Source: Candidatus Methanoperedens sp.
GTDB taxonomy: Archaea > Halobacteriota > Methanosarcinia > Methanosarcinales > Methanoperedenaceae
NCBI GenBank assembly: GCA_026552955.1
Contig: JAPMTS010000003.1
Coordinates: 231,763-271,946, forward strand
Reading direction: 5' to 3'
DNA length: 40,184 nt
A program made the translations under genes and the position numbers. Positions 1-40,184 of the stretch are shown in pieces; the first letter of the stretch is position 1, and each line of letters opens with the position of its first letter. The notes beneath the pieces are model-generated. The model was not told where the DNA came from. It did not search any database and saw only the letters and a program-made list of their open reading frames with translations.

Positions 1-404
1 TTTGTCCAAAAAGTTTCCTCTAACTTTTGATTATTCATGCGTGCATCAAGCAGGATTTCATTTATGGGCTGCTTAATAACACATGTCTTAAGGATCGAAT
101 ACCACATATATGTAATATATAATATCAAAATAAAACCCATGAGTTCGGAGAATTCAAAAACAAGATATGAATTACGAAGTCCTGTCTCTTCAAAAAATTC
201 ATGCATAATGAAAAAAAAACTCACGAAAAATATAATTATAAAATTATTTTTTATAAATGAATCAGTTATGAATACCCTGGACTTTAATTCATTTTTGTCG
301 ATGTTTTGCCAGATCAACCATATTTGAACAGACAGGAAGATCATTATTAAATATATAGCAAAAATAAGAAATTCCAGATATTTATGAATTATATATTCAT
401 TCAT
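1..404 (-). CDS. Membrane protein, 3' end cut off by window edge
   Basis: The minus strand is open without a stop from an ATG at 404-402 to the window edge, giving about 134 residues of a protein whose C-terminus lies outside. It starts MNEYIIHKYLEFLIF. I see three hydrophobic segments, at about residues 10-33, 53-71 and 82-105, separated by short charged loops. A lysine/glutamate-rich stretch (near NNQKLEETFW) follows and may be cytoplasmic. A purine-rich GAGGAG lies about 18 nt upstream of the ATG, which is far for a Shine-Dalgarno site, but no other in-frame start exists before the upstream stop at 432-434. The general look is that of the short membrane domains that precede signalling modules in methanogenic archaea, but no family can be named. 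A plus-strand frame at 37-327 is a shadow. Confidence 0.6.
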   Translation of the reverse strand, partial: MNEYIIHKYLEFLIFAIYLIMIFLSVQIWLIWQNIDKNELKSRVFITDSFIKNNFIIIFFVSFFFIMHEFFEETGLRNSYLVFEFSELMGFILILYITYMWYSILKTCVIKQPINEILLDARMNNQKLEETFWT

Positions 405-679
405 ATTTTGACCGTCTTTTGGCTCCTCTTTTCAGAAAACAATACCAATTATTGATTCGATTGACTCCCTATATAAATCTTCGCAAATCTTGTGATCGTT
501 TCAATTTTTGTTGTTGAATAAAAGTGAAGTTGACTCATAGTGTCTAACAAGTTGAGACCTTTGACAGGATTTACAGGATTATCAAGACATGAACTCAAAA
601 AGAGGAAATTCAGAAGACTGCTAAAAATTACACCAACAGGTATTGTAACTGGCACCAAATCTTTCCTTTTATTTGTCAC
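405..679. other. Gap with no convincing gene; short degenerate ORF
   Basis: Between the partial membrane protein and UPF0210 there is no gene I can support. A minus-strand frame of 76 codons (449-679) begins exactly next to the UPF0210 stop. Its composition is irregular and it contains a near-duplicated phrase, CCTGTAAATCCTGTCA (plus-strand complement near 570-590), a type of simple repeat common in intergenic DNA. I read it as non-coding or as a remnant. Confidence 0.4.
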
Positions 680-2038
680 CTAATTCCTCATGCTTGTGAC
701 AGGGGCTGGCATCCTTCCACCCCGCAGTATAAAATCATTGGAACTAAAGTTGCTTATGTTCATCACATAAGTCTCGCCAAGAAGTCCCCCGAAATTCACA
801 TAATCTCCCGCCTTCTTCCCCGGTACTGGAATGAGCCTTACTCCGGTGGTCTTATTGTTAATGACCCCTATGGCAAGCTCATCTGCAATAATAGCTGAAA
901 TGGTCTGCGCTTTTGCATCCCCCGGAATCGCGATCATATCAAGCCCTACCGAGCAAACAGCAGTAAACGCTTCAAGTTTTTCTATGGAAAGCGCCCCAAC
1001 CCTGACGGCTTCATTCATGCAGGAATCCTCACTCACCGGAATGAAAGTGCCGCTTAAGCCCCCAACGTTCCCTGATGCCATAGCTCCGCCTTTTTTTACT
1101 GCATCCACAAGGAGAGAAAGTGCGGCAGTGCTTCCCGGCGCCCCCATTTTCTCAACACCCATCATTTCCACGATTCCAGCCACTGAATCACCCACTTTTG
1201 TGGTTGAAGCAAGTGAGATATCCACGATCCCGAAAGGTACTGAAAGATTTTTAGCAAGCTCTCTTCCGATAAGCTCTCCTGCTCTTGTTATTTTAAATGC
1301 AGTTCGCTTTATGACCCCGGAAAGCTCTGTAAGATCGCAGTCCCTGTTCTGTTCCACAACGCTTCTCACAACCCCGGGCCCGCTTATCCCGATATTCAAT
1401 GAGAAATCAGGTTCACCAACCCCGTGGAAAGCCCCCGCCATGAAAGGATTATCCTCCGGTGCATTCGCAAAAATCACGAACCTGGCGCATCCGATCCCGT
1501 TCTCCGTTCTGTCCGCAATTTCTTTCAAGGTTTTTCCCAGCATTATGATAGCATCCATGTTCATACCCGAAACAGTCGAAGCAACATTCAGGAAACCGCA
1601 TACTCTTTCAGTACTCGAGAATACTTCAGGAAGTGAGTCGATGAGACGTTTATCCGCCCGTGTCATACCTTTCTGGACAAGCGCCCCAAAACCTCCGATG
1701 AAATCAATACCCACATCCCTTGATGCTTTGTCCAGGGTCTTTGCAATCTCAAGAGGAGCATCAACCTCCTCACAGGCTTCGATGATAAGTGATACTGGAG
1801 TGACCGATATCCTTTTATTTATTATTGGGATGCCGTATTTATCTTCAAGCTCATGGGCTTCATGTATAAGCCTTCGCCCATATCCGGACACCCTGTCATA
1901 CACATTATCCTTGAAAATATCTAGGTCTGAATTGATACAATCCTTAAGGTTTATTCCCAGAGTCACGGTCCTGATATCAAAATTATGATATAGGGTCATC
2001 CTGACCGTTTCCATTACTTCTTCAAGTGAATATTCCAT
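680..2038 (-). CDS. UPF0210 (DUF711) family protein
   Basis: A 452-residue protein matching the full length of the UPF0210/DUF711 family, whose biochemical role is not established. Recognisable features are the N-terminal MEYSLEEVMETVRMT, a glycine-rich segment (GAPGSTAALSLLVDAVKKGG, around residues 300-320) and a conserved central GCARFVIFANAPEDNPFMAG stretch. It is cytoplasmic, with no signal peptide. It lies 3 nt downstream of the UPF0237 ACT-domain gene, an arrangement widespread in bacteria and archaea, which suggests the ACT protein senses a small molecule for, or binds to, this protein. The start is the ATG at 2038. A long antisense frame (831-1988) is a codon-bias shadow. Family identification is confident; function is unknown. 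Confidence 0.93.
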   Translation of the reverse strand: MEYSLEEVMETVRMTLYHNFDIRTVTLGINLKDCINSDLDIFKDNVYDRVSGYGRRLIHEAHELEDKYGIPIINKRISVTPVSLIIEACEEVDAPLEIAKTLDKASRDVGIDFIGGFGALVQKGMTRADKRLIDSLPEVFSSTERVCGFLNVASTVSGMNMDAIIMLGKTLKEIADRTENGIGCARFVIFANAPEDNPFMAGAFHGVGEPDFSLNIGISGPGVVRSVVEQNRDCDLTELSGVIKRTAFKITRAGELIGRELAKNLSVPFGIVDISLASTTKVGDSVAGIVEMMGVEKMGAPGSTAALSLLVDAVKKGGAMASGNVGGLSGTFIPVSEDSCMNEAVRVGALSIEKLEAFTAVCSVGLDMIAIPGDAKAQTISAIIADELAIGVINNKTTGVRLIPVPGKKAGDYVNFGGLLGETYVMNISNFSSNDFILRGGRMPAPVTSMRN

Positions 2039-2041
2039 GAA

Positions 2042-2320
2042 TTACACCCTGTGCATGGTCCTGAAGATGTTCTCATTCTGAACCTGGATCTTAAGATGCA
2101 TCTCATCCTCTATTGTTGAAAGCTCTTTTTTCAACTGGCTTATGGTTATTGGAGAATCGGTGATATCCGCAAGCATGGTCATCACAAAATATCCCCCCAT
2201 TATTTTCTGATTAAGGTCTTCGATATTGATATTATGTGCAAAAACAGCATTTGAAATTCTCGCGATTATTCCTTTCTGGTCTTTTCCAATCACGGTAATA
2301 AATATCAGCTCTCTTTTCAT
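2042..2320 (-). CDS. UPF0237 family ACT-domain protein
   Basis: A 92-residue single ACT domain starting MKRELIFITVIGKDQKGIIA. The GKDQKGIIARIS loop is the typical ligand-binding turn of ACT domains related to GcvR and amino-acid sensors. The frame is open to an ATG at 2339, but I prefer the ATG at 2320. It is preceded by AGAGGT with 5-6 nt spacing, and the resulting length matches the family (about 90 residues). Translation is probably coupled to UPF0210, which starts 3 nt after this stop. A TATA-like box (ATATTTAAA, 2372-2380) lies at the right distance for a leader of about 30 nt. The likely role is amino-acid or small-ligand sensing; the ligand is not known. Confidence 0.9.
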   Translation of the reverse strand: MKRELIFITVIGKDQKGIIARISNAVFAHNINIEDLNQKIMGGYFVMTMLADITDSPITISQLKKELSTIEDEMHLKIQVQNENIFRTMHRV

Positions 2321-2371
2321 ATTAACCTCTTTTGTAATCATCCATGCTAGTTATGCATATTCTCATTGTAG

Positions 2372-2380
2372 TTTAAATAT
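2372..2380 (-). promoter_or_regulatory. TATA box for UPF0237-UPF0210 operon
   Basis: ATATTTAAA on the minus strand, 52 nt upstream of the chosen ATG at 2320. An archaeal TATA box places transcription start about 25 nt downstream (near 2350), leaving a leader of about 30 nt that contains the AGAGGT site. Confidence 0.45.
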
Positions 2381-2446
2381 TATTGATACAATCCCGAAAT
2401 TATCCTGTTTTTTTCAAGGACTGCATCCACGCTATTAGTATTTTGG

Positions 2447-2472
2447 CATCATTCTAATGATGATTACAATCA
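2447..2472. promoter_or_regulatory. Overlapping inverted repeats, possible operator
   Basis: Two perfect palindromes share an arm: CATCATT-CT-AATGATG (2447-2462) and ATGATT-AC-AATCAT (2459-2472). They sit in the divergent intergenic region between UPF0237 and the surface protein, about 30 nt upstream of the plus-strand TATA box, where an activator or repressor could act. AT-rich sequence makes chance palindromes more likely, so confidence is modest. Confidence 0.3.
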
Positions 2473-2499
2473 TTTTTAAAATAATTATACAGAAATAAG

Positions 2500-2510
2500 T
2501 TTAAATAATT
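2500..2510 (+). promoter_or_regulatory. TATA box for surface protein gene
   Basis: TTTAAATAATT on the plus strand, about 100 nt before the start at 2607. It predicts a transcription start near 2535 and a leader of about 75 nt. It is the best TATA match in this divergent region for the plus strand. Confidence 0.4.
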
Positions 2511-2606
2511 ATGATATTATATTCAACATTACAGGCCAACAATGGCAATGATTCGATATAGATAGGTATCGAACGAGTACCTTAGCCGTTTACACGGATC
2601 AGGGAT

Positions 2607-4637
2607 GTGAAGGATATGTATTCAAAATTAAATTCCAATTTAAAGAAACTGAATTCAACCATCACAAGGCGCCTTATGTATAAGGTGCTTTTGTGCAGTA
2701 TATTTGTTTCGATCAGTGCTATGCCAATTATTCTCAACGCTTCAGCACTCGGTCCTGAGACATGGACTAACCTGGCGGGCTACACTTTGACCGCAAAGAA
2801 AATGGCCATATCGATCATATCACCGACAGAGGGACAGGAATTCACGACTTCATCCATTACAGTGGATGGAATAGTTTCGAATTATGCAGGAGATATAAAT
2901 GTAACTGTGAAAGTTGGGGGAGTTACACATGGATATACAATAATAAGCGGCGGTCAAACATGGACATATTCTTCATTAGAACTCACAGAAGGATCGAATA
3001 ACATAACGGCAATAGCTATAGATGCTTCCAGCAATTACGACCAGGCCACGGTTAATGTGATTTATACTCCACTGGATACTGAAAAGCCGATAATCTCGAT
3101 CATATCACCGACAGAAGGACAGGAATTCACGACATCACCCATTCCAGTGAATGGAAGTGCATCGGACAATAAAGGTCTCAGTAAGGTGGAAGTGAAAGTT
3201 GGGACAGGTTCATGGATTACAGTCACGGGAAGTAGTTCGTGGACATATTCTTCAATGCCACTTGCACAAGGATGGAACATCATAACAGCAAGAGCTACTG
3301 ATACTTCCGATAATATCAACGAAACATCGGTTAATGTGACATATACTCCCCCAGACACTGAAAAGCCGTCAATATCGATCGTATCACCGACAGAGGGGCA
3401 TGTATTCACGACTTCATCCATAACAGTGAATGGAACTGCTTCGGATAATGCAGCGCTGAGCAAGGTGGAAGTGAAAGTTGGGACAGGTTCGTGGGTGACA
3501 GTCACTGGCACCTCTTCATGGAACATATCATCAATAACACTGATAGAAGGAACAAATAATATAACAGCAAGAGCTACTGATACTTCCGATAATACAAACG
3601 AAACATCGGTTAATGTGATATATGCACCACAGGGTATTACAAACCTGGTTATTTCGATCGCATCACCGACAGATGGGGATGAATTCAATAGTTCATCCAT
3701 AGAAGTTAGCGGAACTGCATTGAACAATTCCACTTTTAGAATGGTAGAAGTAAAAGTAAACAACGGATCCTGGGAAAATGCATCTGGAGCAGACCCATGG
3801 AACATCACGGTACTGTTGTCTGTAGGTTCAAATACGATATATGCAAGAGCAAATTATACGAATTCAAATTCCAATAATGCATCAATAACGGTAACCTACA
3901 CTCCACTTCCTGATACAAACCCTCCTCCAAGGAATAGTGGTGGCGGCGGCGGTGGAGGAGGAGGAGGAGGCGGTGGAGGATCCGGTGAACAATATTCAAA
4001 CATTGATGTGAATGAGAAATATGATTGGCCGATCTACAAAGATAGAATGACCACCTATAGTTTCAAAAGCGTAAAAAATCCCATTATTTATGTGAACATC
4101 ACAGGAAATACTAATAATGATGTTATTACTGCGATGGTCGAAGCCCTGAAGGGTACTTCTTCCCTTGTGACATCCGCTGCACCGGGCAATGTATACAAGA
4201 ATGTAAATATCTGGATAGGAACATCGGGTTTTGCAACACCAAGGAACATAAAGGATGCAATTATAAGGTTCAGGGTTGACAACTCATGGATCAGCTCAAA
4301 TGGTGATATAAAATTGGTGAGATGGGATGGAAGCAATTGGATAACTCTTAAGACTTCAGAAATTACGAAAGATGATTTATTCACTTATTTTGAAGCGAAT
4401 ACCGATAGCTTTTCACCTTTCGCGATTACCTCTTTGAAAGAAACGCTAACAATGGAAAGCATATTTTCATCAGAAAAAACTCCTGCTGAGAAAGGAGCAA
4501 AAACTGGTGAAAATAAGACCAAAGGAAATAAACCCGAAAGCGATACATCAAATCTTCTTGTGAACTGGTTTATTATCGGCGGGATTTTCGTATTAGTTGG
4601 TTTGATCATTGAGGTTCTCAAGATGAAAAAGAAGTGA
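2607..4637 (+). CDS. Secreted/anchored surface protein with Ig-like repeats and PGF-pre-PGF domain
   Basis: A 676-residue extracellular protein. Residues 24-47 form a signal peptide after an unusually long, lysine-rich n-region. Four homologous repeats of about 94 residues follow, beginning near residues 67, 161, 254 and 348. Each opens with a variant of SIISPTEGQEFTTSSITVNG and contains KVEVKVGTGSW and an NETSVNVTYTP-like closing strand; this is the bacterial Ig / glucodextranase-B type of fold. Next come a run of 14 glycines (near residues 447-460) and a PGF-pre-PGF-like domain (about 470-610, with GDIKLVRWDGSNW and TDSFSPFAIT). A charged linker and one C-terminal membrane helix (about 650-671) ending KMKKK finish the protein. 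Many N-x-S/T sequons suggest N-glycosylation. The start may be the GTG at 2607 or the ATG at 2616; neither has a good ribosome site. It is probably an S-layer-associated or adhesive protein. Confidence 0.88.
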   Translation: MKDMYSKLNSNLKKLNSTITRRLMYKVLLCSIFVSISAMPIILNASALGPETWTNLAGYTLTAKKMAISIISPTEGQEFTTSSITVDGIVSNYAGDINVTVKVGGVTHGYTIISGGQTWTYSSLELTEGSNNITAIAIDASSNYDQATVNVIYTPLDTEKPIISIISPTEGQEFTTSPIPVNGSASDNKGLSKVEVKVGTGSWITVTGSSSWTYSSMPLAQGWNIITARATDTSDNINETSVNVTYTPPDTEKPSISIVSPTEGHVFTTSSITVNGTASDNAALSKVEVKVGTGSWVTVTGTSSWNISSITLIEGTNNITARATDTSDNTNETSVNVIYAPQGITNLVISIASPTDGDEFNSSSIEVSGTALNNSTFRMVEVKVNNGSWENASGADPWNITVLLSVGSNTIYARANYTNSNSNNASITVTYTPLPDTNPPPRNSGGGGGGGGGGGGGGSGEQYSNIDVNEKYDWPIYKDRMTTYSFKSVKNPIIYVNITGNTNNDVITAMVEALKGTSSLVTSAAPGNVYKNVNIWIGTSGFATPRNIKDAIIRFRVDNSWISSNGDIKLVRWDGSNWITLKTSEITKDDLFTYFEANTDSFSPFAITSLKETLTMESIFSSEKTPAEKGAKTGENKTKGNKPESDTSNLLVNWFIIGGIFVLVGLIIEVLKMKKK

Positions 4638-4654
4638 ACGATACCTTTAAAAGG

Positions 4655-4675
4655 AAGGGGTATTCTCTACCCCTT
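4655..4675 (+). terminator. Hairpin after surface protein gene
   Basis: AAGGGGTA, a 5-nt loop TTCTC, then TACCCCTT gives a perfect 8-bp stem, 17 nt after the stop codon at 4637. No U-tract follows, so it may act as a 3'-end stabiliser rather than an intrinsic terminator. Confidence 0.5.
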
Positions 4676-4979
4676 CGTATGAAAGATCTCTCTCGTCCAA
4701 ACATGTTGAACGAGTAAAAGACATACTTCCCAAGCAAACCACTCAATAAATAAGTTATACAAGTGTTAGATTGTTTAAACAAATATAATTTTATAATTAA
4801 TTAATATTTTAATATATATTTAAAATATAGATTAGCTCCACTATGCATTAACAAGATTTAAATCCCGATAGCTGCCTAACCGTTTGAAGAAATTTCCTCT
4901 ACAGTAAACCCTGCTTTAGAGATTATCCTGCTAAACCATAACAAATAATGGCTGAAATTGTGGACGCAGGTTCGACGAA
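4676..4979 (+). other. AT-rich intergenic region with TATA-like stretch
   Basis: About 300 bases without a gene. The middle (about 4780-4830) is almost pure A/T and contains ATATATATTTAAAATATAG (4812-4830), the best candidate promoter for the glycosyltransferase at 4980. That would give a leader of over 100 nt. I see no RNA gene and no other structure. Confidence 0.35.
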
Positions 4980-7900
4980 ATGAAAGCGAGCTTACAAACA
5001 GGATGGAAAAATATAATACATGGGCAGATAAAAGACCTGATATTATATTATGATAATATGTTCAATAGAATAAATAAACAATACCTTGCCGTTTTTCTCG
5101 CTTTACTGATCTCATTTCTTATCAGGATCTTTTTTTCACAGTTCAGTGGTTATAAGGTGGATGTCCTTGACTTTAAACTGTGGTCACAGGCAGTCTATAA
5201 TAGTGGTTTTGCAGATTTCTATTCAAGTATCTGGTCAGATTATCCGCCATTTTATGTATATATACTCTGGATAGTTGGGGCAATATATAAATTATTTTTT
5301 TCTTTCAATATTGATTCAACCATTTTTACTGTCCTGATAAAACTGCCTGCCAATGTGGCAGATATTGTCACCTCATTTTTACTATTTTTAATAATAAAGA
5401 AACATGCTGATTTTAAGATAGCTTATCTGGGTATGATTTCCTATGCATTGAATCCGGGTCTTATCTATAATTCTGCAGTATGGGGCCAGGTGGACTCAAT
5501 AAATACTTTATTCATCCTGCTCGCTCTTTTTCTGATAGTTTCCGATAAACAGGAGCTTGCGGGTGCATCTATGGCCGTCGCCATCCTGACTAAACCGCAA
5601 AGTCTTGTTATTGTCCCCTTCCTCGCCCTTCTGATGGTCGCAAATGGAAATTATTTGAGAATGGCAAAAACCATTATATCGTTTGCAATTGCATTCCTGG
5701 TAATAGCATTCCCGTTCTTCCAAAAAATTCCGCTATACCAATTACTGAAAATATATACTTCCGGTTATAGCCAATATGCTTATAATTCCATAAATGCTTT
5801 TAATTTCTGGGCATTTCTGGGATTCTGGAAATCAGATGAAACCGCTTTATTATTTCTCAGCTATAAGCATTGGGGGTATATTCTATTCGGTTCACTGATT
5901 ATTTATCTTGCATTGATCACAATCGCAAGTAAAGATAATAGAAATATTTACATAGCCTGCGCAATTTTATTCTTCGGATTTTTCATGCTCTTTACCCGCG
6001 TGCATGAAAGGTATCTTTTTCCCATGTTTGCACCGCTTATACTTGCAGCAAGTATTGACAAACGTTTGAATTATATTTACTGGATATCTTCATTCACTTT
6101 CCTGTTCAACCTCCATTATGTACTGCAATTTTTAAACAATGACCAATTTATTCCGGATGGAAATCCTTATGTGCTGCTCACTTCAGGGATAAATTCAGTC
6201 CTATTTATCTATGCACTCTACTGTTTCTCGGACAAAAACCCTGGAATAATTAAAAATTTTTTGATGAAAGGCAAGAACCTGATTTCCGAATTTTTTCATC
6301 CAGCCTCATTTAATATGTATCTTGCCATTTTCCTGGTAGTGCTTGCTATATTATCCATTTTTTCAAGCACTGCAGGGTTTATTTATGCGATATTCCTTAC
6401 ACTTTTCTTGCCCGGTTTTGTTTTTGTTAACATTTTTTTCAAAGACCTTGAAATGCTTGAAAAGCTGGTGCTGACCCTGTTTTTGAGTGTTATTTTCTCA
6501 ACCCAGCTTGTTTATTGGATTTCAATTATTATAGGCTATTCGAAGATATCAATCCTGATAGCCGGTCTTATCTTTCTGCCTGCCATATTTTTCATTCGGA
6601 TTGGAAAACCGGATTTTCGCGGATTTAGACATCCTGCCATTTTCCTTTCCACGGGCGTCTTCCTGATATTCTCCATTGTCCTTTCAAGCTCAGTCTGGGT
6701 TTTCCAGGGGGATAATATACTTCTTTCCGGTTCCAACTGGCAGGATACTCCCATGCATCTCGGGATAATCGAGAGCATTAACCAGGGAAACTTCCCGCCT
6801 GATATGCCTTATTATTCCGGGGTAAGGATGACCTACCATTACTTTGTGGATTTTCATACCGCAATAATTGAAAAAATGTCAGATATGTTCAATCCCAGGC
6901 TCATAGTATATCTGAACAGTTTTTTTGCCGGTCTTTTTGCACTTTCAATTTATATTGTGGCAAATTACATCACAAAAAGCCATATATCAGCCACATTTGC
7001 TGTAATTATCGGGATCTTTGGCGGAGGTTTCAGTTACGTAAGATTTTTCCAGGCAATAAATTCTCATACCTGGACAAATTTTTCCGATATTTTCCTCCAG
7101 AATTATGTTATGGAATGGAAAGAATTTTTCCAGATAGTCCCGGTATTTGATGTGCTGCTCCAGTCCAGACCGCAGCTTATAGGCTTGCCTGGACTTGCAC
7201 TGACAGCTTATTTTCTTTATCGCGGACTTATTGAAAAAGACAGGAAGAAAGTAATGTTATCAGGACTTATCACAGGTCTTCTTCTCCCGTTCCATATTAC
7301 TGCATTTTTTTCAATAGGATTGATTTTCACGCTCCTTGTGATCTATCAACTATACCAGAGGAAGTTCTGGCTGGAAGGATTCGCATATTTTTTGCTTCCA
7401 GCCCTGATTTCACTCCCTTTTCTTATGGCTCTTGACGCATCAAATGCATCTTTTTTATTATTCGCTCCCGGCTGGATGGCACCTGATAAATCCATTTATG
7501 GTTTGACCTTATTTTATATCGGAAATCTTGGTATTCCTTTTATTCTTTCATTTTTATTTATATCCATTCAGAAAAAACATACATTTTTCATGTATTCCTG
7601 GCTTCTTGCCATGTTCTTACTTCCCAACCTGGTATCTTTTACACCTGAACAATTTGATATGTACAAGTTTTTCCATTTTATGTGGATCCCGGTGGCTATT
7701 GCATCAGGTAGTGTCATTGCAGGGTTATACGTAGAAAGAAAATATCTCATTGTTGCTGTTTTGATCGTCATGTCAGTATTCACCCCATTTCTTGACGCTG
7801 CGTGGAATGTTTCTGTCAAATATCCGGGTTATAGTCTTTCGGAATATGATGCAGGGTTGTGGATAAAAGAAAACACACCACAGGGTGCTGTTTTTCTTGA

Positions 7901-8213
7901 AGTCCCTGGTATCCATTCACCTGCAACCCAGATCGCGGGAAGAATGCAAATAATGGGATACGGGACATGGGCTTACGGCCATGGGTTCAATATCTGGATA
8001 CGGGATGAAGACATTAAAAAAGCATTTCAGGGAACCAGGCAAGAAGTATTGGAGGTCGCCGGGAAATACAATGTCGGTTATGCTTATATCGGCAGTGAGG
8101 AAATGAGGCTGTACCCGGATGCAAAAGAAAAGTTTGACAGGAATTTTGATATTGTATATTCTGATAAAAAAGGAGGGATATGGGTCTACGATCTAAAAAA
8201 TCCAGCTCCTTAA
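4980..8213 (+). CDS. Large multi-spanning GT-C-like glycosyltransferase, two-part
   Basis: A 1077-residue integral membrane protein with more than 20 hydrophobic segments. The N-terminal half (about residues 30-420) resembles GT-C/DUF2029-type mannosyltransferases. After the first helix comes an acidic loop (YKVDVLDFKLWSQAV) and then SDYPPFYVYILW, the usual catalytic-loop arrangement for polyprenyl-phosphate-sugar donors. GVVWGQVDS-like (NSAVWGQVDSINT) and FTRVHERYLFPMFA motifs are also typical of this class. The C-terminal half (about 440-1077) carries a second set of helices with a conserved extracytoplasmic loop (NWQDTPMHLG, then GVRMTYHYFVDFH) and ends in a soluble tail. It may be a fusion of two GT-C modules. 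Its last 21 nt overlap the convergent PMT gene. Its role is probably transfer of sugars to lipid or surface glycoprotein. The start at 4980 lacks a clear ribosome site, and the ATG at 5058 is an alternative. Confidence 0.75.
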   Translation: MKASLQTGWKNIIHGQIKDLILYYDNMFNRINKQYLAVFLALLISFLIRIFFSQFSGYKVDVLDFKLWSQAVYNSGFADFYSSIWSDYPPFYVYILWIVGAIYKLFFSFNIDSTIFTVLIKLPANVADIVTSFLLFLIIKKHADFKIAYLGMISYALNPGLIYNSAVWGQVDSINTLFILLALFLIVSDKQELAGASMAVAILTKPQSLVIVPFLALLMVANGNYLRMAKTIISFAIAFLVIAFPFFQKIPLYQLLKIYTSGYSQYAYNSINAFNFWAFLGFWKSDETALLFLSYKHWGYILFGSLIIYLALITIASKDNRNIYIACAILFFGFFMLFTRVHERYLFPMFAPLILAASIDKRLNYIYWISSFTFLFNLHYVLQFLNNDQFIPDGNPYVLLTSGINSVLFIYALYCFSDKNPGIIKNFLMKGKNLISEFFHPASFNMYLAIFLVVLAILSIFSSTAGFIYAIFLTLFLPGFVFVNIFFKDLEMLEKLVLTLFLSVIFSTQLVYWISIIIGYSKISILIAGLIFLPAIFFIRIGKPDFRGFRHPAIFLSTGVFLIFSIVLSSSVWVFQGDNILLSGSNWQDTPMHLGIIESINQGNFPPDMPYYSGVRMTYHYFVDFHTAIIEKMSDMFNPRLIVYLNSFFAGLFALSIYIVANYITKSHISATFAVIIGIFGGGFSYVRFFQAINSHTWTNFSDIFLQNYVMEWKEFFQIVPVFDVLLQSRPQLIGLPGLALTAYFLYRGLIEKDRKKVMLSGLITGLLLPFHITAFFSIGLIFTLLVIYQLYQRKFWLEGFAYFLLPALISLPFLMALDASNASFLLFAPGWMAPDKSIYGLTLFYIGNLGIPFILSFLFISIQKKHTFFMYSWLLAMFLLPNLVSFTPEQFDMYKFFHFMWIPVAIASGSVIAGLYVERKYLIVAVLIVMSVFTPFLDAAWNVSVKYPGYSLSEYDAGLWIKENTPQGAVFLEVPGIHSPATQIAGRMQIMGYGTWAYGHGFNIWIRDEDIKKAFQGTRQEVLEVAGKYNVGYAYIGSEEMRLYPDAKEKFDRNFDIVYSDKKGGIWVYDLKNPAP

Positions 8214-10010
8214 CCATTTATGGGCATCATTGAATTGATGTGAAATCGGATAACCCGCAAGTATCGGATAGAAATATACAAATGTAACCAGAACGGCAAG
8301 GAGATATGCTATACCTAAATATTTGTATTTTTTATTTTTATGCCACAATATATTTAATCCATAGGTTATGGATAAAATCATGATGGGGACATTTGGCATC
8401 ATATGATATAAAAATAAGATTCTTCCGATCAACATATAAGGAAGCAACTGAAAAAGAAACACTACTGCCATGAACCTGCATGTAACGTCTTTTTCTTTTA
8501 TCCATTTCAACATTACAAAAAGCAGACATGGTATGCTGACCCACCAGATCGCCGGATTTCCAATAGCTACGATATTGGATAGGGTGTTTTCCACAGGATT
8601 GCCAAGAGAATAGATCCATACGGGTTTAATCATGAAAATCCAGCTCCACCATGGTGAACTGAAAGGATGGGTAGCAGTGAGAGTTTCGTGATATCTTAAC
8701 ATATTTTCCTGGTACCTGAAAACCATTTCCAGGCCGCTTCCTTCTCCCGGTATGCCCATGATGGGGGTGTAAGAAAGAACATAAATAATGAAACTGATAA
8801 TGATAAAGGATATAAATATTACAAGCAGCGGGATTAAAAAGAATGGTTTGAAAAAATTCATTCTTGAATGTCCTGCCCTGGATTCATCTCTTTTAAGCAA
8901 TATGAATAATGCCAGGACAGCCAGTGCTCCATAAAGTGCTGTCCATTTAACGGAAATTGCCAATCCGAAGAAAAAACCTGACAGAATAAGAGGCATATAG
9001 GCATCCTTCCAGCCTTTCTTGAAAAAATCTCCCTGATAGTATAGGTAAAACCAGTAAAACATCAATAAAATGAACGTAGATAATATAATGTCTACCATAG
9101 CTATTCTTGAAAGCACAAAATGCATGCTTTCAAATGTCATGAGAAATGCACTGGAAAATGCCCCAAACCTTGTATTGAACATTTTCTTTCCGAAAAAGTA
9201 CATTACAGGTATCATCAACATACCGAAAATAAACGGTACTATTCTCCAGCCGAATGTGTTAAGACCGAAAGCGATTATGCCGGATGCTATGAACAGTTTT
9301 CCCAGGGGCGGATGTGTATATTCGAATGGTCTTTCATGCTTTATATGTTCATATGCGGTCCTGACAAAATAGATTTCATCAAACATCGCTCCATTGCGGT
9401 ACGAGGGCGGGTCTTCTATCCTGTCCTGCTCATCCGCAAGATTGGATAAGGAGATATTATTTGTGCCGCAGTTATCCGATTCACAGATTATGCTGTCTTT
9501 CGATATTGGTATTTTAGAGAAATTCCTGGTATAGATAATTATTTCATTTAATTCGCTTCCAGGTGAAGGAGAAACAAATCTGATATATCTTGTTCCGGAG
9601 TTGACCGTTATACTGTGCCAGGAAAGGACGAAATTTTCCGTACTTTTATTTTGTAAGAAATCCCAGGTTACGGGCGAACCTGTATAAATATCATATTCAA
9701 TTTTAGGTTGATTCGCCTGCATTAAATAGATACTATCAACAAAATATTCATTTTGTAAATCTATATAAAAACTCTCATTAACAGAAACGGGCATCCAGCC
9801 GGTGACCGGTGTGTTCATGGAGCCGATATTCCATATGCCGATAAGAAAGAAGATGATTATTAAAGAACCGCACAGCAGTAAGTCTGTTCTGTCAAACTGT
9901 GATTTAATTGCATCACCGGGAAGCTGCGCCTCGCTTTCTTTGATTGGCTTTGAGGGGGATTTTCTTTGATCCGGAGAATCCCTGGATGTTACTTTGTTCT
10001 TTTTTGCCAT
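8193..10010 (-). CDS. Dolichyl-phosphate-mannose-protein mannosyltransferase family (PMT, GT39)
   Basis: A 605-residue membrane protein. After a cytoplasmic lysine/proline-rich head and one helix (near residue 55-75) comes an extracytoplasmic beta-rich domain (about 80-190), then the PMT signature. This comprises MFDEIYFVRTAYEH with the acidic D-E pair, the HPPLGK motif, and FESMHFVLSRIAMVDIIL in the third conserved block. In PMT enzymes these residues bind dolichyl-phosphate-mannose and the acceptor. About ten hydrophobic helices follow, and the protein ends HKWLRSWIF. The frame opens earlier (ATG at 10037), but the ATG at 10010, beginning MAKKNKV, fits a cytosolic basic N-terminus. A TATA-like AATTAAATAG complement lies about 35 nt upstream, implying a short leader. 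The gene is convergent with the 1077-residue transferase and overlaps it by 21 nt. It is likely an O-mannosylation-type or arabinose/mannose transferase of surface proteins. Confidence 0.88.
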   Translation of the reverse strand: MAKKNKVTSRDSPDQRKSPSKPIKESEAQLPGDAIKSQFDRTDLLLCGSLIIIFFLIGIWNIGSMNTPVTGWMPVSVNESFYIDLQNEYFVDSIYLMQANQPKIEYDIYTGSPVTWDFLQNKSTENFVLSWHSITVNSGTRYIRFVSPSPGSELNEIIIYTRNFSKIPISKDSIICESDNCGTNNISLSNLADEQDRIEDPPSYRNGAMFDEIYFVRTAYEHIKHERPFEYTHPPLGKLFIASGIIAFGLNTFGWRIVPFIFGMLMIPVMYFFGKKMFNTRFGAFSSAFLMTFESMHFVLSRIAMVDIILSTFILLMFYWFYLYYQGDFFKKGWKDAYMPLILSGFFFGLAISVKWTALYGALAVLALFILLKRDESRAGHSRMNFFKPFFLIPLLVIFISFIIISFIIYVLSYTPIMGIPGEGSGLEMVFRYQENMLRYHETLTATHPFSSPWWSWIFMIKPVWIYSLGNPVENTLSNIVAIGNPAIWWVSIPCLLFVMLKWIKEKDVTCRFMAVVFLFQLLPYMLIGRILFLYHMMPNVPIMILSITYGLNILWHKNKKYKYLGIAYLLAVLVTFVYFYPILAGYPISHQFNDAHKWLRSWIF

Positions 10011-10097
10011 ATAGCATGTGTTACTACAACACTGCAATAATTAAATAGTCTCCCCATAAAAGATGAAGGCGGAAAACTACCCTCTAATAGGGGTAGT

Positions 10098-10436
10098 TCA
10101 CTTACCCTGTATAAATATTCCGATTGATACTATCAATATCAATATGAGAACCGGGGTGATAATAGTTTTAATCATTCCATTCATCATATTAATTGTAGAA
10201 TTTAACCGGTTTATTGAATCCACAACAGGCTCCATGTTCACTGGTTGGACTACCGGGATTATCTTTGGTTCGATGACAGGTTCTGCCACCTGGTATCTTT
10301 CTACAGGCGGTGCTTCTACAGGTCTTGGGATTTCTTTTCTTGGAATACTTTGCGCAACCACAGGTTTTGGCGGTTGCTGCGGTGGTTTGTTTTTTAACAG
10401 CGCTTTAAATAGCGCATCTTCACTCATATTTGCCAT
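10098..10436 (-). CDS. Proline-rich tail-anchored small membrane protein, unknown
   Basis: A 112-residue protein I do not recognise. Residues 1-15 are acidic/helical (MANMSEDALFKALLKNK), and 18-65 are rich in proline, valine and glutamate. A short amphipathic stretch follows (VDSINRLNSTINMMNGM), then one C-terminal membrane helix (TPVLILILIVSIGIFI) ending QGK. The architecture suggests a tail-anchored or single-pass protein with a flexible cytoplasmic arm. It starts 44 nt downstream of the RHH protein stop (10481) on the same strand, probably in the same transcript. AAGGGTA lies 8-10 nt before the ATG. A plus-strand frame across the same DNA (10063-10488) has the low-complexity pattern expected of an antisense shadow of proline/valine codons. 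Confidence 0.65.
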   Translation of the reverse strand: MANMSEDALFKALLKNKPPQQPPKPVVAQSIPRKEIPRPVEAPPVERYQVAEPVIEPKIIPVVQPVNMEPVVDSINRLNSTINMMNGMIKTIITPVLILILIVSIGIFIQGK

Positions 10437-10480
10437 TATTTGTACCCTTCTACTTCCAGGTTACGGAAGCACACATAAAA

Positions 10481-11530
10481 TTACTTAATTATACTTAAAT
10501 CATTTGTGATAATAACCATTTCAGTTTTTGTTAAAACAGGACTCATTACTATCAGGTTTTCCGAACACCGTGATTCAAACACTGTACCATTCGAATTAAG
10601 GACATTGAGAAGTATTTTTTCAATTGCGCTTATAGCACGTTTATCGGTATTTCCGTGATAGATATACAAAGTATTCTCATTAACGTCTATTCTTTCCACG
10701 ATCCCCATGTACTCATAAACCGATTTCATCGTCGGGATAAGTACATCAAGAGGTATATCCCTTATCGGTATCTTATGGATTGCTTCAATAGGAGCTGTAA
10801 GATAACTGGGCGCATCTTTTCCGATCAACAATTCATTATAATAATTCTTAGGGATTGTGACCATATTGTAATTAGTCTGTTTGTAAAGATTTACAATGCA
10901 TTTCCAGAATTCCAGTTTTTTATATATCTCAGAGGATATGTCTTCCATATCTCCAAAATATTTAACAAGTGATTGTCTTGCAAGATTTGTATTCGTCTGT
11001 TTCCTGAAATTAACAGTGATCTTATTAGACATTTTCTTTAGGGATATTATTTCCTGCTTCTTATGCAATACTAAGAATGATGATATTAATCCGCCGAGAA
11101 ATTCAATTTTATAAATACTATTTCCTGATAATATAACTGTTGCATGGGATGGGTTTGCATTATCATCATAATCTTCGATCTTAATATTTGTCTGCCAGCT
11201 CGCTCCATTTGTCATCTCATCCATATATTTTTCAAGGTCAGAAAGCAGAATGATCTTTGCCGGGTCAATAATACTGTTCAGGTGTTCCGGATCAATAAGC
11301 CTTCCATGTGCCTGTTTTATCAACCAGAAAATGACGTTTTCAGTTAAATTATAGTCTGTTTTTAATCCATCTATGAGATTATTTATGGCTTCAGGATCCC
11401 TTGTCATTGTATCGATAAGATCTATTATTTCACGCATTGCAGCGCTAAAATTCCCCTTGTGTTTAAGGACAAGTGGCTCCAGTTTTCTTAAATGTCCTTT
11501 TTCTAATGAAATATTTTTTCTTACCGACAT
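10481..11530 (-). CDS. Ribbon-helix-helix N-terminal protein of unknown function
   Basis: A 349-residue soluble protein. The first 45 residues (MSVRKNISLEKGHLRKLEPL, then GNFSAAMREIIDL) have the strand-helix-helix pattern of MetJ/Arc (RHH) DNA-binding domains: polar/hydrophobic alternation in the strand, then the G-N-x-S-x-A-x-R-E turn. The remaining 300 residues have no motif I can name. They include a beta-rich stretch (NPSHATVILSGNSIYKIEFL), a helical region, and a C-terminal part (about 255-349) that resembles a small alpha/beta ligand-binding domain. A long RHH fusion suggests a ligand-responsive regulator. A TAGCGCTA palindrome lies 14 nt upstream of the ATG, a possible autoregulatory site. 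GTTAGGACG precedes the start. The proline-rich membrane protein follows it. Confidence 0.75.
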   Translation of the reverse strand: MSVRKNISLEKGHLRKLEPLVLKHKGNFSAAMREIIDLIDTMTRDPEAINNLIDGLKTDYNLTENVIFWLIKQAHGRLIDPEHLNSIIDPAKIILLSDLEKYMDEMTNGASWQTNIKIEDYDDNANPSHATVILSGNSIYKIEFLGGLISSFLVLHKKQEIISLKKMSNKITVNFRKQTNTNLARQSLVKYFGDMEDISSEIYKKLEFWKCIVNLYKQTNYNMVTIPKNYYNELLIGKDAPSYLTAPIEAIHKIPIRDIPLDVLIPTMKSVYEYMGIVERIDVNENTLYIYHGNTDKRAISAIEKILLNVLNSNGTVFESRCSENLIVMSPVLTKTEMVIITNDLSIIK

Positions 11531-11860
11531 AAAGACGTCCTAACTAGCGCTAAGTCTTCAAATGGTTCACCTGAATATAAACGGAGTTGTGAAAAATGTG
11601 TGAATAGTTTTTAGTGTGAAGAATATATGTATTAATTTAAAATTTTTTGTAACATATATTTGAATAAAAACATATTATTTTGCTTTTAATTATTAAATTA
11701 CACATAGTATACCTTTTTTTAATTATATAATTAATAAAAATGCTTAAAATAGTAAAATACTCTTTATTATCAGGATTATCAAAAGAATTCAGATCACACT
11801 ATCTTTCACACCTTTGATTTTATCATTGAGAAACATTTACTGTTATAGTAGAGACTGAAT
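11531..11860. other. AT-rich intergenic region with palindrome near RHH start
   Basis: About 330 bases with no gene. Next to the RHH gene is the 8-bp palindrome TAGCGCTA (11545-11552), 14 nt before that ATG. TATA-like AT tracts occur on both strands around 11630-11660 (for the RHH gene) and 11690-11750. Nothing else is evident. Confidence 0.4.
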
Positions 11861-12049
11861 ATGGTAACAAAAAGTGTAACTTTACTTAGTTTTTTGCTTC
11901 CTATAGCGATGGTGATAGGAACAAGCATTGCTATTTATTTCTACCAATATTCTTCGTTTGTATTACTTTTACTATTTTCAATCGGCGGACTGATGCTTTG
12001 TGTATATGTGTTAGTCCTCAGGTCACAGCATCACAGGTCTGTAAGATGA
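11861..12049 (+). CDS. Small two-helix membrane protein, unknown
   Basis: A 62-residue protein with two hydrophobic helices (about residues 8-27 and 31-54), a short YQYSS turn, and a basic tail (RSQHHRSVR) that would keep the C-terminus cytoplasmic. It begins MVTKSVTLLSFLLPIAMV. The upstream ribosome site is weak (AGAGA). The stop ends one base before the convergent MFS exporter stop. It has no homology I recognise. The alternating hydrophobicity and charged end make it more plausible than a random frame, but it is not certain. Confidence 0.45.
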   Translation: MVTKSVTLLSFLLPIAMVIGTSIAIYFYQYSSFVLLLLFSIGGLMLCVYVLVLRSQHHRSVR

Positions 12050-13411
12050 TCATTCAATTTTCGATCTGCTGCGCACAAGTGATATTAACACCGCAATACT
12101 GCAAATAATGGCAGAAATGACATATGCATCTCTGAAAGCAGGTAAGAACGCATTTCCATAATATGCAAACCTGTTTGAGAATACTGCTCCTGAAACAGCA
12201 ACTCCTATGACCATACCCATATTCCTCATCGTTCCCATTACCCCTGCTGCAATGCCAAGCTGTTCTTGAGGCAGCGAGCCCATTATTATACTATTATTCG
12301 GTGCCTGGAAAAGCCCCATGCCAAGACCAAGAAAACTGAGACGAAGAGTTACATCTAAGAAACTTGAATCCAAAGACAGGTAACCCAGGGATAATATGGA
12401 TAAGGCTGCGATCCCGATGCCAATTGAACTCAAAACATGCGAATTTGTCCTGTCCGATAAATAGCCGCTTAACGGGGATACTACAGACATTACAAGCGGG
12501 ACTGACATGAAAACCAATCCCATTTTCTCTGTTGAATATCCGAGTTCGTCCTGGAGAAAAAAAGGCATTAAAAGTATGACGCTGAACATCGCCATAAAAC
12601 TTATAAGAGCGCTGATATTTGCTGACGCAAATTGCCTGTTCCTGAAATGCACAAGGTCAAGTACAGGTTGTTTTGTTGTTGTTTCGATCCTGACAAATAA
12701 GATGAAAAATACGATGGATGAGACAAATAAGGATATGATGAAACTGGAACTCCAACCCTTTTCCTGTCCCTCGCTCAAGGCAAGGAGCAATGAGATCAAA
12801 CTGATAAACAGTGCAAATCCGCCGGGAATGTCAAATGTCTGGTCTTTAATAATAGTTTCTTCTTTTTGAAGAACTTTTAGTGCCATCACGGTCCCGAAAA
12901 TCCCAACAGGTATATTAATGTAGAAGATCGATTGCCACCCGACATTCTGGATCAGGAAACCACCCATTACCGGACCTGCCAGTGAGCCTAGGGAAACTAC
13001 CGTACCTATCAATCCCATTGCTTTTCCTCTTTCACGCGGAGGAAATGCATGAGTAATGATCGCCACTCCCGTGGCCATTACCATTGCTGCCCCGATACCC
13101 TGGAATACCCTGAAAATTATCAACTGCCCCTCTGTTGTTGATGAGGCGCATAACCCTGAGCCGATGGTGAAGAGGACCAGCCCTCCTGCAAAAATATTTT
13201 TCCTGCCTACCATGTCCGATATCCTGCCGAGGCTAAGAAGAAGGCTTGTAATTGTTAATAGATAAGCCATTACCACCCATTCGATGGTTGTAACATCTGT
13301 TTTGAAAAATTTTGTAAGTGTTGGAAGAGCAATATTCACTATGCTTCCGTCAAGAGTAGCCATAAAAATGCCTATCCAGACAACTCCCATCGCCTTCCAT
13401 TTGTATTCCAT
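12050..13411 (-). CDS. MFS drug exporter, DHA2 (EmrB/QacA) family
   Basis: A 453-residue transporter with about 14 predicted membrane helices. Motif D1 of the drug:H+ antiporter-2 family is clear (FMATLDGSIVNIALPTL, helix 1). The loop 2-3 motif A follows (LGRISDMVGRKNIF), and motif C glycines are in helix 5 (GTVVSLGSLAGPVMGGFL). Residues WQSIFYINIPVGI before helix 6 are typical of this group. It probably exports a hydrophobic drug or metabolite using the proton gradient; the substrate cannot be told. The start is directly abutted to the MoaB stop (TAA then ATG), so the two genes form one transcript, perhaps by chance of operon packing. Confidence 0.92.
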   Translation of the reverse strand: MEYKWKAMGVVWIGIFMATLDGSIVNIALPTLTKFFKTDVTTIEWVVMAYLLTITSLLLSLGRISDMVGRKNIFAGGLVLFTIGSGLCASSTTEGQLIIFRVFQGIGAAMVMATGVAIITHAFPPRERGKAMGLIGTVVSLGSLAGPVMGGFLIQNVGWQSIFYINIPVGIFGTVMALKVLQKEETIIKDQTFDIPGGFALFISLISLLLALSEGQEKGWSSSFIISLFVSSIVFFILFVRIETTTKQPVLDLVHFRNRQFASANISALISFMAMFSVILLMPFFLQDELGYSTEKMGLVFMSVPLVMSVVSPLSGYLSDRTNSHVLSSIGIGIAALSILSLGYLSLDSSFLDVTLRLSFLGLGMGLFQAPNNSIIMGSLPQEQLGIAAGVMGTMRNMGMVIGVAVSGAVFSNRFAYYGNAFLPAFRDAYVISAIICSIAVLISLVRSRSKIE

Positions 13412-13945
13412 TTACTGTCCTTTTATATGCTTAAGGACGTGTCCCATCTCAGGAAGAATAAGTTCAAGTGCAAGTTTTACCGCATTTGGCGAACCTGGAA
13501 GGCAAAATAGTATTTTTCCCCCGGCAACACCAGCGAAGGCTCTTGTTAGCATTACTGAATTCCCGATCTGGTTTATGCTTTTGAGCCTGAAGAGTTCACC
13601 AAATCCGGGCATTTCTTTCTCGATAAAGGGTGTCACGGCTTCTATTGTGACGTCGTTTGGAGAAAGGCCTGTGCCGCCGCTTGATATAATCACTTCTGCT
13701 TCCGAATACAGGTCTTTCTTGAAGGTATCCCTGATTATTTCCATGTTATCCGGGATCAAATCATAATCAACAATAGTGCTGCCCTTGACCTGGACCATTC
13801 CCCAGATGAGTTTTCCCGATGCATCTTCCGCGCGCTCGGGGCGGTCTGTTTTCCCATATTTTTCAAATCGTGAGGTACTTATAGTCAATATCGCACATTT
13901 GTAATTTCCCGGTGCGTTTTCCTTGTGTAGCAGCGAGGTATCCAT
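13412..13945 (-). CDS. moaB: Molybdenum cofactor biosynthesis protein MoaB/Mog family
   Basis: A 177-residue protein of the MoaB/Mog fold that adenylylates molybdopterin before metal insertion. Key motifs are the molybdopterin-binding SSGGTGLSPNDVT (about residues 88-100) and the GGKILFCLPGSPNAVKLALE segment (about 140-160). The N-terminus has CAILTISTSRF, as in the family. It serves molybdenum or tungsten cofactor assembly, needed for formylmethanofuran dehydrogenase and other oxidoreductases. It is first in a two-gene unit with the MFS exporter. No good ribosome site precedes the ATG at 13945, so the message may be leaderless. Confidence 0.92.
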   Translation of the reverse strand: MDTSLLHKENAPGNYKCAILTISTSRFEKYGKTDRPERAEDASGKLIWGMVQVKGSTIVDYDLIPDNMEIIRDTFKKDLYSEAEVIISSGGTGLSPNDVTIEAVTPFIEKEMPGFGELFRLKSINQIGNSVMLTRAFAGVAGGKILFCLPGSPNAVKLALELILPEMGHVLKHIKGQ

Positions 13946-13953
13946 GAGGATTC

Positions 13954-13965
13954 ATATATTTATAA
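13954..13965 (+). promoter_or_regulatory. TATA box for wHTH gene
   Basis: ATATATTTATAA on the plus strand, followed by AGG. Transcription would begin near 13990, so coding must start at 14028 or 14046 rather than at the first in-frame ATG (13923), which lies upstream of this box. Confidence 0.5.
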
Positions 13966-14027
13966 GGATATATGAAGGATTCTGTTTGGAGAAAGCGAAG
14001 AACTATAATAGGGAAGATGACATATTA

Positions 14028-14342
14028 ATGACTGGGGCAAGATTTATGAAAGACGAGATTGAATCAATTCCACAGGAATCCGATGCTTGCGAGATAAAAA
14101 CGCCTGATGACCACAGGATGATGTTCAGGGCGCTTGAGAATCCGTTGAGGAGAAAAATAGTAAAATCCATTGGTAGTTTCGGGAAAACAAAAAATGAAAT
14201 AATGAAAGAACTCAAAATCTCCGAATCACAGTTAAAATTCCAGCTTGATTTCCTTTTAAAGGAGTGCTATGCCCAGGTAGATGGGGATAAATGCACGCTT
14301 AATTCCAAAGGATTGCAGGAATTGCTGGCAAATATTAAGTGA
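14028..14342 (+). CDS. Winged-helix transcriptional regulator (ArsR-like)
   Basis: A small regulator whose frame opens at 13923. The real start is probably the ATG at 14028 (104 residues) or 14046 (98 residues), because a strong TATA box occupies 13954-13965. The wing-helix domain covers the last 75 residues: RMMFRALENPLRRKIVKSIG (helix 1), TKNEIMKELKISESQLKFQL (helices 2-3, the recognition helix), and a two-stranded wing around YAQVDGDKCTLNSKGLQELL. This pattern is the archaeal ArsR/HTH_20 type used by many Methanosarcinales regulators. No metal-binding cysteines are seen. It is divergent from moaB and convergent with rtcB (7-nt gap). The target is unknown. Confidence 0.8.
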   Translation: MTGARFMKDEIESIPQESDACEIKTPDDHRMMFRALENPLRRKIVKSIGSFGKTKNEIMKELKISESQLKFQLDFLLKECYAQVDGDKCTLNSKGLQELLANIK

Positions 14343-14349
14343 TCTTTAG

Positions 14350-15810
14350 TTATCCTTTTGCAACTCCTATAGGCATAAGCTTCACGACTTTTCTAGCTAT
14401 GCCAAGCTGGTGAACTACGTCAACAACTTCTTCACTTGGTTTATAGACGCCTGGAGCTTCTTCCGCAATTATTGATGGATGTGTGGCCCTGACGGATATT
14501 CCTCTTGCTGCCAGCTCTTTTTGTATTGTCTCACCATGGAATTCACGTTTTGCCGCACCGCGGCTTGAGACCCTGCCGGATCCATGGCATGCGCTTCCGA
14601 ATGTAAGTTCCATAGCTTTCTGGGTCCCGTGCAGAACAAAAGATGGGGTTCCCATACTCCCGGGAATCAAGACCGGCTGCCCCACCTTCCTGTAAATAAG
14701 TGGAACATCCGGATGTCCGGGAGGAAATGCTCGTGTAGCGCCTTTGCGATGGACATAAACCATCTTTTTTTCATTATCGATAGTATGCTCTTCCAGTTTT
14801 GCCACGTTATGAGCTACATCGTACATGAGGTCCATGCCCAGATCATCGCGCCTGAAAAAGCGGGTAAATGCTTCCCGTACCCAATGAGTAATGACCTGCC
14901 TGTTAGCCCATGCGTAATTGGCGCCCGCAGCCATGGCTTTATAATAATTCTGGCCTTCTGTCGATTCGGCAGGCGCGCAGGCAAGCTGCCTGTCCGGAAG
15001 CTGGATACCGTATTTGTGTGTGGCCCTATCAAGGATCTTGAGATAATCATCGCATATCTGGTGACCTGCGCCCCGCGAGCCGCAGTGGATCATGACCGTT
15101 ACCTGGCCTTTATGAAGCCCGAAAACCTTTGCAACTTCAGGATCATATACTTCATCCACATACTGCACTTCCAGGAAATGGTTTCCGCTTCCAAGCGTGC
15201 CGAATTGCGGCTTGCCGCGCTTGCGTGCTTTCTCACCCACTTTTGAAGGGTCGGCTATCTTCATGTAACCATTCTCCTCACAATGCTCTATATCTTCTTT
15301 CACGCCATACCCGCTTTCCACTGCCCATTTCGCGCCGTGCAGGAAGGCATCTGTCAGTTCACTGTCCGAAGCGCGAAGCTTGCTTTTTGAGCCTACGCCG
15401 GATGGGATCTCATGAAAAAGAAGCTCTATGAGTTCTTTCATACCGGGACGCACTTCATCAACGGTGAGATTGGTCTTGATTATCCTTACTCCGCAATTAA
15501 TATCGTATCCCACTCCTCCGGGGCTTATTATTCCCGTATCCCTGTCAAAAGCGGCAACTCCTCCTATGGGAAATCCATAACCTGAATGGGCATCAGGCAT
15601 TGCCATGGCGAATTTCTGGATTCCCGGAAGGGTTGCAACATTGGAAACCTGGGTAAGTGTATCATGCTCAAGGCTTTCAAGCAATTTCGATGAAACAAAA
15701 ATGCGCCCTGGTACCCTCATTCCAGGTTTATAATCCATGGGTATGTCCCAGGTATAATCATTTACTTTCCTAAGGATGCTTGCCGCATCTTTTGTACTTC
15801 CGTCTGCCAT
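14350..15810 (-). CDS. rtcB: RNA-splicing ligase RtcB
   Basis: A 486-residue 3'-phosphate/5'-OH RNA ligase that joins tRNA exons after intron excision and repairs RNA, using GTP and Mn2+. Visible catalytic elements are GYDINCGVR with the metal-binding cysteine (C106), [22 protein letters not shown], and the guanylylated-histidine motif [10 protein letters not shown]. The length equals that of intein-free archaeal RtcB. Archease, its activator, is encoded upstream on the same strand, separated by an 88-nt spacer with two hairpins. The gene is convergent with the wHTH gene, 7 nt apart. The start [13 protein letters not shown] is preceded by an AAGGAAG-type site. Confidence 0.97.
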
Positions 15811-15843
15811 TTTTTTTCTTCCTTTTCTTGTTAATTATATGCT

Positions 15844-15894
15844 CACCAGGGCTATTAAGTCTGGTGTTATCAAACCCCGTCCAAAGGACGGGGT
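15844..15894 (-). repeat. Double hairpin between archease and rtcB
   Basis: Two stem-loops fill most of the 88-nt spacer. The first to be transcribed on the minus strand is ACCCCGTCC-TTT-GGACGGGGT (15874-15894, 9-bp perfect GC-rich stem), 4 nt after the archease stop. The second is CACCAG-N11-CTGGTG (15844-15866). There is no U-tract. Options are an RNA processing or stability element, a translational attenuator of rtcB, or the palindromic end of an excised IS200/IS605-type element, whose ends carry similar GC hairpins. Confidence 0.6.
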
Positions 15895-15898
15895 AGTT

Positions 15899-16336
15899 TC
15901 ACGTATCTACAACGACCTGAACCCAAAATCCCCCTGTCTTATCCTGTTCTACTTCAAGTTCATGAAAAGTTACTGCTTTTACCTGAGTATCAAACTTATG
16001 ATACAAAAGGTCAATTGGGACGCCCGATGCTTTCCCTTTCAATGAAAAATCCTCTCCTATCTTCTCGATCTTATCGATCCTGAATTCAGAGAATACGATC
16101 CCATCCACTTCAAACAAATATAGTAATTCGGAAAGCCATTCTACCAGAAGCATTTTGATATCTGGTGATGTTATTTCTATCTTCCTTTCCTCCAGAGCTT
16201 TCAGGTTTGATGTATCTATCATTACGTTGAAAAGAGCAAGGGCGGCATTCTCAAAAGCTTCTTCCCGTGTAGGACCAAATGCCCTGAACTTGGCATCAGC
16301 TATGTGATAAAGGTATTCATATTTCTTCCCGGCCAT
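15899..16336 (-). CDS. Archease (RtcB activator)
   Basis: A 145-residue archease, the cofactor that speeds RtcB guanylylation and turnover. It shows the family start (YEYLYHIADAKFRAFG, with the metal-binding aspartate) and the core EEAFENAALALFNVMID. LLVEWLSELLYLFEVDGIVF and the C-terminal KAVTFHELEV with WVQVVVDT also match, the final acidic residues coordinating the active-site metal. Its ATG overlaps the upstream wHTH stop by one base (TGATG), so translation is coupled. rtcB follows after the hairpin spacer. This is a functional partnership visible directly from synteny. Confidence 0.95.
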   Translation of the reverse strand: MAGKKYEYLYHIADAKFRAFGPTREEAFENAALALFNVMIDTSNLKALEERKIEITSPDIKMLLVEWLSELLYLFEVDGIVFSEFRIDKIEKIGEDFSLKGKASGVPIDLLYHKFDTQVKAVTFHELEVEQDKTGGFWVQVVVDT

Positions 16337-16635
16337 CAGTCTCCAAATCCGATCCTCTTGATATCATCTGTCATCTCCCCGATCTTTACGAGCTCTGTCT
16401 TGAACTCAGAATATGCTTCTTTAGCCGATTTTGTGGCAACAGCGCCCTGTGTAGACGGAATGATCAAACCCTGCTGTTCAAGAACGCGCAGGGAATATCT
16501 AACAAGGTGGTCAGGTATGCCTGTTTCAAGGGATAATTTCAATATTCCGATAGGTCCGCTATCTATTACTTTCTTCAGGATGATGAGGTGCCTTTTCAGC
16601 AATTCCAGTTCGTGCTGGACTCTTCTGGTTAGCAT
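16336..16635 (-). CDS. Small winged-helix protein upstream of archease
   Basis: A 99-residue helix-turn-helix protein. The first 35 residues are helical and basic (RRVQHELELLKRHLIILKKV). Then comes a wHTH core (GPIGILKLSLETGIPDHLVRYSLRVLEQQGLI) whose second helix has the recognition pattern, then a short wing (IIPSTQGAVAT) and an acidic helical tail. It looks like an archaeal transcription regulator of the MarR/COG-type 'predicted regulator'. The overlap with archease suggests it controls or is co-expressed with the RNA-repair pair. No cofactor-binding residues are visible. Confidence 0.8.
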   Translation of the reverse strand: MLTRRVQHELELLKRHLIILKKVIDSGPIGILKLSLETGIPDHLVRYSLRVLEQQGLIIPSTQGAVATKSAKEAYSEFKTELVKIGEMTDDIKRIGFGD

Positions 16636-16714
16636 AATCAGTATCTAACGTTGTGACTATGAGCATATCTAATTTAGCATTCAAAATGCAGAATAAAATA
16701 CCGGATAGAATAAG

Positions 16715-16729
16715 AAAAAAAATGAAAAA
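16715..16729 (-). terminator. T-rich terminator after S27ae
   Basis: On the minus strand the S27ae stop is followed within 20 nt by two T-runs (five and eight Ts), the usual archaeal termination signal. A TATA-like stretch and a GCATT-TTG-AATGC mini-hairpin (16677-16689) then precede the wHTH gene, so the wHTH-archease-rtcB unit may have its own promoter. Confidence 0.5.
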
Positions 16730-16733
16730 CAGA

Positions 16734-16883
16734 TTATTTCTTGAATTCGGTGTAACCGCACTTACCACAGGAAGTACGATTCTTATGTTCACCCAAAAAT
16801 ACACCTGGTCCGCATCTGGGGCATGAGGGTTTAATCTTTTTAGCTTTATTCCCACTAATTTCGTAGTATTTATTTATTGCCAT
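16734..16883 (-). CDS. rps27ae: 30S ribosomal protein S27ae
   Basis: A 49-residue zinc-ribbon ribosomal protein, easily missed because it is so short. The sequence starts [20 protein letters not shown] and contains C-P-R-C-G and C-G-K-C-G, the four-cysteine zinc site, with a [10 protein letters not shown] loop between. AAGGATTTTA precedes the ATG. It begins 15 nt after the S24e stop on the same strand, which is the standard archaeal S24e-S27ae pair. In many archaea the Kae1-Bud32 gene follows. Here the block instead continues to the wHTH-archease-rtcB genes. Confidence 0.95.
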
Positions 16884-16898
16884 TAAAATCCTTTTCCT

Positions 16899-17228
16899 TT
16901 ATTCTGCCGCTGGTTCAGGTTCAGCAGGTGCTTGGGAAGTTTCTCCTTCCACTACCTTGGGGGCATCCCTTGCAATAAGATGCTTGTGAGCAAGCTGCTT
17001 CAAGCGCTCTTCTGTCTGATAGAGACTCGCTGTTCCGATCATTTCCTGCTTTCCATAAATTGTATCGAGATGTTCTATCACAATCAATTCCGGTTTGGAA
17101 TTAAGCAGAGCGGCAAGTTTGTTCTTCAACTCTATTCTGGTAGCTGTTGTTTTATTTTTTACAGCCACCGAAATCTCTCGTCTCTTTAACAAAGAATTTG
17201 TCTTATCTTTTATGATTTGGATTTCCAT
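16899..17228 (-). CDS. rps24e: 30S ribosomal protein S24e
   Basis: A 109-residue protein with the S24e fold: MEIQIIKDKTNSLLKRREIS, then ELKNKLAALLNSKPELIVIEHLDTIYGKQEMIGTASLYQ. The C-terminal tail is rich in alanine, proline and glutamate (QAPAEPEPAAE), a typical disordered end in this family. The first 19 nt overlap the upstream dephospho-CoA kinase, so translation is linked. It is part of the small ribosomal subunit. Confidence 0.95.
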   Translation of the reverse strand: MEIQIIKDKTNSLLKRREISVAVKNKTTATRIELKNKLAALLNSKPELIVIEHLDTIYGKQEMIGTASLYQTEERLKQLAHKHLIARDAPKVVEGETSQAPAEPEPAAE

Positions 17229-17764
17229 AATTTTTTCTCCTTACACTTCATTCGATTAAGTAATGATTGGATTTCTTTCTTCTTGTCCTCGGTAACGCGG
17301 ACAACTACCGCCCCTTTGTCAGGCAAACCATATATAATTACTGATGATACGGGCGCCATGGCGATCGCAGGAAGAGCCGCCAGGTCTTCTTCGCCTTTGA
17401 CCACTATTTGTATGGGTTTATCGGATTCCATGGCCATCCTGATTTCCTGCAATAGTTCTTCTGTTATTATTCCTGGGGGGCTTTCCACAGTTATCGTCCT
17501 GAAATGACCATGTTTCGTCCCCTGTGTAATTTTATCTGAAACCGGGCTGCGTTTTGTCCTGTTATCTACAAAAGATAGATCCGGGACAATTCCAGCATTT
17601 AAAAAATTAAAGGTCACAATATCGCCGACCGTTATTATTTTAATAGTATTTTCCAGATCTTTGATGATATTCTTTGTAGTCTCGATCCCGTCTCCGCGAT
17701 ATAGCTCTCCATGGAGTTTTCTGAGTTCATCTCTTAACTCAACAGGCAGGCAGTATCTTTTCAA
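17210..17764 (-). CDS. GTP-dependent dephospho-CoA kinase
   Basis: A 184-residue member of the DUF359 family, shown in Thermococcus to use GTP to phosphorylate dephospho-CoA, the last step of CoA biosynthesis in archaea. Family features visible are the N-terminal LPVELRDELRKLHGELY, ITVGDIVTFNFLNAGIVPDLSFVDNRTKR with the conserved D-x-x-T-x-R, KGEEDLAALPAI with the GEEDL motif, and YGLPDKGAVVVRV near the C-terminus. The Spt4 stop lies one base before its start. The gene's place between transcription and ribosomal genes is conserved in Euryarchaeota. Confidence 0.93.
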   Translation of the reverse strand: MKRYCLPVELRDELRKLHGELYRGDGIETTKNIIKDLENTIKIITVGDIVTFNFLNAGIVPDLSFVDNRTKRSPVSDKITQGTKHGHFRTITVESPPGIITEELLQEIRMAMESDKPIQIVVKGEEDLAALPAIAMAPVSSVIIYGLPDKGAVVVRVTEDKKKEIQSLLNRMKCKEKKLWKSKS

Positions 17765-17765
17765 G

Positions 17766-17954
17766 TTACCTGACCTTCAGTGCATACTCCCCGGGTAATT
17801 TTACTCCAAGTTTTTTGGCGATCTGTGATTTTTCGGGGTCAATTATAACCACATAACCGCTCCAGTCATTGGTAAGAGCCGTTGAATTACAATATGAGCA
17901 TACCTGGCTTTTTTTTACTAACCTATGACATTCCCTGCAAACATTATCAGGCAT
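17766..17954 (-). CDS. spt4: Transcription elongation factor Spt4 (RpoE'')
   Basis: A 62-residue zinc-ribbon protein. C-x2-C and C-x2-C pairs (VCRECHR and VCSYCNS) bind zinc, and the C-terminal DWSGYVVIIDPEKSQIAKKL matches Spt4. It forms the Spt4-Spt5 clamp factor that keeps RNA polymerase processive. It directly follows rpoE' with no spacer (stop of rpoE' at 17955, start at 17954). Confidence 0.96.
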   Translation of the reverse strand: MPDNVCRECHRLVKKSQVCSYCNSTALTNDWSGYVVIIDPEKSQIAKKLGVKLPGEYALKVR

Positions 17955-18599
17955 TTATGTTCCCTCGGTTTTTGGCTCATCATGTTTTTCCGGCTTTGGA
18001 GATTCTTCTTTCTTCTTCTTTTTGGATTTTCCTTTATCTTCGGTTTCCTCTCTGGGTTTTCTGGCTTCTTCGATCCAATCCATCTTTCCAAGAGCATGCT
18101 GGCGCATGGTAAGGCCGATCTTGCTGTCCCTGGGTTCACGCTCATTCAGGCTCACTGCAATAATTCTCGCCCTTATCTGGTCCCCCTCTGTTACAGAACG
18201 TCCGGATTCCCTGGTGATCAGTCGGGAATTTTTCTCATCATAAGTTACGAATTCATCGGTTAGCTGGCTGACGTGCACAAGACCGTCAAGAGGACCGATT
18301 CCCACAAATATCCCGAACTGGACAACTTCCACAACACTTCCTTCAATGATCTCCTGAAGTTCAGGCATGAAAGTCAATGCGTCAAAAACCACATCATAAT
18401 ATACTCCTCCGTCCCCTGCGAGTATATGTCCTTCTCCAACCTCAATAATATCCTTTACCGCGACTATCGCACCCATTCTTTTGTCAACAAGTCCCTCAAG
18501 CTTTTCCCGTAAAGCGATTTTTACTGCCTGCTCAACCGGTTCACCAAGTAATTCTGGTGCAATCCTCACCGTATCTGCTAATCTCATTTTCTTATACAT
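17955..18599 (-). CDS. rpoE1: RNA polymerase subunit E' (Rpo7)
   Basis: A 214-residue Rpo7 subunit that forms the polymerase stalk with Rpo4 and binds nascent RNA. The N-terminal RNP-like domain (about 1-80) and the C-terminal S1 domain (about 82-170, VVQFGIFVGIGPLDGLVHVS) are both present. The protein is about 25 residues longer than usual because of a lysine/glutamate/proline-rich tail (KSKKKKKEESPKPEKHDEPK). AGAGGATCTAG precedes the ATG at 18599. It lies in the conserved aIF2-gamma-PIN-rpoE'-spt4 order. Confidence 0.96.
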   Translation of the reverse strand: MYKKMRLADTVRIAPELLGEPVEQAVKIALREKLEGLVDKRMGAIVAVKDIIEVGEGHILAGDGGVYYDVVFDALTFMPELQEIIEGSVVEVVQFGIFVGIGPLDGLVHVSQLTDEFVTYDEKNSRLITRESGRSVTEGDQIRARIIAVSLNEREPRDSKIGLTMRQHALGKMDWIEEARKPREETEDKGKSKKKKKEESPKPEKHDEPKTEGT

Positions 18600-18620
18600 C
18601 TAGATCCTCTTAAAAAGGTA

Positions 18621-18989
18621 TTATATACTTAAACGAGTTCTATCTCGAAGATACACATTAGTGACTCCCTTACTACATAATCTTTTCTTTAATTCGGCAT
18701 CATTGGTAAGAACTGCCGCATCCATACTAATTGCCATATCGATTATTATATTATCTGCATACCCGTTCTTATCAATTATTGTACATCTATCTAATAAAGA
18801 TAATGCCATTTTGGCAGCAGACTTGTCTTTTCCGCGTCCAGTCGCCATTATCTTTTCAAGTTCCTTTACCGTAGCGTTTGGAACTATGAACGAATAAAAA
18901 CCCAGTTGTTCCAATTCGGAAAAAATATCTATACCGAATTGTCCCGGTATCATCAAGCCATTTGTATCTATTATCACTTTTGACTTCAT
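18621..18989 (-). CDS. PIN-domain nuclease (Fcf1/Utp24-like)
   Basis: A 122-residue single PIN domain. The metal-binding acids are visible: D8 in VIIDTNGLM, the glutamate in KELEKI, D in [10 protein letters not shown], and D in [12 protein letters not shown] proteins cleave RNA; this archaeal group next to aIF2-gamma is related to the rRNA-processing Fcf1/Utp24 nucleases. No antitoxin gene is adjacent, which argues against a VapC toxin. Its start overlaps the aIF2-gamma stop by 4 nt (ATGA). The likely role is rRNA processing; this is inferred from family and context. Confidence 0.88.
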
Positions 18990-20215
18990 TTATATTCTTT
19001 CAAAATTCCAGAACCGATAAGCCTCCAACGCGCCCCTACCCGCCTGCTGATCGCTATATGGGAACCTTTATCCGCGCATATTGGTCGTTTGAGTTTTACT
19101 TCCGCATCCAGGGGCCTCGCGCTTGTGACAACTCCAATAGTCGTTGCTGTTCCTAGATTCAGCATTAAAGGTTCATTTGAACGTATTGGTTCGACACTAT
19201 ATTCGTCACTTACCCCGACAACTCTTTCAAGAAGTTTTGTTTCCATTATAAAACCTTCGATCGTTGGAGGTAGTTTTCCCGGAATACCTGCAACCTGCCC
19301 CACAAGCGCGTCGCTTTTTGTTATAGAGGGATCAAGTTTGGTGCCAACACCGATAAGACCTCCAGGTCTTGCTTCATCTAACTCTTCTTTCCCTGCATGG
19401 ATAGTTGTTATGACAGTCTTTATTGGCACCCATTTTACACTTCCGCCTGTTTCGACTTTTCTGCCCGGTCTCATCTCGATCTCATCACCTGGCCTGAAAA
19501 CACCGCAATTAAGGGAACCTCCGATCGCGCCCCCTTTGAGATCATCAGGAAGTGTCCCGGGTTTATTTATATCGAAAGAACGTGCAACGAACATTAAAGG
19601 TGATTTGTCAAGATCATGCTCGTGGGTAGGTATGTATTTTTCAATAGCCTCTATGATCAGATCGATATTCGCATTCTGTTGCGCGGAAATCGGTATAATG
19701 GGAGCATTTTGGGCGACTGTCCCTTTCACGAAAGCCTTTATCTGGTTAAAGTTTTCAAGCACTTTCTCGCGCGGGACAATGTCGATCTTGTTCTGGATAA
19801 TAATGATGTTCTTTATTCCCAGGATGTTCAAAGCCATAAGATGTTCTTTTGTCTGTGGCTGGGGACAATTTTCATTGGCTGCGATAACAAGAAGCGCGCC
19901 ATCCATGAGCGCCGCCCCGGATAACATAGTCGCCATCAGGGTTTCGTGACCCGGTGAATCCACAAATGATATCGAGCGAAGAACATTTGTTTTTGTCCCA
20001 CATTTTTCACATACTTCTTTAACAGTAAAACTATCAGGTTCTGCGCAGACAGGACATTTCCTGAGCATTATATCCGCATAACCGAGCCGGATGGAAATGC
20101 CTCTTTTAATCTCTTCGCTGTGCCGATCAGTCCAGGCTCCTGAAAGTGCCCTGACAAGAGTGGTCTTGCCATGGTCAACATGTCCTACAATGCCAATATT
20201 TACAACAGGTTGCAA
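18986..20215 (-). CDS. eif2g: Translation initiation factor aIF2 subunit gamma
   Basis: A 409-residue GTPase that carries initiator Met-tRNA to the ribosome. Motifs are G1 GHVDHGKTT (residues 11-19), G3 DSPGHE, G4 NKID, and the four-cysteine zinc knuckle CPVC...CEKCG (about 54-77). Domains II and III follow to the C-terminus ([14 protein letters not shown]). The start is a TTG at 20215, not ATG: a strong GGAGGA ends 5 nt before it and the next residues [10 protein letters not shown] match the family. A TATA-like stretch (about 20300-20312) gives a leader of about 60 nt. It is the first gene of the information-processing block. Confidence 0.97.
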
Positions 20216-20300
20216 TGAAATCCTCCGAAAATGATGCTCTTACATTAGGCTCTTGGTATTTAATGGCTTTTACATATCCTGATGTCTTTTTTATATCTTA

Positions 20301-20387
20301 TATTTTTATTTAATTTCCAACTGAGTAGTTTCCCATTCTCAAAGTTTTAGCGGTTGCCGCTCAGCTTTTAGAAAAAATAAAAAAGGG
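20301..20387 (-). repeat. Hairpin/TATA repeat element, copy 1 (upstream of aIF2-gamma)
   Basis: Read on the minus strand it begins with a T-rich run and TTTCTAAAAGCTGAG, has a small stem AGCGG-CAA-CCGCT, then TTTGAGAATGGGAAACTACTCAGTTGG, and ends in the TATA-like AATTAAATAAAAATATAAG. It resembles copy 2 at 21810-21870 closely but has an insertion of about 20 nt carrying the extra stem. It spans the 3' end region of the cytochrome and the aIF2-gamma promoter. Confidence 0.6.
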
Positions 20388-20420
20388 ATTTCAACATCTT
20401 TACTTATCCATTGTTACTCA

Positions 20421-21164
20421 TCATTTCATTTTGCTTTTCATATTTTGAGCAGGCCAATGTAAGACATGACATCTGTAGCATTGGATACCCAGTTCCTGCT
20501 GGATCGCCATGACATTTTTCATATTGTTCTCTGTTATATTTGTTCCCATTTGATCTATTTTTGCAAATACATCGTCGCTAACATAATACGTTCTCGGGGA
20601 ATCGTGGCAATTGTAACATGCGACTTTCACATTCGCATATAGAACTTTGAACTGATTGAAACTATTATTTGTCGAAGTCTGATTTCCTTCTGCAGCATTT
20701 GCTCCAATTCCAACAAAGTTCACTGCCAACATTTTCATGGCATCCGGCCACGGTATCTCACCACTTATGTTTACAGTATCAAAATCCCTCCAATGATATT
20801 TCGCCCACACCTGGGCTGTTCGTTCTCCCATACATTTTTCACATGTTGCTGCGATTTTTGCTATATCTTTAGATATTACGGATTCATTGGCATTCAAATT
20901 CATATCTTTTCCAAGTTTTTTCACCGCAGCAACGTCGAAATATCCTTTCCATGGTTTTACCATCTTTGAGACTTTCGTATATTCTTTTGCAAATACATTA
21001 TACGATACGTTAGCATTGGCCATGTCACCTTCCTGCATGTTAGCTATCATTCCGTCAAATGCCCCCGCCATTATGAACATTTCTCTAACGTATTCACTTG
21101 AAGGAGTTCCTGGCTTCGAGTCTTGATAGAAATTATCCAAAGACTTGGGAAGAGACAGTTTCAT
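20421..21164 (-). CDS. Secreted c-type cytochrome, 3' part of frameshifted gene
   Basis: A 247-residue reading frame that is the downstream part of the gene starting at 21763. The frame is open upstream of its first ATG (21164) through a TATPDVTATP-type linker back to the 18-bp repeat tract, where a missing base breaks continuity with the 5' part. It holds two complete heme-c sites, CYNCH and CYRCH, and a degenerate CEKCM that could be a third site with a methionine in place of histidine. The first 90 residues look helical, as in cytochrome c'-like bundles. It would lack an export signal on its own, which supports its being the rest of the upstream signal-peptide protein. The likely role is extracellular electron transfer, typical of ANME-2d. 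Confidence 0.85.
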   Translation of the reverse strand: MKLSLPKSLDNFYQDSKPGTPSSEYVREMFIMAGAFDGMIANMQEGDMANANVSYNVFAKEYTKVSKMVKPWKGYFDVAAVKKLGKDMNLNANESVISKDIAKIAATCEKCMGERTAQVWAKYHWRDFDTVNISGEIPWPDAMKMLAVNFVGIGANAAEGNQTSTNNSFNQFKVLYANVKVACYNCHDSPRTYYVSDDVFAKIDQMGTNITENNMKNVMAIQQELGIQCYRCHVLHWPAQNMKSKMK

Positions 21165-21208
21165 AAAGTAGCTATAAACATCCTCGAATATTTGAATAAT
21201 CTGGTCAT

Positions 21209-21763
21209 TTACTGATATATCTTTGATTTTTTTAGCAGCAGGTGTTGTTGTAACTGTTGGTGTTGCTGTAACATCTGGTGTTGCTGTAACATCTGGTGTT
21301 GCTGTAACATCTGGTGTTGCTGTAACATCTGGTGTTGCTGTAACATTGGTGTTGCCGTAACTGTTGGTGTAGTTGCCGGATGGTCTGATTCGTTGCCAGG
21401 GAAAAACCTTGATTCGATTTCATCAATATTGCTAAAGCCATCTCCATCGGAATCGTCTTGTTCTATATCTGTCAAACCCTGTATTACTTCAGTTTCGCTA
21501 GAATCTTTTTTAATCCCTGCTTCATCCAGAGCTTTTCCATAATCATTCAAATTAGATCCAGATGAATGGCACAATGTACATGAATCAATTCTCGTCCCTG
21601 TTGTATCATAATTTTGGTTAAAATTCGCTTTGAAATCACCTATTGCTAAGGCTGTGTGCACTATTAGAAGAGCCGCTAACGTTATTAGCAGTAACCCCAA
21701 CTTTGTATATTTCCTAAAGCATGCGTGATTATCCACCATACCTCGTCTATATTTTTGTTTCAT
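21209..21763 (-). CDS. Secreted c-type cytochrome, 5' part of frameshifted gene
   Basis: The upstream part of the same cytochrome gene. The start is the ATG at 21763 (MKQKYRRGMVDN), preceded by GAGGTAAATAT; the frame opens at 21790 but that Met lacks a site. Residues about 19-40 form a signal peptide (KLGLLLITLAALLIVHTALA). One heme site, CTLCH, follows (about residue 62), then a Ca2+-binding dockerin/thrombospondin-3-like loop (DDSDGDGFSNIDEIE) and a TATPTVTATP linker. Beyond the deletion the frame decodes the repeats as MLQQHQ units and stops at 21209, an artificial C-terminus. Restoring one base at about 21346 would join it to the 3' part, giving a protein of about 447 residues with three CxxCH sites. 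Confidence 0.85.
   Translation of the reverse strand: MKQKYRRGMVDNHACFRKYTKLGLLLITLAALLIVHTALAIGDFKANFNQNYDTTGTRIDSCTLCHSSGSNLNDYGKALDEAGIKKDSSETEVIQGLTDIEQDDSDGDGFSNIDEIESRFFPGNESDHPATTPTVTATPMLQQHQMLQQHQMLQQHQMLQQHQMLQQHQQLQQHLLLKKSKIYQ
21265..21353 (-). repeat. 18-bp tandem repeat tract with 1-nt deletion
   Basis: Four perfect plus-strand copies of GCTGTAACATCTGGTGTT (21265-21336) and a fifth copy of only 17 nt (21337-21353) lacking one C. Degenerate copies flank both sides. In the intact frame each unit encodes T-P-D-V-T-A, a flexible linker between the heme/Ca2+ domain and the di-heme domain. The missing base is the cause of the frameshift. Confidence 0.9.
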
Positions 21764-21809
21764 ATATTTACCTCGGTTTATTTTATTCACTCCACATATT
21801 TTATGTGCT

Positions 21810-21870
21810 TATTTTTATTTAAATTCCGGTTGAGTTATCTCCCACTCAACCTTTAGAAAAAATAAAAATT
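21810..21870 (-). repeat. Hairpin/TATA repeat element, copy 2 (upstream of cytochrome)
   Basis: On the minus strand: TTTTTATTTTTTCTAAAGG, a perfect 8-bp hairpin GGTTGAGT-N8-ACTCAACC, then CGGAATTTAAATAAAAATAAG. The last part is a good BRE/TATA for the cytochrome start at 21763 (transcription start near 21790). Copy 1 lies at the opposite end of the cytochrome gene. Confidence 0.6.
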
Positions 21871-22092
21871 CCCCAATTCATCCTTTTTATTTTACCTCCT
21901 TTTTTTTTGCCCCTCACATAATTCCCTGGCAATTTATTTTTCGTGGATATCGGCTAGTATTAAAATCACTCTATCTCCCAAAGTTTCTAAGAATGATCAA
22001 AACCCTTTTTCCATAATGTAATATCAACAAAAAATATATATAACTATTCATGCTCATATATAATTGTTCAGACAGTTTTCTGGAAAATATGC
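21871..22092. other. Intergenic between GNAT and cytochrome genes
   Basis: No gene of size. On the minus strand a strong AAGGAGGT (about 21895-21902) is followed by a 10-codon frame (MNWGIFIFSKG, ending within the copy 2 hairpin), which could be a leader peptide or coincidence. T-rich runs that could terminate the GNAT transcript occur here. Confidence 0.3.
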
Positions 22093-22532
22093 TTACATCA
22101 AGGTTATTTTCATCATTGTTTGCCTGCAAATATCATATTTATCGCATTGCATGCAATCTTTCCATATACCTTTTTTCTCGCTATTCTGAAGCTTTTTAAA
22201 TCCTTTCTTTTCAAAAAAAATAGGTGAGGTCGTGCGAAGATAAACAATATCTGTCAAATCCAGCGCACGTTTTAGAATAGCACCCACCAGTTTTGAGCCC
22301 ACGCCTTTGTTACGATAGGATGGAAGCACTGCTATTGAACGCAATTCCACCACATCCCCCAGATCAAGACAGGCGCATCCAACGATCTTATTATTTATTT
22401 GCGCAATTATGAATTCAGGCACATTCTTCTCTACATTTTCCGTATCGAGAAAAAAAAAGAGAGAATCGTTTTTATATCTTTCAAATCTGCCTGTGTTGCC
22501 TTCCTGATGTTGATATCCATTCCGTTTTGCAT
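22093..22532 (-). pseudogene. GNAT acetyltransferase, frameshifted in a 9-T run
   Basis: The gene starts at the ATG at 22532, directly after the slipin stop (TAG-ATG) with GAGG in the slipin tail. It encodes MQNGMDINIRKATQADLKDI and then hits a run of nine Ts (As at 22450-22458 on the plus strand). After it the frame ends at a TAG. One T more, or two fewer, restores the frame into LDTENVEKNVPEFIIAQ and the acetyl-CoA-binding core RSIAVLPSYRNKGVGSKLV, ending with a cysteine cluster (CMQCDKYDIC) typical of a Methanosarcinales GNAT subgroup. As given, only a 109-residue fragment from a GTG at 22422 is open. The substrate is unknown. It could be a true pseudogene, a slippage-regulated gene or a homopolymer sequencing error. 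Confidence 0.85.
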
Positions 22533-23633
22533 CTATTTCCTCTTCTTTGGAGGCTCAGGCAAATCCGAGCTTTTAATTTTCTCGGCCTGTTTCAGGCTTT
22601 CTTCGGTCTCCCGGGCCATTTCCTTCTCAATAGATTCAAGCTCCTGTCTTAGCTCCTCCGGCCTTGGAATTCTTCCAAGCACTTCATCTGCTGTACCAAC
22701 GATCTTTTCGGTGTCCATGGGGGAGCCAATTTCCTGTATCTTCTCAGAAGCTCCGAGATATTTGGCAGCCTGTTCGATCATCTTTGAGATCTCCATCGGG
22801 AAGATTATCTTGGTTGCCTGGCCGTTTGCCACACTTTTCATCATATCCATAGTAAGAACGGTCAGCGCTTTTTTATCAAGAGGTACTGCTCCGACTGAAA
22901 GGATCCTGAGTCCCTGGGCTTCACCCTGCGACCTTAATATCTGGGAGACCCTGTCGCCTTCTGCCTCCAGGATCTTTGACTGCCTTGCACCTTCTGCATT
23001 CAATATCTTTGACTGCTTGGAGCCTTCTGCCTCAAGGATGGCGGCTTTCTTCTGGCCGTCCGCGATCAGTATTGCAGCTCTTCGCTTCCTTTCCGCTGAT
23101 GTCTGTTCTTCCATTGCACCTTTCACTGTACCGACAGGGTCAACTTCCCGTATCTCAACAGCTTCAACTTTTACACCCCAGGCGTCAGTGGAATGGTCAA
23201 GAATATCGCGCAGTTTTGTATTTATGAAATCACGATTATAAAGAATTTCATCAAGTTCCATGTCCCCGACCACGCTTCGAAGTGTGGTCTGCGCAAGTGA
23301 TAATACTGCGACATGATAATTAACCACTTCAAAATACGCTTTTCCCGGATCGATGACCCTGATATAAACAATAGCATCAACGTTTGTCGGAGAGTTATCC
23401 TTGGTGATCACTTCCTGGCGCGGGACATCAAGGACCTGTGTCCTGAGGTCAAGCCTTATGACATCGCTTATAAGTGGATATACCCAGTTAAAACCAGGAT
23501 TCAATCGTTTCTTGTACTGTCCCAGAACTATCCATAAAGCCTGTTCATAAGGCTGGATGATCGCTACTCCTGAAATAAACAGGATCAGTATTGCTACTGC
23601 GATAAATATCGCTATAAACATTTCAATTGCCAT
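22533..23633 (-). CDS. Slipin/stomatin-like SPFH membrane protein
   Basis: A 366-residue SPFH protein. One N-terminal membrane helix (residues 5-26) precedes the band-7 domain (IIQPYEQALWIVLGQYKKRL through EVREVDP-like EIREVDPVG, about 27-190). A coiled, alanine/glutamate-rich region with repeats of ILxAEGxxQSK (about 195-240) drives oligomerisation. The C-terminal tail is charged (PPKKRK). Slipins scaffold membrane microdomains and partner with NfeD, whose gene ends one base upstream. The operon order NfeD-slipin-GNAT is plain. Confidence 0.93.
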   Translation of the reverse strand: MAIEMFIAIFIAVAILILFISGVAIIQPYEQALWIVLGQYKKRLNPGFNWVYPLISDVIRLDLRTQVLDVPRQEVITKDNSPTNVDAIVYIRVIDPGKAYFEVVNYHVAVLSLAQTTLRSVVGDMELDEILYNRDFINTKLRDILDHSTDAWGVKVEAVEIREVDPVGTVKGAMEEQTSAERKRRAAILIADGQKKAAILEAEGSKQSKILNAEGARQSKILEAEGDRVSQILRSQGEAQGLRILSVGAVPLDKKALTVLTMDMMKSVANGQATKIIFPMEISKMIEQAAKYLGASEKIQEIGSPMDTEKIVGTADEVLGRIPRPEELRQELESIEKEMARETEESLKQAEKIKSSDLPEPPKKRK

Positions 23634-23634
23634 T

Positions 23635-24075
23635 TCAAATCTCCTCTTTTACTTTTATATGAACTCCTTGCGAGCTTATGACCAAAACTTTCTTACCTTC
23701 TTCTATTTCGCTTTCCCCTGTAGCGCTCCAAATCTGGTTATTTATCTGGACTTTTCCTGAAATTGAATCGGGATAGACTTTCTTTATAACCACTCCTTCC
23801 TTGCCGCCGAGATTATCCATGCTTGTTGTTTGAGGTTTCTGTCCGGGGGCTAATTTACGATAAAAGATTATCGTAATAATACTTGAGATAATCGCTGTCA
23901 CTATAATTATCGCAGGCGCATAATCCTGTGCCACTTCGGGAATAAAAAGAGTGAAAATGCCCAGGACAATAAGTATCGTTCCGGGGACAGCCACAAAAAA
24001 ACCCGGCTGTGAGGCCTCAACGATAAGAAGCAATAAACCTATAATTACCATTAACCAGCCAACATCCAATTCCAT
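23635..24075 (-). CDS. NfeD-like membrane protein (short form)
   Basis: A 146-residue short NfeD without the ClpP-like protease domain. Three to four hydrophobic helices (about 5-22, 27-46, 52-74) are followed by a soluble OB-fold domain (about 85-146: GGKEGVVIKKVYPDSISGKV, then VLVISSQGVHIKV). Short NfeD proteins pair with slipins, probably modulating membrane-domain assembly; the slipin gene follows one base later. The start is the ATG at 24075. Confidence 0.92.
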   Translation of the reverse strand: MELDVGWLMVIIGLLLLIVEASQPGFFVAVPGTILIVLGIFTLFIPEVAQDYAPAIIIVTAIISSIITIIFYRKLAPGQKPQTTSMDNLGGKEGVVIKKVYPDSISGKVQINNQIWSATGESEIEEGKKVLVISSQGVHIKVKEEI

Positions 24076-24151
24076 AGACTTTAAGATAGTTCGTTCTAGT
24101 ATTTATTTGTATATGAACTCTTGACTTCAGGAAAATCAATTTTAATTTGTT

Positions 24152-24928
24152 TCACTCACTATTTCGATTCTTGGATGCAAGATTTGCAATTCTGGCTGCA
24201 AAAGCCCCGGCTACAAAACCCGCATCAATGTTCACAACCGCCAGGACAGAACAGGACTGGAGCATAGAATGCAGGGCAGCCTCACCTTTTCCGCCTGCCC
24301 CATATCCTGTAGAAACAGGAACTCCGATAACCGGAACGTCAACAAGGCCAGAAACAATTGTAGGCAGTGTGCCTTCGCGACCGGCGGCAACAACGATTGC
24401 ATCCACCCCAGCTTCAACAAGTTTTGTTAATTCCGGGAATAACCTGTGAATTCCCGCAACGCCCACATCATATATTGCAGTCACCGAACAACCCATTTCC
24501 TGCGCTATCACTTTTGCCTCTTCAGCGACTGGGATGTCAGCGGTACCTGCCGAAATAACACCTATTCTTCCCCCTTTTTTAGCTGGTGAGCTCCCAATAA
24601 TTATAATTCGTGCACGTTTTTCCCATCTGATCTTAGAATTCATTTCATCAGCTAATGATCTCAATGAAGTGTAATTCTCATCACTAGCTCGCGTTATTAT
24701 GGCGCGTCCTTCCTTTCTTAAATGAACGCGTGCAATAGATACTACATCTTCAGATGTCTTGCAGTCAGCAATAATAGCTTCAGGAATACCCACCCTCTTT
24801 GTGCGATGAACATCTACCCTTGCAATATCCGATATTTTTTCAAAGTTTATGATGCAAAGCTGTTTTTGCGCCTCTTCAAGACTTATCTCGTTATTTTTCA
24901 GCTTTTTTAAAATATCAGATATATCCAT
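24152..24928 (-). CDS. larB: LarB, pyridinium-3,5-biscarboxylate mononucleotide synthase
   Basis: A 258-residue PurE-related protein. In the lactate racemase system LarB carboxylates and hydrolyses nicotinic acid adenine dinucleotide, the first step to the nickel-pincer nucleotide cofactor. The N-terminal helical domain (MDISDILKKLKNNEISLEEA) and the PurE-like core (GVISAGTADIPVAEEAKV, VGVAGIHRL, AAGREGTLPTIVSGLVDVPVIGVP, TGYGAGGKGEAALHSMLQSC) are all present. No larC or larE is in the window. It ends 76 nt before NfeD and starts 3 nt after the homoserine kinase stop, so it is in the thrB unit. Confidence 0.92.
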   Translation of the reverse strand: MDISDILKKLKNNEISLEEAQKQLCIINFEKISDIARVDVHRTKRVGIPEAIIADCKTSEDVVSIARVHLRKEGRAIITRASDENYTSLRSLADEMNSKIRWEKRARIIIIGSSPAKKGGRIGVISAGTADIPVAEEAKVIAQEMGCSVTAIYDVGVAGIHRLFPELTKLVEAGVDAIVVAAGREGTLPTIVSGLVDVPVIGVPVSTGYGAGGKGEAALHSMLQSCSVLAVVNIDAGFVAGAFAARIANLASKNRNSE

Positions 24929-24931
24929 AAT

Positions 24932-25822
24932 CTATTCCAGAACCGATACCCCTTTGCCAATTGTTGTAATAAAAGCTTCGCTTTTTACCTGTTTTTCAGA
25001 AAAACCCCTGATCATTGCTTTTGCGATTTTCTCTCTTTCATCCATCCCGCAAACAGCTATCAGTGTTGGTCCTGAACCGCTTATTGTAACACCTCGCGCC
25101 CCGGCTTCAAAAGCGCTTTGCCTGACCTGCGCATACCCTTTTATTAACTTTGAACGGATCTCTTCAATGACCCTGTTCTCCATGCTTTTTCCGATAAGCT
25201 CTATGTCATTCTTCATCATTCCCACTACCATAGAAGCGGCATTTCCCATATTAAATGAAATATCCTCAAGTGATAGTTTTTTTGGAAGTATGGCACGAGC
25301 GTGGCGAGTGCTGACTATGATTTCGGGATGTACGGCAACTATTCCTATCTTATCGGGCATAAGCGAAATTATGTTATCCTTATGAACGATCACAAAACCA
25401 CCATAGATAGCTGGGGCGACATTATCGGCATGAGCTGCCCCTGATGCCGCTTTTTCACCCTGAGCAGCTATTTGCACAAGTTCTTCCCGTGAATGGCCAA
25501 GTGAAAACATCTCATTTAAGCCAAATGCAGTTCCTGCAGCAGGCGCAGCACTGCTGCCAAGCCCGCTTGAAAGTGGAATATTCCGGTGTATTTTGATTTT
25601 CACAGGGATTTTCATAATGGAAGCAACGATTCCTGCAATGTTACGTTTCGGGTCTGTGGGGATATACTTGGAATCCCTTCCATGCATTTCTATTTGTATA
25701 CTATCGCTTTTTTCAAATTCTATTATATCAAAAGGGGTTTCAAGGGCAATACCGAATACATCAAAACCAGCTCCAAGGTTAGCACAAGTTGCAGGCACGC
25801 TTATTTTCAAATATTCTCCCAT
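24932..25822 (-). CDS. thrB: Homoserine kinase
   Basis: A 296-residue GHMP-family kinase that phosphorylates homoserine on the way to threonine. Motif 1 (APATCANLGAGFDVFG-type, here VPATCANLGAGFDVFG), the ATP-binding PLSSGLGSSAAPAAG (around residue 85-100) and the C-terminal GARGVTISGSGPTLIAV (motif 3) are intact. Length is normal. It lies between the NrpRII-like gene (15 nt upstream) and larB (3 nt downstream). Confidence 0.95.
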   Translation of the reverse strand: MGEYLKISVPATCANLGAGFDVFGIALETPFDIIEFEKSDSIQIEMHGRDSKYIPTDPKRNIAGIVASIMKIPVKIKIHRNIPLSSGLGSSAAPAAGTAFGLNEMFSLGHSREELVQIAAQGEKAASGAAHADNVAPAIYGGFVIVHKDNIISLMPDKIGIVAVHPEIIVSTRHARAILPKKLSLEDISFNMGNAASMVVGMMKNDIELIGKSMENRVIEEIRSKLIKGYAQVRQSAFEAGARGVTISGSGPTLIAVCGMDEREKIAKAMIRGFSEKQVKSEAFITTIGKGVSVLE

Positions 25823-25837
25823 AATTATTATTGTATA

Positions 25838-26587
25838 CTAAATTTTAAGTTCATCTATATGAACCATTTCTTCAATATCAAGTAAAATTGATAACTCCCT
25901 TGTATCTATTTCAATATCATTTTCCTGCACAAGAGCCATTGGGTTTGTACCTCCGATAACGGCTATCCCTAATTTATCCCTCCCCACCTGGACGCCAAGC
26001 AGGTCATTATTTGGCTCCCCAACTTCAAGAATACACGAGAATCCCGCGTTAACGAGTGAATCCAGCACCAGTTCTATCCTGTTGCGGGCAGACATGGGAG
26101 CCTCACGCATATTTGCCAATATTTTTCCGGAACCTGTGTTGATCATCTGGGTCACAGAAGTGAGTTCCTGGGACATAAAAACATCAAGAGGGTCGATCGT
26201 GGTACTATCATAGGTCAATATATCGGTAAATCTCAAAGGTGAACCTTCATGGATTTCAACTACTCCCCCCAATTTCGGTTTTACAGGTATTCCGGCTTTT
26301 AGCAGCACTCCGTCAATAGTAATGCTGCAGGCTGAGGCTATTCCCACCTTTGTGGCTTCTATCTTAACATTGCCGATCTTTTCTCCGGGGCGAATAATTT
26401 TCATAAATGGGCTTACTGCAAGTCCGCTATGCACTGCCTGCCTGAAAAGACCGATTATCTTCTTTAAGTCAGATTCATTTACTATAGAAATATTTACAAT
26501 TATTTTACCTTTTCTTTTTCCAGGGTCAAAGGTGACCTCATACATCATATTTTCGATCCTTGAGATTATGAACATTAAATCGGCCAT
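25838..26587 (-). CDS. NrpR regulatory-domain protein (DUF128), NrpRII-like
   Basis: A 249-residue protein made of a single NrpR (DUF128) domain without a helix-turn-helix. Features include RIENMMYEVTFDPGKRKGKI, the core VGIASACSITIDGVLLKAGI, and GVQVGRDKLGIAVIGGTNP with VQENDIEIDTRELS near the end. In Methanosarcina NrpRI carries HTH plus domain and binds nitrogen-gene operators, while NrpRII is domain-only and acts as a 2-oxoglutarate-sensing partner. This matches NrpRII. An NrpRI would have to be elsewhere. I looked for a GGTA-N6-TACC operator in the divergent region 26588-26672 and found none. Confidence 0.87.
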   Translation of the reverse strand: MADLMFIISRIENMMYEVTFDPGKRKGKIIVNISIVNESDLKKIIGLFRQAVHSGLAVSPFMKIIRPGEKIGNVKIEATKVGIASACSITIDGVLLKAGIPVKPKLGGVVEIHEGSPLRFTDILTYDSTTIDPLDVFMSQELTSVTQMINTGSGKILANMREAPMSARNRIELVLDSLVNAGFSCILEVGEPNNDLLGVQVGRDKLGIAVIGGTNPMALVQENDIEIDTRELSILLDIEEMVHIDELKI

Positions 26588-26672
26588 ATTAAATCAGCAA
26601 TCATGTATAATTACAATGAGTCATAAACGTACCGAAAGATTAAGTATTTTAGACAAGTAAGAAGTGGTATTC

Positions 26673-27650
26673 ATGAATAAGCAGGTTATAATTGATATTG
26701 TAAAAAATATTTTCACTTACCGCGGTTATTACATAAGTTCTTCTGAAATCTGCGATCTGCTTGCCGAAAAAGATGATGAACATTTTTTGATCAAATATGA
26801 AAAAGATCCTAATTACAATAATATCAGGTATTTTTCGAATATGGTGAAAAGATACGGCAAGGGAATAGTCATTTCAGATTCTTTTGATGAAAAAATCCGC
26901 ATTCTGGCACTTGATAACGGACTTACACTGTGGGACCGGAGTGAGCTTGAAATGCAGATTGGACGAGCAGTGCTGGCAGGAGCGCTTGAAAAGCATGAAG
27001 AACGACCAGCACAAAAAGAAGAAGAAGGTGATTTCTCATCTGGCCAGGAGCCTCCCGACGGACCCCAAATAAGGGAATATAAAAAGACTATCAAAGTAAT
27101 GCTGCGTTCGGTACCCGTAAATATTGGGAAACAGGATGCCTTATCAATAGCAGAAGCAAAAATAGGGGCGCCAAAAAGCCAGTCCTTGAAATTTATACCT
27201 GTCTGGTATTACAGTTATTCTTTTGATGTCCAGAAGAAATACAAATCAAAAATTGTTGACCTAACCGGTGAGGGTGAAGGATATATCCATGCAATAACCG
27301 GAGAAAATTTTTTTAACAAATACAGGGACATCAAGGAAAATATCCTTATGCCTACCCAGAATTATCAGATAAAAGAACCTTTCATACAAAAAAAGGATGC
27401 TGCAGGAAAAGCCCTTAATTCCATTATCCGGGAACACACAAAAGAAGTGAGACTGAATGAAATGATAGGTGATACTATTGTCTTTGAAAATAAGATTTTT
27501 GCACCTGATCCATCTGAAATAAATATTAAGTTAGATCTCCTGTATGTTCCTTTCTGGGAAATTAAGGGTAAACGTGAAGTAATCGATATAAATGGGTATG
27601 ACGGGCACATTATGGCGATCAAGCTCTATAATGATGCTGAACTTGTTTGA
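26673..27650 (+). CDS. Unknown archaeal protein with endonuclease-like N-terminus
   Basis: A 325-residue protein I do not recognise by name. Residues 1-110 look like a PD-(D/E)xK/Mrr-type fold: KYEKDPNYNNIRYFSNMVKRYG, then GIVISDSFDEKIRILALDNGLTLWDRSELE, where an Mrr protein would have its final strand and helix 'xxLIDRxxL'. A charged, disordered linker (about 110-140, KHEERPAQKEEEGDFSSG) follows. The C-terminal half (about 140-325) contains two similar blocks ending IPVWYYSYSF and VPFWEIKG, suggesting an internal duplication. The frame opens at a GTG (26664). The ATG at 26673 has GTGGT 6-7 nt before it. It diverges from the NrpRII-like gene. Function unknown. Confidence 0.8.
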   Translation: MNKQVIIDIVKNIFTYRGYYISSSEICDLLAEKDDEHFLIKYEKDPNYNNIRYFSNMVKRYGKGIVISDSFDEKIRILALDNGLTLWDRSELEMQIGRAVLAGALEKHEERPAQKEEEGDFSSGQEPPDGPQIREYKKTIKVMLRSVPVNIGKQDALSIAEAKIGAPKSQSLKFIPVWYYSYSFDVQKKYKSKIVDLTGEGEGYIHAITGENFFNKYRDIKENILMPTQNYQIKEPFIQKKDAAGKALNSIIREHTKEVRLNEMIGDTIVFENKIFAPDPSEINIKLDLLYVPFWEIKGKREVIDINGYDGHIMAIKLYNDAELV

Positions 27651-27710
27651 CCTTATTTTTTCAGAAATCTTTTAATCATATGTGAACACTTGTGATATGA
27701 AGGTGATATT

Positions 27711-28022
27711 ATTCAGGAGTACTCATTTAAAAGAGGTTTTTCCCAGGATATTGGGAGAATCAGAAGCGTGCTTGAGAAGAATTTTCCGGTCGAGGCCAAA
27801 GAGGAAAACGGGAAATTAACGCTAACGTACGGTGCTTTTAATCGTTTATCCGTCTCAATTGAAAATAAAAAACTGCGTGTGGATTCAGAATCAAATAAGG
27901 ACATAAAAGACGATGAGGTTCTTGACACCAATAAGCGTTTCAGGATCTTTCTTGAAGAGACAACAGGCTATACTGCCAAAGAACGCCTCAAACAGGCCAA
28001 GAAAGCAGTTCAGGGAGATTGA
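27711..28022 (+). CDS. DUF5611 family protein with apparent ATT start
   Basis: A protein of about 103 residues conserved in Methanosarcinales, function unknown. The first ATG/GTG/TTG in frame is GTG at 27768 (84 residues). However, the perfect archaeal ribosome site AAGGTGAT (27700-27707) is followed after 3 nt by ATT CAG GAG TAC TCA TTT AAA, read as (M)QEYSFKRGFSQDIGRIRSV. This looks like coding sequence and like the usual start of this family. The frame hits a TGA at 27693 just upstream, so the ATT at 27711 (or 27708) is the only start compatible with that site. The C-terminus is lysine-rich (KERLKQAKKAVQGD). Its stop overlaps the TTG start of the next gene. Confidence 0.7.
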   Translation: MQEYSFKRGFSQDIGRIRSVLEKNFPVEAKEENGKLTLTYGAFNRLSVSIENKKLRVDSESNKDIKDDEVLDTNKRFRIFLEETTGYTAKERLKQAKKAVQGD

Positions 28023-28522
28023 ATTTGCAGGATGTCCTCAAGAGACCGGATATTCCCGCCTGTCTTCGGATATGTGCCGGAACCGATGGTTCAGTAACCC
28101 AGCTTCTTGAGGTGCTGACCGGAAAAAGTGTAATCGTTGAAACGATTTCCCAGAATGTTGTTAAAGCATCACCTCAAATCGCCGGACTTCTGGGCATTGA
28201 ACCTGGGGATGATGTTAATGATCGTCTTGTAACATTGAAGGTTAATGACATCATTTATGTCCTGGCAAAATCCCTTGCTCCCATAAACAGGATACCAGGA
28301 GGGGTAAGAGATGACCTCATGCGGGCAGATATTCCGATAGGGCGAATCCTCAGGGAGCACAAGCTTGAGACAAGGCGTGATATTCTTAATATCCAGATTG
28401 TGCACAGGGATTTTTTTGGGGATCTACCTGTTCTCTCAAGAGAGTATAAGATCATCTATGAAAACAAAGTACTGATGTGGATAAATGAATGCTTTCCGGT
28501 GGATGGGAGATGGGGGATATGA
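28019..28522 (+). CDS. Chorismate-lyase-like protein (DUF98)
   Basis: A 167-residue protein of the DUF98/Rv2949c-like family, related to chorismate pyruvate-lyase, which makes 4-hydroxybenzoate. In methanogens that compound is a precursor of methanopterin, so the gene may serve C1-carrier synthesis. Core features are the GTDGSVTQLLEVLTGKSVIVE region, a central VNDIIYVLAKSLAPINRIP stretch, DLMRADIPIGRILREHKLETRR, and LSREYKIIYENKVLMWINECFP. The start is a TTG at 28019 overlapping the DUF5611 stop (TTGA), so translation is coupled; GGGAGA sits just before. Family confident; exact substrate inferred. Confidence 0.83.
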   Translation: MNLQDVLKRPDIPACLRICAGTDGSVTQLLEVLTGKSVIVETISQNVVKASPQIAGLLGIEPGDDVNDRLVTLKVNDIIYVLAKSLAPINRIPGGVRDDLMRADIPIGRILREHKLETRRDILNIQIVHRDFFGDLPVLSREYKIIYENKVLMWINECFPVDGRWGI

Positions 28523-28547
28523 AATAATTCCTATGAAAATACGTGTC

Positions 28548-28572
28548 TTTTTTGCTCATAATTAGCAGAAAA
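28548..28572. terminator. Bidirectional terminator between convergent genes
   Basis: TTTTTTGCT-CATAATT-AGCAGAAAA forms a 9-bp stem with one wobble pair. It carries a T-run on each strand and lies between the DUF98 stop (28522) and the end of mmp7 (28594), so it can terminate both transcripts. Confidence 0.6.
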
Positions 28573-28593
28573 GAATTCTATCGAATTTGCTAC

Positions 28594-29520
28594 TCATATC
28601 ATAAATCCTGTCTCGCTCTTGGGAATCGCTTTTATCAGAATAAAGTTCCTCATTTTCGAAGGCAAAACACGCGCCACTTCTTTCATGGTAACGCCTTCCA
28701 CGAATTTGATATTCTCTATCTGCTCATGGTATTCTTCATAAGGCAGCTTGACCCTCACTCCCCCCATCTGCAATGTTATGGGCAGGGGATGAAGGTTATC
28801 AACGATTTCCGGTATTTGCTCCTCTATCTCTTTCTTTATCCGGGGCGGCGCCACGGATGGCGGGTCCTTGGCGATCTCTATCCTGACATCATCAAGGACC
28901 TTTCCTATCACCGCAGAGAGTTTATCAAGAGTCCTGAGCTCCTCGGCATGTCTCATATGGTGCAGTATCCTCCCGAAACTTCCTACGTATGCTGTGGCAT
29001 TGGGAACATCTTCTGTTCTGAGTTCAGGCGCTCCTGTGACCACAATGGGTATTTCGATCCCTTCATATAGTTTCTTAGATTTTTCGATGATACAATGCTC
29101 GTAGTTCCCCAGGATGAACACTGCGACATCGTGCTCATTGATAAGGTCGCGTTCAAAAGCAGTAAGCTGGCAAATCCTTTTTCCAACCCCCCGGGCAAGA
29201 CCAACCATATTAGTCTTTGCCCCCTGTTTTCTCAGGAACTCGGCAACATCGCAATCAAGATGGGGAAGATGATGATAAGCAAGCGTTGGAGCTACAGTTG
29301 CGATCTCGCTGCCCGTAAGAGGCGCCCTTGTGAGCTTTCCAAGAAGTTCTTTGGATTTTATCTCAACAATAGCCAGATCATTGATAGGAACAAGCATCAG
29401 AAGGACAACTTCAGATTGCATTATGTTCTTTTGAAGGATGTAGCCGCCAAGATCTTCAACAAGCTCGATTAGCTGGCTGTGTTTATATGCTCCCCCTATA
29501 TACATCATTGGTTCAAGCAT
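28594..29520 (-). CDS. mmp7: Methanogenesis marker protein 7
   Basis: A 308-residue protein of the mmp7 family, found only in organisms with methyl-coenzyme M reductase. Family features are the opening EPMMYIGGAYKHSQLIELVE and GGYILQKNIMQSEVVLLMLV, the GSEIATVAPTLAYHHLPHLDCD segment, and the terminal MKEVARVLPSKMRNFILIK. In Methanothermobacter, Mmp7 co-purifies with McrC, Mmp3 and Mmp17 in the ATP-dependent MCR-activating fraction. It is the last gene of the operon and overlaps mmp17 by 8 nt. Confidence 0.93.
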   Translation of the reverse strand: MLEPMMYIGGAYKHSQLIELVEDLGGYILQKNIMQSEVVLLMLVPINDLAIVEIKSKELLGKLTRAPLTGSEIATVAPTLAYHHLPHLDCDVAEFLRKQGAKTNMVGLARGVGKRICQLTAFERDLINEHDVAVFILGNYEHCIIEKSKKLYEGIEIPIVVTGAPELRTEDVPNATAYVGSFGRILHHMRHAEELRTLDKLSAVIGKVLDDVRIEIAKDPPSVAPPRIKKEIEEQIPEIVDNLHPLPITLQMGGVRVKLPYEEYHEQIENIKFVEGVTMKEVARVLPSKMRNFILIKAIPKSETGFMI

Positions 29521-30118
29521 TTTCTTCCCTCCTCAAGGAATCCATTATTTCTTTTCCTTTTGCCAGCCATTCAGGTTTAAGAGTATCTTCTGAGGCCACA
29601 AAGAGGACATGCGTGTTTGAAAGCTCGTGTTTTCTTACCCTGAATCCTTCAGGAATAATGCGAAGCGCTATCGCATCAATAAGCCTGTCAAGGACTTCCT
29701 GCTGCGGTTCTTCAATAACAAGCTCTCGAAGCATATCCAGGTCTTTTATAGGATCGGTTTTTACTATTATGATTTTCCTGTCCGGCTGTTCGATATTGTT
29801 CTTGCCGTAGGTTGCCCAGAGTTTATTTAACAATTTAATAGCGAACATTTCCTTATCGAGCTCTATTTTCACTTCATCTTTTCCAAGGGAACCCATATCG
29901 ACTTTTGCAAAATCCTTGATTTTGATCGAAGGCGACCCAAGACGAAGAAGCGCTGCCAAAATAAAAACAGGTTCAACAGGATCCACAAAAACCTTCATTC
30001 TCACTATGACCCTTGAAAGCGACAGATCCGATACCGTATCCTGTATGAGACTCCGTGTGGTCCTGGCACCTGTGGCATCAGGAGATTCAACGATAAATGT
30101 CTCAAATTGTTCCATCAT
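29513..30118 (-). CDS. mmp17: Methanogenesis marker protein 17
   Basis: A 201-residue mmp17 protein, beginning MMEQFETFIVESPDATGART. The KMKVFVDPVEPVFILAALLR-like stretch, the IKIKDFAKVDMGS region and the C-terminal RVRKHELSNTHVLFVASEDTL are the family hallmarks. It belongs to the MCR activation complex. It starts 6 nt after mmp15 and overlaps mmp7 by 8 nt. Confidence 0.92.
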   Translation of the reverse strand: MMEQFETFIVESPDATGARTTRSLIQDTVSDLSLSRVIVRMKVFVDPVEPVFILAALLRLGSPSIKIKDFAKVDMGSLGKDEVKIELDKEMFAIKLLNKLWATYGKNNIEQPDRKIIIVKTDPIKDLDMLRELVIEEPQQEVLDRLIDAIALRIIPEGFRVRKHELSNTHVLFVASEDTLKPEWLAKGKEIMDSLRREENA

Positions 30119-30124
30119 ATCCTC

Positions 30125-31369
30125 TCATTTTGAAATGAATCCCGATGCAAGCAAAGCCGCACCCACCGCTCCGATATACTGGGCATTATCAGGAACGATG
30201 ACTTTGACTTTGAGCAATTCTTCGACCGCTTTTGGCAATCCCTGGATAAGAGAAGTTCCTCCCACCATGATCACAGGTTCTTTAACATCTACTTCCTGCA
30301 ATTGCTGCTCAAATAATTGCTCAGCCACACTGTGACAGGCTGCTGCAGCAACATCTTCAGGGGTAGATCCCCCGGCGAGTGAATTAACAAGGGACTGGAT
30401 GCCAAAAACAATGCAGTAACTGTTCATTTTGACATTATGGGCGTTTCCTTTCAATGCAAGCGCACCAAGCTCGGTTATGCCCACACCCAATCTTTTTGCC
30501 GTCATTTCAAGGAACCTTCCCGATGCTCCCGCGCAGATGCCTCCCATTGTGAACATACCGGGAATGCCGTCCATTACTGATATCGCTTTGTTGTCCATAC
30601 CACCTATATCAAGCACTGTCGCCGGTCCTTTTTGTTTATCAGCAAGATATACCGCACCTTTGGAGTTTACAGTGATCTCTTCCTGCATAAGGTCGGCTTT
30701 CAAGAATTCACCGATAAGGAACCTGCCGTATCCTGTGGTTCCAAGTGCCTGGATATCGCTTCGGGTAACGCCTGCTTCTTTCATGGCATTATTGAAAGCT
30801 TCCTGCGCGCTCTCAAGAACTTTGATAGTGGGCACCCATCCTTTTCCGATTATTTTATTGTCCTTCATTACAACGGCTTTGGTGGTTGTCGAGCCCGAGT
30901 CAATGCCGGCAGTAAGACCGTTCTGTTTTTCCCTTGCAAGCAGGCTCTTTCTGCGAGCCGTGGTGGTGAGCGCTTCCATTCTTGTAAGCAGGGTTCCGGC
31001 TGTTGTTCTTTCGGTGAAGGAATAACTTATTACAGGGATACCTGTTTTCTCATTAATATAACGGCGCACTTCGCTTCTTACGATAGCCGCTTCTGCACAC
31101 CTGAAACAGGTTGCAATAAAAACCGCATCCACATGCACTTTCCCTGTAACGATGGATTTTGCCCTCGCCATCAGCAGCTTGAGGTCAGGACTTGCCACTT
31201 TCAGTCCAAATTCCTCTTCGATCGCTTCGATATCACCAATATCAACTTCAGGATAGACCATTACCGCGTTGACCTGCTTGACCGCCGAATCGATCTCATT
31301 CTGTATCCCGCTATATTCAGCACCGCATGAAAGCTGGGCTATCCTCACAAGATTTTCCGTGGTGCTCAT
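30125..31369 (-). CDS. mmp15: Methanogenesis marker protein 15 (BcrAD/HgdC-like ATPase)
   Basis: A 414-residue ASKHA-fold ATPase. The C-terminal 250 residues match the 2-hydroxyglutaryl-CoA dehydratase activator family: ATP phosphate loop [43 protein letters not shown], and [13 protein letters not shown] with the cysteine that holds a bridging [4Fe-4S] cluster. An N-terminal domain (about 1-150) with [11 protein letters not shown] carries more cysteines. Activators of this type push single electrons to very low potential at ATP's expense, fitting reduction of the Ni(II) F430 centre of MCR. It overlaps mmp5 by 4 nt. Confidence 0.94.
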
Positions 31370-31818
31370 TTCTTATCCTCCGCAGGTTTTAATGATTTAA
31401 GGAATTCGGATATCTTATAGACAAACATCTTTGCATCCTCTTCATTAGTGGGATAATCCAGTTTGAGCAAAGGTATCTTCTTTCCTCTCAGGAGAAAATT
31501 CACCAGTTCATTCGTCCTTGCACAGCCCATACAGCCAAAAGATATCACCGGCTCAATGACTATGATAGCTGCTTCTGCTTTTGAGAGAAGAGGGTCAAAA
31601 AGCGACATCCTTCCCCTTACTCCTGACGGCACTTCCACAGCCGCATATTTCAAACCGAATTTTGGATCCTCAGGCGTCATATTCATTGGCGGGGAATCAA
31701 GTCCCTGTGTCCTGACTTTTTTGCCTATCTCCTGCATGATCGCAAGGGGCTCATGACCAAAACGTTCAACCAGGTCAGAAAGAATAAGACTATTTGTGGG
31801 ATAAATAAAAACTTTCAT
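31366..31818 (-). CDS. mmp5: Methanogenesis marker protein 5
   Basis: A 150-residue mmp5 protein, starting [20 protein letters not shown]. Two close cysteines in [13 protein letters not shown] could bind metal or an iron-sulfur cluster. The middle segment [20 protein letters not shown] is typical. Its biochemical role is unknown, but it is restricted to MCR-bearing archaea. It overlaps mmp15 and mmp6 by 4 nt each. Confidence 0.91.
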
Positions 31819-32240
31819 AATACCTCTGATTCTTTTATTATCTCTTTAAATTTATCTATATTAAGTTTTTTTGTTTGCTTTTTCTGGATGGGAATCTCTC
31901 CCCGGTCAAGTGCCTTTAAAGCAGATGCAATGTGGGGTAATAACTTATCATCATTTTCGAGGTTATGGAATCCGGGTTTTGCACCACCGCGCCTCGTCGC
32001 CCTGCATCGGTAGGGTTCACCCGGCGCAAAACCTCTCTCTTTAATAAAAATACCATAGGGGTCCAGTTTACGAATCTCCAAAAGAAGCGAATCAACTATA
32101 TCCCGCTCCCCGGATACCATAACTCCAAAACATGTTTCTTTGACCATTACTTCAGCTTTTGATTCGTAAAGCTTGATAGCAACATCGCTGGGTAATAATT
32201 TTGATGAATTGATAACAATCATTTTAGTTATGGTTTCCAT
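31815..32240 (-). CDS. mmp6: Methanogenesis marker protein 6
   Basis: A 141-residue mmp6 protein. Recognisable are the N-terminal KMIVINSSKLLPSDVAIKLY, the conserved ETCFGVMVSGERD and DPYGIFIKERGFAPGEPYRC with an invariant-looking RCRATRRGG, and a helical tail. Function is unproven. Its last bases overlap the next start by 4 nt and its start shares one base with the mmp3 stop (32240). Confidence 0.91.
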   Translation of the reverse strand: METITKMIVINSSKLLPSDVAIKLYESKAEVMVKETCFGVMVSGERDIVDSLLLEIRKLDPYGIFIKERGFAPGEPYRCRATRRGGAKPGFHNLENDDKLLPHIASALKALDRGEIPIQKKQTKKLNIDKFKEIIKESEVL

Positions 32241-33757
32241 TATACGACCTCCCTTATGTAAATTATATCGCCTTCCTTAAAGCTTTTAAGACGCTCCGGT
32301 TCCAGCACTTTTCCAATGATGTTCGTGCATTCGAATTTCTCGCCCGTCGGACCGTATTTATCATCATCGATAAGCCTTACGCCCACCATACCATAGCGTT
32401 TTGCCGCCTGGTTGGTAACACCTATATCCCCGGCTTTGGCCATACCTTTTGGCGTATTTTCGGGATTTATTTCCTTATAAGCCTCCGCTTCCTTTTCCGA
32501 CCTGAAAAGGAATGTATTCTCATAAGTATAAAAAACCGGCAGAGGGCCCAATGGCCTGTCCTTAAGGCGCAGCGAATGCCTGAAGAAATCAAGGGTTATA
32601 GGTGCAAGGTCATCGAAAAATTTTACGTTAATAATTTTATCGGATTTTACACCAAGCGCTGTGACTCCTCCCTGTTCAATAATCCCTATTGTAGTATCAG
32701 GTTCCTGTTCAACAATAATGGCATCTTCGCCCGTATAACCTCTCTTTTCAAGTTTTAATCCCCGCAAGGACAATATTTCTTCCGCCTCTTTAAATGTCAT
32801 ACCCTGTACCATGACCCTCGCAGGATTGGAAATTACAGAAAGATTACTATTCAAAGGAGCAATTTTGATAAGTTCGATACCATGTGAGACATGCCCGACG
32901 ATGCTGTGTACAGGACTTGATGTCCTGTCTTCTTTATAGATGTATATGCGACCATTGCCCTGTCCATCGGTCCTGACCACTACTGATCCCTCCGAACGTG
33001 CATCCCAATGTTCATATGGGCATCCTTCACCCTGGAGTGCATTATCTGAAATAAATGAATTTGAAAATGTATCCACATCAAAGGTCTTTCTTCTTATTAG
33101 TGCAAGGAAATGCTCGGCGCCTTCCGGAGATTCATCAATCAGGTCAACTTCAAAATAGGTAAATACCTTCATTCCGTCTTCAAGTATGGTATTCACATCA
33201 TTTGTTGTGATCTTGTCAAGCAGGGTCTCCCATTTTATGACAGGTTCAATTTTTAATATAATATCGCCCTGCTTGAGGTTAGCAATAATATTTTTACCAC
33301 TTATTACCTTTCCGAGGACTGAAACTTTGGGACTTCCGTAGTCGGAAATATGGTTATCTTTGGCTATCAGAAGGTAAGAATTTTTTGGATCATAGCCTCC
33401 TGTTCCCAGGAACACATCATACCGGTTATATTTTTGTTCGGTTCTTTCCACCAGGATGTCTGTTTCAAAAGGACCGAAAGCAATCGCACTTCTGGTTTCC
33501 CAGTGAGCCTTTATATCCATGAAACCATGGCTGTATTTAGTCCAGGATGAGGAATCACCTGATAGTTCCACCCTGATTTCGCCTTTTGTGGTAATAATCT
33601 TATATTCGGAGGTTGCTTCTTCCTTTTTGCCGCCTGTTTTCAGGATGCCTATCGTTGTGCCGGGCATGTAGAAAGCTTTCGCTGTTTCTACCGCTTCTTT
33701 GAGGAGCGCATTATCATTTAATTCAAGTTTTTGTCCATTAATCTCTATTGATATCAC
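32240..33757 (-). CDS. mmp3: Methanogenesis marker protein 3 (UPF0288)
   Basis: A 505-residue protein of the mmp3/UPF0288 family. It begins with a ubiquitin-like MISIEINGQKLELNDNALLK. It has a middle segment with HFLALIRR and ALQGEGCPYEHWDARSEGSV, a cyclophilin-like patch, and a C-terminal domain with AKAGDIGVTNQAAKRYGMVG and KFECTNIIGKV. It is a member of the MCR activation complex with McrC, Mmp7, Mmp17 and the A2 ATPase. It follows atwA after 25 nt. Confidence 0.93.
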   Translation of the reverse strand: MISIEINGQKLELNDNALLKEAVETAKAFYMPGTTIGILKTGGKKEEATSEYKIITTKGEIRVELSGDSSSWTKYSHGFMDIKAHWETRSAIAFGPFETDILVERTEQKYNRYDVFLGTGGYDPKNSYLLIAKDNHISDYGSPKVSVLGKVISGKNIIANLKQGDIILKIEPVIKWETLLDKITTNDVNTILEDGMKVFTYFEVDLIDESPEGAEHFLALIRRKTFDVDTFSNSFISDNALQGEGCPYEHWDARSEGSVVVRTDGQGNGRIYIYKEDRTSSPVHSIVGHVSHGIELIKIAPLNSNLSVISNPARVMVQGMTFKEAEEILSLRGLKLEKRGYTGEDAIIVEQEPDTTIGIIEQGGVTALGVKSDKIINVKFFDDLAPITLDFFRHSLRLKDRPLGPLPVFYTYENTFLFRSEKEAEAYKEINPENTPKGMAKAGDIGVTNQAAKRYGMVGVRLIDDDKYGPTGEKFECTNIIGKVLEPERLKSFKEGDIIYIREVV

Positions 33758-33782
33758 GTATCCTCCGGTCCTGCTATTCGAT

Positions 33783-35411
33783 CTATTGTAATTCTTTAGC
33801 TATACCATCAAGAGCTTCTTCCCTCTCTTTCCTGGAAAGTTTTGATAAAACCGAGTCCGTTTCTCCGACATCTACAATCTTTCCAAGGCGCATTAAAGCA
33901 GCCCTGTCACAAACCTCAGCGACAAAATCCATATCATGCGATACTATGACAAAAGTTTCTCCAACTTCTTTCCTGGCATTCAGGATCGATTTTGAAACTT
34001 CGATCTTGGTAACAGGGTCCATTGTTCCTGTAGGTTCATCAAAAACAAGAATTCTGGGCTCTTTTATGAGGACCTGTGCCATTGCCACTCTATGCCTTTC
34101 CCCTTCGCTCAATTCATCAGGCATCTTCGAAAGAATTTCTTTTGCCTTTTTTTCTGTAAAACCTGAGGTCATTAATGTCTGAACGGCTTTTCTTTCTCCC
34201 AGTTCAAATGGCAGATCAAGACCTATGGATTCTGTCAGGTTATCTATAACATTCCTGTGCGGATAAAGGCTGTATTCCTGGTGGAGTACGCCAATATATT
34301 TTGTGGCGCGTCCTTTCTTATCAGGTCCTAGCTGTGTAAGGTCGATCCACTCATCCCCGATCCTCACTTCAATGGAACCAGAAGTAGGTTTCAATAACCC
34401 GGAAACTATCTTTGATGTTGTGGTCTTTCCTGCCCCGCTAACCCCGATTATTCCGAATATTTCACCTTCATTGATATCAAAACTGATATCATTGACAGCC
34501 CTGACTATTCCCCTGTCCATGGAAAAATAAGTCATATGCAGATTACGTGCCCTGATAATAGTCTCTCCGATCTTTACTTCTTCTTGCTCGCCCACTGTAC
34601 CGACCTCTTTCATAAATTCAGCGGCAACATCAGCGGGTTTTCCTTCCATTATGATCTTTCCTTCATCAATCCAGATTGCCCTGTGTGAAAGCTCTTCAAT
34701 TACCTTTGGCCAGTGGGATGTGATGATCAGTGACATATTAAATTTCTTTGTTGCATTTATTATGCTTTCATGCACAAGTTCAGCTGTCTTGGGATCAAGA
34801 GTACCGGTTGGCTCATCTGCAAGCAATAGCATTGGATTCTTAACAAGCTGCCTTGCAAGAACTACACGTTGTTTTTCACCACCTGAGAGTTCCCTTGCGA
34901 TATGCATCATCCTGTTTGAAAGATTCACCTGGTCAAGCAGGTCAGCTGCCCTATGAATAGCATTTGTTCCCATATCATCAATTTCCTGCAAAGCATTCAT
35001 GACATTTACGATGACCCTTTCATCGCCGTATAAAGCGAATGTTCTCTGGAGCATGATGGCTATCCTTCTGGTTATGTCTCTTCTTAGCGGATCATGTAAG
35101 GGCAAAGTTACGAAATCCGCAATAAGCTTCTCAAAATTGCCATTGCATCTGGGGCATGCAAATCCCACTTTACTGGGTTTTTCAATAAATCCGCATTTGC
35201 TACATTGGGCAAGATGGTATAACACATTTCCTGAAATGTTATTGAATTCTTCAACACCACGCAGCACATGCATGAGTATGGATTTTCCTGCACTGCTTTT
35301 TCCCAATATTCCAAGAATTTCTCCTTCTTTGATGTTAATAGTTATGTCTTTGAGAACATCGACTCCGTCAAAACCAACACGAAGATTTTTAATTTCGATA
35401 AATAGTGTCAT
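33783..35411 (-). CDS. atwA: MCR activation component A2, twin ABC ATPase AtwA
   Basis: A 542-residue protein with two ABC-ATPase domains and no membrane part. Domain 1: Walker A GILGKSSAGKS (residues 34-44), LSGGEKQR signature, Walker B LLADEPTG. A zinc ribbon with cysteines 70, 73, 86 and 89 (CSKC...CPRC) is inserted, a hallmark of AtwA rather than of transporters. Domain 2: GVSGAGKTT, signature LSEGERHR, Walker B ILVFDEPTG. It supplies ATP hydrolysis for reductive activation of MCR. GGAG precedes the start, and it is the first gene of the seven-gene mmp operon. It diverges from prs. Confidence 0.95.
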   Translation of the reverse strand: MTLFIEIKNLRVGFDGVDVLKDITINIKEGEILGILGKSSAGKSILMHVLRGVEEFNNISGNVLYHLAQCSKCGFIEKPSKVGFACPRCNGNFEKLIADFVTLPLHDPLRRDITRRIAIMLQRTFALYGDERVIVNVMNALQEIDDMGTNAIHRAADLLDQVNLSNRMMHIARELSGGEKQRVVLARQLVKNPMLLLADEPTGTLDPKTAELVHESIINATKKFNMSLIITSHWPKVIEELSHRAIWIDEGKIIMEGKPADVAAEFMKEVGTVGEQEEVKIGETIIRARNLHMTYFSMDRGIVRAVNDISFDINEGEIFGIIGVSGAGKTTTSKIVSGLLKPTSGSIEVRIGDEWIDLTQLGPDKKGRATKYIGVLHQEYSLYPHRNVIDNLTESIGLDLPFELGERKAVQTLMTSGFTEKKAKEILSKMPDELSEGERHRVAMAQVLIKEPRILVFDEPTGTMDPVTKIEVSKSILNARKEVGETFVIVSHDMDFVAEVCDRAALMRLGKIVDVGETDSVLSKLSRKEREEALDGIAKELQ

Positions 35412-35427
35412 ATGTCATTCTCCAATA

Positions 35428-35445
35428 GTTAATTATTTTGTTAAC
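35428..35445. promoter_or_regulatory. Inverted repeat upstream of atwA
   Basis: GTTAA-N8-TTAAC lies 17-34 nt upstream of the atwA ATG, just downstream of a TATA-like ACTTATAGTG (about 35454-35463, minus strand). A protein bound here would overlap the transcription start of the MCR-activation operon. The rest of the divergent region (35446-35622) carries a plus-strand TATA-like CATATAAAAATG (about 35546-35557) for prs. Confidence 0.35.
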
Positions 35446-35622
35446 TAATCCACTTCACTATAAGTTTATTGCTTTTCAAATAACGTGAGTTTCTGAATAG
35501 CTAAGGCTGTACATAAATATAACGATAATACATTACAGTATTAATCATATAAAAATGTTTAATAAATCCCCCACCCAAATTCTTTATATTGATTCTATCC
35601 ATTAAGGGCGTGAGGAATTGAA

Positions 35623-36462
35623 TTGAATATTATCGGAGGTCCGGCGTCCCAATTGCTTGCGGGAAGAGTCTCAGGGTCATTAAAATCAAATCTTCTTATC
35701 AGTGAATTCAAGAAATTTCCTGATGGGGAACTATATACACGTGTCATAGATGATATCGGATCGGAAGTAACAATTATACAGAGTACCGTTAATGATTCTG
35801 ATCTGGTCGCCCTTCTCCAGTTGATCGATGCTTGCTCTGAGGCATCCAGGGTAAATGTTGTAATTCCTTATATGGGATACGCCCGCCAGGATAAACAATT
35901 CAAGAAGGGGGAACCCATAAGCGCCCGTGCCATTGCAAGAACAATACAAGCTGACAATGTTTATACGATCAATATTCATGACATTAGCATTCTCGACTAT
36001 TTTGATGCAAAAGCAGTAAATCTTGATGCAACACCCCTGATAGGAAAATATATAAAAAATATGGAATTCAATGATCCCCTTATTATCGCACCTGATGACG
36101 GGGCCATAAATATTGCTAAAAGCGCTTCTGTAGAGCTTGGTATTGATTATGATTATCTTGAAAAGACAAGACTGACAGGCGAAACAGTTTCGATCCACCA
36201 AAAAAATATTGATGTAAAAGGAAGAGATATTATCATTATCGACGACATTATTTCAACCGGTGGAACTATGGCTGAAACAATATCAATGCTCAGGAAACAG
36301 GGAGCTCATGAAGTTTTTGCAGCTTGCGTGCATCCTGTTCTTTCAAATAATGCCATCCTTAAATTATTTAAGGCCGGAGTAAAAGGGATAATATCTACTG
36401 ATACTATCGACAAAGGTGTAAGTGTTGTCAGTGCAGCCCCTGTTATAGCATCTGTAATATAA
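35623..36462 (+). CDS. prs: Ribose-phosphate pyrophosphokinase
   Basis: A 279-residue class-III-like archaeal PRPP synthase, making PRPP from ribose-5-phosphate and ATP for nucleotide, histidine and methanopterin synthesis. Motifs: the ATP/Mg region PYMGYARQDKQFKKGEPISA, INIHDISILDYF, PDDGAINIAKS, and the PRPP-binding loop DIIIIDDIISTGGTMAE. The start is a TTG (35623), with GAGGAATTGAA just before, and the sequence MNIIGGPASQLLAGRV fits the family; there is no earlier ATG in frame. Length is normal. A region of IS debris begins right after its stop. Confidence 0.95.
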   Translation: MNIIGGPASQLLAGRVSGSLKSNLLISEFKKFPDGELYTRVIDDIGSEVTIIQSTVNDSDLVALLQLIDACSEASRVNVVIPYMGYARQDKQFKKGEPISARAIARTIQADNVYTINIHDISILDYFDAKAVNLDATPLIGKYIKNMEFNDPLIIAPDDGAINIAKSASVELGIDYDYLEKTRLTGETVSIHQKNIDVKGRDIIIIDDIISTGGTMAETISMLRKQGAHEVFAACVHPVLSNNAILKLFKAGVKGIISTDTIDKGVSVVSAAPVIASVI

Positions 36463-36463
36463 C

Positions 36464-36637
36464 GTTTATGAAATATCCAAACCCTTAAAGGGATATGAAT
36501 GGCATTCTAAAAAAATCGTTCAGACATATAATAATAAATATCTCGTGGAAGATGATTTTAAACTTTTGAATGATGAACTGCTTGTTCCAGTGGGAACGAT
36601 ATATCATAAAAAGGATTTCAATATCGGAGTCCATGTT
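36464..36637 (+). pseudogene. IS1634/IS4-type transposase C-terminal remnant
   Basis: Directly after prs the plus strand reads KGYEWHSKKIVQTYNNKYLV, EDDFKLLNDELLVPVGTIYH and KKDFNIGVHVF in one frame. This matches the C-terminal part of IS1634-like DDE transposases, in which a Y-x-x-K-Y-L-V-E-D-D-F-K-x-L motif with the catalytic glutamate is followed by a 'PI(Y/H)H..(D)..I.VHVFLC' strand. Neither the catalytic N-terminal part nor terminal repeats are present. It fuses at VHVF to the next, unrelated fragment. Confidence 0.6.
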
Positions 36638-36886
36638 TTCCTGGCAGTTATCATTGATGTTTTCAGTAGACGCTGCATTGGTTGGGAACTGAGCCGCCAT
36701 ATCGACACAGATCTGACACTTAATGCTTTGCGGAATGCCTTTAGAACACGAAAAGAGATGATCTGAAAAGCCGTATCCATCATTCAGATCAGGGTGTTCA
36801 GTATGCATCCAAAGAATATGTGGACTGCCTGAAACGACATGGAATTATAGTAAGCATGAGCCGCAGGGGCAACCCATACGCCAACC
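36636..36886 (+). pseudogene. IS3-family transposase remnant (rve core), frameshifted
   Basis: From FLAVIIDVFSRRCIGWELSR onward the same frame is an IS3-type integrase core, with the second catalytic aspartate in IIDVFSR. The frame breaks at a TGA (36764-36766). A shifted frame continues DDLKSRIHHSDQGVQYASKE and RHGIIVSMSRRGNPYAN, then stops matching at about 36886, where the recombinase element begins. The expected NPYDNAxAESFF end with the catalytic glutamate is missing. The gene is dead: truncated at both ends and frameshifted. Confidence 0.8.
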
Positions 36887-36887
36887 A

Positions 36888-38975
36888 TTATGCTTCATAC
36901 TGCACCTCATCAATACTTTCAGTAACATTTATCATTTTGGAATGGAAAGTCGTACTTCTCTGTTTTTCCCATTTAATAGGTATATTCTCACCAGGATCTT
37001 CGTATAGTGCCATTCCCTTATCATTATACAATCTACTTTTCAAGATACCAGTCTTGCCCCACTTTTTCACAGTCCCTGAATGTACTCCAATCCGAGCAGC
37101 AAGTTCCTCTGCAGTAAGAAATCCCTGCTCACGCAAATGTTCATAATGACTGGCAATGTTATAATCCCTCCGCAACATATAGACCCTTCTACGTGAGAAA
37201 GATAATCCAGTCCCTGAATGTAACAGTTGCTGGTTCAACTCTTTGGCGATCTCACTATCTATTTTCAAAAGTGCCATTTCCCGAATCTGTTCTATGACTT
37301 CAGTTGAAGTTTGACGTCTTTTCCATATTACAGAAGGGATTGGAACATACTTCTCCATAGAATCACCACCTTTGAATCTGACTTTGACATAAATAAAGTC
37401 AGTCTTTAAAAGAGTCACATCTTCGATGAGCAAACGAACCATCCGTTTTCGTTGTTTTGCTGAAGTTCTGGTATCATTCCAGATCGCAGGGAAATCTTTT
37501 GCGAGCTTTTTGATACGTTCAACTTTTTCAGATGTCAAATTGTCCTCATATTCTGCAATCACACAATTATACTTCTCTTCAAGTTCGGTAACAGTACGAA
37601 GAGCTTCATTCCATCTACTTTCCAGATTATCAGCCACCAATCGGTTATCTGGATTTACCATGAGGAAACGACGCTGAGCCAATTCGGCTTCGTGACGGGC
37701 ACGTTCCAATCCAGTCTGATGAAGTTTCACTACTTCCTCATGGCGGGTTCGTATCTCTTCAAAAACCTTCATCGAAACTTCCAAGTTCAAAGGTGTCACC
37801 ATCTCCATGAGCATCTTACCAATAAGCTCATCAACAGGTTCACCCCGAATGGACTGACATGGGTTAGCTGCAATTTGTATTCCCTGTTTTTGACATACAT
37901 ATTCAGGTATCAACTCGCCTTTTCGTGTATGGTAATGGACAGTCATCCGCTGCCCGCACTTACCACATAACACCATCCCCTGAATTAAAGCAGGACCTGA
38001 ACCGGGTGGACTGCGACATCGGTCATTACTATGGGCTGCAGCATTATCTGAAAGCTGCTTCAGGTTATTTTGATACTGTTCCCAGGAGATATAACCTTCA
38101 AAGACTTCCGGAATAATGACTTTCCACTCGTTTTGTGGAAAAATCTGGATCCTAACTTTCCCATCTATGGGATTCTTCATCGTCCTGGTCTGGCCAAAGA
38201 CAAAAGTGCCGGTATAGCGAGGATTATGGAGTACTCGCAGCACCTTATAATGATAAAGCGGTTTCCAGACGATTTCACCTGCATGGGGACCGCTCCGCAC
38301 ACGAGCTGGGAATTTCAAACCATTCTCACGGAAATGTTTAACCACAGCATAGGCACTCCCTGTCCGCTTAAAGGTTGAAAACAGGTGTTCTATCGCTTCT
38401 ATAACCTGTCGGTCAGGATCCATTACTGTCTTTCCTGAATCATCATAAACAAAGCCCACTGGTAAGCGTATCTTTAACTCACCACGCTTTGCTTTGTTAA
38501 GTATCCCTCCCTGTAATCTTGCCCGGAGGAAGTGGATCTCTGCTTCACTCATTGTACCTTTCAACCCTAAAAGCAATCTATCATTGAAGAATCCGGGGTC
38601 ATACAATCCATCTTCATCGAGTAAAAGTGTGTTAGTTAGAGCACATATCTCCAGTAAGCGGTTCCAATCCGTGTTGTTTCGTGCCAATCGTGATACTTCC
38701 AGACCCATGACCAATCCTACATGCCCTAATCCTACCTCTGCTACAAGATGCTGGAAGCCCTTGCGTCCCTGCATACTGGTCCCAGACAGACCCAGATCGT
38801 CATCGATCACAGTAATCTGATCAAGACTCCAACCAAGCGCTAGAGCCCTGTTCTTAAGGGCATACTGCCGTTTTGTACTCTCCTTGTTCTCGATCACCTG
38901 TCTCATTGATGACTGCCTTACATAGAGATATGCTGTCCTACGAAGGTGATCTGAGGTTATTTTCTGATCTACCAT
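36888..38975 (-). CDS. Large serine recombinase (resolvase/invertase family)
   Basis: A 695-residue recombinase. Resolvase domain: YLYVRQSSMRQVIENKES with the nucleophilic serine in R-Q-S-S, then DDDLGLSGTSMQGRKGFQHL, GLVMGLEVSRLARNNTDWNR, and LLLGLKGTMSEAEIHFLRARL. A recombinase domain (about 180-300) and a zinc ribbon (CGKCGQRM...CQKQG...NPCQ) follow. Then come a coiled coil (about 400-480) and a C-terminal MerR-like HTH (FLTAEELAARIGVHSGTVKK). The frame is open to 39119, but the ATG at 38975 (MVDQKITSDHLRR) overlaps the stop of the small ORF upstream, is preceded by GGGGGGCAGG, and gives the family start. It cuts and rejoins DNA for element movement. The bacterial-type architecture suggests lateral transfer. 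Confidence 0.92.
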   Translation of the reverse strand: MVDQKITSDHLRRTAYLYVRQSSMRQVIENKESTKRQYALKNRALALGWSLDQITVIDDDLGLSGTSMQGRKGFQHLVAEVGLGHVGLVMGLEVSRLARNNTDWNRLLEICALTNTLLLDEDGLYDPGFFNDRLLLGLKGTMSEAEIHFLRARLQGGILNKAKRGELKIRLPVGFVYDDSGKTVMDPDRQVIEAIEHLFSTFKRTGSAYAVVKHFRENGLKFPARVRSGPHAGEIVWKPLYHYKVLRVLHNPRYTGTFVFGQTRTMKNPIDGKVRIQIFPQNEWKVIIPEVFEGYISWEQYQNNLKQLSDNAAAHSNDRCRSPPGSGPALIQGMVLCGKCGQRMTVHYHTRKGELIPEYVCQKQGIQIAANPCQSIRGEPVDELIGKMLMEMVTPLNLEVSMKVFEEIRTRHEEVVKLHQTGLERARHEAELAQRRFLMVNPDNRLVADNLESRWNEALRTVTELEEKYNCVIAEYEDNLTSEKVERIKKLAKDFPAIWNDTRTSAKQRKRMVRLLIEDVTLLKTDFIYVKVRFKGGDSMEKYVPIPSVIWKRRQTSTEVIEQIREMALLKIDSEIAKELNQQLLHSGTGLSFSRRRVYMLRRDYNIASHYEHLREQGFLTAEELAARIGVHSGTVKKWGKTGILKSRLYNDKGMALYEDPGENIPIKWEKQRSTTFHSKMINVTESIDEVQYEA

Positions 38976-39220
38976 ATCCTGCCCCCCATACAGCTGACGA
39001 CCATATTCGCCAATATATTTACGATAACAGTGTGGTTTTCGACTGGGATTCTGGAAACTTCTATTGTGGATCTGATTTTTTCTTGTGTTGGTGCAAAGGT
39101 TGGAACCGCTTTGATCCACCCCAGCATTCCACGCAACAAGAAAACACCATAACCTGGTGTGTGCAGTTCTTTATCAGTTGAAATCATTGACCTGCGTAGC
39201 TGTTCATATTGATTGATCAA
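38969..39220 (-). CDS. Small accessory ORF of recombinase element
   Basis: An 83-residue protein starting at a TTG (39220), MINQYEQLRRSMISTDKELH, with AAAGGTGA 7 nt upstream. The middle GYGVFLLRGMLGWIKAV and the end VIVNILANMVVSCMGGRIW match, by pattern, the small protein found before y4bA-type recombinases (xLxEQYExLR...FLRxGMxxWxxA...LAxMV). The stop overlaps the recombinase ATG (ATGGTAG), so translation is coupled. The longer open frame upstream of this TTG (to 39907) is not coding. Function unknown; perhaps a recombinase partner. Confidence 0.75.
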   Translation of the reverse strand: MINQYEQLRRSMISTDKELHTPGYGVFLLRGMLGWIKAVPTFAPTQEKIRSTIEVSRIPVENHTVIVNILANMVVSCMGGRIW

Positions 39221-39249
39221 GGTTGTCTCACCTTTAAAAAACGAAGTCT

Positions 39250-39732
39250 TTATTTGTTTTTCTGGATCAGACTCGTTTTTTTTACACCGATAAGTCCTCT
39301 TTCGATAGTACGACGATGGAGGGCGACACCGAAATTTACGAATACTTCGTGAATTAGATCTTTCCAGGGTATATCGGATTGCTGTGAACGTTGTTGTATG
39401 ACGAATTCGATAATTTCTTCCGTACATTTGGTCGGGCTCTTGGGTCCAGGTTTTTGTGGGACCAGTCCTATGAGGCCAAAGCGGTCGTATAATCCAGCGA
39501 CTTGATAATAGGTCACACGGCTGACACCAAACTGCTTTGCAGTGTCTAATACAGATACCTTGTCGATCTGATGACGTCTTAACATTTCGTAACGAACCTG
39601 TAGGAGGTCTCGAGGATCGAAGAATTCGTTTGCCAGAAAGAGTTCGTCCTGAATGCGTTCCGGATGAGGATTTAATACTCCATAGTCTTGGAGATACCTC
39701 TCCTTTTCCTTGCTTGTTTGATTTTGCTTCAT
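39250..39732 (-). CDS. Helix-turn-helix protein of recombinase element
   Basis: A 160-residue protein. The N-terminal basic region (SKEKERYLQDYGVLNPHPER) is followed by an HTH of the IS630/homeodomain-like kind (KVSVLDTAKQFGVSRVTYYQ, about 64-83). Then GPKSPTKCTEEIIEFVIQQR and a winged-helix-like part with VALHRRTIERGLIGVKK. The start is the ATG at 39732 (MKQNQTSKEK), with GAGGC 6 nt upstream, in preference to the ATG at 39744. It resembles the HTH partner in four-gene recombinase units; it probably binds the element ends or regulates the genes. Confidence 0.82.
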   Translation of the reverse strand: MKQNQTSKEKERYLQDYGVLNPHPERIQDELFLANEFFDPRDLLQVRYEMLRRHQIDKVSVLDTAKQFGVSRVTYYQVAGLYDRFGLIGLVPQKPGPKSPTKCTEEIIEFVIQQRSQQSDIPWKDLIHEVFVNFGVALHRRTIERGLIGVKKTSLIQKNK

Positions 39733-39811
39733 AGTAAGCCTCAAGAAGATATATGTAAGTATATGTTAATATGATTTTGCCTTTTTTGTTACTTTCTAAT
39801 AAACATGCCTC

Positions 39812-39825
39812 TATTATCGATAATA
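39812..39825. promoter_or_regulatory. 14-bp perfect palindrome within the element
   Basis: TATTATCGATAATA is a perfect palindrome in the 171-nt spacer between DUF5372 and the HTH gene. It may be a binding site for the HTH protein or a recombinase target with a central CG. The spacer is otherwise AT-rich and without a gene. Confidence 0.35.
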
Positions 39826-39903
39826 ACCGATTCAATGGATAAAATCTTCTTAACATATGCGGCATAATTATCTTTACAGATTCAAGAACAATAAAAATTG
39901 GAT

Positions 39904-40152
39904 TCACGTCTTCATCTCCTTTATTATATCAGATAATTGCAGAAGATCTTCCACACGGAATGGTGAATGGCATTCTTCCAAGTCCAGATATGGGTCTGGT
40001 GGGTGAAGATTTGTCCAGGCCAGTGGTAGGTTCTCTAGCTTTTGGTCTTGTTTGTAAAACCATACTCTTTCTTCTTCCCACCCATAACGGATTTCTATGA
40101 TCTCGAACTCTTTTCCATAAAGAGGGTGGAAAGGATGGATTATCCGGAACAT
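39904..40152 (-). CDS. DUF5372 family protein
   Basis: An 82-residue protein beginning MFRIIHPFHPLYGKEFEIIE, with an SH3-like beta-barrel pattern (RYGWEEERVWFYKQDQKLEN, then LPLAWTNLHPPDP). GAGGG sits 4 nt before the ATG. DUF5372 proteins occur as the first gene in transposon-like units with an HTH protein and serine recombinase, as here. Role not known. Confidence 0.82.
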   Translation of the reverse strand: MFRIIHPFHPLYGKEFEIIEIRYGWEEERVWFYKQDQKLENLPLAWTNLHPPDPYLDLEECHSPFRVEDLLQLSDIIKEMKT

Positions 40153-40184
40153 TTGTCCCTCAAAGTTCGGATTAGGTGCATTTG

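Follow-up and report, generated by a model that had tools for sequence, protein, structure and literature searches.

A cytochrome gene of Candidatus Methanoperedens interrupted within an 18-bp tandem repeat: a probable recent one-base frameshift or consensus error

Two minus-strand reading frames in a genome of Candidatus Methanoperedens sp. encode what look like the halves of one c-type cytochrome, and they meet, out of register, in a short tandem repeat. The locus raises the question whether the halves belong to one gene or to two and, if to one, whether the frame is broken by an error of the assembly, by a mutation that has killed the gene, or by repeat slippage that switches the cytochrome off and on. 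The genome (GenBank assembly GCA_026552955.1; 2.48 Mb in 54 contigs, 95% complete) contains an mcrA gene. The window, i.e. the whole stretch of 40,184 bp analysed here, is a part of a 272-kb contig (JAPMTS010000003.1). Coordinates without a contig name are positions in the window.

Translation of the minus strand from 21763 to 20421 confirmed the two frames, the haem motifs, the signal peptide and the Ca2+-type loop described earlier by a model that had seen only the DNA and its open reading frames (further referred to as the sequence-only reading). The N-terminal half (21364–21763) comprises a signal peptide, a mono-haem CTLCH motif and a DSDGDG Ca2+-type loop, which reads DSDGDGFSN. The C-terminal half (20421–21233) is a cytochrome c'-like domain, predicted to be all-helical, with the motifs CEKCM, CYNCH and CYRCH. 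The halves lie in two different frames with one missing G between them. The truncated ORF (184 codons, 21209–21763) starts with the ATG at 21763, reads the array in a shifted, Q-rich frame and ends with the stop codon at 21211–21209. The downstream frame opens at 21419 and closes with the stop at 20421; the C-terminal half has neither a signal peptide of its own nor a plausible start, and its first ATG (21164) falls inside the domain.

The array occupies positions 21234–21370 of the minus strand. TRF assigned to it a period of 18, 6.8 copies and a score of 200; given the score and the copy number, it is not a chance repeat. In gene order, the array consists of an 18-nt variant unit (21370–21353), a 17-nt unit (21352–21336), four perfect 18-mers (21335–21264), another 18-nt variant (21263–21246) and a final 12 nt (21245–21234). 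The unit table bears out the earlier statement that the repeats encode a T-P-D-V-T-A linker, and the 17-nt unit is the one previously placed at 21337–21353, phased one base differently. It differs from the four perfect units by one absent G. According to the comparison of units and the frame analysis, the missing base belongs between positions 21346 and 21347, being the G of CCAGATG (CCAATG in the window). This site is outside any homopolymer or slippery run, the defective unit is located at the array boundary, and the break throws the C-terminal haem sites out of frame.

In a congener (G019), the syntenic orthologue (G019:C50:143406-144665) is a single intact ORF of 429 aa covering both domains, which is independent support for a single original frame. 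The C-terminal half of the G019 orthologue is 79% identical to that of the window gene, with the same CEKCM, CYNCH and CYRCH motifs; the 18-bp array is absent, and the domains are joined by a short T/P linker, TAPPTTTPTATPP. The orthologue has the same neighbours, SPFH/acetyltransferase genes on one side and aIF2-gamma on the other, the order in G019 (SPFH protein, acetyltransferase, cytochrome, aIF2-gamma) matching that in the window, and the two contigs are syntenic, aIF2-gamma included. As the orthologue is intact in the congener, we infer that the window frames were one gene originally and that the break is specific to the genome of the window. This supports the claim that a 1-nt deletion has split a single cytochrome gene.

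Could two separate genes merely resemble one? C-domains do stand alone in G004, G023, G012, G028 and other genomes. However, each of these has an N-terminal hydrophobic signal or anchor of its own, whereas the downstream frame of the window has none and its first ATG is inside the domain. The sequence-only reading had named homologues naturally encoded as two separate genes as evidence against itself; the G019 orthologue is no such case, being fused, and the lone C-domains carry their own signal. We give the two-gene explanation next to no chance. Of 31 congeneric genomes, 18 have homologues of the N-terminal module, several of which precede varied extracellular domains, and in one case (L079) the module is followed by a T/P-repeat linker that is in frame. 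The match of the N-terminal half to NCBIfam NF041762 was far under the cut-off. A scan of genome contigs matched one congener, LFW-280_3_1, which is classed under Methanoperedenaceae (PMC8561730). Scans of viral contigs (IMG/VR) with the C-terminal protein and with the repeat DNA yielded no related locus or repeat match.

The region upstream of the gene (21764–21872, minus strand), a probable promoter, is identical to G019 in 100 of 107 aligned bases (93% vs 77% for the gene). An 81-bp element at 21800–21880 (minus strand) has a 90% copy before a paralogous N-domain gene (G000:C14:11692-11772), so that one duplication probably took in both the promoter and the N-domain; a looser copy lies at about 20300–20398, upstream of the aIF2-gamma gene. 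In the alignment with G019, nothing corresponds to the segment at about 21882–21950 (minus strand), in which there is an A9-GGAGG run. Other repeats in the window are a 33-bp tandem repeat (2.3 copies, 22956–23030) in the SPFH-type gene (22533–23633) and 279-bp repeats (about 3 copies, 2959–3805) in the ORF at 2607–4637, the latter probably encoding repeated extracellular domains.

All ten members of the C-domain family matched cytochrome c' (PF01322) at E ≤ 0.1, with the best value of 3.5e-8; the match of the window domain is weak and falls under the curated Pfam cut-off. The fold model of the domain, built with a two-row alignment as input, was of low confidence (pLDDT of 54). Foldseek found no match for it at E ≤ 0.001; cytochrome c' and b562 bundles are among its matches, all of which have E > 0.2, and we give these no weight. 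All matches of a profile search against solved structures had E > 0.08. The window domain tentatively resembles the PF01322 family and its multihaem relatives in its predicted helices, and differs from the family in scoring below the cut-off, in belonging to a group with two or three haem motifs per domain, and in the change of the first CXXCH to CXXCM.

The haem motifs of the window gene are CTLCH, CYNCH and CYRCH, together with CEKCM, which has no His. The latter (20829–20843, minus strand) is the first haem motif of the C-domain. The sequence-only reading was right that this motif is present, but it is not a normal haem site, as its His is replaced by Met. Among 16 homologues, CXXCM is shared only with G019 and G021. 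The three CEKCM sequences form one clade on the tree (97/93 support), and their nearest relatives carry CSKCH; most simply, the His-to-Met change would have arisen once and then been inherited. The site is apparently a lost or altered haem site. HCCS, a mitochondrial enzyme, attaches no haem when that His is missing (PMC4158909). With His changed to Met, three haems rather than four would be expected in the full-length protein.

We consider it very probable that the locus is one ancestral cytochrome gene with a recent, unprogrammed loss of one base, either real or in the consensus. In an anaerobic methanotroph, the ancestral gene would have encoded a secreted c-type cytochrome with two domains, the N-terminal mono-haem, Ca2+-loop module being joined via a T/P-rich linker to the cytochrome c'-like domain. 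After the split from the nearest sampled relative, the linker would have expanded into the 18-bp array, recently, since four units are identical, and one base would then have been lost from the boundary unit. Translation would end about 45 codons past the break, so that the C-terminal domain would not be exported and could not receive haem; at face value, the outcome would be a loss-of-function allele. The direction and order of these changes, the loss of function and the role in electron transfer are our reading of the sequences compared. The comparison has one outgroup, and loss of the array in G019 instead of its gain in the genome of the window is conceivable. It is also possible that the downstream half is used via an unseen start, as the C-domain without the N-domain occurs in relatives.

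The ratio dN/dS against G019 (YN00) was 0.23 for the N-terminal half and 0.18 for the C-terminal half, compared to about 0.04 to 0.22 for twenty neighbouring genes. These values average the whole divergence between the genome of the window and G019 and cannot date the break; they suggest that both halves were under purifying selection across most of this divergence. Given dN/dS of about 0.2 in both halves and the 93% conservation upstream, the break is either recent or a consensus error. The contig was further surveyed for frame breaks (160 kb against about 200 kb of one relative, G019; 76 ORFs or 62 kb compared). Two mid-gene breaks were recognised in the genome of the window, one in the cytochrome gene and one in the adjacent acetyltransferase gene, and no other among about 76 ORFs and 62 kb compared with G019. 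Most flagged rows were judged, by inspection, to be single stops in stop-to-stop frames or reverse-strand shadow ORFs, and N-terminal frame changes in a few other ORFs were set aside, by judgement, as upstream non-coding extension. Compared with the orthologue, the acetyltransferase gene (GNAT-like, 22093–22522) lacks one base in a T9 run (22450–22458, minus strand), so that about the first 24 codons of the gene are out of frame with the rest. The two breaks are 1.1 kb apart, which could point to decay of this region or to a fault of the consensus there.

We put the chance that the sampled population really carries a recent null allele at about even. In the other branch of the same explanation, a consensus or assembly error, all units in the population would be full 18-nt ones and the gene would be whole; this is a tentative but serious possibility. 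It is favoured by the assembly being in 54 contigs, by the position of the faulty unit at the array boundary, and by documented misassembly at tandem repeats in metagenomes of this group (PMC9879509). However, the misassembly described is a collapse of repeat regions, not loss of single bases (PMC9879509), and the array, being about 137 bp long, could be spanned by ordinary reads or read pairs. The apparent constraint on both halves and the second one-base loss nearby, the only other one recognised in the compared 62 kb, agree with an error; the loss in the cytochrome gene is outside a homopolymer, in contrast to that in T9, and the survey against G019 showed no general abundance of frame breaks in the assembly.

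The sequence-only reading had also proposed a phase-variable cytochrome, with slippage of the array turning the gene off and on. The units are indeed near-identical, the array is inside an exported protein, the frame would be restored by loss of the 17-nt unit or by two additional copies of this unit, and in Borg repeat arrays the unit number varies within populations (PMC9879509). However, gain or loss of any number of 18-nt units leaves the frame unchanged, so that only the single 17-nt unit matters. For a return from ON to OFF there is no path except a new point deletion, and none of the homologues seen has an array that shifts the frame, the T/P-repeat linker of L079 being in frame. Searches of the literature brought up no report of phase-variable cytochromes for this group. 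Given that the 18-nt units are frame-neutral and that the base was lost outside a homopolymer, slippage of the repeat as a phase-variation mechanism is unsupported and has very little chance of being correct. Contraction could possibly reactivate the gene one way, but a reversible toggle is not evident.

The truncated ORF contains, shortly before its stop, an A7 run (21227–21233, minus strand) that is an A_AAA_AAA heptamer in the frame of this ORF. A −1 slip there would enter the C-terminal frame, which is open at this point, and either −1 ribosomal frameshifting or one-base transcriptional slippage would yield some full-length protein with a Q-rich linker. For the Mg-chelatase genes of Methanocaldococcus and Methanococcus, A_AAA_AAR sequences have been proposed as sites of a shift (PMC5009743), and in insect endosymbionts frameshifted genes are reportedly rescued by slippage at homopolymers (PMC3017870). 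On the other hand, a comparable A/T heptamer occurs in about 8% of 46-codon coding stretches here, the run is absent from the G019 orthologue, the RNA downstream of it folds less well than shuffles (z = 1.37), and in E. coli A_AAA_AAA is much less shift-prone than A_AAA_AAG (PMC5009743). Thus the conserved slippery site and stimulatory element that define programmed −1 frameshifting are not seen here, and recoding as the explanation of the locus is decidedly improbable; a trickle of recoded product from the A7 slip is possible. In a combined form, the 17-nt unit would make a standing OFF allele that is reactivated when the array contracts by this unit, 18-nt changes would tune only the length of the linker, and a weak −1 slip at A7 would give a trickle of protein with the Q-linker. 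This is very unlikely; if true, an extracellular cytochrome of a methane-oxidising archaeon would be switched at the level of the population.

Under the preferred explanation, a recent one-base loss in a single ancestral gene, the consequences depend on its branch. If the loss is real, an in-frame repeat newly formed in a host cytochrome gene and the gene was then lost in one lineage, which makes the locus a useful case for the question of how frequently surface cytochromes are discarded or remodelled in Methanoperedens. If it is an artefact, it warns that metagenome assemblies can give wrong counts of repeat-bearing cytochromes in this group. Phase-variable electron transfer is not established by a split gene alone.

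Among known systems, the array is closest in form to the aaTRs of Borgs, for which at least 50 nt, 3 perfect units and a unit length divisible by three are required (PMC9879509); the four identical 18-mers make up 72 nt. As in Borgs, a perfect in-ORF repeat of a length divisible by three, recently formed in an extracellular cytochrome, provides a presumably disordered linker (PMC9879509). In contrast to Borg aaTRs, the window array is on a host-type contig, syntenic with that of a congener and without an IMG/VR match, and such repeats are reported to be rare there (PMC9879509). Moreover, Borg in-ORF arrays leave their ORFs undisrupted (PMC9879509), whereas the 17-nt unit breaks the frame. The locus also resembles contingency loci with simple sequence repeats in that a repeat lies in a surface-protein gene and the frame is broken there. 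However, in such loci gain or loss of units changes the frame, whereas the 18-nt unit is frame-neutral and forms no reversible slippage tract. With an intact orthologue and a break that removes functional parts, the locus would, if the break is real, be a pseudogene or null allele. Most probably it is a commonplace frameshift of recent date, or an error in the consensus, that affects a single lineage-specific cytochrome gene.
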